64,000 nucleotides of DNA from Favolaschia claudopus (Eukaryota > Basidiomycota > Agaricomycetes > Agaricales > Mycenaceae). The position numbers were made by a program, and so were the translations under genes. Every line of letters begins with the position of its first letter. Positions within the stretch are counted from its first letter, which is position 1. The notes beneath the pieces are model-generated. The model was given only the letters and a program-made list of their open reading frames with translations. It was not told where the DNA came from and made no database searches. The stretch covers positions 741,863 to 805,862 of the forward strand of contig JAWWNJ010000115.1 in the NCBI GenBank assembly GCA_037176885.1, given 5' to 3'. Below, in pieces: positions 1 to 64,000 of the stretch.

Positions 1-554
1 CTGAGAAGAATTTCCATACATACTCATACTCAAAAGTACACTGCACGGCTTCGTACTCTACATACAGATTAGATATCATTGAATATACTTGACGATGCTA
101 CATATATGATACTGTACAGTCCCCGCCCGCTAGACTGTGCTTGAAGAGAACATACTGTTTCTTTATTCGCCTTGACTATTTGATTCAGTCCCCAGTCGAA
201 AGGTGGAGGAGATTCGTTCTGAGTCATTCAGTCCGTTTTGGGGATGAGATGGAGGCATTCGATTTCCAATTGACGCAGCCATGCAGTATTTCGATTCAGA
301 AATTTCGTGAGGGGGTACAAATGCGAGTATAATGCGAGAACCGTATCTATACGAGTGCCCGTAGAAAGAAAGTGTCCAGCGGAGCCAATATTAAGTGAAG
401 TAAGGTGCATTGCATTGATTCTAACGCGACGACACGGACTATTCGCGTGTCGTCGTCGATCCCATCCATTCATTCGCCACATTTACCGCTCGCTTCGTCG
501 ATTGCCGGAGTTGTGAGATGTGAAACTGTGAAGGACGGAAGGGTGGATAGGCGG
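1..554. other. left-edge intergenic sequence
   Basis: No convincing coding region or repeat is visible here. The short open frames overlap each other in several phases and have no splice structure or recognisable motif. The right part lies just downstream of the stop codon of the 84-aa gene, so it probably holds that gene's 3' untranslated region and polyadenylation signals. Confidence 0.5.
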
Positions 555-1053
555 TCACCAGTAGATACGCCGCTCGATGGTGCGCTGTTTCCCCATCGAC
601 GGGCGGGCGTAGGAGACGGTGCGTCGGACGCGGGTTACGGTGGGGTACCTGTGTCAAGAGCGCGATTAGTATTCAGTGAATCGGGGAGGAGGAGAGATAC
701 AGCGAGGGGAAAGGCAAAGAAGAGGAAGGAGGGAAGGAAGGAAGGAAGGGAGAAGTATGGGCCGTACCACGCGTTGTAGACATCGCCGGCGTCCATTTGG
801 ACTTCGAGGATTTGGCGGCCCTGCAAGAGGGAAGGCGAGGTGAGTAGGCAACGAGGATGAAGAGAGGAGAGGAGAGACACGTACGGCGTAGTCGATATGC
901 GCGCCGACAACGAGGCCCTCGCGGCGGCCGTACACGCCGTGCGAGACGGCGACGATGTCACCGGGCTGCGGGAGCACGCGTGTCAGTCAAGCAGAATCCT
1001 AAGCAGCTGGGAGACGGGGGACGCACGCTGATCTCTTGGTCGGTTGAGGACAT
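555..1053 (-). CDS. small KOW/SH3-like protein of 84 aa, four exons
   Basis: I do not recognise a named gene. Exons on the minus strand are 1053-1027, 965-885, 820-768 and 648-555; all donors are GT, all acceptors AG, and phases join without a stop. The product starts MSSTDQEIS and ends IERRIYW. The middle (residues about 10-40, PGDIVAVSHGVYGRREGLVV) has the glycine-rich pattern of a KOW or SH3-like barrel as found in elongation factors. That likeness is inference from pattern only. Introns are 61, 64 and 119 nt; the last holds a long pyrimidine run that reads as GGAA repeats on the plus strand. The start was chosen because it is the only ATG in frame just upstream of a clean donor. Function unknown; it could be a nucleic-acid-binding micro-protein. 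Confidence 0.6.
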
Positions 1054-2653
1054 CCTGACGAACGACGATGCAGATAGAGACTACGGACTGCAAAGATATG
1101 GGCGATGGGGGACGAGGGGGAACAAGACAAGACGAGAGGTGGAGCGTAAGGTTAAATAGATTACGGATTAGATGATGCATCGTTGCTGGCGCGCGGAAGC
1201 CTCGAGGCGTCGGTGCCTTGACTCTATATCGGGTATCAACGGCTTCTACGTATAATGTAAAAAGAGAGCAAGGGGCGTGGATGTGGATGTGGGTTGGCAT
1301 TGTTGTCGGGGAGAGATATCGCCGCCCTGGAGAGACAAGGGAGACGAGAAAGATGTTAAAGATAGTGCGAGGGGGCGCGATTCGGCGAGTTTTTGGTGCG
1401 GATGACATGCGTTGAGGGGTTGCGGGCGGATGGGGGTGAGGCGATAGAAGCGAGAGAAGACCTAGGGGTGATGGAGTTTCGAGGACACTGCGTTCAACTT
1501 GAACGAGTACATAGTGCATTAGTCTAGTTGTGATGCGATCAAAGAACAGTCAAGGGAAGATGAGAAGCAGGCCCGATTATCTCCGATGAATACGGGACGC
1601 CAGCAAACAACGCGCTCACCACTTGCCTGCTCACCGCCGCTGCTCCGGACGCTGCTGCCAACCCCAACGACCGTGTTCGACCTCTCTGTCGGCTCTCTTC
1701 ACGCTAGAACCCTTGTCTCGGCCTCCCCACACACCCCGACCAGCTGGGAGGACACATCTGTCTCAACGACGCCGCCGTTACGACGGGCTGTTTCCTCGCG
1801 CCCACTGGGAGCTTTCACCACTGCTTGCGCGGCGCTGCCGCTGAATACGTCAACGTCGCTGCCCCTCCGCTACACCTGCAGTCTCAATGGCGCCTCATTG
1901 GTGGACTACCACTTGGCGGCATACTTGCTCAACGCAGCTCGTCCACCGCTCCACTTCCCACTCCCACTCATACTCGGCCGCTGCTCTCGGCCTCTTCCTC
2001 AGCGACGCTGCTACAACAACTTGCATACTTTGAGTCAGGAAGATCGCGCGCTGGCGCTCGTGAACGCCGGCGCAATTGAGGGATTGAGACCAATGGGTCA
2101 ATGCAGTATGCAAGGGCTGCAATATGTTGTGTGCCTGCTCTATCACAAGGAATGCAATGCGAGAGGTGAGTTTGTCGTCTGTTCTCAGAGCTTGCTAGGC
2201 AATGTGTGTGGCTCACTACCATTGTCATCTCTCTCCCTACGTCCACGTCTACGCATGCTACCCCCGCATAATACTACTACCTGCCCCCTACCCCCCTCTC
2301 CCCCGGGCTTTAGATTTTGAAGATGCGGAATCGGTGCCCGTGTGTGCCGATGACGAGAATCTAAAGTGGTTGACGGCGCATATTCAAATCAGCGATACGT
2401 GTTTCTTAATTCTTGTTCTTCCCCCTTCTACCCTCGTTGTATCTATACTCGTCCAGGACTATTATCACAAATGACCCTCACTTCCTTCATGTGTATTGAC
2501 ATCACTGTAGTATACTTATGCAGTATGTATAGGATTATCGGCCAATATATCTGGTTTTCTCCTCAGTCGTGCTACCTCGCTGCTTCACTCATGCGGCAAA
2601 ATGTATTGAGGAGCATGACGGTGAAAATATACCATGTAAGTACTACTAGCTGA
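1054..2653. other. intergenic stretch with one weak two-exon candidate on +
   Basis: Most of this 1.6 kb looks non-coding. A long plus-strand frame from 1586 can be joined from a donor near 2166 (GTGAGT) to an acceptor near 2312 in frame, ending at 2474. The joined stretch reads ...YHKECNAR then DFEDAESVPVCADDENLKWL. The upstream part is proline/leucine/threonine-rich low complexity and matches no family I know. I therefore do not call a gene, but the join is the best candidate in this gap. Confidence 0.25.
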
Positions 2654-5600
2654 TTACAGCTCCGATAGTTTTACCTTCCCAGACCCCGTCTTCAAAGAGG
2701 CCTTCTCGGTTTTCTGTTTCTCCAATGTAGTCATGGCGCGCTCCTGTGTTTTGCGCTTCTTATGTAGCTCGGCTTCGATTTTGAGCCGTTTCTCCGGCCG
2801 CGTCTCTTCTGCCAAATCTTGTTCTTTCGCAAATACAGCCTTTTCGGCCTTGACAAGAGTCTCCAACGACTTCAACAATCTCTCGTTGTGTCGTTCAATT
2901 TTTTGATCCTCCCCAGCGAGAATGCGATGCTGAGAATTCGCTAACAGAATGGTTTGTAAGTAGCTTTCGATAAGTATTTGGTAAACTCACATTTCCGCTT
3001 GAGGTTATGATATGCGTTTTCGCTCCGGTGACCTGTTTTGAAAGACGGTGTAATTCCATAGCTTTCGAAAGTCTTGGAAGCCGGTCATGAGGTTTGAATA
3101 GTACGGGCAAGGAGGTCAACAAAATGCAACAGACCTTCAAGGTTTTCATCTTCACCGCATCGAACAGCTGACCCTTCTTTAGTCCGCCGAGTAAGGTGCA
3201 GTGCACCCCTTCTCTGTTGACGTCTCGATGCACCGACTCAATGAGATTTGAGTTTGCATCACCAGCGTTCCAAACGTCCAGCGGAATCAGACTCCTTTCC
3301 CAGCAAATTCCTGGAAAGAAAAATTTGCTCGACTCCTTGTCATTCACCCAGTCTGGTAAAAAGGTCAGCTCGGGTGTAAGATATATGACTTCGGTGTAAA
3401 TCTCTTGATTCAAACTAACCGTTACCAGCCTTCCCGCCATTTTGTCGAATTTTGAGGAGTGCCCCTTCCCAATCTTCGTGCTCGATGCACACGAGACTTC
3501 GCATAAGCCACCGTACATCTTCCGAGACTGAACATTTGTTGATGTTGCGAGAATTATGAACGGTGCAGATACGGAATAGCCTGCGAAGGTGATCATATGG
3601 ATCGAGATCTTGGATAGTGCGATGAGGCTCATGGAGGTCGACTTTGGTGGTGGCCATATTTGAAGCAAGTTTCTGGAGATGTAATCCGAGGCCTTTGAAT
3701 AAATGTCGGTCAATTCCCATTTTATCTGTGGGTTCTTACTGTAACATACCTTTCGCCTGACCGCGGTGTTGGTCTGCTGTCCATGACAAAATGAATTTTC
3801 CGTATCCATCTGGACCCTCGGCACTCGACGCATGAAGATGTCTCCATTTCAACGACTCCCCCGTGTCTTCTTTGACAATCGACTCAATTTCTTCGAAGAC
3901 GCGTTGATGCGCGGCTGCACTTTGTCGATTGATATAAACCCGGCAAAATATTAAACCTGAAGTAAAAGACGGTGATTGAATTCTTGGTGAATGTGAATAG
4001 AGGAGGGATAGTTACGGACTCGTGTTCGCGTCTCGTTCAAGACATGCAAGTTCAAACTCCAAGAACCCCATGATTCGGCGGAATGCGATGTCGCTTTGTA
4101 CATATCGTCCTGCTGCGAGCAATCGTCGGCTGCCCTCAACTGCCATACAAATGATCATTCGAATCATATTGTCTTTCTCATCAATTTCTGGGTCGTCTTC
4201 TTCATGGCGAACTAGAGTGTTGGCCGGAAGCGCAATTATGCGTCGAATGTAACGATCGGCAGGGGGAAGCCGAACATCTTGCTGGGCTTTCAGATTTACA
4301 ACACCTGTGTAAATTTGAGGAATGCGCTGAAAATTTACAGATGAGAATATGTAGTACCTGACCAGCCTGTTCCGAACGGACAGTGTTCCTGAATTGCCAG
4401 TTTGATGTACGACTTGATATGAGAACGGTTCGACAGGGAGACATGCCAGTCAGCAAGCGTTGGGCATACAATCAGGGGATATTTCGACGTAAGAAAAGAC
4501 TGAACGAGGGGATGGCGTATGAATTTTCGGGGAGTGATATCTGGAAGATCTTCCGCCAGCTTGCCCAGGATTTCCATCAATTTGGCCCGTATCTTCGGCG
4601 GTGTTTTCGTTGGCAGTGGTACGGGATGAGGGTGCGGTCCACTCGTTACAATCAAAACCATAGGACATGCCGTCCGAAACTCCTCCTTTGGTTCGAATAC
4701 CCGAAATTTGCTTGAACATCCAAGGCGCTTCATCAAAGGCTGCGTGAGGTTTTGGGTCTCATCGCGATGGGGAAAAGCTAACAGAAACCTGATTAGCGAG
4801 ATCTAAACTTGAATTGGTTTCATTTGAACGTACGACAATATGCTTTTTGCTGGGAACAATTTGCAACAGTGGAACAATCAGCGAGAGGACCGTAACCGAA
4901 GCTTAAAACAGCCTCTTCGATCTGTGCAGCTTCCCTTTCATCGCCCGATATAATGGCTTCAAGATATTCAAGATGATATGACCCATCGTTGATGCTGTGG
5001 TCGTGAAAATGATCTTTGTTTGTTCTGGGATTGTAATGTTCGCAGCTGTATGAATGAACGGTCAAGACTCATCCGGAATATGTTGAGATGAACTTACCTG
5101 ATATACGGTCGTTCATTGTCGTCGTAGTCGAATACAATCCTTCCCTCGCAAAGCCCTTCTCTGGCGCGATACCCTCTTTGGACTTGGTAAGTATATAATT
5201 CCTTTGCCTCTCGCTCTTCCTCTTCTGTCGCCGACAGGGTAGTAATTTCAAAGAGAGGACGTCCGCAGCCCAGCTTTTGAAGTGCTGCCAGAAAGGACAA
5301 TGTTTTGAGAAAAATGTCGCGTGTTGGTGAGACGTATTGCAAACGATCATCACGATCCTTCTTCGACCGATCTCGCACGTCCTCGCGCGAGGCTTTGGTG
5401 TGAAGAACACTCAATTCCTCGACATTGCTATTCGGACAGATTTTGGATCCTTCACCTGTGTTCGATGATCAATCTCAGCAAGTTATTGAATAACATGTAC
5501 TTACAGGTTGTATGACGCTCGGAACAGTCCACCGCAATTCCTTCGGCATCAACCAGTAGCAAACATTTGACGGTGGCTCCTGAAACACTTCGCCCCATGC

Positions 5601-6078
5601 GACCGCCCCTCGAGTAGGCAATATTCAACGTTGGATCCTCCCAGTTGTCCGGATCGATATGAAACAGATGGCCGATGGAGCCCGTTGACGAGGTTTCTGG
5701 ATATTCGAGGGTATAGCCCACCGGGTACTCATATAACACCTCTAACGTGGTTATACGATTGATCGCGACGTTCGTACGCCTCTTCACGACTGCAGGGGTT
5801 TCCAGAGTGGGTGATTTTTGAAAGCATGCTGTATCAACAGAGGGAGGCCCTTCAAGAAATCTCAGAGCAGATTCCAGCTCCTGCATCACAGAAAGCGGGG
5901 CTTTTAGTGTCGCATCACCGTTCGTGAACTGAGCAAGCCGCAAGAGCTGGGGTCTGATATTCACTAGATGCGAGGAAGCTGGAGAGACACTCCGGGGAAT
6001 CTGAGAAGATGAAGCACCCCCGCTGCCAGGTTCGCAGTCAGTCAGCAAATTGCGAATTGCGAGGCGGCTATCCTGCAT
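2654..6078 (-). CDS. DDE (MULE-like) transposase-family protein, 971 aa, intact, 10 exons
   Basis: Exons (minus): 6078-5505, 5455-5098, 5045-4834, 4777-4358, 4304-4020, 3956-3750, 3692-3420, 3352-3135, 3072-2991, 2940-2654. Introns are 49-67 nt, GT-AG, and all phases agree over 2916 nt. The protein resembles a basidiomycete-wide expanded family of unknown function, recalled from landmark motifs HPHPVPLPTKTPP, DLDPYDHLRRLFRICTVH and NREGVHCTLL. Three acidic residues sit where MULE-type DDE catalysis expects them: D593 (in QSDIAFRR), D678 (in ADQHRGQAKG) and E815 (in NSNLIESVHRDVN). The C-terminus (about 880-971) is a Lys/Glu-rich coiled coil. A zinc-ligand-like C/H pattern (SCEHYNP...HRDE) precedes the conserved core. 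No terminal inverted repeats or target-site duplication were seen, so it may be a domesticated gene or an element whose ends I cannot find. Confidence 0.85.
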
Positions 6079-7036
6079 TCAAGAGTCGTCGCAGTCGGGA
6101 TAGATGGTGCCTTTTGGAGTGAAGAAAAAGTTATTCTAGCGTTATCGATACATTCAAGCATTGTGCGACGTCTGTAGTAATATCCGCACACACGCGGCGG
6201 GCCCGTAGAGCTACAGATTCCTGGGTGTGGTCCGAAGTGAAGGCCCAGAGTGGATCTTGAGCATTGTAGCATGCGGGTCGATGACGGCCGATGCACTCCT
6301 CCGCCGTCGACGGGCAAAGGCGGTGAGGGGGAGAGCAGCAACGGTGACTGTCGAGGGCGGCGGCGTGGCGTCGACATCGATGTCAAAGACAAGGTCCGAG
6401 CAATTCCGACAAGTTCTTTGATCGCATCAGAGCTAGACCAATGCACCCTCTCCTCCTGCGTTCAATCGTGCGGTGAATTGTAGGGTTTGAGGGCTGGAGC
6501 TTGCGGCGATTGTCAGAAAAATACAAGTAAAACGCGGGTAATGCGGCTCAGCCTCAGGCCCGGCTGTAGTCCAAGACACCTGGAGTCGGCGCGCAGAGAA
6601 ACATGAAATCCTAGGCGGTTTGCCGAAGTTTGCAAGATTTTGGCTTTGGAGGGCGGTCTGATGGCGATGGCGGTTGGATGGCGGCGGGAAGGAGGGAGGT
6701 GACTCACACCACTGATGATCACCGTGACGTGAATCAGTCACATACGGACAACCACGAAAAAAAAAGGAAAGAAAAACAGTGAGGCCTCGAGGACCGTAGA
6801 AAGAGACTACGTAGCTTGTAATTCAGAAGTACTAACTTGGCCTTGTTCGGATGCAGGATTTAGGTAGATTGGATTTTGTGGCACAATATATGATATCGAG
6901 AGCAAGAAAACCCGAGAATGAGAGTTACAATGTACGAGAACGTGAGCTAAACTTCGAGCTTTAGAACGGGTGTCATTTGGGAGAGTAGAATCAGGTTAGG
7001 CGGGTAATTCAAAGATTCAGGCCAAATGAAACGCAC
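6079..7036. other. intergenic, upstream of the DDE-like gene
   Basis: This stretch lies between two minus-strand genes and presumably holds the 5' region of the DDE-like gene and the 3' region of the BTB gene. A GC-rich block at about 6250-6470 has overlapping open frames in several phases, typical of composition rather than coding. I see no motif or splice structure that supports a gene. Confidence 0.45.
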
Positions 7037-8149
7037 CTAAGATTCAATCACCGCTCGCCGCATCTCCTTCAGCTCGTCCCATCCTGGGAGCCCAAACCTA
7101 CTGGGCAACTTCTCCCAAAATTGCCGTCGCCGACTCGTAAAGCGTACCGCCGCCTCGGCCAGATACTCTCGACACAGTGGGCAACCGTTGATCAGTTGCA
7201 TATCCCTGTCCACAGCCCGCAAAGGATTGACATCGAGACCTTCGTCGCTCAGATAATCAAGATAATTCCGAGACTCTGCGCTGAAATAGTAGCAGTCCTT
7301 TGAAGTACAATCCTGATGCGGAACTCCAGCGAAAACTCGGTATGAGGTCAAAGTTTGGCGGAGGAAATTTGTTTGCGCCGCTAAACATAACATTTTGTCT
7401 GCCGCTAACATATCTGCGGCAGATCCAAGCTCCACGCCTTCAAAGCTACTCCAGCATACGATGGTGTAATAGATCATGGGAAGCATCCAGATAGCCCCTA
7501 CCTCGGATGCTACGCGGAGAGCGACTATGGTCGAAGTGGTGATGCGGTTAAAGCGAATGTGGTGTACTTCACGGGAGAAAACGCGGCCGTGAACTTTCGT
7601 ACACGTGTCAAAATCAATGGGATAGAGGAGATCCAAATGGGACAGAGCACGCCGGAAGAGATACTGTGTGTCGTATTTGTGGGCGAGTCGCAGTATACCG
7701 ATGACGACGTCAAAGTCCACTGGCGCTGGTGGTGGCATGAAGAAACTGATTTAAAGAATATCAGAATCCTAGAGTCGCACAGATAGGGAGAACTCAGAGA
7801 TGAAGACTCACTTGGAGTCGAATATCGCTCTCAAGAAACTTTCCACTTCAGTAGCGGAGTCCGGAAGACGAATAACGCTGCAGCCGTCGATCGTGTCCTC
7901 TATAGAGGTTGAAGGTTGGGGCAAGGATAGCATGTCGCGGAAAACAGTCGAGCGAGCGCTCAGGATGCCACCGGAGACACGGAAAACTGTATCTTCGGCG
8001 CGAAGGACCCTGGACGACGAGAGGATCCTTGGAGAACCAGAGACCTTCTGCCTGTTTCGTCCCGGCGAGAGTGTATTCACTTGAAGACATATTATGATAT
8101 GATGCTGTATGGGAATTTCAGAGTCAGCGAAGGTGAACGTAGAGGACAA
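7037..8149 (-). CDS. BTB/POZ domain protein with probable N-terminal frameshift
   Basis: Exons (minus) are 8149-7812 and 7745-7037, with a 66-nt intron and a joined open frame of 348 aa. The BTB core is clear: AEDTVFRVSGGILSARSTVF then FRDMLSLPQPS in exon 1, followed by VIGILRLAHKYDTQYLFRRA in exon 2. This is the expanded Agaricomycete BTB type, in which BTB proteins act as dimerisation modules or cullin-3 adaptors. Members normally begin with a stretch like EGLWFSKDPLVV directly before the AEDTVF strand. Here that stretch exists, starting at an ATG at 8090, but in the other frame; one extra base (or a 10-base insertion) near 8001-8012 separates the two. The in-frame start at 8149 gives an unrelated N-terminus. 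The gene is therefore either slightly broken or carries an assembly error. No partner is evident nearby. Confidence 0.8.
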
Positions 8150-8442
8150 GATGACAGCTGTCTCAGTGTCTGGACTCTGCAGTGTGACGCCGATGACGGA
8201 ATATCAATCACGAGATTGTGACGCTCCGCGTTTTGCCCTCCACCGTCACCACGAATCCCACAGAAAGTCTGTGAACGTATAGGAATGCGCTTCAGGTCTC
8301 AACCGACTGTCGGATCGTCTAATAGTATCAGGTTAGGTCCAACAAACTGCTTCTAGCCCAATCATAGCTAAATAGGTAAATACTAATTTATACGCCGGGC
8401 AAGAACGAGGCAAACGGTTTCAAAATCTACGCGAATCTCTGC

Positions 8443-10367
8443 TCAAGCTGGAACCCCCACAATGTGGCTCATCTGTGTACCCGCAGTCTGGTGAATTTCG
8501 ATCAATTTCCACCCTGCCTTCGCAAAAAGCTCGTAGAAGCCTTGTGCCGTGCGTTCAATGCCCCCAAGCAAAGCGTGCATCTGTGAGTAGATAGCTTCGT
8601 GAACCGAAATACAATATGTGCAAATCAGTGATTGGGACTTACTGTAAGGTCATACAGGTATATTTCCGCCGCCGCCGCTCCCCAATTCGGCAACAACGGC
8701 GCCTCCGCCACGGGTTGCTTCGCCCCTCGAATGGGGCACATCTTTGAATCGTCTGGAGTCCGCGTCGATGCAAACGGAACTACTTTCTCGATGACCACGA
8801 GTTGAGTCTCTTGTTGTGCCGCTTCGCGAAGATTTTTCAGAATCACTACAGCCTTGTGATCTGGCCAATCATGCATGATATGTCTCAACAGGAAAACTGC
8901 GGCGTTCTTCACGGGTTGGGGATTGAAGAAGTCGTGAACTGTGTCGTCCGTCAATATCTACCACTTCGAAGAACTAATGACGATCGCAGGTAAACTCACC
9001 TTGAAAATCGACCATTTGTCGGTTAAGATGCTCAGGAAAACATTCCTTCCAATGCTGCACTCTCACAATGAGTTGTTTTGAGACGAATGCGATATTTTCG
9101 CTTGACTAACCGCCTTCGATATCTCAATTGGGGACGCAAAATCTTGATTGACGACGCGAATATTCGGATACTTCTTCGCGACGGTCAACGATACGTGTCC
9201 AATCCCTCCTCCAACATCCACTATGACACTTTCGCAAGCCATTGCGCTCCAATCAAACCCTACAGCGAACCAGGAATTAATTTCGAGTCAACTCCAACAC
9301 AACCAGACCGACACTCACCTCGAAAGATCAAGTCCTCCGGCTCCATCGCCGCCGTTCCCGGCATCGCAACCGCAAATCGATTGACGTGGTAGCTGTTTCC
9401 GGGATGCTCCATCCATTCGAATATGGGCTCTTTGGTACCGTATGCGAGGTTGAACGGAAGTAAACCCGGCGTTCGAAGGGACTCTGCGAGGTATTGTGCA
9501 CTTTTCCCTCCCATGTCGGCACTGATGAATAAGTTATATGATCAGTTCGTATGGTACTCGTTTCAAGTTGATGTTTGATGCACGTACGTATGCTCTGCGA
9601 ACGCTGCAATGCCCGACGATCCAACGAATCGTGTTTCACGGCTGCGGTGTACGGTCAGAAAGCGCTCGAAAGTCAAGAGCCGCGCCCGACTCACTTTGCA
9701 AATAGTTCGCGGGAAGGCTTGCCTTTATCCAAAGTCGAAGAAATGCGATTGTTTGCGAATACGCCTGGGGATACTTCGCGGAATATATGGTGCGTAGCGA
9801 GAAGTCGCAGAATTCGTTCTAATTAAATCAAGTTATACTTCAGTTAATGGTCAACAGAGTACCGATTCGCTTACCTATCAGCCCGGAATCCACACCTATC
9901 GTCTCTCCGATGTCGTTCACGCTGGCCCCCTACATCACAAGCAAACGTCAGCTCTGGAGTCACCCGATCAGTGAACCACTAACGTTTTCCCCAGCCTCGC
10001 GCAAAACTTCCACAACGTTGAAATTCGAAACAGTATGCAAGCAAGAAGAAATTTGGTACTTCAATTTCGTATCAGCGAGCGTTCAAGCAATCAGTGAGCA
10101 AAGACTAACCGCATGCGCATGATTGATCGCAACCCGTCGAGGGTTCCAAACCGTAGCACTGATCTGTGCACAAGCAGCGACCATGTTCTTCGAGGCGGCT
10201 ACGACTTGCGGATCTTGCGCGAGCGCCTCAGCGTGTTCTCCTGGGTCATAGAACTTGTCGAGGGACGGTAATGGCAATCCTGCCTGCGCGTAGGTCCGTT
10301 CCATCGAATCAACCGCTCTGATAATGATATTGGCTAGACTGCGAAGGGTGGATGTTTCTTTGTTCAT
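8443..10367 (-). CDS. SAM-dependent O-methyltransferase (plant/fungal OMT type), 468 aa
   Basis: This enzyme would transfer a methyl group from S-adenosylmethionine to a hydroxyl of an aromatic metabolite. Ten exons (minus): 10367-10110, 10058-9984, 9929-9875, 9818-9695, 9641-9588, 9521-9319, 9259-9111, 9054-9000, 8938-8643, 8580-8443. The total is 1407 nt with every phase matching. The N-terminal winged-helix dimerisation domain includes ERILRLLATHHIFREVSPGV. The SAM site is VIVDVGGGIGH (about 268-278). The catalytic histidine is H347 in RHIMHDW, preceded by the family signature HDFFNPQPVKNA. Length is normal for the family (about 450-470 aa). It is divergently transcribed from a flavin-dependent halogenase, which suggests a shared pathway to a chlorinated methyl ether. 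The substrate cannot be read from the sequence. Confidence 0.93.
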
Positions 10368-11170
10368 TCTTGTTCAGTTTGAATTTGGTGTGTCGAAGGA
10401 AATCGAATGCATTCAGAGTGGTTTGCTCAATCTCTTATAGAGCATGTTCAAAGTCAAATATAGTGTTGTTGGAGACGATAGGGTATAATTATCTCCTGCA
10501 TTTGCGACAGATGTGCGTAATTGGTTTACAGAATAACTGCCGAAGTGTATCTATTCAAATCGTTGAGTATTCTTTTCATCGAACGTTCGGAAGTAAATCT
10601 CTCAATTCAACAGAAGAGGAAGACAACGGCGACCTATGCGGGCGCGGAAATCCACTGGGCTTTATTTGGGTCCCATTTTTCTGAACATAACCTTCGTCGT
10701 TTTTCCCTTTAAGTGAAACTTTTCCGCCGATGAGAACGCTTGTGAATCTAACTCAATGTTTGATGCCTGTCAAGCTATCTTCTTCTTACTTGGGTCCAGC
10801 TCTTTGTACCCGGGGTCGCTCCTCAGCTGTCCTGCTTTGTTGGAGTTTTTACCGAGTGCCGGATTCATTCGAATTTCAATTCACTGGGAAGAATGAGAAT
10901 GTATTCAATCGCTGCCACAAGTTCCCAATTTACTGGCGTGCGTACCGCTTTACCGACTGTGACTACTCTCTCTCTCCTGTTTTAGAATCGCACTGGGGCT
11001 TCTAATTTGGTATCATGATTCATGAAGCAAGAGAAACAATCACCTGGGCTTTTCATCGAACACCGCTACGTACATTGTCCGTTCCTTGACTGCGTCAAGT
11101 GAACCTATGACTCAATCGTGACTTCTATAACTTTTCGTCGCAGCATCTGGTCGTCTTTGCCTCTACCAGC
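10368..11170. promoter_or_regulatory. shared divergent promoter region of methyltransferase and halogenase
   Basis: These 803 bp separate the two start codons, methyltransferase at 10367 (-) and halogenase at 11171 (+). The stretch has open frames in several phases but none with splice signals or recognisable protein. The head-to-head arrangement makes a bidirectional promoter likely. I could not identify a specific factor site with confidence. Confidence 0.55.
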
Positions 11171-13242
11171 ATGTCTGCAATCTCTCTCGTATGTCTCGAT
11201 TGCTATGATGCTTTTACAATCGCAAACGCTGAATTTAGGAGAAATCCACTGCGAAGCTGCCGCCTTCAACACAAATTCTTGTGATTGGAGGAGGTCCTGC
11301 TGGCTCCTATGCTGCAACTGCTTTGGCCCGAGGTCTGTACCAGAATTTACTCTCATCCTCCTCGACTAATCAAGCTTTCAGAATGTTTCCAGGTCCATCT
11401 GTTGGAGAAGGACGTGTTTCCACGATATCATATTGGAGAGAGCCTGCTTCCCTCCTCGCGCTCGTTTCTCTCGTTCATCGGGGCGGCAGAGAGGGTGGAA
11501 AATCACGGGTTTACTCCTAAGGTCAACTGAATTCCTATTAATCCATCGCTTCATTGACCGTGTTCTACTAGGTTGGTGCAGCTCTGAAGCTTAACCAACA
11601 CAAGCGGGAGGGTTGTAAGCCGATTTTCTTTTGGAACGGATCGATGGGATTGACATGGATTGTCCATAGACGCCGATTTTGATGTCAGCGCTTGGAATGT
11701 GGTCGGTCTCTCAACAATTACCTGCTTTTCGGCTACCCACATATACAGGTTCGTTCGGAATTTGACGATATATTACTCAAGTATGCTGCAAGTTGCGGGG
11801 TGGCTGTTCACGAGGGAGTCGCTGTCCAAAACATTATTTTCTCTGCAGAAGATCCATCCAAACCCATCTCAGGGAAATGGCTGTCGCGTGAAGGGGTCAG
11901 CGGTCGAATCGATTTTGACTGGCTCGTGGACGCCTCTGGTCGGAACGGCGTCATGTCCACTCGGTATCTGAAAAATCGCAGGTTCAATCAAGTTCTCAGA
12001 AACCGAGCAATGTGGGGCTACTGGAACGGAGCTGGAACGTATGCAAAAGGTACCAGCCGGGAGAACGCACCATGGCTCGAGGCGCTCACCGGTGAGAAGC
12101 TTGAAATATTGAATCATTCAAATGTTCGTTTATTTTTTCAGATGAATCTGGCTGGGCGTGGTTCATTCCCCTGCACAATGGAACAGCATCAGTTGGCATC
12201 GTGATTTCGGAGGACGCTTATCTTCGCAAGAAAAATGCGCTCCTCGCTCACAACGCCGGAGAGGAATATTATTTATCCCAGCTCCAGCTCACTCCGGGAA
12301 TTATCGATCTACTTGGCGACGGCAAGTTCCTGGGCGAGGTGAAAACTGCTGGAGACTATAGTTACTCCGCTCTCCAATACGGCGGTAATAACTATCGAAT
12401 CGTTGGGGATGCTGGAGGTGAGCGCTGAATCGTCACTTTAGCGCTATTTCAAATCAGACTTCCCCTGCAGCGTTTGTAAGACAATTCGGACATCACTTGA
12501 GTATCTGAAGTACTGATTAACCCAGATAGATCCCTTGTTTTCATCCGGCGTTCATCTAGCGTTTTCCAGTGCATTATGTGCGGCAAGCACTATCTCTGCG
12601 TCTATTCGTGGCGACTGCACGGAAGCGGAAGCTATCTCATTTCATGATATGAAAACCAGCACCTCGTATACTCGGTGTGTCGACGATTTCATTGATTTCT
12701 TTTCCCTCGTTGACCTTTTCTAGATTTCTCCTTGCGGTCCTTGGCGTATACAAGCAGATCAAGGCCCAAGAGAGCTCAGTACTCTCCGACGTCAACGAGG
12801 ATAATTTTGATCGTGCCTTTCAATTCCTTCGCCCAGGTAAAGACAAATATACGTTCACCAAAGCTCAAATAATCATGTTCTAATCGCAGTGATTTTGGGA
12901 GCCGCAGACACCGACGCAACAGTAACAGAAGAGATGCTTCAGACCACCATCGATTTCTTTTCGCATGTCGTAGGTGTTACACATCCAGAGATGCACACCG
13001 CTGTGGCGCACAGAATTGACCTCAGGTTTATGGCTCCCGACGGCCCTATTCTCCCTCACAAAGTTGTGGCTGATGCCGCTGGCCAAGATAAAGAGGTAAA
13101 TCAGGTGCTTTGGCAAATTAACTCGAAGAAGGGTCTGGATGTTTTGTACGACTGGGAGAAAGATTTTCGCAAGGAAAAGTTGAACGGATTTTCGATCAGG
13201 TTACTTCGAGGACAGCTTGGCCTTTGCGGTGGTGATATTTGA
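11171..13242 (+). CDS. flavin-dependent halogenase (basidiomycete phenolic type), 521 aa
   Basis: The enzyme uses reduced FAD, oxygen and chloride to make enzyme-bound HOCl and halogenate an aromatic substrate. Exons: 11171-11188, 11239-11332, 11382-11521, 11572-11614, 11670-11701, 11749-12091, 12142-12417, 12471-12475, 12526-12674, 12724-12836, 12890-13242; 1566 nt in phase. Seen in the protein: the FAD-binding GGGPAGS (23-29), [19 protein letters not shown], a candidate catalytic lysine in [16 protein letters not shown], the halogenase signature WAWFIP (about 228-233), and [13 protein letters not shown] (about 317-329). The last motif is only restored if a 5-nt exon is included. Length is normal. 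The group is known from mushrooms, where it chlorinates free phenolic compounds; the actual substrate here is unknown. The neighbouring O-methyltransferase is divergent. The gene appears intact. Confidence 0.93.
12471..12475 (+). other. 5-nt microexon of the halogenase
   Basis: The bases CGTTT lie between an acceptor CTGCAG (ending 12470) and a donor GTAAGA (12476). With the flanking introns of 53 and 50 nt removed, the frame reads [15 protein letters not shown], which is the conserved halogenase motif. Joining the outer exons directly shifts the frame. The exon therefore supplies most of two codons, Ala and Phe. Confidence 0.8.
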
Positions 13243-13423
13243 AGCAATTCGTAGCTACTGGATGTGTATGATTATGCTTCATAACATGATGTGAACTGAG
13301 AAATTCGAACCAAATTGATATTGCTCGGGCAAACTATTATTTGATTAGAAACAATGAGCGCAGAGTTTAACCGGAGACGAACACGAATACGTCGATGATT
13401 TCGGAATCGACGCCGACATATAG

Positions 13424-15048
13424 TCAGGATACTCCTTCAACACTTGCACCAACAGCAAGGATTTCCCGTTCGTGAGCTCGGATGTCGGCGTAGTCTTCAA
13501 TCAGCGAGGAGACGTTCTCCCACTTCTCCCTAGTCGAGCTAGAAGGATTTCGACACTTGATCTCGAGCAAAGGATAAACGGCCGACAAGAATTTCGCCAC
13601 GCGATCGGGGTTACCAATAGGAGATGCATATACTGACCACTCCACGAGACTGTTTTGAATCACCCGAGACGATTTAACGGCGTCCAACGGGACAGTCTTC
13701 GCATCCACGTCAAGCTCTAAGCTTCTGAGGTGGGGACAATGACGAGCAAAGGAGAGCAGCGATTTCAAAGTTGGGGGATCACGGAAGACACTCGAAGAGG
13801 TGCATGGAACAGACAACTCTCGGAGCGCGGGCCATGCATTCGCGATTTCTTCCACGGAATAATCGTTCAGTAAGCTATATCCAGGATAAAGCAGCCGCAC
13901 GTTCTGCAGATTTGATACCAACAGGAGCGGTCGAATGTCTTCGAAGCTCAACAAAGGGGGGTCATCCACAGTCTCGCATATTTCAATGACGAGGGAGGTT
14001 AGATGCAATGGCGAGCAATGGGTGGCTATCGATGCATTCAACGTCCAGACATTCCCTATGTTGGTGCCCAACAGCTTCAGGTTTTGGAGCGGCGCGCTGT
14101 GAAATGCCGATAGGAAAGGTGCGACGAGATCGAGGTCTATCCGATATAGGGCAAGCGTTCGGAGCACGGGGAAACGTGGCCCGGGATGCAGGAAGGATGC
14201 GTCGGAAGGGGTGAACAAATTTGCCATCAAGGAATGGCTGCTGACTGTTTCCAGTCCCTCGAGTCGCGAGATATGGTCCCAAGCGACACTGTTGAGACCG
14301 GCGACATCGACAGAGCGTAGTCGAATCATCTGCAAAACGAAACGGCTACTCCATTCCAAAATCTTGTGTTCGGTTCCAGAAGGCCCTTCCAGGCGGAGGT
14401 CTTCGACCAACGGTGAGCGCGAGGCGATGTGTTGCACAGCAGGAAAGCGCCACTCGCAAGAAGCCAGCTCGATATGGATTTTGGAGAGATGTGTGCCGAG
14501 AAGTGTGGAGAGATGGGGAAAGAAAGGTGATCTGGACTCGCATAATAAATATCGAACGTTGGGAAGGAGCGATGCTGGAGGCAAGGATAGTATCACAGCC
14601 TCCACAGCGGAGATATGCAATCCGGGATAGCTGTTTACATCGCGAAAATGTTTAATCCTCCGAGAGTAGCTCAAGGTTCTCTCCCAATCTTCCTGGCGAA
14701 GATCGGTGACGATTTCCTGAAAATTTATGGTGCTCAGCGCAAAACCAATACGGGCGAAAAATAGAAACGTACAAACTCGCCATTGCGGATTCTCCAAGTC
14801 GTGGCGGGAAGAGAATTCAAAAGGGGGATATAGCCAGACTGCTCCGCCCAAAGGACGTCTAGCGCAGGGTCGGAAAATTTGCGACAGGTCCTGGCAAGCC
14901 GACATAACGTTCGAGTAGCTATTGTAGGCGCTGAGGCTCTGATATTCCTTGCTGGCCGACCGATCGTACGCGTCCGAGGTGGGTCGAGGGCCTTGATCTC
15001 TTCGAAGACAAGACGAGTTAGTTCTGCAACCTCCCAGAATTCATGCAT
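13424..15048 (-). CDS. F-box-like protein with leucine-rich C-terminal part, 522 aa
   Basis: Two exons (minus): 15048-14773 and 14716-13424, separated by a 56-nt GT-AG intron, phases matching (1569 nt). The start MHEFWEVAELTRLVFEEI was chosen because it opens the F-box-like helix pattern typical of expanded Agaricomycete families; an upstream in-frame ATG adds a less typical leader. The next helix is LCRLARTCRKFSDPALDVLW, the second half of an F-box. The rest (about 100-500) is leucine-rich with irregular LRR-like repeats (LRTLALYRIDL, LRELSVPC, LRSLELDV). Such proteins usually recruit targets to SCF ubiquitin ligases; the target here is unknown. It is convergent with the halogenase, with 181 bp between stops, and I see no reason to place it in that pathway. 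Confidence 0.85.
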
Positions 15049-16219
15049 TGAGGCCAAGCGTACGTATTGCCAGAGATGAGAAGGTCGCAGAAGGTCAAGG
15101 AAGAAAATCGAGTCACCGCCAGTCACACCGCTTTTGGTGTCACGCATGCCGCGACGGAGGCTCATGATTCACTGCAGATTTACTATAGACACGAGACACT
15201 CTATGAGGCATCCTCTTGGATCTACCCTACGCCGCCACCGCCACTCTTCCCATCCAGTCTTCGCAACGCACTCCACACACGCAAAGAGCTCCTCTTCATG
15301 CGCATATGCCGCCACCATACCGTCGGCCGCCAATGCGCTGACCCTTTCGTCACCCCTGAATGCGCTGTCAGTGTGTGTCGGTCTGTATGTGTGCACTTTC
15401 TCGGCTTTCTCGCCTCGCGCGCCACCTCTATACTTGCACCGCACCCCAATACCCTGCGCTCGCCAACGTGGCAACTCCCGAATCGAGGTAATGATGTCGG
15501 TGGGCAGCGAAAGATGCAGACTGCGAACGCGCATCTTTCCGTCGCTTTTCGCCCCGCCTCGCCTGACGTTTCGTCAATAGGCCTCCCCTCACACAGAAGC
15601 TGCCTCCGCCCACCTCCACATCTCCTCCTCAGCGCGGTGGTCGAGGAGTCCCATGCACTTCACTACGGCAGCCGGCGTCGGAAGTGAGGCGTCCCTAACG
15701 TGCTAGGGGAGAGAACACGCTTGACGGGGACGATGGCGCACTTCTAGATGTGAGTAGTGACCTGGTCGTGGAACTACAGGCGAATGCGGGGAGACTCCCA
15801 CTGTCGCAGACGCTCGTCACATTCCACCAACACCACCGCCGGGACCCGACGGCGTACTCCCCGCCTCGACTATCCTCCGGCCGAAGCCAGCAGGATCACC
15901 TGCCACGCAGGCACTCAAACCCCCCTCTTCCGCGCACCTGGACCAGCTGCAGCCCCATCGACACCCTCAGGGCATCCTACTCTTGTCCTCCGTCTCCTCT
16001 ACCACACCGCCATGACCCGTCCTCCACCTCATCATCCCACAGGAACTCTTCACAACCTCCGCAAGAAGAAGGACCACGCGCTGCACATCCCATCCTCCTC
16101 ATACACCCGCTCCTCCTCGTCGTACACCCCTTGTCCATTCAGCCCCGGACGGGCGAACCTCCACATCGCCGTACCAAACTTTGGGTTTCGCAAGACGAAC
16201 GCGGACGGCGTTATCCCGG
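15049..16219. other. pyrimidine-rich, proline-coding low-complexity sequence
   Basis: The plus strand becomes very C/T-rich here. Several long frames overlap (proline, serine, threonine, arginine-rich products), which is what this composition gives by chance. No conserved motif or convincing splice chain was found. It marks the passage from the gene-bearing region to the repeat-rich subtelomere. Confidence 0.5.
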
Positions 16220-17450
16220 GCCACCAACGCCGCTGATAGTGGTCAAGGTGTATGGGTGTATGTATAAGCGAGTGTATAAGCGATATGGGCGGGACGGCAG
16301 TCGCGCGCGGATGCAGAGATGATCATGGATGAGGGCGACAGTGACGAGGCGGCGTCGACATCCACCGAAGCCAACACTGGAGTCTGGCGGTATAGCTTTC
16401 AGGGCAAGGTGATCTCGATATGTCGACGAAGAGATGCACTACGTGGCACGGCAGCTGGTACGCGCGGCATATCCCCTTCCTCCGTGCCACCCGATCCTCC
16501 CCTTCCCCTCTCCTCGTTCGTTGCTACCCCCGCACCCCCTCTGACCCCATCCCCCCGCCTGCCCTCGCCCAGATTCCTCACATCCTCCGCACGAGGAAGC
16601 CGCTCGTGATGTACGTCCCCTCTCCTCGTACAAGCATTCCTCCCTCCCCCTCATTCGCTGCTCGTTCCCCCCTCTTCCGTTCCTATCATCCGCAAGACCT
16701 CGCCGCCACAAGTGTCTCCGTAACGCCTTCCGCCCATCTTCTCCAGCACCCCTTCAGCTCGTAGCTCAACAAGTACCTCACACATATCTACTCACGAACG
16801 CGGATGTGCAGGCGCGGGGTCTCAACGAGGACGGTGACGGCGTCGACACCGTCCATCTTGCCATGGGAACCTCCATCCACCCACCATGCCCCTCCTCACC
16901 CTCCCCGTCCATGCTCAGAGCACCGGCGATCCTTCGACAGTGACAAGGGAGGATGGCGTCATCGATATGTCGACGGAGAGATGGGATATGTCACGCAGCA
17001 CATCCTACTCTCCCCTCGTCCGTTCCTTCTAACCCTGCAGCGCAACTCCTTTCCGCCCTTCGTACCGCGGCGCTGCACACCCATCCCCCGCACCACCGCC
17101 CCTCGCATATCGACGAGTATCCCGCGACACCGATAATGCCCACCCGCATCCCACCCCACATTGCCACCTCTATTCGCCCTCGCGCTCCTCCTCTCCAAGG
17201 TAAACAACAACGGCGTTATCTCGACCCCCAAACGCCGCTGGTACTTGTCGACATGTATGGGTGTATGTATGAGGGAGATGGGCGGGACGGGAGGGAGTGG
17301 GGAGGGATGCGGATGCGGATGCGGAGATGAATAGGATGAGGGAGACGGTGACGAGGCGGCGTCGACATCCACGGTTGCTAGCACTAGCGGTATAGCTTCC
17401 AGCGCAAGGACCAGGTGTACGCTGATGACCTCCATATGTCGACGAAGAGA
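16220..17450 (+). repeat. degenerate direct repeats, about 0.5 kb spacing, three traces
   Basis: A segment containing TGTATGGGTGTATGTAT, a block GGCGGCGTCGACATCCAC and a block ATATGTCGACGAAGAGATG recurs at about 16250-16430 and 17250-17450. A third trace lies near 16845-16980 (GGCGTCGACACCGTCCA and ATATGTCGACGGAGAGATG). The intervals are C-rich and poorly conserved. No frame is shared by the copies, so this is probably decayed duplicated sequence, not an active gene. Confidence 0.55.
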
Positions 17451-18080
17451 TGGCGGCGGCGGGTGCTCGCGAGATATCCCTATTGGGAGCGGCCCCAATC
17501 GGCCAGAAGGCTTGTAAATATTAGTGGCCCGGGGAACCATTACTTCAAAAAACTTGGTTTTTTTCTCGTAGGGTGAGATCCCCTCTTGCCCCTGATTCTT
17601 TAAGTACCACTTTAATATCCTAGCTATTGTCTATTATAGAAAAAACCGGAGACTAATCCTGTTTTTACTTCATTCAACCAAAACTAATTTCAATCCGTTC
17701 CAGAAAAAAACTGCTCAAACAAACTGTTTAATGATCCGTTTCCTCTGATCTAACCACATATTCTTGAACACTAATATCAACCCTACTACCTCCCAGAATT
17801 TCAAGTCAATTGGACACCTCCCACCCATTATATACCTACATCCATCTTGCGAGGGTGAAAGTTCAAAAAATTCAACCGTCCCTGCATTCTTTCAAGTACA
17901 ATGACCGAATTTGGACAAGATTTTGATATCATCAGAAAGCCCTTGATCGTGGCTTTCTGAACTCATAAAACTTGTATTTTAGACACCACTTTGAAGTATT
18001 GGAATCAATATCTTTTACAGATGAACTCAAAAGAGACCCGCAAAAAATCTATCAGAGACAGAGTTTCAAGCAAAAAAACC
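17451..18080. other. AT-richer spacer before the R repeats
   Basis: Composition changes sharply at about 17530 from C-rich to A/T-rich, with no long open frame and no tandem structure. I see no gene in it. The change of composition at both ends suggests an insertion or a junction between differently derived segments. Confidence 0.4.
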
Positions 18081-18089
18081 GTTTCCCAC

Positions 18090-20480
18090 GGTCGCTTTCA
18101 GTGTCCCCGCCACGCCGACCCCTTTCTCGGGAACTTCCGCCACTTCCCACCACTACGGCCACTTCACCTGCCACTCCGCCCACTTCCCGCCACTCCTCCC
18201 CGCTCTCCCGGGGTGTGTTTCGGCAATTCCCGCCACCCACCAAACACAACCCTCAAACCACACCGCCCACACCGCTCACTTCTGACACTCGCCCGCCGTG
18301 TTTCTCCGAAGTGTCTGCCACTTCCCACGGTTCTCGCCCGCCACTCGGCCACTCCCGCGTCAATTTCTGCCACTCCCGCCCTTTTCGTCGGACGTACTCG
18401 GCGATCGCTCAAATCACTGACAAACAAAGTCATTTTGGCAAACGGTGTCCCCCGCCCCTTTCCCCCACCACTCTGGACACTCGCCGGCCACTCCCGCCAC
18501 TTTCCCACCCCTCCCTCCACTCCTCGCCCCCACTCGCCTTCCACCGCAGCTCATTTTCGGCGTTTCCCGACACGCCGACGATCGCCGACGGTCAATCAGT
18601 GCCGTCATCAACTCTCTTACCTTCCACCACCACCATCGACTTCGTCCCACAACGACCAACAACACGACTCCCTCCCGCCACGCCGTCTTGCCGTCTGCCG
18701 CCTGCCCCTCTCCTGCCGCCACCGACTCGTCCCGCGGTCGATTTGTCCGCCGTCACCAACACCACCAAACAACTTAACGTCCCCCATCCATCCATTCCTT
18801 CCTTCCTCCCTCCTCCCCGCCCTCCCGCCGTATGCTTATTATCACTATTTCTTCACTCAGGTCAGTCATACCCGCCCTCCCCTTATCCTCATCACGGCTA
18901 AAACTAGTTATCCTTCTAGACTTCTTCAATAACTTATTGTTCCGCATCTCACTCGCAGCGTCCGCTCGCTCCCCGTTAGCGCACATCGTGCATCCCCTCC
19001 GTCGACCTCGCGTTTGCACATTCACGTCGACTCGACGTGTCTTTGCAAGCAGTCACCGAGCCCTGGGTTGTGATGTAGGAGTAGAATATTCCCGGTGCGT
19101 TTCCCTATTACTTTGATTTCTACTTCTCAACTCATTTCTCCCTCTCTTCCTCTCTTCTCCATCCACCTACCCTTCACCCTTTTGTCCTTCATCGCGCATT
19201 TGCCCCGCTCAACCCTACGCTAACACAATTTGCAGCACGACTCCATCAACTGCGCAAGACTTCGTCAATCCCGCAGGATCATGGCCCTCCACTTCCATCA
19301 CACCGACTACGACAACCCGCGCGCTACTCCAACCTCACCAACCCTCATCCCCAGCCCTCCGGCATGCCACCCCTCTCCCGCGACTCCCGACGCCCGCTCC
19401 TTGCCTCCAACATCGACGCGCGATGTCTACGCTCTTCCCCATTGCCAACCCCGCCGTCTCGTCGCGTTCTCCTTAAATCCCCTACCGCCGTCCCGCTAAC
19501 CCGATGACTGGAAGACGACACTTCGACTCTCTGGCGCTCAAGCACGCCGACGCCGCCCTGAACGCAATCAAATCACCCGCCGCCGTCAGCACCCGCCTCC
19601 CACCACTCTCCCGCGCCCTCGACACGCTCCCTTCGCACACCCTTCTCACACCCTTCTGCCCTCCAAATGTGTCGCTCGTCCACCCCGCCGCCCTTCTTCT
19701 GCGCTTTTTGAATTCACTTCGACGCAACCAACCTGGAATCTTCCGTGCGTCGCTCGTGCGCCTTCCGTTCCATTTCTTTCTATCAATCATTATACTGATG
19801 ATATACTCTTACAGGTTCAACGCCGTCTAGATGCTCCGCCCACACCCATACAAACCATCGTAATGTGCGGTACGTCCGTTTGACTCATTCTATCTCACTT
19901 CATTTATTTCTTCCCACTCAAATCGCCCTGAAGCCTTGCTAACGCCGTCGCGGTCACGCCACAATCGCAAGACCGGATCTTCACGTTGGAACGCGCAGTA
20001 TTGTATCAATTTTGACTTGTAAGTATTTTTCTTTTTCCCGCCTCGCGGCCTTCCACTCATCTAGCTAACAGATCGATCTCCCTAGCAAACTCCTTCCCGG
20101 ACTACGGTAAATTCTTTGTTCTTGTATCTCGCTCATATTGTACTTGTATAGAATACTTATTTCAATCAAATTCAACTTTTCTTTCTTCTGTGACGCGACT
20201 GGGAGAGATTCACGTGAAGCATCAAACACTCGGCCTGCTTTCGCAAACCCATCAAGTTCGCGATGGGAACACGCGTCTCTGCGTCTTGGCTTCAACGATA
20301 TCACCTTTCCAGTTCTTCCGGGAAATGGACACGAATCCCGGGAGAAATTCAGTGAGCCGTGTCTCCTCTCTCCCAGCGTACAACCTATATTTGCTTCTTG
20401 GTTTATTGAGTCTAAGTCTATCTCTAGGAATTTCGACCTATCTTCTGGAAACGAACACTACCTTCGAGTGTACATCGTGA
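18090..20480 (+). repeat. R repeat, copy 1
   Basis: Ordered blocks shared with other copies: (a) CCCGCCACT-rich tract; (b) CCGACGATCGCCGACGG at about 18573; (c) GGCTAAAACTAGT at about 18895; (d) an AGTAGAATATTCCCGGTGCG block at about 19080; (e) TACTGATGATATACT at about 19793; (f) GTCTAGATGCTCCGCCCAC at about 19826; (g) donor-like GTAAGTAT and acceptor-like CAGATCGATCTC near 20020-20080; (h) GTATAGAATACTT at about 20148; (i) the double CCCGGG module at about 20316-20350. Frames differ between copies, so it is not a conserved protein gene. It may descend from an intron-rich gene or be a non-coding element. Confidence 0.7.
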
Positions 20481-21329
20481 GTACATACTTGAAATTGTGG
20501 CCCTAGATTTTTCCTTGTTTGATCCTTTCACACCTCCCGCTATCATCTAGACAGGTAAGCGTACCTCGTCCGTTGCGGGATTTGGTTCGTGCCCCTCTAC
20601 TATTCGTCCCATTCCTCCCCAGCTTTTATCCTCTTTTTATTATTTCTCTTTCACAGATCGACATGTTGACCGTCTCAAATTCGTGCATCATGCCTGCGGT
20701 ACGTCGATACTTTCGTTGTTAGTTCTATTCTCTTCCTCCACACCCTCTCGACGTTGCCACCATCACCACAACACCTGAATCGAGACGACTAGGGGTCATC
20801 ATCTGCTTCATTTGTTCGCGCCAACGCGGTGGTAATTGTGAACCTACGTATATTTCAATCGCAGAATTTTTTCTGCGTCGACCCTCACCTGATCTCGTTT
20901 ACAGAGATGCCAACCTTCTAGCAGAATTTCGCACCGAGAAGGTCCTTTGCGTCTATGGAGCGTATCAGAGCAAAGATCGTCCGTGTTTCAGGTTTAACCT
21001 AGAGGGCAGAATACGATTGGTGCAATATAATTTCATTATTTGTACTTTCCCCTCATCTCCCTTAGTTCTCTTCCACCATTGGTTGCCTTGTAATCCCTAC
21101 TTTCTCTCTTCCTCAGTTTTCTTCCCCCACTCCTCGCTGTTTGTCGCCAGCATTCAGCCATCCCCGACATCGCTGACAACCAAACAATCAAATTTAAATC
21201 AATCTACATACATACTTAAGCCGCAAGCCACACACCACTCGCACCCAATTACCTAAACCACCATCGACGCTAACCAGCACCTCCCGCAGCTTCCTACGCT
21301 GTGACTCCCCATCCCGCCCTCCATCTACT

Positions 21330-23300
21330 TTCGGTATTTCCCGACATGCCGACGATCGCCGACGGTCAATCAGTGCCGTCATCAACACTCTTGCCTTCCA
21401 CCACCACCACGACAAACCATCGACACCTTCGTCCCACCACCAGTTACAACAATGCCCCCTCCCGCCGCGCGTCATCACTCTCGGCCACTCGCTCGTCTCC
21501 CGCCGCAGCCGACTCGTTTCGGCCCCGATCCCTCCGCTGTCACCAACACCACCAAACAACTTAAAATCCCTCATGTATTCCTTCGCCCTCCCTCCCCGCC
21601 CTCCCGTCCCTCTTTCCCATTATGACTATTCCTTGCTTCAGGTCAGTCATAGCGGTCCTCCCCCTATACTCATCACGAGTAAAACTAATCATCGTACCAG
21701 CGTTCTAATTCTTCCCGCGCATACCTCCCCACCCTCCGCGTCGGCGCATATCTTGCGTCCCCTCCCTCAAACTCCTGTTTGGGCATTCACGTCGACTTGA
21801 AGTCTCTTCTCCCCCACTCCCTTGGCTCTGGGATGCCACGTAGGAATAGAATATCGGAGGTGCGTTTTCATATTCTTTTTCTTTCCTCGTCCCGAATACA
21901 CTTCTGCCCTCCCCTCCTCATTCCCACCCACCTCACATTCTCCATTTCATTCCTCACCCCTCCCTTACCCCTTGCCCTCTTTCTACAATACTCATGCCTG
22001 CGCTAACGCAATTAACAGCATGACCGCGTTCATTCCGCCTGACTACAGCGCCCCACTTCCACCGCGCCGACTTCAGCAACCCGCGCGTCACATCGACCTC
22101 GCCCACCCTTATTCCAACCTCTCCGGCATGCGACACTTCGCTCCCGACTTCCGACACGCCCACCCATTGCCCTCTACATCGATGCGCCATGCCTACGGCC
22201 TCCCTCACTCCTCCCTGCGCTCTGATCGCGTTCGTTTCGCATTCCCGACCTCGCGAATGGTATACCGAGCATTTCAAGACGAGACATCGCGCCTCCGAGG
22301 CTCAACAACGACGACCATGACTTCAAAGCACTCAAGCCGCCCGCCGCCGTCACCGCTCGCCTCTCCCTTTCTCTCCCGCGCTCTTGCGCACTCTTCCTTT
22401 GCTCCCCCCGTGTACCCATTACCACCAGTTCCCTGGTACCGCTGCGATGGCCTGCAACGCAACGTACGTTGCTTTTGATTCACTTTCGTCGTCTCTATTC
22501 CCTCCATTTGCTTTGTTCCATTGATATTCTGATGCACATCTTCACAGACCAGCGGAGCGCATCGTCTCGATGCCCTGTATCTCCCCGCCCACGCATTCCG
22601 ATCACTCCCCGCGAATAAACTTTGAATCGCCACGTCAAACTCAACCGCCAAATCATTTCTCGGCGGAAGGTACGTCTGCCTTCCGCATTCTCATTCTAAT
22701 GTCCTTGTTTCTTTCTTCTCACATCACCTTCAGTCATTCACCCACAATGTCTCAACTACCCGGTCCTCGCTATGCCGAATGTTTGGTTCAGAACCCCGGT
22801 ATGTCTAAATTTCATCGAATTTGATTCTTAAGCATTCCGATCTCCCTCGCCTCGCGACGGTCGACTAATTTCGCCAACAGATTACTCTTCACACGCACTT
22901 AGCATTGAAATCTTTTCCTTCCCTGCGGCACATTATTAGGGTAAATTTCCACTGTAGCTCATTTGCATTGAATCTGTATCTGTGTAGAATAATTCTTTGA
23001 ATCAAATCGAATTTGTCTTTCATTCTACGGCGAAGCGTGGTGAGTGTTAGAGTGTAGATTGCACCCCACGCCTTCAATCGTCCGTAGTAAGTCCTCTTCT
23101 TCTTTTCGCCGATACGACTCATCCTTCCAGTCCCTCCGGGAGTGGAGGGAAAATCCCGGGAAGAGTTCGACGTGTCGCGTTTCGCTCAATCGCATCGTAC
23201 GATTCATATATTTTCTTCCTTCCTTGACTCTGAATTGTATCCTAGGCTTCATCTCCACTGGATGGTCTTCTCACCATGGGGAAGACTTGAGTCTTCCCCA
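21330..23300 (+). repeat. R repeat, copy 2
   Basis: It carries block b at about 21342 (CCGACGATCGCCGACGG), a TAAAACTAATCATCG version of block c at about 21680, GGAATAGAATATCGGAGGTG at about 21840, block h (GTGTAGAATAATTCTTTGAA) at about 22985, and the CCCGGG module at about 23134-23170. The same left-to-right order as copy 1 is kept. Identity is patchy, with conserved blocks of 20-80 bp separated by diverged sequence. Confidence 0.7.
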
Positions 23301-23329
23301 ACGTCGATTGTAAATCGTTAGTACTTCGA

Positions 23330-24060
23330 AATTTCAGCTCGTACATGACTCCTTGCCTCCAACATCGATGCCCAGCCCCCACGCTCTCCCCCACCACCCC
23401 TCGCGCTCCCGTCCCGTTTTCTTTGACTTCCAACCGCGCTTATGCTCTCCCAACCACTGGAAGACAACACGACGCATCTCCAGAGCTCGCCGACGCCGCG
23501 GCCGCCTTGAACGCAGTCAATTTGCCTGCCGCCGTCACCGCTCGTGCCACACTGCCTCTCTGGCGTTCTCCCGACGCTCTCCTCGTCCACGCGCTGCCAT
23601 CCGTCTTCGGCGCTCCTTGAATACACTTCGACACCACGAACCTGTATTTCTGTGTGTCTTCCGTTCCATTTCTCTCTATGATTCATTATACTGATGATAT
23701 ACTTTAACAGATTGGCTGGTTCAACGCTGTCTAGATGCTCCGCCCACGTTGCCACGTCGAATAAAATGTTTGTAATGTGCGGTCCGTTCTCTGCCTTGAT
23801 TCTGTAACAATCTATTCATTTCTCTCTCTTCACCCGCCCTCGGATTGGCCGGACTACCTGGCGGGCGCTACATGTAAGTTCGTCCGACGCGGTATTTTAT
23901 CAATCTTAACTCGTAGGTATCTTTCCTTCTCCTTCACGGCCCTCAACTCTGATCATGCAAGTCGGGCGTTAATATTCACTGTTGGGTCATGGAAAGAAAG
24001 AGAAATTTCTTTTGATTCAAAGCGTTATTCTATACAAATTTAATACGAGCCGTACAGTAG
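23330..24060 (+). repeat. R repeat, partial copy with an inverted end
   Basis: The piece begins with the mid-element sequence (CTCCAACATCGATGCCC), then blocks e (TACTGATGATATACTTTAAC, about 23690) and f (GTCTAGATGCTCCGCCCAC, about 23731). Block h then appears in reverse orientation at about 23985-24050: its reverse complement reads GTATAGAATAACGCTTTGAA. The element was therefore rearranged, with an inversion between the two parts. Confidence 0.6.
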
Positions 24061-24169
24061 GAATTTACCTTGATAGAGTGCGGACTGATTCAGAAGGACG
24101 GAGTCTTCATGCTATCAGTGGTCAGATCTGCAGTCGTTTCTCCTCCCCCGCTCAATCAATCTCACCTTC

Positions 24170-26110
24170 GACTTCACTCGATACTCGGCATTTCCCGACA
24201 AACCGATCATCGCCGATGATCAATCACGCTGCCGTCATAAATTCTCTTAGCTTCCGCTACCACCACCAAACCACCACCGACGACTTCGTCCAACCACCAT
24301 CCGCAACAACGCCCCCTTCCGCCGTGCGCTATCGCATTGAACCGCCGACACATCTCTCGGCGCCGCCTACTACCTAGTTTGGACCGCTACTCCGCCCTTT
24401 CTCTGTCACTAACACCGCTGATCCGCCAACAACTCAGAGTCGCGCGTCTCAGTCATCAGTTCCGAGTCATCCCTCCTCCCCGCCCTCCCCCTTCATTCTT
24501 AATATAACCATTCCTTACTCAGGTCAGTTCCAACTCAGCTCCCCTCCTACTCAATACACCTAAAACTAACCTAGACTTCCTATGCTTCCCGCGCACACCT
24601 CACTCGCGCGCCCTTCCTTTCCGCAGCCTCAGCGTACGTGCTGCGCCGCAACTCTTTATTGAAACTCGCGACCTCGTCCCCACGGCGACCGAAATAGTCT
24701 TTCTCGCGCAAATCTCTGGGATTTTGTTTAGGAATAGATAATCTAGGTGTGTTTGCACAATCCTTCTCTTGCTCTCCTCCCATTTCTTCCCCAACCTATT
24801 TCGCCCCGTTTCCACCCTCTTAACGCTTTACTACACCCTTTTTATATGGGTTTGATTGACTTGCTCCGTTCGCTTATCAATTGCCCAAGTTCTTCGCCTC
24901 AGCCCGCTGGTCTTCGTCTCGCCAGGGAACGGAGATTTTTCCATATCTATGAGCACCATGTATGCATTTAATTGTTGATCTCTAGCATGGAGGGAAATAT
25001 GGGTTTGGATGCGGCCACCAGTGTTATCGGTGCGTCATATTTTCATCCTTTTTCCCACCTCCGTCTCCTCCCTCCCCTCCCTCTTCTGGCATTGCCTTCC
25101 TCACAACCTATAATCAATGCCTATCCTATTCTCCCTCCCATTTCGCTTGCGCTAGGCGGTGCGGAGGCTTTGCTGGAACTTTTGGTCGATCTGACTGCTG
25201 CTGATTCCTGGTTCACATCCAGATTCCCTCTGCTATAACGGTGACTCGTGATACTCGGCAACATTCCCGCTTCTTCGGTTTTATAATTCGTCCTTTCCTT
25301 CTTCGCTCATTCATGCCTTATTTTCCCTATAGATTCTCATGGACCTCTCCCACCTTGCATCTGAACAGCAGTCAGAGCGACGGTAAATGCACATGCTCCC
25401 AGGATATATTGAAGCGGAAAATTTCGCGTCCACTTAGGTCAGTTTCTCTCGATTGTCTCGATTACTTACCTGCGCTGACAATCCGACTCCCGTTCACGTT
25501 GTCGTCTTCATATTCCTGTCCATCTTTCTTCTTGCACTGTTCCCTCCTTCATCGCTATTCATCCCTTTCAGCATCATCTCAGCCTCCATCCATTGACCCT
25601 AATCGAGGACCACCGCAAGACGACCGCCTGTTTCATCTTTTAGCGCCTGCGCAGCCACCTCGGCGCTTCGGATTACGTACCCTTCTCTGGAGCAAGGTAC
25701 GTAACTACAGTATTCATCGCTCAAATTTCTAACCGCAATTCAGTTGAGGAGAACAAGCACAGGCGGAGGGATATTCCTCCGATAGAACGGTTCCACCTTT
25801 CCCTCCTTCAATTCAATATCACCCCCAATTTGTTTTGCTCTTAAATTCTGTCTCTTTACCATACAGGCAGGCTTAAAAAGATTGGCACAATGAATTAAGA
25901 GGTGAGCTTCGATTCTGTCAAATCTGGAGTCAAGCTTACCTGTCTTCCATACTACCGCGCTAGACGAATTAATGTAGGTGAGTCAAGTTACGGTTCCCTG
26001 GGAGTTGCGCGCTATTCCCGGGAAGAATTTCATCCTCGCAGCGTATGTCGCATATATTTTTCTTTGTTCATTGGTTCTGAGGTCAATCATAGCCATAATT
26101 TCCACCCTCT
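24170..26110 (+). repeat. R repeat, copy 3 (diverged)
   Basis: Block b is recognisable at about 24190-24262 (CCGATCATCGCCGATGATCA), block c as CTAAAACTAACCTAGACTTC at about 24550, block d as GGAATAGATAATCTAGGTG at about 24731, and the CCCGGG double module at about 25993-26030. The interval between is more diverged than in copies 1 and 2. Confidence 0.55.
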
Positions 26111-29100
26111 GTTCGTCTTCAAGAGGTTGTAAAGTAAGCACTTGAAATCTGACTTGTTGTCTCATCTGTTATCGTCTCGTACTTACTCACATTTCCGCAT
26201 CGTCGGCTGCCCAATTTGCTTTGTGGCTTATTGCCTTCCATCTCATCCCCCCTGTCTTTTCGACGTCTGATTCAAATGATGCGTTCTTTCATTCTGGCCA
26301 TTCCTTTCTATCTGAATCATTTCTTCCGCAGCTGAATTCACCTCACTGATCTAGCATGGTTTTGACTTGAACTTAAGAGTAGCCGCCTGTTGTCAATTCT
26401 ACGCCGTTATCGCTACGCCGCTGACCGCCGAACATTCTTTCGCACTCAAGTGAGATCTGGGCGTACATTTCCTCGATATTTGCCTCCGCCGACTAAACTT
26501 AGGATTCTTCTGCAACCCGCTTCAAAGGAAATTCAATAGATCTTCAAGCGTGACAATAAGTTGGCATTCATGATGCCCGAGGTAATCGTGAGTCGACTCA
26601 GTTCTTGCTTTCGTTGCCAAGCTAATGCATTTGGTAATCACCCTAAGAGCGCGTTTCATTCGTTCGCGTTCTAGAATCCCCTTGCAACGTATTGCAAGAA
26701 GCAAATTCCGACCCTCTGCCAATGAGGTGAGCTTCTTTATTTCTCGTTTATCTTGTTTCCAGGTTCAAAACAATCTTCCCTTTACTTCCCACATTCTCGA
26801 GTCAGAGTCAATCACCTCACTTTGTATCAAGGGAATCGATTGGACTCGCACTGGAGTGGAGTTAAATTTGGTGTCAATGGCAGGTGTGCTAGGATGCTAT
26901 AACACGGTAAGTCTTCCATCCGCGATACCTCTGGTCTCATCGCGCACTTTCCTCTCTCTCTATTCCGGTCTTGTCTTTCATCGCCCATGATGCTACCCAT
27001 GACTCATCGGGTACCCGTTCTGAGCCCCCTATCTCCCTACCCTGGCATGGTAGATCGAGTCGAGCTTGTGTTGTTAACAGTTCAATCCGACCTATTTAGC
27101 GCTTGCGCAGCCACCTCGGCGCTTCGGCGAGCCGAGTCCGCATTACGTACCCAGCTTCAGAGGATGGTACGTAACGAGTTCTCTTTCCTTCGCACCATTC
27201 AGTTGACTGTCCTATCCAAGTTTCAGTTCTCTTGACTTAACTTTCTGCTGTACTCGAGCAAGCCGTTCAACGATGTAAGTTTACCCGAGGTCATTTCAGG
27301 GTTTGATCTCACGATTCATCCAATCCAGTCTTACCCTGTCGGCGAGTTCCTTGATCAAGGTGTGAAATTGGTTGTAATGCTCCGTTGTTCGTTCTTCCTA
27401 CAGTTCAAATTACTCGAGCGCAACTAATGAATTAACCAACCAATCCACCTGCGTTCGTTTTGTTTGTTTGGTGTTTTAGATCTCAGGTGAATGACATTTA
27501 CTCAATTTCCGATTCACAATTTTCATTCAGTTTCGGTGCAGAAGTCGCATGGTTGTCTTGTGTCGAGCATGTCGGCTTCACTCGTGGATGAGTTAAAGTG
27601 AGGCGCCATGTTACTGCAGTGTGTTGAGTTCAAGGGGAGTCTTTATTTCCCGTGCTGGGGTATGTGAGCACCCTCGCACCCTCGTTCTTCCCTTCTCAAT
27701 TTGACTCACCTTAGACGTATTATAGTCCGGCCTAGTCCATCGCTCCACTCCAGGCACTACTGCAAAGAATGTAGTACTTGAAATTTCTCACATTGTCTGT
27801 GACTTGACTGTTCTCAAACTCGATACCGTCTGCGATTGAAAAGATCTGATATGTGAATTCAAGAAGTGAGCTTCGATTCTATCAATTCGGTGGCAAACTT
27901 ACGTTCCTTTCATATTCCAGCGTTGGACGAAACAATAGAGGCGAATCAAGTTAAGTCTTCCATATAGGTGCATTCAATTTCGACTTCTTTGGACGCCGCC
28001 GTCCTCTCCAAGCCAATTCTTGCTGCGTATGGTGCGTCATGCTGTCGTGGCGATCCTCAAGTAACCTCTCTTGATGAATTTCCAGTACACTATCGTACTG
28101 TCCATATTGAGTGCAGGTGATTTCACCTTATCTTGACGCTGTCTGCATTTGACCCATTCACTGAGTGTCTACTTCATCTTGCAGTTCACTCCGAGGTGAA
28201 GTTGGCGGGGTTTCATTGTCTCTATTCGTTTGTTCAAGCGCGTTGACTTGCGGCAACAGCCTCTCCACCTCGAAACGACGGCGAGTCAATGAGTTCGGTT
28301 GCGCTTCTCGTCATCGCTGAGTCTGCCCTTACGTCGATCCTTTGTTCGTTCGCATTCTCAAGGTTGATTCACCTGGAATTTCCTCTTCTTTGTTCAACTC
28401 ATTTCTTTCTGAATTTCAAGATTTCTATAGACCCCATTGTCCGAGTCTGTCAACAGCATCGTCTTTTCAACTCAAAGAGATTCATTTGGGCAGTTCATGT
28501 CAGCGAATTTGGATGCACGGTGGGTTGTTTCTAACTGTTTCCCTCCATTTTGAGCTGACTTCTTTTACTTGCTTCAAGTCTCTCGACTTCAAGCCTTCGT
28601 TTCCCTGTTTTCCGTTCGTTACAGGGTGATGGTATAACTCGAATTCTGGGAGAGTAGCAAGCAATCCTATTCGCTCAAATACACGCAGAGTATGTTCGCA
28701 TCGCGGGTACTTATTACAAAATAAAAAGTCTACAACGAGATCTATGGCCTTTGTACGCCACACCGCGTGCACGACGACATCAAGCAACTTGAACTGTTGA
28801 AGCTACAGGCTCGGTTCGTCGACAGAGGGAAGCGAGTTCCCTCAGGGAAATATACTCATACTACATATACATTGGCTGCTCCCTTCTACTACAAGGGTAT
28901 GCAAGTGAGCGTCACTTCCTTCCTTCAATTGAGTGTGAAATAGATGAACTACGGGTCCATGACTCGGACATACGATTGAAATCCCCGGGAAAATAGTGAA
29001 TTTCCCGGGAGAATTTGCTCTAATCATTGAATCTTAATCCCTACCTCAAGATTGCCCTCCTCGCTTCGATCTCTCTCTCATTCAACCGTTTTTGCGGCAT

Positions 29101-29900
29101 TCATCGAGAGCGTGTTAGCATGGCTTCGGATGACAGGCACCGCCACAGTGACGCCATCTGATCTACTTACAGTAACGCTTGCCTTCTTCCTTCATCCTCA
29201 CGCTTGCAGCGGCTTGCTTCGCACCTCGTTGCTCGCCAACAATCTTACTCATTTCAATTCAAGCACCCGCTTTGACTTCGTGTCAGGCGACAGGTAGACT
29301 TCGAGTCCCTGCTCGACGTTCGACTTCGCGTCGCGTCTTGAATCTGTATTGCGTCGCTGTCCACGGAGATTGACGCGCACCGTTTCTCCTCAATCAGCTT
29401 GACGAGGTCAGCGCTCCCACTGCATATTGAGCCTACTTGCTCTCTCCTTGCTTCACGACTTCCAAACCAAGGCTCAACACTATATCTTATCTACAGCTGC
29501 AAATCATTTCAGCGGCTTCGCAGCTTCACCGTCCTCAGCGCTGGTCAATATTATCGTTGATAACCTACGGTACGTTCGCTGCTTGTAAGCACTTTCAAAT
29601 TCTTCTACTTATCGGCACGACAGACTCATAACTTCAAGGTATCTTGTCTCAATCCCAAATTAGTGTGTCTATTACAAGATAGATTACGGACCGCAGTATT
29701 TTTTAACTTGATCTAGGAATTAGCAGCATCGTTGGGACCGTGCAATCCGAAAGACCGTCCTACTTGTGAGGCTTTTCATTCCTTAAGTTTCCCGACGCAG
29801 GTCAGTTTTCTTCCTGCTGGTCACCCAGATGGCGCGTAAACAATATATTCACGATGATACACAGGTCCACCGCATTGTCTGACCCTCACATTGCAGGAAC
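25620..29900 (+). repeat. chain of duplicated, intron-like fragments
   Basis: Two pairs of paralogous segments stand out. GCGCAGCCACCTCGGCGCTT with a following GGTACGTAAC occurs at about 25650 and again at about 27105. GTGAGCTTCGATTCTRTCAA occurs at about 25902 and about 27867, each followed by a GTTGGACGA- or CTAGACGAA-type block. Many short GTRAGT...YAG intervals occur, sometimes with AG directly followed by GTGAGT (about 25975). No open frame longer than a short fragment is conserved. A CCCGGG double module lies at 28980-29020. Confidence 0.5.
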
Positions 29901-30026
29901 GCGAGCCTCTTGCCCCCGGTACGTTTCAATCTTCGCCCCACTTTTTTTTTTTTGAGATTGAAACTCCGTTGACAGCAAGCTTCTTTTCTTCTTTGTCTTT
30001 CTACTCGCTTCCTCTCGGCTGCAAAG

Positions 30027-33000
30027 ATGAGGTTCGTGGCTTACATATCCTGTTTGGTACTGTCTCACCTCCATTTAGCGGATCTAAAACAACCCAGCCC
30101 TGGTATTGCGACGACCCGAATTGCAAGCGCGAGGTTACGCAAGAGAGAAGATATCACCACCGCCTCGCTCACCAGAAAACTACCGACGTCGCGTACCCCA
30201 ACGAAAAACCACAAACGTTCACTCGGACTCTTGGGAAGTTTTCCTGCAAACGGTGCGATTTTACGCCGTGCGAAGACCCCGCTCGACTGGGAGACCACAT
30301 CCGCGGTTGCATGGCTCTCGACCCCGTGCTTATCTCGCAGCATCCGGATCCCCCCTCCGAACCTATGGAATATATACGCCAGTCCACGGAGGAACTTGCC
30401 CATCCGCATTCCCCAATCCCTGGTATTGGTAATCGCCGTCCATCCTTCCCAACTGCGCGTACAGCGCGCCCTCCTCCCCGCCCCAATCTTGCTCGCTTCC
30501 CAGTCATTGACCCGCAAAACTACCTTCGCATTCCCGAACCAACAACGATAACCACTCACGAAACAATTCCACTGCGCTCTTATAGCATAGTAATCAACAC
30601 TGAACTCGGCATTATTATTTGTGTGAATTGCGGCAAATCTGTCACGGCGCGGGGTGTTGTTGAGCATATACGCGGGCATGCAGGAGCAGTCGTCGACGTT
30701 CCGTCCAATCTTGGCGCAACCCTGGAGGAAACCTTCAACCTCACTCACTGGAAGGATGTCCCCTTCCCGCGCGGCATTCGGGCCCCACTTTATGGTCTGC
30801 TCATTTACCCGAATCCCTTTTTCTTCTGCGGTCGATGCGGCCACGGCTATGGCAGCGAATCGTCGCTTGGCACGCATCAGTCCTCTCCCGAATGCCCCCG
30901 CGTTGACGACGAACGCAATGAATGCTTTCTTGCGTATGGCCAGGCGTTTGCGTTCACCACATCCAAGTTTGCTGTTGATATCGAAGCCTTGATTCGTCGG
31001 GACGCCTCTGACTTTGATGCCGCACATCTGTACACGACAACTTTTGCCCCTCCCCCTGATTACTCGCGCCTCCCGGTCTCTCTTCCCGTCAATACACAGG
31101 ACCTCGACCAGTTCTTTCATCGCGAGGGCTGGATCGAGCATCTGGCTGGTCTGACGCCCGTTGCGATCAATGAGTTGACCTCCGTTCCAAAAGACAATGC
31201 TCACCCCTACATCCAACTCCTCCGCGATATCATATTCGGCTACTTAAGCGAAATTGGAACGTATATCAAGAGGCATTCGTCACATGGTCTCATGCGCAGA
31301 ATGGCGCAAGTCACAGAGTGAGTTGAAACCTTCTTTTCAACGAATCGTTCTAACTTCGCCTTCTAGCATTGAATTCGACCAAGAGTTCCGAGCGTTGAAG
31401 GATAAAACTTACAAGGACTATGGTCGCGAGCTGGTACGCCTGCTCTACAACTGTATCGAGCAGGCGCGTGGCAACGCTGAACGCAACTACTATCCACTCA
31501 CCCCTGCTCAAACGACTTCCCTTCTCGACCTTCACCGCACGCTAATTACACCTCACTGTTCACCGGAAATTGCGACCCCTCACATTCACCACACTCTTTT
31601 CGAGCTCTTCACTCAGATGAAAGAGCACGGCGCCGTCTCCAATTTCGACCTGACGGTGATTTCATATTTGGTGGTGCGATCGATGGGGGAATCAGAATGG
31701 ATTAAGACGAGTGAGATCGGGAGGGTCGTCGCGAAGCTGATGTGGAATACGCGCGGAGTGGTGTTGTATGAGATGCAGAGCGTCATGGAGAAAGAAAGGC
31801 TCTCGACAGCAGAGTTAGTTCTTATTGTTAATCAATTTCGCATTTACTGATTTTTCGATTAGTGCCTATCAGCGGTTCAAAGTCTTTCTCATTGATGGTC
31901 AAGACTCTGTCTTCACGTACCTCTTCAACACAGCGACACTCATCAAAAGCATTCGTGGAGAGGAGTACGGCGAAGCAAGATCTTGGATCAGCGACGACTT
32001 GGGTCGTCAGCTTACATTTGGCACCCACGTTATCAACCTCGATGGCTTTCTTGCGGTAAAGAACGGACTCACCCGCGAATACGACAGGATAATCAATGAA
32101 GAGATTTTCTTCAACGAAGCTATCCCGGCCTGGTTCACCCGTGAATTCGACATCGCCACCATGGTCGACGACCCGCGCAACAATACCGCGGGCTACTCAT
32201 TCATCGACCACCCTCAGAACGGGCTCACAAAAATGTTCACGCTTTACGGCGAATGGCTTTTGTCCTCCCCACACCGCGCTGCCGAATTCGCTGACTTCAT
32301 AGACGGGGAAATTGTGTGGAAGTCAGCCCCGTGCTACGCTCTGTTGAAGAGCTTCTCGAACCTTCGTCGTATTCTCTGCACCCGCAAGATCATCGACGTC
32401 GGCCCGTCTGTCCGCGCCACCGAGATATCGCGTGACCTCTTGCGCAATGTTTCTGGCGCGTCGATGCGCAGTCTCCTCATCCTCTTCCACAACCTCTGTA
32501 TCGTTGGAGTACAGGACAAGACTTCGCATCGCATCTTGAAGAAGCGATTCACCCCCGGCGCGGAAGCCTCTGACACTGCGCAAGTTCATATCGCCAACCT
32601 TGTTTTCTTCCGGCGCTTCGAGTCGGACTTGATTCGAGTCTTTCGAGGGGACGTTGATGCGAACCGATATAATATGTATATGTGGCCGGATCTCAAGGAC
32701 AACCTCGACGGCGAGACAATCAGCGAGGATCTCGGCGACGCGACGGAGGAGTACCTCGGAACTCGGCTTCAAATTCTTGAATATCGCCATGTTACGTCCG
32801 CTTTTTTGCGATATCATTTCGAAGGCGAAGAAGATATCAATAGTGACAAGTTCTACGATCTTCTATCCAATCACAGCACCAGGACGTCCGAGCAACGGTA
32901 CGGTATTAGCCGTGATACGCTGGCCAACGCTCCGATGCACCACGTCAAAGGCTGCTTGAAGGCAACGATTCGATGGCAGCACCTCACCAACCTCGACCGC

Positions 33001-36000
33001 GGCAAGCCTTTATCACTCAAAATCGGAGCAACCATGAAGGTGCTCATCCCCGAACTCGCAGGCCAACCGCGCGAAGCGACAACGACCGGTAAACTATATA
33101 AATTACTATCATCGAAAACATTTCACTGACACTTCTCAGACTCTCTTTCCCGCGACGAGATCGAAGGAATAATCAACCACGCTCTCGACGCGCGGTCTGT
33201 CAGAGATGAAGATCGACTCACGACGATTCTTGCCCAAGGACTCGCCCCTCTCACCGCCATGCTTTCAGCTCGATTTCCTCCCCCTCTTCCCTCTGCTCTC
33301 CCATCGGCCACCTCCGTTCTTGTGGACGTTTCTCGCCTCCGCCTTCTCCGCGAATTCCTGAAGGACAACACTGCACAGTTCCGCTCTCCCCAACAGGGCG
33401 AATTGATGGAAAAGATGATAGCGCGCCAGTCTCACACCTTGGCCATCGTTCCATGCGACTTCGGCAAGTCCTTGGTTGCGATGGCCGTCGCGGGTACGAT
33501 AGAATCTCATCTTATCACGGTATGGATCCTCGTCCTTAGCGGACTGGGACGAGACTTGTTGCGTCGCGCCGCAGCGCATGGCTTGCGTATTCATGTGTGG
33601 GATATCAACAAAGCTCCCGACGAGTCTGCGCAGATCTGCTTCGTATCAATCGAACTTGCAACTAGCGAAAGGTTTTACGAGTAAGCTGATTTCTGATCCT
33701 TTTTTCATTGCGTTAATTACCCACAGATATCTGATCAACCTAAATTCTCGCGGGCGCCTCTCTCGGCTCATTATCGACGAAATTCACATGCTGATGACGG
33801 CGTACAGTTTTCGAGAACCCATGCGGAGAATAATTGATGTTTTAAAGCTCAAAATCCATGTCACAGGCCTCACAGCGACCCTCCCTCCGCAACTACTCCC
33901 TGACTTCTATGAAATCACGGGTATAAATAATTGGGACGTCCTCCGCCTGCCGACACAACGCCCCAATATCCAGCACGGAGTAGTTATTCGACCACGCGCG
34001 ACGTATCGCCAAGATCTAGTGGACTACGTGACAAAGCGCATCAAGCACATTTACTCGAAGGAGGACAGAGCGATGGTCTTCTGTCGTACAAAACAGGCCG
34101 CCAAAGAAATTGCCGCCCTCTTCGGTCTCGACCCGTATACGAGCGACACCCCACAAGCCAATCGCAAGGCTATTTTTGACGATTGGGTCAACGGAGTGAC
34201 TCAGGTCATCATCTGCACCTCCATTCTCGGCGTCGGCGTCGACCAACCCGTCCTTGACGTCGTCCATGCAGATTTCCCTTGGGAGTTCTTCGCCGCCATC
34301 CAGGAGGCGGGTCGCGGCGGACGGAATGGACGGCATGCTCGGGCCATTATGTTTCTTCCCGAGGGACAAAAGCCATTTCCCTTCGATCCAGCCAAGCCGT
34401 TCGGCCAGGATCTGCTTATTCCTTGGGCGTACGACGTCGATGAATGCCGGCGGTTGCAGTTTTCTCTCTTCTTTGACGGCACAGCAGTGACGTGCATGAC
34501 CCTAACCGGCGCCGCCCTGTGCGACAACTGTCTAGAAAAAGTCAACGACGACACCCGCTCTGCTCCGATGCCGCCAATCCCTACACCGATTCTGAAAAGC
34601 AAAACCATTGAATCATCCGCCCGCCCTTCTTCCGCCATCGTAAAAGCGGGGTTATCCGCTGACGCCGAGTACAACAATCGCAGTATCTCTCAAGCTCCCC
34701 CTCCGATAACACCCGCTGGTTCTAGGTAAGTTTTTGTCCTATATGTTTCGAATATCGATGACTCTAACCGCCTACTAAGTGCTCCACTAGTTGGGTTACA
34801 TCTCCCATTGCCCAAGTAAGTCTTTCATGCCCTTCCTCGCTTGCATCTGATCGTCTTTTACATCGACTTAGATCTACTCCCTCCGCACCTGTGACAGCGC
34901 CCCTTAGACAGTATGTATGTCCTACATCCTTGTCACTGAGCTCATCTTGTTCAGATCTATGCCAACACCTCCCTCGGCGTCGTAAGTCCCTGGTTTCACC
35001 TGCCCGAATTTTCCCCAATATTTCCTAGTCGCATTCCCGCACCGCCTGCTCGAACGTTCTTAGCAAGCAGCACGACGTCCAACAACAAGTGTGTTCCATT
35101 TGCGCGCTGATTTTCAGCAATCACTAACTTTGCACAGCGCTGAAGACGAGGATGGCCCCGAGATTTTCGGACTTCATCCAGAAACACGATCCGTAGTCCG
35201 CCCACCGTCTCCACCTCCTCAACAAACACAAATTGACGACAGTTGGGACGTAATGGCCCCAAAAAATCTGAATAGATCCCGGTGAGTCCTTCGGCTGTTC
35301 TGTTTCCGAGTCTGCGATTAATCTAAATTCTCAAACAGAGCTCGAGCTTCCGATATGTAAGCTGTCTCCGTTAAGAAAACCCGTGAAGAGAAAGCAACTG
35401 ACTGTGAATCAATTAGGCCGAATCAGCAGCCTAGGTACATTTTTTACATCGAACGTTTGATTCTTTTGCACTGACCAAACAAAAAAAGCAATCCAGCAAC
35501 GAAGTCGAGCGGGATCAGCTTGTATGTGTCATTCTAGCCTTCAAACACGCACTCTCTCTAACCCTTCTTCATCAGGGCTCCGATACGCGCAACTACAACT
35601 CGCGCACCAACAGTTGGGATGCCCATCCAACTGGGCGCTGCTACTTCCCAGCTGTCCCTTGACATGGCGTATGAGCGTATCAAAACAATCACGAAGGCAC
35701 TGGAAGCGATACGACTCGGATGTCCCGCGTGCTGGGGCCGTGGCTTTGATGACTGGGCCATGCACACGCCCGTCACCTGCAATAAAGACTGCTGTTCGGC
35801 AAAGGATTCCTTCTGGGACAGCTGGCACCCCGGAGCTGCTCGCGGTCTAGAAAGTTATTGCTGGCCATGTTGTATGCCTCAGGTATGTTCGAGTTTTTCT
35901 TCTTCTTCTTGCATGCGTTTGCTCACCCTGAGCTCAGGGCAGGAATGCACAGAACAAAAGACTTCACAAATGGGTGGACGACCAGCAACTTTGCCCTAAC

Positions 36001-36198
36001 CGCTATGTCATACAGGCAGCCATCTACGCTTGGGCGACAAAGCGGGAGACCGAGGATGCTGAGGTTGTCGATTTTGTTCCTGCAGCAAAACTCACTGATT
36101 TCACTACATTTTGGACGTGGTGCAAAGAACCTGACACCGAATTTCCGCCTCTTCGCAATTTCCATAGAGTTTTCTCCCTGCTTGCCGCCGCTAGATAA
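30027..36198 (+). CDS. telomere-linked RecQ-type helicase TLH1, 1799 aa, 16 exons
   Basis: Exons: 30027-30031, 30079-31317, 31367-31813, 31863-33088, 33140-33680, 33727-34725, 34780-34815, 34872-34910, 34955-34981, 35029-35088, 35138-35281, 35339-35356, 35417-35434, 35489-35521, 35576-35882, 35938-36198; 5400 nt, all phases matching. The N-terminus has Cys/His fingers (WYCDDPNCK...HHRLAH; FSCKRCDF; ICVNCGK...HIRGH; FFCGRCGHGYG). Helicase motifs follow: I VPCDFGKS (about 1076-1083, unusual), II IIDEIH (1168-1173), III LTATLPP, IV AMVFCRTK, V ICTSILGVGVDQP, VI QEAGRGGRNG. A Cys-rich C-terminal domain (CPACW...CNKDCC...YCWPCC) is shared with TLH2. The family is known at basidiomycete chromosome ends (compare Ustilago UTAS and fission-yeast TLH helicases). 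The copy is intact but interior. The 5-nt first exon (ATGAG) gives the clean start MSGSKTTQPW. Confidence 0.85.
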
Positions 36199-36240
36199 CT
36201 ATTGTAGTATTTACAGTCTACAGAACACAAAATTCTTGAG

Positions 36241-37097
36241 CTATCTACGCATAGTATGCATTCTAACTTTCTTCCTTGGGGACACAGGAAGAATCGGTTG
36301 CTCCTCTTGTTTCGCTACCAACAAATTCCTTACATCCTCCATCTCGACGTCTTCATCGTCACCGGTAAGGTCAATGATATGTGCACCGCGCGGTGGAGAC
36401 TCCCCCCGCCTCCGCTTACGATCTCCTTTCGATTTTTCTTTCGGAAGGGGCGCAGGCCGGATACGAGGGCGGGGCGAATACGGCGATGGCGGAGATGGTT
36501 TGCGCAGAATCGGATCGTTGATGGACGACTCTTGATTTGAAAAATCAAAGACCTCCGATGCCGCAACAACATGGCCGGTCTTAGGTGAGACTGCAACGCC
36601 GCTCAGTCAGATTGTAAGGGAAAGCCAAAAATTACTCACTAGCAACAGCATAATCTTGGTAGCAGAAATGCTCAGCTCCTCCGCGAACAACCTCAAAGAC
36701 CAACTCTTGCACAACCACCTTTGCGGCGATGGGATAAAACCTGATGTAGAACTCATGAATGCTCACGCGAAGATCGTTCCGATACCACCTAATTTCATCA
36801 TTCAGATATCGAAACATAAGGGAAATACTTGAACTCACCGCTTGATATAAACTTCGTCTTCAACAGATTCAACAACGCAGAAATTCGCTGCTTCGAGACC
36901 TTGAGCAATAGTACCGCCGTACTCGACTAAACTCATCACTAAACGAGCAGCATCCGAAATTATTACCTACGAAAAAGACGCCGGAAGTATGGCGGCACAT
37001 TCGGACTGAATAACGCCTCTACCCACCATTAATATTGTTCAGGAGATTTCACAATAATTGCTGGCGACTCACGAGTATCGCTAAAGGGAAAGGCCAT
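36241..37097 (-). CDS. 223-aa nuclear-type protein with a SUMO-interaction motif
   Basis: Four exons (minus): 37097-37053, 36966-36839, 36788-36640, 36590-36241 (672 nt, phases matching). Exon 1 (MAFPFSDTRESPAII) relies on a weak GTGAAA donor, so the first 15 residues are less certain. The N-terminal half is a folded-looking domain of unknown type (LVEYGGTIAQGLEAANFCVV, WYRNDLRVSIHEFY). The C-terminal half is proline- and basic-rich (KGDRKRRRGE) followed by HIIDLTGDDEDVEM, a textbook SUMO-interaction motif (hydrophobic core plus acidic tail). It ends with SPRKKVRM, a possible nuclear localisation signal. Its stop is 42 bp from that of TLH1, tail to tail. A role in chromatin or SUMO-linked telomere biology is inference from motif and position only. 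Confidence 0.6.
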
Positions 37098-37999
37098 TGT
37101 GCTGGGGGGCAGAAAAGAGAGCGGGCTGCATGGCACCACTGAGGTCGGATTTAAAGAACGAATGTGTTGCAACGTACGTGGAACCGCTTACCGTTCGAGT
37201 ACTTGAATTTCCTTTCCCCTCAAAGCATCAGGCACTCAGCTTTGTACAAGGCTTTTGAACTGCTTCATGGAGAATCCGCGAGGTAACAGAAGCGGCGAAT
37301 TGCCACCCCGAGTGACAGAATTCATGAGCAAAACCAGCTTGATCCGACTTACCCAGGCGATGAAGATAACAACACTCTCCCGGGAATGATAGATGATTCC
37401 CGGGGAAATTTTAAATTTATACCTCCAACAGGTTTGAGTTTGGGTAAAATGCCCCCGTGAGTTTGACCTATCGTTGCCTCAGCACCAACTCAGCATGTAT
37501 TCGAATTCAAGATTCAATTCAAAGTCAATGAATGTTGTCGCTCTTGTGCAAGAATTGGAGACCGTTGAGTTTGTTGGAGTATTCGTATCAAATTTCACCT
37601 CGAATCGACGATTGGCGGTCGCTAGCACTGCTACGAAGAACGAAGGACGTGGAGGGAAGCAAGAAAGCACATCGTGCATGACATTGATCATCGATCAGAT
37701 CGCATCAAGTGATTCGTCACATTATCACGGGACCTGTGACCGCCTATGTTTGTTTTCTCCCTCCACCATCTCGACTGCTCAGCAAGCTCTGAAGCCCTTG
37801 GCTCTCAAGCGCAAGTATCCTTATTCTAACATTGATACACTCTAGCTGCATCCCTCGGGCCCTTCTTTACCTCCAATACCCCGGATTTAGAACTTGCGGT
37901 GGCACAGACGCGCCGACCGATGTTAAATAATTTCAATGCCACCGCCGCCTCAAAACCGCCCTTCTGCCCTTCATCTCTTCGCCGGCGACCATATCACAA

Positions 38000-38335
38000 C
38001 CCCCGCTGGGCCTGACCATAGGCCCTACAGGGGTGGTGCTATTGGGAGTCGCGCACAGATGCCACTGCAAATACCTCATCCTCCGGATAGCCGAGATACT
38101 CGTCCCAGTGTGCGTCTCTATTATTTATAGTTCGTATTTCCCTTTTCTTCCCTTTCCCTCTCGACTATTCCCAACCTTTGGTGGAAACACTGAGGACTAT
38201 CATCGACGCGCGTCCCCGCGCTCAAGGTGCGATAATCACAACGCATTGACCTGCACGCCCTCTGCCATGTCGTCCCCGCTGGGACTGACCATAGGCTCTA
38301 CAGGGATGGCATTGCAGGTGGTGGCAGGAATATGC
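38000..38335 (+). repeat. direct repeat, about 275 bp apart
   Basis: The block CCGCTGGGCCTGACCATAGG is followed by a CTACAGGGGTGG block at about 38002; a near-identical pair (CTGGGACTGACCATAGGCTC, CTACAGGGATGG) lies at about 38278. The first copy contains a short inverted repeat, GGGCCT...AGGCCC. No coding meaning is visible. Confidence 0.6.
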
Positions 38336-38832
38336 GCGACGATTTCCCCCGTCCCTCGAACCATGCGTTCATGTCTTCACCAAGACCCGCTAGGTCCCCC
38401 ACAAGCTGCTTTGATCTCAGCCCCTCACACTCTTCCCACCGAATTCTCTCATCTATCTCTCTCCCTCCCATCCTTCCAAGATCAAGACTGTTCTTTCAAG
38501 CCTTCCATTCTGCATCCGCGTACTCAAATTGGGTCATCACCGAGGAATAGAATACGGAAGGTGTGCATTTACATTTGCAGTTTCTCGCTCAACTCTTCCC
38601 TGGTATCATCTGTCCCTCCGCTGACGTTGAATTTTCAGAATAATCTGTCACACATCGCTGATCTCGCCCCCCCCCAATGACGAGGTGAGTTTCACTTAAT
38701 GCTCAAAGATGTTTATTGAGTCCAGTCTCGATTTCAATTCGTTCTTCCGAGCCAGTCGAAGCAATTCAACTCGAGTCAATTCTTGTTGAGTCGAAGAGAG
38801 GTGCGATGAGCCGGCCAAGTAGCAATCAATCG

Positions 38833-38862
38833 TGAGTTTCAGTTCAGTTCAGTTCAGTTCAA
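38833..38862 (+). repeat. TTCAG microsatellite
   Basis: The pentanucleotide TTCAG (as AGTTC) repeats about four times in tandem, ending in a T-rich run. It is a simple sequence repeat with no other feature attached. Confidence 0.7.
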
Positions 38863-39204
38863 TTTCTTTTTTTTCTTCTCTCTCATTTTGTTCGTTCGTT
38901 TGCTTGTTGCAAGTCATAACTCGAGGTTGGGCTGAACTTGACCTGACTTATCTCGAGTCAAGTGAGTTTCATTTCTCTCTCGTTGCGTTTGATTCACTCC
39001 GCTTCGACTCCACCCAACTAGATTCAAGTTAAAGACCTCATCAAGATATTGAAAATATTCTGATTGCGATAATATACCCCTAATCCCGTTGTTTCTCTCT
39101 TTTTCCGTTAGTCTCTGCCAGAGCTCTGTTCGTAGACAGATGGGTAGCTTCACCATGGGCACGCATCTAACCTCCCACGCTTTCGTGAGTTCAATGTTTA
39201 CATT

Positions 39205-39248
39205 AACGCTCTCTTTCTTCTACAGCGGCTCTCTTTCTTCTACAGCGA
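39205..39248 (+). repeat. tandem duplicate of a 20-bp acceptor-like unit
   Basis: CTCTCTTTCTTCTACAGCG occurs twice in immediate succession. Each unit is a perfect polypyrimidine tract plus CAG, so a 3' splice-site-like sequence has been duplicated. Confidence 0.7.
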
Positions 39249-40228
39249 GCTGCGGCCGATGGTCAAGTGCGGCGCCTCTGATCGAACGTCGCTAAGTCTT
39301 ACTCACAATCGTCGTTGATCCCTTTCTGAGACGATCTCATCCTTCTAGGTCCCCGGGAGTTGCGCGCGATTCCCGGGAGAATTTGCCCAGCCATGCCTTC
39401 GCTCTCTTGCACGGTATATCCCATATCTATTCCTTGCCCCATCGACTCTGAAACAATTGTAGGCTTAATTGGCTCCCGCTCTGCTCTCCCGGGCAGGACA
39501 CAAGACCTTGACTACGTACCGGGCCACCGTAATCAAACCCTTCTCGGATGTTTGACTTCGCGTCGCGGTCTATATTGGCGCGTGTCACGCTGCTGAACTC
39601 CTGATCGTGCGCCTCATTTTCAATCTTGTCCTCAATCTGAAATATTATCCATAGAACGTGCTCGTTGAGCCGCCCAAGTTCAGCCCGTCGCCTCCAGCCT
39701 TATCGTACTCTCGATTCTCAACGATTCCCCCCTGGCGCCGTGTGATTAATAGCCGATTTCTAGGTCACAATCGAGTCTCAATCCAGCCTCATACCCGCTC
39801 AAATCAAGTCAACGCACGTTCATTTTAGAATCAGATATTTGCTTTTGGATTCGCAAGGTGAGCCTCTGCCTATTTCCTTTTCCTTCGCTCCGGGTTATAC
39901 CCTCATTCCAACTCTTTACTTCGCTAATGACATTCTTCCGCTCACGCTAAACTCATCATCCGTCCTGTTTCAAAATCCAACACACAGTGCACACTGCGCA
40001 CTCTGGAAGCTATTCAATGCAAGTGAGTTCTGTTTCCCCTTCCTCCCTTTTCACCAGCCAACCTGTTGCGTCTAGGCATCCCATAGGAATTTAACTTCCA
40101 TTGTACCAAGACACGGTGAATCAGAACGACATGCCAGTGCTCGTCACGAATGACGCATGAGTGCTACTGCCTTTTAATTGCGGCTCGAGGTCCCCCGTTT
40201 CGTTCTCCCTCAAACTGCCCGCGCAATA

Positions 40229-40504
40229 ATGGAGTGCGTCTTCCTTCTGCATTGTGATTTTTATTCATCCCCTGACAGTGTACCTTGGATTTGTCCTATT
40301 TGCCAGGTCGAAATTACATCATCTCCAAAGATGCATCGCCGCGAAGTGCACCAGTCGCAGGTCGTCGTCCATTACCCGCCTGATGGCACACGCATGATAC
40401 TCTCTCGCATATCTGGCTACTTTAGGTGCTGCCGTTGTCAACTTGGCTTGGAAGACCCCGTCGCGATGCAGCGTCATACAAGAGGGTGCGTGGGGGCGGA
40501 ATAA
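40229..40504 (+). CDS. 91-aa double zinc-finger ORF, like the TLH N-terminus
   Basis: A single uninterrupted frame begins MECVFLLHCDFY and ends GCVGAE. It contains two finger-like units: WICPICQVEITSSPKMHRRE (C-x2-C followed by H) and YFRCCRCQLGL followed by MQRHTRGC. The same spacing and order occur in the first two fingers of TLH1 (WYCDDPNCK...HHRLAH; FSCKRCDF...HIRGC), though the sequences are strongly diverged. It may be a remnant of a third helicase gene whose body is lost, or a free-standing zinc-finger protein. No helicase motifs follow: the next 500 bp hold nothing recognisable. Confidence 0.5.
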   Translation: MECVFLLHCDFYSSPDSVPWICPICQVEITSSPKMHRREVHQSQVVVHYPPDGTRMILSRISGYFRCCRCQLGLEDPVAMQRHTRGCVGAE

Positions 40505-41002
40505 AAATGCATAGGGTATGTGACGATTTGCAGTTCGACAGAATGAATAAATTAACCATCTCGAACAAAATTGAAACAGCCGCAGGCGCGCTGGTGGTTA
40601 TGTTCTGGTAGATACAACTTTCTTGGGGCAGTCGGGATCGTAGAGCCGTGATAGAGCAACTGTGCAGATACGATGTCGTCTTGGTCTTTATACATAACTG
40701 AGCAAATTCGTCTCGATCGTGCCTTGTATACACCTCGATTACTGCCCACGCTCACGCCTCTCCCTCGTATATCTCTGCAAATAAACTTTGAGATCACTCT
40801 ACAGTAACGCTCGAATCACACTGAGATATATTCATCAATCTCAATGATTACATGAACTTCGGGTTCGTGCTCAGCAGGATGTACGGGGACAAGATTGAGT
40901 CTCGGCAATAGAGGGGATCAAGAAGATGTTATATCTGGGAGGAAACAGAGTCGTTATATGTAGTACGAAAAGCCAGAACAAATTTACTCACCGATTGAAG
41001 TG
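40505..41002. other. intergenic, no gene seen
   Basis: This sits between the zinc-finger ORF (+) and the 412-aa gene (-), so it holds both 3' regions. No helicase-like or other motif is found in the six frames. This is evidence that the zinc-finger ORF is not the first exon of a complete telomere-linked helicase here. Confidence 0.5.
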
Positions 41003-42447
41003 TTAGAGTGGTCGAATCTTAGAGGGATAGCGTATGAAGAAGTCGTCTATGTGTGTTGAGATCTTCTCCGCCTCCTCATCTCCAGAAGACAACGCCGTCG
41101 CAATTTCGTACAGGACATCGCGATTCCGTTGTTCAATGTCGTCGAATCGAGTGCGGTTAGGAGTTGTTGATTTTGGCGCCAAGTTGATAAGGACGTCGAG
41201 GAGAGACTTGAACTTCTTTGCCCGCTTCTGGCCCAAGTTCTTGGTAGAAAAAAACGGATGAATCAGGACACCTGTACCGAACTGAACGTAATCAGAAAGC
41301 AGAAGAATTGAGATAATTAGCAACGATACGTTCTGGTACGCCAAAAGCAGACGATTCCGCGATGTTATTAACTCCTCGCGGGACTTCTTGAAGAGCTGAA
41401 AGTCGACCGATAGCTCCTCCATCTTCGCTTTCTTCTCCCTGTCCGACAGATGCGTAAAAATGGCCCCATGTTCGCGTTGAAAGAGCGCCGTGTTGAAGTC
41501 CGACTTGAACTTGCCTGCTCCCGGTCCCGTGTGCGCCGTCCATTCTGAAGCAAATTTGATGGTCTCCATCTTCTGGATGAGATCGAGCAGGTAAGTGTCC
41601 GTGCGCGTGGCGGCTTGGGAGTGGGAGAGGTGCTGATCTCAGAGATAATCAGTTCATGACGAATTTTAGGGAAAGAAAGGACCCACAATATCGCGTTTCA
41701 GCAAGTCCGCGTCCAAGTCCAATTCATGCGAAGTTTTAAGAAAACTTATCGTATCGGCAGCCGCGTCGCGCCTCCAACGCGTCAGGGTTACAGTCTTTTC
41801 ATCGCAATCAATGTTCAGTTGAAACTACAAAGAATGCGACGTACCCAGGTGGAAGCAGGATTCTTAAACCCGCGAATCAACCAACCTAACGCCTGATCCT
41901 CCATACTTTCCGCGACTAACTTCGTCTCCTCCGCAATCTCTGCTGCGAGATCGCGAGCTGGAACAGGCCCATGCGCCATAACACCAATGATCTTCTGTGC
42001 GCGTTTTATGACGGCCCCATGCGCTGCAGCCTTACGCCGCTCCTACCAAAGAAACTCAACGATGATCAGAGGATTGAAGTCTTAATAACAAGCTACCTTC
42101 CGCTGAGACGCAGTCTCGACCTCACCCTCTCCTTCAGACTGTTCCCCCGCACCATCCTCCTCGGGATCCTGATCTTGAACTGGCTGGGAGCTAGTGGCAG
42201 GTGTCTTATCTTCGTGCTGGCTCTCAGACTCAGTATCGTCATCGTCACTAGGAAGGGGCGCGTTTCCTCGGAAGAGCTCCAGAAAATCGGGATGGCCATC
42301 GACGATCCGCTCGCTAACTCCCACGAGAATTTCGAGAAGCCGTTGCCAAGCGTTCTTGGTGCGAGGTGAGTCCGCCTCAGATGGATCGGGAAGGGACTCG
42401 ACGTATTCGCTGAGTCGACCGCTGAGTTTTGTGAGAGTTTGCTCCAT
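41003..42447 (-). CDS. 412-aa protein of unknown function, five exons
   Basis: Exons (minus): 42447-42097, 42042-41845, 41794-41687, 41632-41330, 41281-41003; 1239 nt in phase, all introns phase 0. The first ATG in frame (MEQTLTKLSGRLSEYVESLP) was used. The protein begins with a helical region (about 1-60), then a very acidic Asp/Glu/Ser/Gln-rich linker (about 75-117), then helical, charged sequence with landmarks VMAHGPVPARDLAAEIAEET, NPASTWTVTLTRWRRDAAAD, FGTGVLIHPFFSTKNLGQKR and a C-terminal IRYPSKIRPL. The last intron is 48 nt and has no stop in frame, so retention would add 16 residues. I do not recognise the family. Its codon use and intact splice sites contrast with the decayed repeats on both sides, so it is likely a functional gene. 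Confidence 0.7.
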
Positions 42448-42659
42448 GGTAAATGGAAAGGGAGTGGCGAGAGGCGTCACAGCGTTACTTCGCTTCTTTT
42501 AATTATTCGGCTCCGAAGGTTCAGAAACGCCAAAAATAACTTGGTTTTCGTAGCGTTCCAGCAATTACCGCTGAATCTAGGTGAGAGTAATCTCTTAGAA
42601 AGCAGATAGAAAGTAGATGCACGCTGTCAACAAAAAACCTGCTCTGAGCAACTCTGAGT

Positions 42660-44640
42660 ATCCCCACCTTTCTCGGCAACTCCCGCCACTTCCCACGACT
42701 GCGGCGACTTGACCTGCCACTCCCGCCACTTCTCACCCGCCACTCCGCCCACTCCCGCCACTCGCACGCTGTGTTTGTCCGAAGCGGCTGCCACTTCCCA
42801 CGCCCCTCACCCCCACCCGTCTGGACACTCCACGGCCACTCCCGCCACTTTCCCACCACTCCCTCCACTTCCCGTTGACTTCCCGCCCCACTCCCCATCG
42901 ACCTCGCTCTTTCAGAGTCTTTCTCGGCGTTTCCCGACACACGAACGATCGCCGACGGCCAATAAATGCCGTCATGAGCTCTCTTGTCTCCTACCACCAC
43001 CATCGACGCCGACTTCGACCCACTACAATCCACGACGCCCGGGTCGCCCCGCTCTATTACCTTTGGCCGCCGACGCGTCTCCCACGGCCACCACTCGTCT
43101 CCGCCGCGGCTCCTCCGTTGTCGCCATCACCGCCAAACCACTAACGCCCGAATCATTCCTCTGCCCTTCCTCCCCGCCCTACTGCCTCCACCCCCTATTA
43201 CCACTATTCCTTCCTCCAGGTTAGTCATATATTCTCGCTTTCTATCCTCACTACGGCTAAAACTAGTCGTTATACTAGATTTCCTGGTACCGGCGCATCT
43301 CACTCGCCCTCCCCTTCCTCCCCGTCGACACACGTTCCGCGTCGCACCTCCCTGTCAAACCCCTCATCTCCGCATCCGTCTGGCCTCAAATCTTATTCTC
43401 TCTCAGTCGCTGAGGATTGGGTTTTCGTGCAGGAATAGAGAAACTCCGGTGCGTGTACATGATCCTTTTATTTTCGCTCTCTCCCCTCTGCATCGCCCCT
43501 CTCCCCGCTTCCCACCTACTTCACACTCATCCTTTAAATCTTTACCTACACCCATTTCCTACGACTCAATCCTCCATTAACGCAAATCACAGCAGGACCC
43601 CGTCTCAATTCGGCACAACTACAGCTCTCTGCGTCGACCACACCGACTTCGGCAACCCGCACGCTATCCCGCCCACTCTTGTCTCCAACATCGGCGTCGA
43701 TGCCTAAGCCCTCCCGTCGCGTCTCCCATTCCGCGCCTATGTTACCCCAACCCTCGGATGACAACACCCCGACTCTCTGACGCTCCATAATGACGACGCC
43801 GACGCCAATACACTCAATCAACCCACCGACGTCACCACCCGCTTCCCATCTTTTCTCTCGTGCCCTCTCCAATGCTCGCCTCGTCCACCTGCCGCCCTCC
43901 TGCTCCAGCGCTTCTTGAATTCTCTATGACTCAGCGACTCGGAACCTTTCCATTTCCGTACGTCGTTCGCGTTCTCCCTTCGATTCACTATACTGATGAT
44001 CTATATTTTCAGATACACTCACCCAACGGTGTCTCGATTTGTCTGCCGACGCACACGTCGCCACGCCCATTTTAATATGCACGGTGAGTCATATTTTGTC
44101 CTTCTATTGCCATTCATCATTTCTCGCTCTTGACATCCCTCGAAGTGCTGTCTGGGGCTGTCCCGGTTACCTTGCCGCCTGCTACACGTGAACAAAGGGA
44201 AGTCTCGCTTTTATCTGTTTCAATTTGTAAGTATTCTAGTTTCCATCGCTTCGCGACTCTCGACTCTGTTTGTCCCCAGATCAATCTCTTCAACACCGAG
44301 GGCATGAAAATTTCTCCTCTTACTGCGGTAAATCTTGTTATGTTTGGCTCATATTGGATTTGTATAGAGTACTGCTTTCAATATATTCAAAGTTTTCTTT
44401 CTTCCATACTCCGACGCAGCGAATCTGAACGTGCGGATCAAATTGTCAAATCTTTGGTGGTAAGAGTCGCTTCTGCCTTGAACACTCTCACCACTCCAGT
44501 TCTCCCGGGAGTTGTACGCAAATCCCGGGCAGAATTCGATCTAACTCGTGTCCGCTTTTCTTGGGGCGGCGTACATCCCGGAAAAGCTTCTAGCACCCTT
44601 TTGCATCCTGAGTGAGTTGTTCTTTATAGTGTTGCAACGC
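42660..44640 (+). repeat. R repeat, copy 4
   Basis: It begins with the CCCGCCACT-rich tract (about 42680-42880). Then come block b (ACGATCGCCGACGGCCAATA, about 42946), block c (GGCTAAAACTAGTCGT, about 43253), block d (GGAATAGAGAAACTCCGGTG, about 43431), block e (TACTGATGATCTATATTTTC, about 43991), donor-like GTAAGTATTC with acceptor CAGATCAATCTC (about 44226-44290), block h (GTATAGAGTACTGCTTTCAA, about 44366) and the CCCGGG module (44501-44540). Order and strand match copies 1, 2 and 5. Confidence 0.7.
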
Positions 44641-47440
44641 TGGCTGATTTCATTTTAAGTCTTCTGATTATGACTGACTCTAGTTCAGTCGGATCACGAC
44701 GCGTGCGCGCGCGAAACACGTACCATGCTACAGAGGAAGGTACGTCACTCCGTTTCGTTGGTGGAATTTTTCTTCCCTCTCAGATATGTAAGTATCGAGT
44801 TGTGCGAGATTTTTGACGACTTCGTTCTCTTTCTGGCTGACCTTCTCCCCAGCCACTTTAATTCTGCGCACAAATCGTTTCAAACATAGGCCCCAGAGGC
44901 CTTCTTGTAGGTCTTTTCTTTCGCGTCCTCTCCAATTGGCACTAACTTCTTAGCTACCTGATCCCGTATTCACAGGCGGTATAAGGCCCGTGGGTTGAAG
45001 TTCAACACATCTCCCTCGTTTCCCTCTTACCACCACCTTCTCTCTCAGACTTGATCTCTCGCCCTCTCGTCTCCTTTCTCGTCGCCCACCACGCCTTGTA
45101 CGTCGTCTACCCTGTTCCATCGCTGATGTTTCAAAGTTCTCATAGGTCTCGTCGTTGTCGACGCTGTCGGAGCTGGGGCTGGGAGTAGTTTGGCGGCGGG
45201 TTGGTCGGGTTCACGGTGCGTCCTACGCGTATCCTTCCTCTCTTTCTATCCCTCTTCGCTTCCGTCCCTTCTACCTCCACACCCACCCTCGCCACTCAAC
45301 ATACCCTTCGCCGGCGTCGTTCATATTCCCAACCGCAACCTTTTCCTCGTCTCATTCTTTTCACATTCAATGCTCTATTCAACACTCAACTTTACTGTCT
45401 CTACCATGACTGACTCCGTACTCTACAGGGTTCCCCTTCGACGCAAGCGTCGACTCGGTTGCTACTCACAGTGCGTATGTTGACTTGAGCGCGTTGATCT
45501 CGATCTAACCTTTCTTTCTGTATTTTTTCTATGGTACACTACTGTATCGTTCATATTCAAGTAAGTTCATTCTATCCCAGTTTCAATTCGTTCACTGACT
45601 GTTTACCTCGCACAGTACATTGATTCAATCACTTTCCTTCAACTCGGCCCGTTCTCGTCGTGGGGTGTTGGGGTTATGTATATCAGGTGCGTCGTATTCA
45701 GTTCGAGCATCTCACTTGACAACAACTGACTTGATTCTCGTTAGGGCGGCTTTCAAATATCTACGTGCGATCTTTCCTTTCTATTCTTCTTGTTGTTTTA
45801 TGGCGCTGACTGATTTAACAGCCCCTTCGACGCGAGAACGTCTACCAGTCAATGGGTATAGTCATAATTCTCGACGTTGGTGAGTCCCAACTTTGTATTC
45901 GCTTTTCTTTCATCGATCGCGTTGCTTTCAACTTGCCTAATTCAATTCCTTTCATTTCATTGTATCCCATTCCATGCCGCATTACTGACTTTGCCTAATA
46001 CTTCAAACAGGGTATTGTAATGGTTTGAACTCGATATCGTTGGCTCGTTATACAGATCATGGTACGTCGTATGCATTCTCCTCGATTGAATGCTGACTAG
46101 GTTGATTTTCGGGGCGTGGACTGCGAGTTGGGACCGACTTGTGTTCGGGATTGATTGGCGTCGGTGGCGGGAGAAAGTGCGCTGGGAGAGCTGATTTATA
46201 GAACAACGGCGGCGGCCGTAGTCGGTAGTTGGTAGGAGTGAGGCTGGGGTGAGGGAGAAGGGAGTCGCGTCGGCGCTGACTCGAGTGATTTGATGAGGGA
46301 GTTGACTGTCGATGTCAAAGGACGGGAAACTCGTCCCGAGGATCGTGAACGCCGTGCATCTTTCACCTAACCCTAACCCTAGCACGACGGTGAGTCCCAT
46401 TCATCTCTTTTCTAACCCTTCCACCTTCTTGGTCCTCATTTAATCTCTTCATTGCTCTCCCTCACCCGATCTATCCCTCGGCCTTCTCGGCCATCGTCTA
46501 TCATGTTCATTATCACTCGTTCTCATCCTATCTTGTCTTTGCTTTCTATTTCACCTCGTACGCGCAGTTTATCCCTTCTATTTCAAGAACTTTTTGAATA
46601 TAACAACTTGTAATACTGACTACATCATACGCAGGTCAACCTTCAGTTGGTTCATTTTCTAGGTATGTGTATTCCTTCGAGTTTTATCCTCCGTATAACT
46701 GATGCCTTCCTATGTTCGTCAGGTTGGTTATATTCTGAGGTGCAATTCAAAGCGTAGGTCAGGTTCTCTGCTTCGAACAATAGCCGGCTTTGCCTCTGTT
46801 CTGAATCTCCCTCGTTTCGACTTTGTTGTACAGTGACAGGTCGACGCTGAGCTTGAACCTATTCAACTCGTGAGGTTCATTCCAACCATCTTTCCTTTCC
46901 TTTCACTTTACCAACCTCGCGCCTTTGCTTCATTAGATCGCGTGTAATAAACTGTAATCACCAAGGTACGTCTTTTCTTCATCTTCTTCGCCTTTGTTGC
47001 TGAATACTTGAAGCGTTCAACGGTTGATGTGGGTCGGAAAGCGAAGGGCGATGGCGTCGAGGGCATTACCTTACCTCCCAAACGGATTTCTAGTTACTGC
47101 TACAATGATACCCGCTTGCTCCGACCTTCATCTCGTTTACAGACCCTTAACTCGATCCCTTTACGTCCCTAACTTTCGAGTACACTCACTCTTCTTGATA
47201 CCCCCACAATATCGCTCTCTCGCTATACATGGACACATCCAGTAAAGCTGACTTCACGCAATCTAACACACTATTCTATTAGTTACGATCCGGTCGCTAT
47301 ATCTCCTTGAACTGTTTGATTGTTTTTTCTACCAGTCATCTGGCGCTTTGGAGTCGAATTCAATACTTTGGTATCTCTTCCTTGACTTGAAAGAGAAACC
47401 GTCACTGGGCGAATCGATTATAACACCACAGCTTGGCTTA
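44641..47440. other. intron-like repeat debris without genes
   Basis: Short GTACGT- or GTGCGT-type donor-like sequences alternate with polypyrimidine-AG stretches every 60-150 bp, mostly on the plus strand. No frame can be followed through them. The segment 46085-46384 differs: it is purine-rich on the plus strand and ends at the reversed telomere tract, so it is probably an inverted insert. Confidence 0.45.
46368..46383 (-). repeat. interstitial telomere-repeat tract, reversed
   Basis: CCTAACCCTAACCCTA on the plus strand is two and a half units of the same repeat that caps the right end, but in the opposite orientation. It lies 17.4 kb inside the telomere. Confidence 0.85.
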
Positions 47441-47449
47441 TAAGAACGA

Positions 47450-49330
47450 CAAAAGAACGACCTCGTTCGTTCTCGGCGTTTTCCGACACGCCAACGATCG
47501 CCGACGATCGCCGACGGCTGACGGGCAATCACTGCCGTCATCAGCTCTCTCTTCTCTTCCACCACCACCGTCGACGACTCCATCCCACAACGACTAACAA
47601 CGCGACTCCCTCGCCACACGCCCTTTGCGTCTGCCGCCACCACTGAGTCGGCACGGGCCGCCTGTCTTCTTTCCGTAACAACGCCGTCAAACTCAGCGCA
47701 AGCCCCTCACTCCTTCGTCCTCCCCCCTTCCCTGAGCGCCGCATTGAAAACCCTCCAAAGTATGACTATTCCTCCGCTCAGGTAAGTCATACCGTTCTCT
47801 TTTCACCCTCCCAACGGCTAAAACTATTGATCATCCTCTTAGACTTGTTATTGTTGCCACACATCTCGCTCACGTCTTCTCCTCCCTCCGCGTCGGCGCA
47901 TATCGTGCGCCCCTCCCTTGAACTCGCGCTGTGCCTCCGCGTCGCCTCAAACTTGTTCTTCAGCCGTCGCTCGGCGCTGGGTTGCTGCGTAGGAATAGAA
48001 TATCGGCGGTGCGTTTCAATATTATCTTTTTCACTCTCTCTTCCCGTTCCCTCCTCCCTTTCTCCCCGCATATACTGTCCACTCCACACCATATAAATCG
48101 TTACTTACACCCCTTTGCTACAAATTAGTGGTCCGTTCACGCAATTCACAGCCCGACGTCGTTGATCCCGCGCAACCACGGCTCTCCCCGTCGACCACGC
48201 CGACTCCGACGCACCCTGCGCTACTCCGACTTCGCCGACCCTTATCCCGAATCCCCGCACCATGTCGCTCCTCTCTGCCGACTCCCGACGTCGACTCTCT
48301 GCCTCCAACATCGACGCCCAGGCCCTACGCTCTCCCCCACCGACCCCCACGCCCTCGTCACATTTTTTTCGATTTCCCAGCTGCGCTCATGTTACCCTGA
48401 CGACACGAAGATGTGTCGTCGCGTCGCTGAAGCCCAAGGACGACGCCGCCGACCTCACCGCCTCCGCTTCTTGCGCCGCCGTCTCCGCTCGTGCACCGTC
48501 TCTCCCGCGCTCTCCCCATTCTCGCCTTGTCCATCCCGCCGCGATTACTCGACAACGTCTCTTAAATCCCCCTCGACGCAACGAGTTTTCTATTTCCGTG
48601 CGTCGCTCGTTCCATCCCGTTCCGTTTCTTCCTTCAATTTGTCATACATACTGATAATATCCCCTTAGAGATTTGCAGCATCAATGTCGTCTTAATGTTC
48701 CGCGCACGCCCACCATTCCACATCAAATAAGTTGATTCAAATGCGCAGGGTACGTCCGCTTTACTCGTTCTATTAGAATCCTATCTCAACCTTTTCAAAC
48801 TCTTTAAAGTGTTCACCGATGCCGTGACGATTAATCCACGATAACTACACCGCATGTTCGCGCTGGAACACGCGGTATCTTATCAATATGAGCTCGTAAG
48901 TATTTCTTATATATCTCCCGCTTCTCGACTCTCGATTCCCACAACAGATCGATCTCCAGCTCAAGCACTTTGTCCCGCATTATCGAGGTGAATTCCTATC
49001 GTACCGCTCTCGTATTAAATTTGTATAGAATAATGCCTTCAATCAAATGAAAATTTTCTTTCTTCTATTCTGCGACGCGCTGAATCTTGGCGTGCAAATT
49101 ATACCCTCGGTCTTCAATCGGAAGACCGTCAAGTTTTCGACGGTAACACTCGTCTCTGCTCCTTCGCTCAAACGATCTCATCCCTCCAGACTTCGCGGGA
49201 CTTGTGCACGATTCCCGGGAGGAATTCGAACTGACCCTTCTTCACTTCTTATCCTCCCGGCGTACGTTTCATACATTTTACTTGATGTGTCGATTCTGAA
49301 ACCAGTACGGTAGAGAACGAAAACAAAGCA
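47450..49330 (+). repeat. R repeat, copy 5
   Basis: Block b carries an extra internal CGATCGCCGACGA unit (about 47497-47515). Then follow block c (CGGCTAAAACTATTGATC, about 47812), block d (GGAATAGAATATCGGCGGTG, about 47991), block e (ATACTGATAATATCCCCTTA, about 48649), GTAAGTATTTCTTATA with acceptor CAGATCGATCTCCAG (about 48895-48960), block h (GTATAGAATAATGCCTTCAA, about 49024) and the CCCGGG module (49190-49230). It is one of the best preserved copies. Confidence 0.7.
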
Positions 49331-50085
49331 AGTGTGCGTTGCCCGAAGAAGCAAGGTAAGTGAGTTCGTTATTGAATTCAAACCATTGCTGACGGTTTGA
49401 ATGACTTCGTGAGATGCACCTTTCGGCTGACTAGGTAAGTTGTAATACCACTATTATCAACGACTGTTGACCGTTCCAATAGTTTCGTTCGACCTATTCC
49501 TTCAACGAGCGGGTTTCAATTCAAGTACCACTTCAAACCCCGGACCTGGATTGGCCTCGGCGCCATGTCAGGGATCCCCGGTGAGCCGACTCGCTTCTCT
49601 CTTCATTTATTGACGGAGTAAGTCAGGATTGACTTCTGTCAGGGATTTCTGGTTGATCACAATGCGCTTGGGCTCGTCGTATCAAGGTGAGGACTATCTT
49701 TTGCTTTGATTACAAAGTTTGACGGCCGCATTCGTTCCTTTGACATAGAGTTCTGGTGTTGGATTGAAGTTTAAGCTTGTATTCGACTCGGTACAAGGTG
49801 CGTATCGATAACCTGCTCTCCATTTAACTGAATCTTACCTTGATTTACTAGGCTTTCTTCGTATGCTCGATACCGCTGGTATAACTCAAGGGTACGTCTA
49901 ACCCTTTCTACTTCTCTATACAACCCAATTACTGGCTTCAGGTTTCAACATCCAAGAGGCCGAAGCCATGCTTTCCCGCCGTGAACGCGCAAAACACATC
50001 AACCGCCCCACGCCGCTCTCCCGCCGCTTCCTTCGCGTGCCGGAAACGACGCGACTCGCGCGGGGTTAATCTGGGTACGTCTGTA
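49331..50085 (+). other. short donor/acceptor-like units, no gene
   Basis: Repeated GTAAGTTG-, GTGAGCCG-, GTGAGGAC- and GTGCGTATC-type sequences follow each other at 60-120 bp. No frame can be followed through them, and no motif is recognised. This resembles the sequence between R copies. Confidence 0.4.
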
Positions 50086-50089
50086 CGGC

Positions 50090-50335
50090 GGTGAGTTATC
50101 TTCTTCGTTCGTTCGCGTCAAAATCAAAAGAACTCACCTTGATTTTGATTTCTAGCGCATTTCTGTGCGAGTCGGGGCGCGTGGCGCCGAAGTGACGATG
50201 CCGGCGCGAAGCGTTCGTCTGTCTACTTAGGTGAGTAAATCTTTCGTTCGTCTCGCCGTCAAAACAACAAGAGAAACTCACTTTGAATTTTGATTTCTAG
50301 CCCATTTTCGAGTCAGTCGACGCGCGCAGCGCCGA
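50090..50335 (+). repeat. tandem doublet, about 135 bp each, with intron-like half
   Basis: Two adjacent copies share GGTGAGT, then TTCGTTCG, then GATTTTGATTTCTAGC (or ATTTTGATTTCTAGC), then a GCGCCGAAGTGACG block. In each copy the donor-like GGTGAGT is mirrored about 35 nt later by ACTCACC or ACTCAC, so the would-be 5' splice site can pair into a hairpin. Confidence 0.6.
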
Positions 50336-50639
50336 AGTGACGTTGTCGGCATTGGTTTGGTGCCGAGGAGGCCAGCGGCCGCGGTGTGGGATAGCGGGGT
50401 CGGGTTTGGAGGGGAATAGAACGGCAGGAGAACGAGGGTTTGGCGGCAAATACGATGTCGGCGTCGGGCCGACGGTCCAGAGGAGCGGGCGGCGAATGCG
50501 GCTAGAGGTCGAGGCGGGGAGGGGACGGGCTAGAAACGGTGGGGGTGGTGTTAGTAAGGTGCGGAAAGGGGAGGGGATATGTTCACGCACCTTTATTCCG
50601 ATGTAAGTACTTTTTGTGTATGTTAATTCGATTTTTAGG

Positions 50640-51960
50640 TGTTTCACTTGAGCTCAAACCTTCCCAGAGACGTCTCGGGGCTCCATACAAAGTGTCACCG
50701 TCTAATTGGTTGACTATGCTTTGGGAACGACGCACTCACTGGGTGTCATCAACATTGGCATCAACACAAAATCGGTGCTTTCTAATTCAATTTCTGCTCT
50801 TTTCTTGTGATCTCAGCGTTTCCCGCCAACAAATTTCCCTTGTTTAGATTCCTATTCAGTTGAATTCCTCGGCGCTGGCCATAGAACTTTGCAATCGCGG
50901 GCCACCATCAATATTATCATCAAGATACATGTTGTGGGTTTCCCATTCAATTTCGATCCATTCCCCTTCAACTCACGTCCGTCCAACGACCACTTGGGGC
51001 TCTCTACTCACCGCCGCTTTCAAATTCTTGTACAATACTCCGGGTACGCCGCACTCACTGAGTGCCCTCAACATTGTTTCCAGCGCAAAATCAGAGGTTT
51101 CAATTTCGATTTCTTGTACTTTCCATTGATCTTTACGTTCCCCAGTCGCGTTTTGACCACCCTCAACTTCCTGCGATGCTCAATCCTCCAGTGCTGCCTC
51201 CGAAACTTCGCAATCGTTGGACATCCTCAATAATATCATCAAAATGGAAATGGTGAGTTTCCCATTGAATCTCTATCCGGTTTCCTCCAACTCAGGCGTT
51301 CCCATTGACGGTTCAGCATTCCCCACCCACTCATGCTGTCGGATAACTCATTTATTCCCCCGGAATGGCGCGCATTCTGACTGCCCCCAATATCAGCATC
51401 ATCACAAATGTTTAGGTCTCTCATTCACTTTGTGGTATTTTCTCTCGATCTCAATGCAGCCCAGCGACGGTTTCTACTCTTCTATCATTCCCCATTGTCG
51501 ATCTCTTTGGTGCTGGCCTGGCAACGTCACGCGCGCCGGACACCATCAATATTATCATTTCAACGCAAATGTAAGGTTTCAAAGCAACTCTCACTCTTGT
51601 AGCTCAAACCAAAATGTCCCCAACCTTGCTGTTGGGATACTTGTCTCCCCTCGGCTTTAAATACGTCGGCGTTGCCCCGAGATTGTCATATCAAGCTATT
51701 GCTCACAATATTGGCATCAAAACAAATATAAGTAAATTTCTCGCTCGAATTCCACTCGTTTTTCTCAAACCAAAACCTTCCCGGCCTCGGATGGGAACCT
51801 TCTACGTGATTTCGTCCCGCCGTTTACCGGCGCTGCACTCGTAACGTCGCGGATAATCGTTTCCTTGAATATTAGTATCAAATCAGCAAATGTGAGTTGC
51901 TCATTCAATTTCTACTCGTTCCCTCTAGCCTCAATCGTTCCTAACCTCGCTGCAAAGCCT
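50640..51960 (+). repeat. about 159-bp tandem satellite, about eight diverged units
   Basis: A motif of the type CATCAAYATTRKCATCAA followed by a short A-rich run recurs at about 50747, 50904, 51065, 51223, 51383, 51542, 51701 and 51863, a spacing of 157-162 bp. Each unit also holds a TTTCCCATTSAATYTC-like stretch and a CCTCAACTCAGG- or TTCCC-like stretch; several have GTGAGT and CAG at intron-like spacing. Units are diverged, and no frame runs through the array. Confidence 0.7.
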
Positions 51961-52304
51961 CTTACTATGCTTATAAGCATTAGAGTGGCACTATAAGTAG
52001 AAATTCGTGTGTGAGGGTCAAGACTGTCAGAGCGGTAAATCGGTGAAAGCAAATATTATAATTGACAACCTAATTTATTATAAGAGGAGGCAAAAGCTGA
52101 TAATTGCATCAGGGGGCATGCCTATAAGAACTATGAAAGACCTTCACACTATCGTCAAGGAAATATAGGGGCTTTCAGAGTGAATGGAAATAAGCCGATG
52201 AGCTGTAGTATGGGGCTTTCATAACTTGCCAGTGACTGCGGACGCCGAGTGTGGACTGTACGGTGCCAGGTGAGTGAGTACAGCTTGGGTGAGACAGCGA
52301 TCAA

Positions 52305-52490
52305 CGCAGGAGCGGAGCGTGGGAAAATAAAATCAGTGAAAACCAATAGGGCTCCAATTGCCCCAAAAGTGACTTTGGACATCCCGCAAATGGCTCGATG
52401 CGGGAGCGGAGCGTGGGAAAATAAAAATCGGGGGAAACCAAGAGGGCTCCAAATCGCCCAAAAGTGACTTTGGACTTCCCGCAAATGGCC
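52305..52490 (+). repeat. 91-bp tandem duplicate
   Basis: GGAGCGGAGCGTGGGAAAAT begins at about 52309 and again at about 52400. The following GGGCTCCAA, CCAAAAGTGACTTTGGAC and CCCGCAAATGGC blocks repeat with it. Divergence is low, so the duplication is fairly recent. Confidence 0.75.
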
Positions 52491-52549
52491 CGCCAGGCCG
52501 CGAACGGAAACCTGCCTTTGACCGAAAAGGCTATGAGCTGAACTGGAAG

Positions 52550-52955
52550 TCTGATATCTCTGTCAATTATAGAGTCAGCGCCTTGGGTATGGGGTCTGAT
52601 AGAAGGCATCAAATGGAGCTGTAAGGCTTGGGCAGCGGCACTCGAGCTGAGCTAGATGGATTTGGCGTGCGGGGCAATGTATTGTATATTTTCCAATAGC
52701 TTGCCTTGGAAGACCCTACCTTTGCATTCCTGGGATACGCCTGGGCGTATCTGCTTTCAAAAGCATGAAAAGAACTTCCTTGGTAGTCTGGCGAGGTTTA
52801 GGGACATAGAGACTGTATAGACACTGTGTAAACAATACAAACACCAAACACCAATACGGGATCCAGCAAGTCAACACCAAAGCACGGACTTTAAGGTTTG
52901 CGACAACTCCACAACAAGGATGTTAAGGTTAGCGGTCCCACTCCCCTAGCTATCT
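52550..52955 (+). repeat. left copy of the terminal subtelomeric repeat family
   Basis: Blocks CGCCTTGGGTATGGG, a GTTTAGGGACATAGAG block, CACCAAAGCACGG and GTTAAGGTTAGCGGTCCCAC match the repeats beyond TLH2 (for example 60950-61165 and 62040-62215). TLH2 is therefore enclosed by the same repeat family on both sides. Confidence 0.6.
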
Positions 52956-52961
52956 TCCCCG

Positions 52962-52981
52962 GGAATTACGATCGTAATTCC
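52962..52981. repeat. perfect 20-bp palindrome
   Basis: GGAATTACGATCGTAATTCC reads identically on both strands. It follows directly after a CCCCGG block at the end of the left subtelomeric repeat. Confidence 0.85.
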
Positions 52982-53239
52982 GTGAAAAGGGGACTGAAAA
53001 CGGTGGAATTACGTGCGCAACCCCTAGCGTGGGAAGGAATTCAGTGCGCATCAATTTTGATGGTGAAAAGCTCACCCAAATTACCAGAATTCAGTGCGAC
53101 ATCAGGAATTCAGTACGCAGTCTCTCAGCCCTCCGACAGCAGGAAAGTGAAAAGGAACACTCTACAAAAATCTTAACACCAACTCGAAAGTGCAAAAGGA
53201 TTCTTATAGACGGCCCCCAGCCCTTATAATAAATGCGAT

Positions 53240-54250
53240 AAAATATTCAAATATGAAGCCTCTCTCAAACGAATAAACCAGGAAAATTATAAGCTCCTGA
53301 GGCTGCTTATCAGAAATTCACCAATGAAAACTTATAAGAACCTGCGAGTGGCTATAAGAAACACTTTCCCACAGTTGTCAAAAAAATAGTGAGGACACAA
53401 AAGCTTCCAAATGGCCTAGAAAACACTTCTGTCTCTTCAGAAATGCCCCAATTCCTCTTGTTCAAGAGCTATAAGGGAAAGACTTGAGGGGGTCAGTGCA
53501 CTTCCAAATGAGGTAATTGATAGCTGTCAGAATCGATTCCCATGACTCCATGACAGTGGGAATGACAGTAGGAATGGTGACATAATCCTTACAGGTATAT
53601 AAAGCCCCCACCCACATAATATTGGATTTCTTTTAACCCCCCACTATCCATTTTGCGACTCAACCTGCTTATCTAAGCATCCCACTTGCTTACCTAAGCT
53701 TCCCTCTGCCATCCAACACTGCCTCATCTCATAATCAATACTTATAAAGGTCTGTCCTGCCTTATATTAGATTCTACAGTCTTTTACTCAACCACACCAG
53801 CAAACTAGGCCCTTGATTCATTCTTTTAAGGGACCATCTCAGCTTATAAGAAACACTCAACCCTCTTTTGGTCAGTATCATTCTTAATATAAGGACCCTT
53901 CCTAGCTTATAAGATTTCTGCAGTCCTCAAATTTGCCTAGCATCCACAGTTCTTTTAAGGAATCCTCCCACCTTATAAGAGACACTCAACCCTCTTTCCT
54001 GGTCAGTATGATTATTCTTTTAAGGTCCTTTCATGGCTTATAAGTTTTTTCTCCAACCAGATTGAATTCCTTTCAAGTTGCTTACTTCCTTCCCCTCCAA
54101 AAATTGGTGTTGAAACTGTTGCTAGAGTTTGATTATAAGCCATACACTACTCTAATAATTGATTCTACAACACTGTGGGTTGCCTGATACTTATTGCTGC
54201 CCTGAGCTCACTGTAATGAATACAGATGCCTCAACCAGTGAGCTCAAACA
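53240..54250 (+). repeat. CTTATAAG-rich upstream region of TLH2 with tandem units
   Basis: CTTATAAG or TTATAAG occurs a dozen or more times. Between about 53840 and 54060, two tandem units share GCTTATAAGAAACACTCAAC (or CCTTATAAGAGACACTCAAC), a CTCTTT...GGTCAGTAT stretch and a TTAAGG/TATAAGG stretch at about 130 bp spacing. The same octamer is a constant feature of the TLH2 introns. A promoter role is possible but not shown. Confidence 0.55.
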
Positions 54251-54284
54251 TTGTTTCTCCAACTATCTCCTTACCTAGACTCAG

Positions 54285-57200
54285 GTGCTATCAAAGAGGA
54301 TTCAACTCAATCATCGTGGCGACCTTATAACTACCCCTCTGCTTCATGCTGTTAATGTTGCAGTCAATACTGAACTCATGCTCTACATTTGTCTCCCCTG
54401 CAAGACCGCACACACCCGTTCAACTGATATGAGGGTTGGAATCCTGGGCCACCTCGTGAAGAAACACGGAGGGTGTGACACTGGTTGCAGAGATGAAATT
54501 ATGAACGAGACTCATGGATACAGCATTAACTTGACATTCAATCTGACACCCACAGTGGAATCACGACCTGCATATAGCGGTCTCAAAATCGTCGAGAACC
54601 AAGCAGGATGCACCCACTGCCCTTATTCAGCTGTTCAGAAGATGGTCACCAAACACCAACGGGACGAGCACAATGATCACCGAGGAATCACAATTCAAAA
54701 CCTTCATACCCAAATGCTGAATCCTGGCATGACAACTGGGAAAGCATGCATCAGAGTCCTTCCTTTTCCAACTGAAGCTATTATGCGCTCCCCCTTACCC
54801 ACTCAAAAGTTGTCGAGCACAGCTCCAACTCCAGCTCCATCCCACTCATTCGATCTCAATGCGGACACGGAGCAGACTGTTGCTGTTGAGGAGCCTGGGA
54901 CAAAACTCTACGCTGACTACCTTGCGTTCAAACCTTCGGACTTTCAGCCAGAAGGAGAGACAGACCACCGTCTCATCAGCCGTTGGCTCAAACGCACACA
55001 CTGGATGCGCCTGATCGAATCCCATCTCGATCATCTGGATGAGCTTTGCAATTTCGCAAAGTTTCCTGGGGAAGAGGAATTTCCGGAGTTGAAGACAATT
55101 GTGGTGTCCTATTTCACTGCTGCTACTCGGTTGGTTGACCTGACACATGGGGCTGTACTGGAACGTCTAAATACTGCAGACCCAGACAAAGAGTAAGCTG
55201 CTTTCTTATAGTCAGTCCTTTGGCCTTATAATAATTATGCAGTGGAATTACCAACAAACCTTTACATGCACACAAACCCGGTGATGCAACCTTCAATAAA
55301 TATGTCCAGATTGTGATTCGACTTCTCGGAACATTCATTCGCGAATCAAAGCATTACACCCTTCCCTTCACCCCTTCCTGTGAAAGCTCTCGAGCTGCGT
55401 TTGTCCACGCTCTCAACAACGGCTCGGACAGTGACCGAGACGAATCACTTCACGATTTTCTGCTCTCTGTGTGGGCTACAACTTGGCAAGCAACTCATGA
55501 GGAGCGAGACTGTGATCCCACCCTCTGCTTCCTTGGGTTGTATGCGTTACAGCCGACTGGTGAATTTCTGGGTCCAAAACAGATGACGAGTCCCATAGCC
55601 CACTTGTCATGGGCAATTCGGTTGGTTATTTTGCGCCAGATACATCAGCTGTGTGCCAGCGGTGTCTGCAAGGATCATCTGGACGCCTTCAACCAAGTCG
55701 CAGAATACATCACGGAGCACAACATCAACACCTTCAGCTCCCTCCGCTCCCTCCAGCACTATGCTACCGCCATCACGATGAGCACAATGCCGCTTCCAAG
55801 CATTGTGTTCCTCGATCGTGAGGGCTGGACAGACATGTATTTCAAAGGCCAACACTTCAGCTTGGAGAAGCTTCGAGAAATTCTGGCTGCTCTGGAGGCG
55901 GAGATTATGAGACTTTGGACTGAGAAGGTTATGCTCGGGCTCAATCTCCGTGTTGATTACACGAATCTTGTCGACAACCTTCAAAACCAGAAGCCCGGAT
56001 ACTCGTTTATTCAGGAACCGACAAACCCGTTCGTGCAGCACAAAAATACGTTCCTGCAGACATTGCTAGCGGATCCTGTCAAGGCGAGAGAGTTTGTCTT
56101 CAAGGCTGCTGGTGTTGAGGACGAGCAGATCGACATGACTCGATGCCGTGGATACATGACAGATGTCGGCGAGTTCGAGGGGTTACTCATGCTCTATGTT
56201 GAGCTCACTCCTGGTGCCACGATCCGGGGCACTGAACTGACTGCTATGATGATGGAGAACACTCCGTGGTGCTTCCGAAATGCTCTGGCGATCGCAAAGT
56301 TTCTTGGTCTCTTCCGACAATACGACAAAACCACCAATCTCACTGGCAAGAATCGTCTCGTTCCACACGCAGCAAGTGCCTTTGTTAGTGACCTCATCAT
56401 TCAACTACATACTTTTATCCGGCCCTTTGTTCAGGTGAGATATTTCATTCTTATAACACTCTATTGCTCCTTATATTAATGCAACATCCTATTTTTCAGG
56501 TGCGATTTAATTTGTCTCTTATAAGCTCATTCAACTCACTATAATAATTTCGAAACATTCTGTTTCTTAGGTGCAAATGCATTTTTCTCTTATAAGCTCA
56601 TCCCACTGACTATAATAAACGCAGTTCCTTGCCAGCCTTGTCTTCCCTGGCAATGCCTCTGTTGTGAACCAATATGGCAGCATGCTGTTCATGAATTTCG
56701 GACGATTATTCAACACAGACAAGCTCAGCTCGCTCATGGGGGAATGGTCCGCTCCAATCCTTGGATGGAGCATGACTATCTTGTGTTATCGCCAAATCAA
56801 CACGGCCTTGCGGCGGAAACTATGTGGTGATCTTGACGACGATCATGAAGTAGAGCCTGACGTCAAGCAGGTTGTTGGGGCACTGCAAGCAGGGCATAGC
56901 TGGAGGACTGATCACCAGCATTATGGGTTGTCTCACAACGCAATGCTCGGAGTGAGTGAGGAGATTATACAGCAATTTCTGGATGCCAGTGTTCGTTTCC
57001 AAAAAGCGATTGGTGTTGTTCCCGGTGGCCTTCCTCTCCCATATTCCAGCGCTACCATGGATCACTTTGCTGGCTTGAACCTTGTGTCAAAGGTAGAGAA
57101 GGTGGCGATTACACAGAACATTGATCCTCGGATGGAATCCCTCATTTCGAAACTGATCGAAACGAACCAGGCCCTGCTCAAAGGTCAGCAATTGATGACA

Positions 57201-59596
57201 GAAAAAATCGCTGCCTTGGAGCAGAAACTCGAGTCTAGGGAGCCAGTTATTGCACCCCCTCCACCAGCCGTGCTCCAACTCACACATCTGATCAATCCAT
57301 CTTCACCCTTGCGTTCTGAGCCTCTCGATCTTCCAGTCCCCCCTCCTTCCCATCCACCAGCAGCACAACGTCTTTCAGAACTACCCCAGCACAATGTCAT
57401 CGATGTTGATGTTGACCAAGATGGCGATCTAACCATGGTCAATGCAGACGATGACTCGGACATCGAAATCCTTCCCAGCCCTCCTTCCAAACCTGCTCCG
57501 CAACCACTCCCCTCACACAATGTCGATGTCCTCACTCACCTTCAAAACATGTATGGCGATAAAGCTGTATGGAAGGATGAGCTGCAATACATTGCAGTCC
57601 AAGAATTGCTTGCATTGAAGGGAGACGTCTTCATCACACTCAAAACTGGTGCGGGGAAATCAGCAGTTATTGTATTGCCAACTCTTGTGGAGAACGGGTA
57701 CACCGTGCTACATCTTCCTCTCATCTCCCTCATGATGGACTGGGAACGACGTCTCAAGGAACTTGGTGTTTCATACGAGAAATGGAGTGGGGGATCTCAG
57801 CACTCTCTCACAGGTGGCGATAACCTCATCCTCGTTTCCTGTGACATGGCTCGAACCCCGAAATTCAAACGGGCTATAGCAGAGCTGGGGGTCACCAAGC
57901 CAGTTATCCGCTATGCATACGATGAATCTCATCTCTTTGTCACTGATGCAGACTTCAGAGCAGAAGCATTTGGGAACCCATACGAGATGCGGGAACGCCC
58001 CCTTCAAATCGCTTTGGTTTCGGCGACTATATCTGCTGGTGCTGAAACTATGTTGACAAAGGCATTCAAGCTCAAGGTGAGTTATTTCATTCTTATAACA
58101 CTGGATTGCTCCTTATATTAACGCAACATCCTATTTCTCAGGTGCGAATTCATTCTTCTCTTATAAGCTCATTCAACTCACTATATTAAACACGCACCAT
58201 CCTATTTCTCAGGTGCGAATTCATTCTTCTCTTATAAGCCCACACCACTCACTATATTAAACACTCAAGAACCCCACCAGAATTGCTGGTCTCAGTGATC
58301 GACCCGAACTCCATTTTCGCATTGAAGACATGTCGTATGGCTTTGATGATCAGCTCTCCAAACTCCGAAAGCTACTGCAGTACTACAAGAATGTGACTAC
58401 ATCCAACGGCAACCACTACTGGCAGCCAAACAGCCGCTATGTTGTCTATGTTGGTTCAATGGCAGAGGGTATCCGACTGGCGGATGAGCTTGGGTTGGAG
58501 TTTTATCACGGGCACTCCACAGCCCATCCCATCAGCGAAGAGGAGCGTGCAGCTATCTACCAAAGATGGAAGGATGGTGAGCACGACGGACTAATTGCTA
58601 CCACAGCATTTGGACCAGGGATTGACTACCCTTCGATCCGGCTCACTTTTCACTTTGGAAAACCATTCCATCTCATCGGATTTGTACAAGAGGCCGGCCG
58701 CGCAGGTCGAGACGAACATTCGGCATACAACTACATTCTTCCCCTTCAAGGAATTTGCCGTCCGAAGGAACAAGAATCTGATCCTTGTGGCAAACTAGCC
58801 ATGTGGGATTTAATCTACAGTGCAGAACGAACTTGTCATACCCTGCAGATAACAAGATTCCTTGACAAGGTGGGACGAGATTGCAAAAGCATTGGACGTT
58901 TACCATGCCGTCCTTGCAAACACGGCAAGAATATACAATTTATTATAACACTATATCACTCACTATAAGAAATCTGTAGCTGATGTCAAGCGGGGCAAAC
59001 TAGCACCAACTCCAATGCCTTCAAATCCCTCCCTCCCATATACACCACTCTCTTTCGCTGGCGTGAAGCGCAAACTTGATGATGCATTTGGCGATGCTGC
59101 AAATGCTGCAGTACTCGAGACTGGCAAACGAATCGCCGCTCATCCACGGGCAGTTGAAATGTTCCGCGCCTTCTTTGCTCGGGTTGGGACAGCATGCGGA
59201 TATTGCTGGGCCATTGGGATTAAGAACCCAACCTCACATTTTTACAGCGAGTGCAAACAGATGGGCCCGACAACAGAATTTTACAAGTTCAAACGTGCTG
59301 TTCGTTACCCGGACAGCGGTGGTATTTGCTTTCGATGCCACATTGCGTCCTATGGCCAAGACGCATTACATCCACCTATGGGCAAAGACAAACACTGCCC
59401 ATATCCCAATCTCGCATTGCAGCTTGGCTATGCTATTTTCAACAATCCAACAATTCGAAAAAAGGCTCTGGCACACTTTGGTCCCAGCCCCGCTGAGTGG
59501 TCTACCCCCACAGATTTTGCAGCATGGTTTCAGGGGAAACATCCTATGTACAAGTTCAGATCTATGGCTGTGATTGAATTCTTTGCTAATATGTAG
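54285..59596 (+). CDS. telomere-proximal RecQ-type helicase TLH2, about 1607 codons
   Basis: Exons: 54285-55192, 55243-56434, 56625-58076, 58270-58924, 58980-59596 (4824 nt, phases matching). The true start is unclear: the frame opens at GTG 54285 after an acceptor-like CAG, the first in-frame ATG is 54378, and a 5' exon may be missing from this call. The N-terminus has finger-like YICLPCKT...HLVKKHGG and CTHCPYS...HQRDEH. A central domain shares landmarks such as GYSFI with TLH1. Helicase motifs: LKTGAGKS (intact Walker A, about 1040), YDESH (about 1133), LVSATIS, YVVYVGSMAEG, TTAFGPGIDYPS, QEAGRAGRD (about 1324). The Cys-rich C-terminus (CGYCWAIGI, CFRCHIASYG, HPPMGKDKHCPY) is better kept than in TLH1. 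Such genes lie next to telomeres in basidiomycetes. Two introns are composite and one is GC-AG; these are listed separately. Confidence 0.85.
56435..56624 (+). other. composite intron A of TLH2: three abutting GT-AG units
   Basis: Units 56435-56499 (65 nt), 56500-56570 (71 nt) and 56571-56624 (54 nt) each begin GTGAG or GTGC and end CAG or TAG. There are no bases between AG and the next GT. Each has a TTATAA core. Removing the whole 190 nt joins exons in frame (VQ then FLASLVF). The order and unit lengths match composite intron B. Confidence 0.8.
58077..58269 (+). other. composite intron B of TLH2: three abutting GT-AG units
   Basis: Units 58077-58141 (65 nt), 58142-58212 (71 nt) and 58213-58269 (57 nt). 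Unit 1 differs from unit 1 of composite intron A at only about five positions. Units 2 and 3 share GTGCGAATTCATTCTTCTCT with each other. Removal joins LKLK to NPTRIAGLSDR, a normal RecQ sequence. Confidence 0.8.
58925..58979 (+). other. GC-AG intron of TLH2, 55 nt
   Basis: No GT donor lies where the frame requires one. The donor G/GCAAGAAT and acceptor CTGTAG restore CRPCKHADVKRGK, which parallels the CxxC and following linker of TLH1. The intron also carries TTATAACACTATATCACTC, resembling the composite-intron units. Confidence 0.65.
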
Positions 59597-60619
59597 ATAA
59601 ATTGATGTAATATTGCCTCACCTCCAGAGTAATTAACCAAATACACTCACTTCCTTTGCTCTTCAACTTATATCCTATGAAGGGAATCAAATAAGAGCCC
59701 ACTAATCATAAAACTATAATGCTGAACCACTAGATTCCTTTTTGGGACAGTAGAAGTTGCATCAACTTCCTATTATGGGTTCATACTCTGTCATTGATTT
59801 TGCCAAATATGTTGCCCTTCCCCCTTGCAAGATACCATCAATAGTGACTCATATAGTGTATATTCACGTCTCAATGCATTATCCAAGTCCTATACCTGGT
59901 AAATTTCCATTGACTTGAATTCAACCTCAATCCAATCAAATCAAAATGAAGCATTCACATATCCCTCTGCCCCCCATGGTTCTTGCTAAATGAGCTCAGA
60001 TACATTGGCTAGGGCTGTACCTAGCTTCCTGAAACGTTTATACTACTCCCTACCTGGTGGTTATGCTTCCCAGGCCCTTGAACTACAGCTTTGACCAGGT
60101 CAAAGCAAATTAATTCAAATCTCCATTTCCCTGCCTTTAATATAGCTAATATGTGTTCAGTTTGCCAGTAGGTATGATCCCAAAGTGTTCCTGTTTGTTC
60201 TAAGCTGGAAATGTTGTGTATGGATGGGTGAGGAAACACAGTATGTGTGCTTGGACCAGACAAACCAAATGAAGAGAATCATGATCTGTTGCTGTTCAAA
60301 CTGTTGGATATGAAGCATATATGTTTATTGGGTATCTAGGTGAGTCCTCATTTGCTGTCTAAGCGCTACAACTGGTAGCTTTTATTCAGTTTGAATGTGG
60401 ATCACTAGCTTGGACCAACCAAAGAAATTTATCAAATTCAGAATCAATGGGGATTTCATGTACTCAGATGCAGGTGACCTGTAGTCATGTCAATGTCTAG
60501 GTACTTCTCTGTATGATATTCAAAGCTCTGAGTGTGAATTTGATGCAATCTGATACTAAATCCATAGCTTGGACCGGCTGAAGCAAGGGAAGGCTCATAG
60601 TTACTGTAATGAACGGTGT
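59597..60619. other. AT-rich spacer downstream of TLH2
   Basis: This is probably the TLH2 3' end followed by non-coding sequence. Three passages share CTAGCTTGGACC or similar phrases (about 60253, 60411, 60568) at about 157 bp spacing, with GATATGAAGC / CAATCTGATA-like neighbours: a faint, very decayed tandem repeat. No gene is visible. Confidence 0.4.
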
Positions 60620-62989
60620 GAACAAAACCATTTCTTATAGTCGACGGCAAAGCCTTATAATAATGAATGCCACTCAAAGCCAACCATATAAGAATTGCGA
60701 CTCACTGCCAAAAAAAATTATAAGCCAGAGCCAAGGCTTATAAGAAATGCAATTAAAATAGCTGACTCTGAGGTCTTGTAAGAAATCGGTAAAAATGGTC
60801 AAGACCAAAAGGGTGCCAAATAGCCTGGGAATCAGCCTAGTGTCACCGCAAACACCCGAACAGGTGTCGTTGACGTGCTATATTGACTTGGATGGAAACC
60901 GTACGGCTGGGACCGAAACCTGACTACGACAATCAATTGACCACCGATTGCCTTGGGTATAGGCCCGAATGGAAGCGTTTGACGAGGACTATAAGATTAT
61001 GTCATCAGTGATTGAGTCTCAGCTCACCTGACATTTACGACTGGGTCAAACACTGCGTTCGAAGCCATACGGAATGCACAAGGCAATACCAAAGCACGGG
61101 TGTTAAGGTTTGGGACAACTCCCCAGCACAGACGTTAAGGTTAGTGGTCCCACTCCCCCGATGGAATTCACTAGAATATAAAATTTTTTCGGCAGCTTCG
61201 GAAAGGAAACCGCGGACCAAGCAATCCAGCAAGGCAATGCACGGGTTAACAACGGAATCCAGCAAGACATTGGCGAACTAGCCGCTCACAGCTGCCCGCT
61301 AGAACGTAAAGGAAGTTGCGGGTGACCAAGTCAATGGAAGCACGTACTTGAGTGTACAAGCCAATGGTCAACAATACATCACCAAGTACGATGGCAGGCA
61401 ATCAATCAACCCAGTCTGCCTAGTGAGTATCATCCCTTGCAACAACAGCAACTGTCCCTGCTGTTTCTATCTACTTCTCCCGGAGGCGTGTCAAATGGAC
61501 CCACGACATCAAGAAGTAAAATAGCAGGCAATCAACCCAGTCTGACCCTGTCGAACACATTCGGAGTGCTCTACCCACCAGGCCACCCTGAGTCAGAGCA
61601 GCAACTGCTTGCCTTGCAGTTTTGATTTCTACAAAACGACCCCGCACCAAGCCAACTTGTATCGCCGCAACTACATCCGTCTGAGCAGCTATAAGAACCA
61701 GAGATGTCTCAGAGCGGGCACAACCACTGGCCTTCAAAGGCTGCGTTTGAGTCTCCAATAGCGAACAGACTCTGCTGACCGCAAATCGTAGCCAAGTCAA
61801 ACCCAACGTACCGGACTCAATTAGCCACTCATTGCCTTGGGTATAGGCTCGAAACGAAGCATTTGCCCAGCATTATAAGGCTATATGCGTGGCGGGAAAA
61901 TCCGAGGGCAATGAGGCACTCAAGTAGGGTACGGACTTGAATATTGCCTTTGAACGCAAGCCAGTCGTCTTGAGTGAATGCATCTGGGTATTCTCAATGA
62001 CTTGCCCTCAAAGCTAAGGATTACAAGGCCTCCATATCCTGGCAAGGGTTAGGGACATTGGCTTCAGACCGCAGAGACACCGCGTGAAGGAAACAAGCAC
62101 CGAACACCCCAATTGAAGCTATACGGAATACAGCAAAGCAACCCCGCATCAGAGACGTTAAGGTTGGCGACAACCCAGGAGCACAGACGTTAAGGTTAGC
62201 GACCCAACTCCCCCGACGGAATCCACCAGAATATAAATTTTTTTCGGCAGCTTCGGAAAGGAAACCGCGGACCAAGCAATCCAGCAAGGCAACGCACGGG
62301 TTAGATGACGCAATCCAGCAAGACATTGGCGAACTAGCCACTCTTATCCCTCCGCTACTTCGTAAAGGAAACCCAGGTCACCGGAGTCGGTGGAAGCACG
62401 TATTCAAGTCTGTGGGCTGTCATATAAGGCAACAGCTGCCAACCGAGAGTGAAACTGGCCAGGCAGAGTTACGACCACGTTATCACAACCATTCCCACGG
62501 TCACTGTGGCCAAACATGCTCGTGATATGCTGGCATGGGCTCAAGCAGTGATTTCAACTACAAACGAATGCCCGCGGAAGGCAGGTACTCACACCGTACC
62601 AGCTGGATACTAGTGGAGGTGAAACTTGCCTAAAAGGGCAACATAGAGGTCACGGGTGGCGCTATGGACTTGATTTCTATCAGGATATGACTGGAGGGAC
62701 CTATTCCATGACCTGAGATGGGTGGCGGGAAAATTGTCAATGCCGCGGGCTTGGCGCGGAGCAATATACCAACTTGGTTATTTTCTTGATTGTAGTGCAA
62801 GACGTGGTGTGATTGCTTATCTGGACCAAGGGAATGTTCCCACAGACACACAAGCACATTGGCTTTCTTACAGTCAAAGGCGAAGTGTTATAAGGAGACA
62901 CTGTATTGGGCATATGAGTGTGCGAAAATATTCAACTCACTGACACGCGCAACGCAACACCGTTCAAGGAACCGCCATTGAATCACAAA
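60620..62989 (+). repeat. terminal subtelomeric unit, first copy (2370 bp)
   Basis: The sequence from 60620 recurs from 62990 at an offset of 2370 bp, so this is one full tandem unit. It begins GAACAAAACCATTTCTTATA. Internally, the section around 61060-61300 has a diverged second version at about 62120-62340 (CGGCAGCTTCGGAAAGGAAA; CATTGGCGAACTAGCC). Both contain the telomere-like phrase GTTAAGGTTAG. A 76-89-aa open frame appears in both full copies but starts at TTG and has no homologue I know, so it is not called as a gene. Confidence 0.85.
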
Positions 62990-63801
62990 GAACAAAACCA
63001 TTTCTTATAGTCGACGGCAAAGCCTTATAATAATGAATGCCACTCAAAGCCAACCATATAAGAATTGCGACTCACTGCCAAAAAAAATTATAAGCCAGAG
63101 CCAAGGCTTATAAGAAATGCAATTAAAATAGCTGACTCTGAGGTCTTGTAAGAAATCGGTAAAAATGGTCAAGACCAAAAGGGTGCCAAATAGCCTGGGA
63201 ATCAGCCTAGTGTCACCGCAAACACCCGAACAGGTGTCGTTGACGTGCTATATTGACTTGGATGGAAACCGTACGGCTGGGACCGAAACCTGACTACGAC
63301 AATCAATTGACCACCGATTGCCTTGGGTATAGGCCCGAATGGAAGCGTTTGACGAGGACTATAAGATTATGTCATCAGTGATTGAGTCTCAGCTCACCTG
63401 ACATTTACGACTGGGTCAAACACTGCGTTCGAAGCCATACGGAATGCACAAGGCAATACCAAAGCACGGGTGTTAAGGTTTGGGACAACTCCCCAGCACA
63501 GACGTTAAGGTTAGTGGTCCCACTCCCCCGATGGAATTCACTAGAATATAAAATTTTTTCGGCAGCTTCGGAAAGGAAACCGCGGACCAAGCAATCCAGC
63601 AAGGCAATGCACGGGTTAACAACGGAATCCAGCAAGACATTGGCGAACTAGCCGCTCACAGCTGCCCGCTAGAACGTAAAGGAAGTTGCGGGTGACCAAG
63701 TCAATGGAAGCACGTACTTGAGTGTACAAGCCAATGGTCAACAATACATCACCAAGTACGATGGCAGGCAATCAATCAACCCAGTCTGCCTAGTGAGTAT
63801 C
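62990..63801 (+). repeat. terminal subtelomeric unit, second copy truncated by the telomere
   Basis: These 812 bp match 60620-61431 with no difference that I could find by eye. The copy stops after TAGTGAGTATC: the first copy continues ATCCC, whereas this one passes straight into TTAGGG repeats. It is the last unique-type sequence of the chromosome. Confidence 0.9.
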
Positions 63802-63803
63802 TA

Positions 63804-64000
63804 GGTTAGGGTTAGGGTTAGGGTTAGGGTTAGGGTTAGGGTTAGGGTTAGGGTTAGGGTTAGGGTTAGAGGGTTAGGGTTAGGGTTAGGGTTAGGGTTA
63901 GGGTTAGGGTTAGGGTTAGGGTTAGGGTTAGGGTTAGGGTTAGGGTTAGGGTTAGGGTTAGGGTTAGGGTTAGGGTTAGGGTTAGGGTTAGGGTTAGGGT
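63804..64000 (+). repeat. telomere, about 33 TTAGGG repeats
   Basis: The G-rich strand runs toward the right end, as expected for a right-hand chromosome terminus. One variant unit, TTAGAGGG, lies near 63867; all others appear perfect. The array reaches the last base of the window. Confidence 0.98.

Follow-up and report, generated by a model that had tools for sequence, protein, structure and literature searches.

How introns originate and multiply is an old open question, most cases being ancient or single events. This question is raised by two composite introns, A and B, of a gene that lies near one end of a 64,000-nucleotide stretch of DNA (hereafter, the window) from Favolaschia claudopus (Mycenaceae), in which all coordinates given below refer to the forward strand and which terminates in TTAGGG telomere repeats (63804-64000).

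A telomere-linked helicase gene carries both introns

The gene that harbors introns A and B, called a telomeric helicase in the first-pass annotation of this DNA, is a telomere-linked helicase of the RecQ type. Exon 3 (56625-58076) encodes the DEAD-box half of the helicase (PF00270, E 2.9e-9), exon 4 (58270-58924) encodes the helicase C-terminal domain (PF00271, E 3.1e-11), and a 346-amino acid piece of exons 3 and 4 matched the RecQ1 chain 9i22_A (E 1.6e-20). The open part of exon 1 (54279-55192) runs into exon 2 (55243-56434, an open frame) once intron 1 is removed. This plain GT...AG intron of 50 nt (55193-55242, phase 2), placed by its termini and the reading frame, lies where the protein alignment of divergent paralogues breaks. 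The second plain intron, intron 4 (58925-58979, 55 nt, phase 1), has GC-AG termini in the window copy and GT-AG termini in the paralogues, and it is followed by exon 5 (58980-59596), which is open through the stop codon. When introns 1, A, B and 4 were taken out whole, the window copy yielded a single open frame of 1609 codons, and four helicase copies were open over about 1609 codons with their introns fully removed. The dN/dS values of exon 2 were 0.09-0.14 (10 pairs among 5 chosen gene copies), and both exon 2 and exon 3 evolve under purifying selection.

The window copy ends 4.2 kb from the TTAGGG repeats. The gene is multicopy, and its copies are oriented toward the contig end wherever orientation could be judged, the telomere proximity of the other copies being judged from the distance to the contig end alone. 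Many of the helicase copies may be alleles, since the F. claudopus assembly contains 86.8% of the BUSCO genes in duplicate (PMC10905254). Some copies are truncated by a repeat with a CTAG end; its identity as a Helitron was not upheld, since the base following CTAG varies when inspected by eye.

Introns A and B each consist of three abutting units

Introns A and B consist of 65 + 71 + 54 and 65 + 71 + 57 nt, respectively, each unit being a GT...AG sequence with 0 bases between every AG and the following GT, exactly as had been annotated. Intron A comprises unit 1 (56435-56499, 65 nt, donor GTGAGA, acceptor TTTTTCAG), unit 2 (56500-56570, 71 nt, donor GTGCGA, acceptor TTTCTTAG) and unit 3 (56571-56624, 54 nt, donor GTGCAA, acceptor AAACGCAG), the last of which lacks the polypyrimidine tail seen in the two others. 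Intron B comprises unit 1 (58077-58141, 65 nt), unit 2 (58142-58212, 71 nt) and unit 3 (58213-58269, 57 nt, 3' end ACTCAAG). Both introns are in phase 0, between codons. Between A and B, 5 of 65 positions differ in the first unit, matching the earlier estimate of about five, 13 of 71 in the second unit and 11 of 54 in the third. Local alignment of A with B scored 242, compared with a best score of 34 in 500 dinucleotide-preserving shuffles, which confirms the claimed similarity. Tandem Repeats Finder reports the B array alone (58121-58268, period 71, 2.1 copies).

The number of units varies in register among gene copies

Genome searches recovered 13 complete A arrays, with three units in 10 and four units in 3, and 7 B arrays, and the sequence YAG|GT was present at 43 of the 43 internal junctions of these arrays. 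Within the unit, 26 of 71 columns are invariant, and the chance that four given columns are all invariant is about 0.015. As in an intronic tandem repeat, the number of units, three or four, varies in register. At diagnostic columns 10, 15 and 27, unit 2 of C226 agrees with unit 2 of C256, and at columns 30, 45, 56 and 66 it agrees with unit 3 of C256; judged by these columns, it is a clean hybrid of two neighboring units with one switch, as from an in-register 71-nt deletion. The three- and four-unit arrays and this hybrid of neighboring units support the earlier claim that an intron multiplied in tandem.

The arrays are 189, 190, 259, 261 and 193 nt long. Because the remainders of these lengths modulo 3 differ, and because a stop was encountered in 164 of the 164 retained-unit combinations joined to the downstream exon of the window, the whole array must be removed.

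Array B appears to be a copy of array A

Both sites are uninterrupted in seven divergent paralogues, and the B site alone is uninterrupted in two further copies. Since these paralogues run uninterrupted through the sites, the arrays look gained, and we infer a gain of A and B instead of a loss from the outgroup, with the polarity of A based on a single divergent clade of near-identical copies. Among 16 readable gene copies, 9 did not have B and 7, including the window copy, did. In agreement with the previous suggestion that the intron was copied to a second site, B corresponds to A unit by unit and its site is empty in these 9 copies. B is closest to the A array of C226, with a mean of 10.0 differences in 190 positions compared with 25.1-29.7 for six clade I A arrays. 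In a tree that omitted the third unit of four-unit arrays, an ultrafast bootstrap of 100 separated clade I A arrays from clade II A arrays plus B, and the position of B within clade II had weak support (59 and 66). These data point to copying in the direction from A to B.

The hexanucleotide CTCAAG flanks intron B in 7 of the 7 B copies, the upstream repeat being located at 58071-58076 and the downstream one, which contains the last B acceptor, at 58264-58269. Intron A is flanked just by CAG (3 nt), and the paralogous empty sites have diverged too far to establish the target sequence. In the putative insertion mechanism for B, a copy of stack A was likely inserted at another codon boundary, and the 6-nt target repeat would provide its last acceptor. 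Close paralogues in one genome constitute a rare natural series for the study of intron multiplication, which runs from an empty site through arrays of three and four units and a hybrid unit to a whole stack probably copied to another codon boundary.

Stepwise removal or one-step splicing of the arrays

The reading that we favor, which we hold to be probable though well short of certain, is that A and B are stacks of abutting intron-sized units removed stepwise, A being the first stack, altered by unit-step duplication and loss, and B a copied A stack. The units would likely be spliced out of the transcript one by one through their internal splice sites, with every excision restoring the donor of the following unit at the exon border, and the length of stack A, which likely arose first, would shift through in-register tandem duplication and loss. 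The expected order of removal is 5' to 3', because the donor of unit 1 is nearest to the usual GTGAG, the internal polypyrimidine tracts are strong and no acceptor is weaker than the final one. In the 15 nt upstream of AG, pyrimidines account for 75% at internal acceptors versus 48% at terminal ones. In the seven helicase copies spliced in silico, the plain introns measure 46-55 nt, which is the length of a single unit. A point against stepwise removal is that the internal donors (GTGCG, GTACG) are unlike the first one, and a single reaction that joins the first donor with the final acceptor would yield an identical mRNA. No annotated model spanning A or B was found among 24 plus 19 matches, the second set being drawn from the best 7991 word-sharing candidates; the sole Favolaschia-named model among the 24 matches, P0001, has intron 1 spliced and departs from the gene upstream of site A, and none of the 19 bears that name. 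Should splicing employ the internal sites, the arrays would be a natural multi-step, zero-length-exon system in a short-intron gene, in which stepwise splicing could be tested within a few hundred bases.

Less probable, although it deserves serious consideration, is that each array is a single ordinary intron (189-261 nt) with a 71-nt minisatellite inside it, removed in one reaction between the first GTGAG and the final AG, AG|GT being a chance tetramer carried by the repeat. A tetramer within a 71-nt unit would not be rare, the mRNA would be the same, and in-register length change is typical of minisatellites. Nevertheless, YAG|GT is kept at all junctions across two diverged clades, the polypyrimidine tracts are better at the internal acceptors than at the last one, the unit has the size of a plain intron of the family, and the array evolves more slowly than the flanking four-fold sites. 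Across 25 pairs, the p-distance was 0.141 for intron A, compared with four-fold-site values of 0.380 in the final 300 nt of exon 2 and 0.377 in the opening 300 nt of exon 3 (Fisher test p 3.2e-7 and 3.2e-4 in two pairs); within the opening 150 nt of exon 3 alone (about 17 sites), four-fold divergence was lower, 0.209. Because its divergence is 14% against 38% at flanking four-fold sites, intron A appears to be constrained, and gene conversion could partly account for the low value. The predicted fold of intron A was no better than those of shuffled sequences (z -0.52), and 0 known RNA families were found at the gathering threshold across 50000-64000.

The units share a TATA-box pair with subtelomeric DNA

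Two TATA boxes spaced 20 nt apart are present in 63 of the 63 array units. The 30-nt element that contains them is located at 56450-56479, 56518-56547 and 56589-56618 in units 1-3 of A, and at 58092-58121, 58160-58189 and 58231-58260 in units 1-3 of B; the plain introns 1 (at 55205-55234) and 4 carry one box pair each. The same element occurs in noncoding subtelomeric DNA of the window (53203-53232, 60634-60663 and 63004-63033), the copies of the motif being mostly oriented toward the telomere. We rejected the idea that the subtelomeric elements are introns of noncoding transcripts, since a donor-like site is missing in most of them (GT within 22 nt upstream in 3 of 23); YAG lies within 30 nt downstream in 23 of 23 flanked copies, which correspond to L046-L062 and represent few families. 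Descent of the units from subtelomeric copies was not established beyond the boxes, the best uncorrected null fractions of the sequence after box 2 being 0.017, 0.117 and 0.357 for B1, A1 and A2, respectively, in comparison with 13 distinct subtelomeric stretches.

A tentative and rather unlikely reading treats the stacks as arrays of a chromosome-end element that remove themselves, in which selection on the copy number of the box pair would drive intron multiplication. Element copies packed between their own splice sites would allow the gene body to gain copies with the protein unchanged. If so, this would be a route of intron gain unrelated to transposon spread, and intron growth would be tied to a subtelomeric sequence motif.

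Other explanations of the arrays

An improbable reading is that the gene retains the stacks as introns of slow or faulty splicing, on which spliceosomes would stall, supply RNAi and thereby silence the telomeric helicase, by analogy with the cryptic introns of fission yeast repeats. The helicase gene is indeed located at chromosome ends, any retained unit introduces a stop, and siRNA production requires cryptic introns in heterochromatic repeats according to excerpts of PMC11696164, but four copies of the gene are intact, and purifying selection acts on exons 2 and 3.

Similarly doubtful is an origin of the AG|GT junction from tandem duplication of the exon 2 end together with intron A, the exon tail becoming the internal acceptor. 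The exon 2 end (CATCCGGCCGTTTGCTCAG in C226) is similar to the internal ends (CATCCTATTTCTCAG), but when two exon 2 ends were compared with three internal ends, 3% to 23% of 600 sampled CAG-ending 24-mers of the window reached the same similarity. This similarity is not significant, and the exon tail was discarded as the source of the internal acceptor.

That A and B are two members of a gene-spreading introner-like family is very improbable: B is missing from paralogues and its 6-nt flanking repeat falls within the 3-9 bp of introner target site duplications (excerpts of PMC9860276), and presence or absence at a site was found (B absent in 9 copies, A in 7), but three genome-wide searches matched only copies of this gene at two sites (at least 25 BLAST matches with A, at least 45 with units 1 and 2 of B and at least 24 pattern matches, lower bounds from searches that skip very common words and could miss diverged copies), with no match outside this gene family, on which grounds an introner burst was rejected and the first-pass view of an introner-like element in action is not supported. 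The four-unit arrays, the empty sites of paralogues, the 20-nt box pair and the confinement of copies to the helicase family go beyond that annotation.

Relation to known composite introns

Telomere-linked RecQ helicase genes resemble the present one in their RecQ-type core, multicopy nature and location at chromosome ends, and comparable composite introns were not found in the titles and abstract openings of the papers listed on them. The arrays resemble introners (PMC9860276, PMC4457414) in the probable gain by copying of an existing intron and in the short direct repeat at B, and differ from them in that copies were not found in unrelated genes. As at the ratchet points of Drosophila (PMC8605326), all 43 junctions juxtapose an acceptor with a donor in an AG|GT that would restore a donor; ratchet points, however, are found mostly in long introns and require a cryptic downstream exon, whereas in F. 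claudopus the entire array is 189-261 nt, which is not a long intron, and the next intron-sized unit stands behind each donor.

The arrays are not stwintrons sensu stricto, because the units abut AG|GT at 43 of 43 junctions and no splice element is interrupted. The reticulon gene of Lipomyces contains a stwintron sensu lato with abutting donors, whose removal in L. starkeyi is consecutive or takes place in one reaction (PMC7138796). Both are complex intervening sequences composed of intron units, but that of Lipomyces has two nested units, whereas in F. claudopus homologous units, three or four of them, follow one another head to tail, in varying number and with a second copy at another codon. 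In the sister stwintrons of the Hypoxylaceae (PMC8469720, PMC9024468), whole complexes were copied to new positions, as is likely for B; there the [D1,2] units are nested, occur in many genes and show no target site duplication, whereas in F. claudopus the units abut, occupy two sites in one gene family and are flanked at B by a 6-nt repeat.

Organization and distribution of the composite introns

The gene at 54279-59596 of the window encodes a RecQ-type telomere-linked helicase (TLH, used here instead of the name TLH2 of the first-pass annotation) with the domains PF00270 and PF00271. Its closest solved structure is RecQ1 (9i22_A, E 1.6e-20), and it matches an annotated Favolaschia claudopus protein, P0001, at 98% identity; TTAGGG repeats occupy the window end (63804-64000). 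When introns 1, A, B and 4 are excised, the gene reads through 1609 codons with zero stops, and composite introns A and B are both in phase 0. The build reported earlier for intron A (56435-56624) and intron B (58077-58269), three abutting GT...AG units each, agreed exactly with the sequence, and their similarity was confirmed by alignment (score 242, versus a best of 34 among 500 dinucleotide shuffles). Intron 4 (58925-58979) is GC-AG in the window copy and GT-AG in the paralogues at loci L009, L011, L012, L015 and L020.

In the genome assembly (264.6 Mb, 460 contigs; the window is C115:741863-805862), searches with intron A, with units 1 and 2 of B, and with a 28-mer pattern at up to three mismatches gave 25, 45 and 24 matches, respectively (reversed 28-mer control, 0). 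These counts are lower bounds, and none of the matches lay outside the helicase family, the assignment being made by coordinates and the flanking exons being verified in the fetched loci. In these searches no introner family was found behind the proposed introner-like element. At least 13 A arrays (10 distinct sequences) were recovered complete, together with at least seven B arrays (five distinct). Ten A arrays have three units (contigs C115, C153, C227, C452, C83, C81, C226 and three on C17) and three have four (C69, C256 and C189), and all seven B arrays have three. Removal of whole arrays leaves an open frame of about 1609 codons not only in the window copy but also in the copies C226, C189 and C17c; stops are present in C69, C256 and C153. 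Because 86.8% of BUSCO genes are duplicated in the published genome (265 Mb, PacBio), as its description states (PMC10905254), some of the helicase copies are probably alleles.

Apart from C452, whose 20-kb contig is too short to judge by, the helicase copies sit at most about 70 kb from a contig end and are oriented towards it; for copies other than that of the window, position was judged by the contig end. Three copies stand in tandem at C17:2425000-2444900 (L019 and L020) with a spacing of about 5.39 kb, and in the first two the match to exon 3 stops near its base 1360. Two more copies, L016 and L021, are interrupted inside A by other DNA. One kind of repeat, which starts with CTAGCTA followed by a GGGAATT-type palindrome, cuts several helicase copies (L016, L021, L010; also window position 52948), and P0001 extends from helicase exon 2 into CTAGCTA-type repeat DNA.

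Selection on exons and intron A

Purifying selection acts on exons 2 and 3, with dN/dS values of 0.09-0.14 for exon 2 (10 pairs, five chosen copies of 15) and 0.10-0.21 for exon 3 (10 pairs, five copies of equal length). For exon 4, three of the 21 pairs of seven copies showed no differences and the others gave 0.14-1.02, the copies being too similar to judge. The two subfamilies of A arrays, clades I and II, were compared in 25 non-independent pairs (five of six clade I by five of seven clade II copies, C153 being kept though its exon 3 has six stops within the first 200 codons). Intron A differed at 14.1% of sites, and unit 1 alone at 6.2%, versus 38.0% of four-fold sites in the final 300 nt of exon 2 and 37.7% in the opening 300 nt of exon 3. 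When exon 3 was restricted to its first 150 nt, with about 17 such sites, the value fell to 20.9%. Constraint on splice signals and on the TATA boxes of the units is the likeliest reading of the low divergence of intron A; local gene conversion could also account for it.

Predicted stepwise splicing

Plain introns measure 46-55 nt in seven copies spliced in silico, so that each unit is of normal size as an intron. Each of the 164 combinations of retained units that 20 arrays allow ran into a stop when 300 nt of the downstream exon from the window copy were attached. All 20 arrays open with the donor GTGAG, and 35 of the 43 internal donors start with GTGCG, probably a usable donor in basidiomycetes. 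Pyrimidines make up 75% of the 15 nt before AG at internal acceptors and 48% at terminal ones. In the predicted order, unit 1 would be removed first, the rebuilt exon edge CAG/GTGCG would act as donor for unit 2, and unit 3 would be removed last. Alternatively, the whole array may be removed in one reaction that pairs its first donor with its last acceptor, which would yield the same mRNA; both routes are described for one intron of Lipomyces starkeyi (PMC7138796).

We rate the A and B arrays as complex, recursively spliceable introns in a new form. Among the papers listed on introners (also with subtelomeres), stwintrons, recursive splicing, telomere-linked helicases, and zero-length exons and tandem introns, a survey mostly outside subscription journals, no title or abstract opening describes abutting homologous introns in sets of three or four whose unit number varies. 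Recursive splicing in yeast was reportedly described by Lopez and Seraphin in 2000. The arrays first noticed in the window are real and exceed their original description by a copy-number series, empty sites and constraint, the introner family being the part that fell away.

Gain of A and B and direction of copying

Seven divergent paralogues (two on C79, one each on C147, C60, C457, C125 and C275) are 38-41% identical over the stretch with site A and 23-54% over all stretches. They break at intron 1 like the window gene, inspection by eye places a further intron near position 4, and they are uninterrupted at site A (RPLAQ/FFAS) and site B (FELS/NPVH). The copies on C452 and C83, whose 3' halves show about 70% identity, are uninterrupted at B only. 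Both are mosaics that share 96-97% identity with the window copy in exon 2 and intron A, and they therefore hold no polarity information for A. Gain of both introns is the simpler reading, firmer for B. The helicase genes of loci L011, L012 and L009 and of the window are mosaics, with near-identical 5' parts joined to 3' halves of different types, with or without intron B.

The units of intron B match those of A one for one: across five A arrays, the first B unit differs from first A units at 3-8 of 65 positions and from full inner A units at 18-24 of 65. Mean distances of the B arrays, out of 190, were 10.0 to the A array of C226, 12.1 to that of C256, and 16-19 to the remaining clade II arrays; the six arrays of clade I were 25-30 away. 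In an unrooted tree built from the first two units and the last one (four-unit arrays entering without their third), the A arrays of clade I were split from those of clade II together with B at an ultrafast bootstrap of 100; the placement of B inside clade II had support of only 59 and 66. Because B is closest to C226 and clade II and matches unit by unit, we infer that the direction was from A to B, through a single copying of the whole stack. Intron duplications other than introner-like elements, including tandem duplication within a gene, are cited as less than 1% of single intron gains in one fungus (PMC4457414).

In 7 of 7 copies CTCAAG stands just upstream of B and forms its final six bases; at A, flank and intron end have only CAG in common. 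The A-B homology ends near the start of this repeat, which fits an insertion of B at a target whose own CTCAAG repeat would provide the last acceptor.

Unit junctions and changes in unit number

All 43 internal junctions read YAG/GT. The 43 units that have an internal acceptor form 23 distinct rows, and 26 of their 71 columns are invariant, including both bases either side of the AG/GT junction; were invariance random, the chance that four specified columns are all invariant would be about 0.015, modest evidence because the rows are related. Variation next to the junction is of a tolerated kind (CAG or TAG; GTG or GTA). Unit 2 of C226 equals unit 2 of C256 at three diagnostic columns and unit 3 of C256 at the next four, with a single mid-unit switch, the pattern that an in-register deletion or an unequal exchange yields. 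Unit 2 of C17 follows unit 2 of C189 at 6 of 7 diagnostic columns, so that the C17 array seems to have lost one entire unit.

A TATA box pair shared with subtelomeric DNA

Two TATA starts lie 20 nt apart in 63 of 63 units, seven of which have a third TATA in between, and box 2 probably overlaps the likely branch site. Within the window gene, introns 1 and 4 have the pair as well; by eye, their counterparts in the divergent paralogues lack it. The strict pattern CTTATA-N(6-30)-CTTATAATAA gave 520 genome matches versus 10 for the reversed control. Among the 100 places listed, many of them repeats of one another, 96 are exactly 30 nt long, and 96 lie at most 80 kb from a contig end on the strand pointing to it, the internal four being three on C27 and one on C33. 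In the window, subtelomeric copies of the 30-nt motif CTTATA-N14-CTTATAATAA, with the 20-nt box spacing, lie at 53203-53232, 60634-60663 and 63004-63033; the inner 14 bases vary among places. Rfam showed no family at the gathering threshold over 50000-64000.

For the intron and subtelomeric pairs, a motif shared for its function and common descent are equally likely. Common descent is unsupported by the bases between or after the boxes: the 14 inter-box bases of intron 1 and one subtelomeric copy show, by eye, no likeness beyond the box edges, and the sequence 3' of box 2 shows no significant likeness between intron units and subtelomeric copies.

The stretch 53590-54280, downstream of a TATA box at about 53596, is likely the helicase leader; several CTTATAAG boxes lie in it, part of it is repeated in tandem (53843 and 53972), and more introns are possible there. 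Identical 300-nt direct repeats at 60620-60919 and 62990-63289, 2370 nt apart, adjoin the telomere and belong to a longer subtelomeric repeat.
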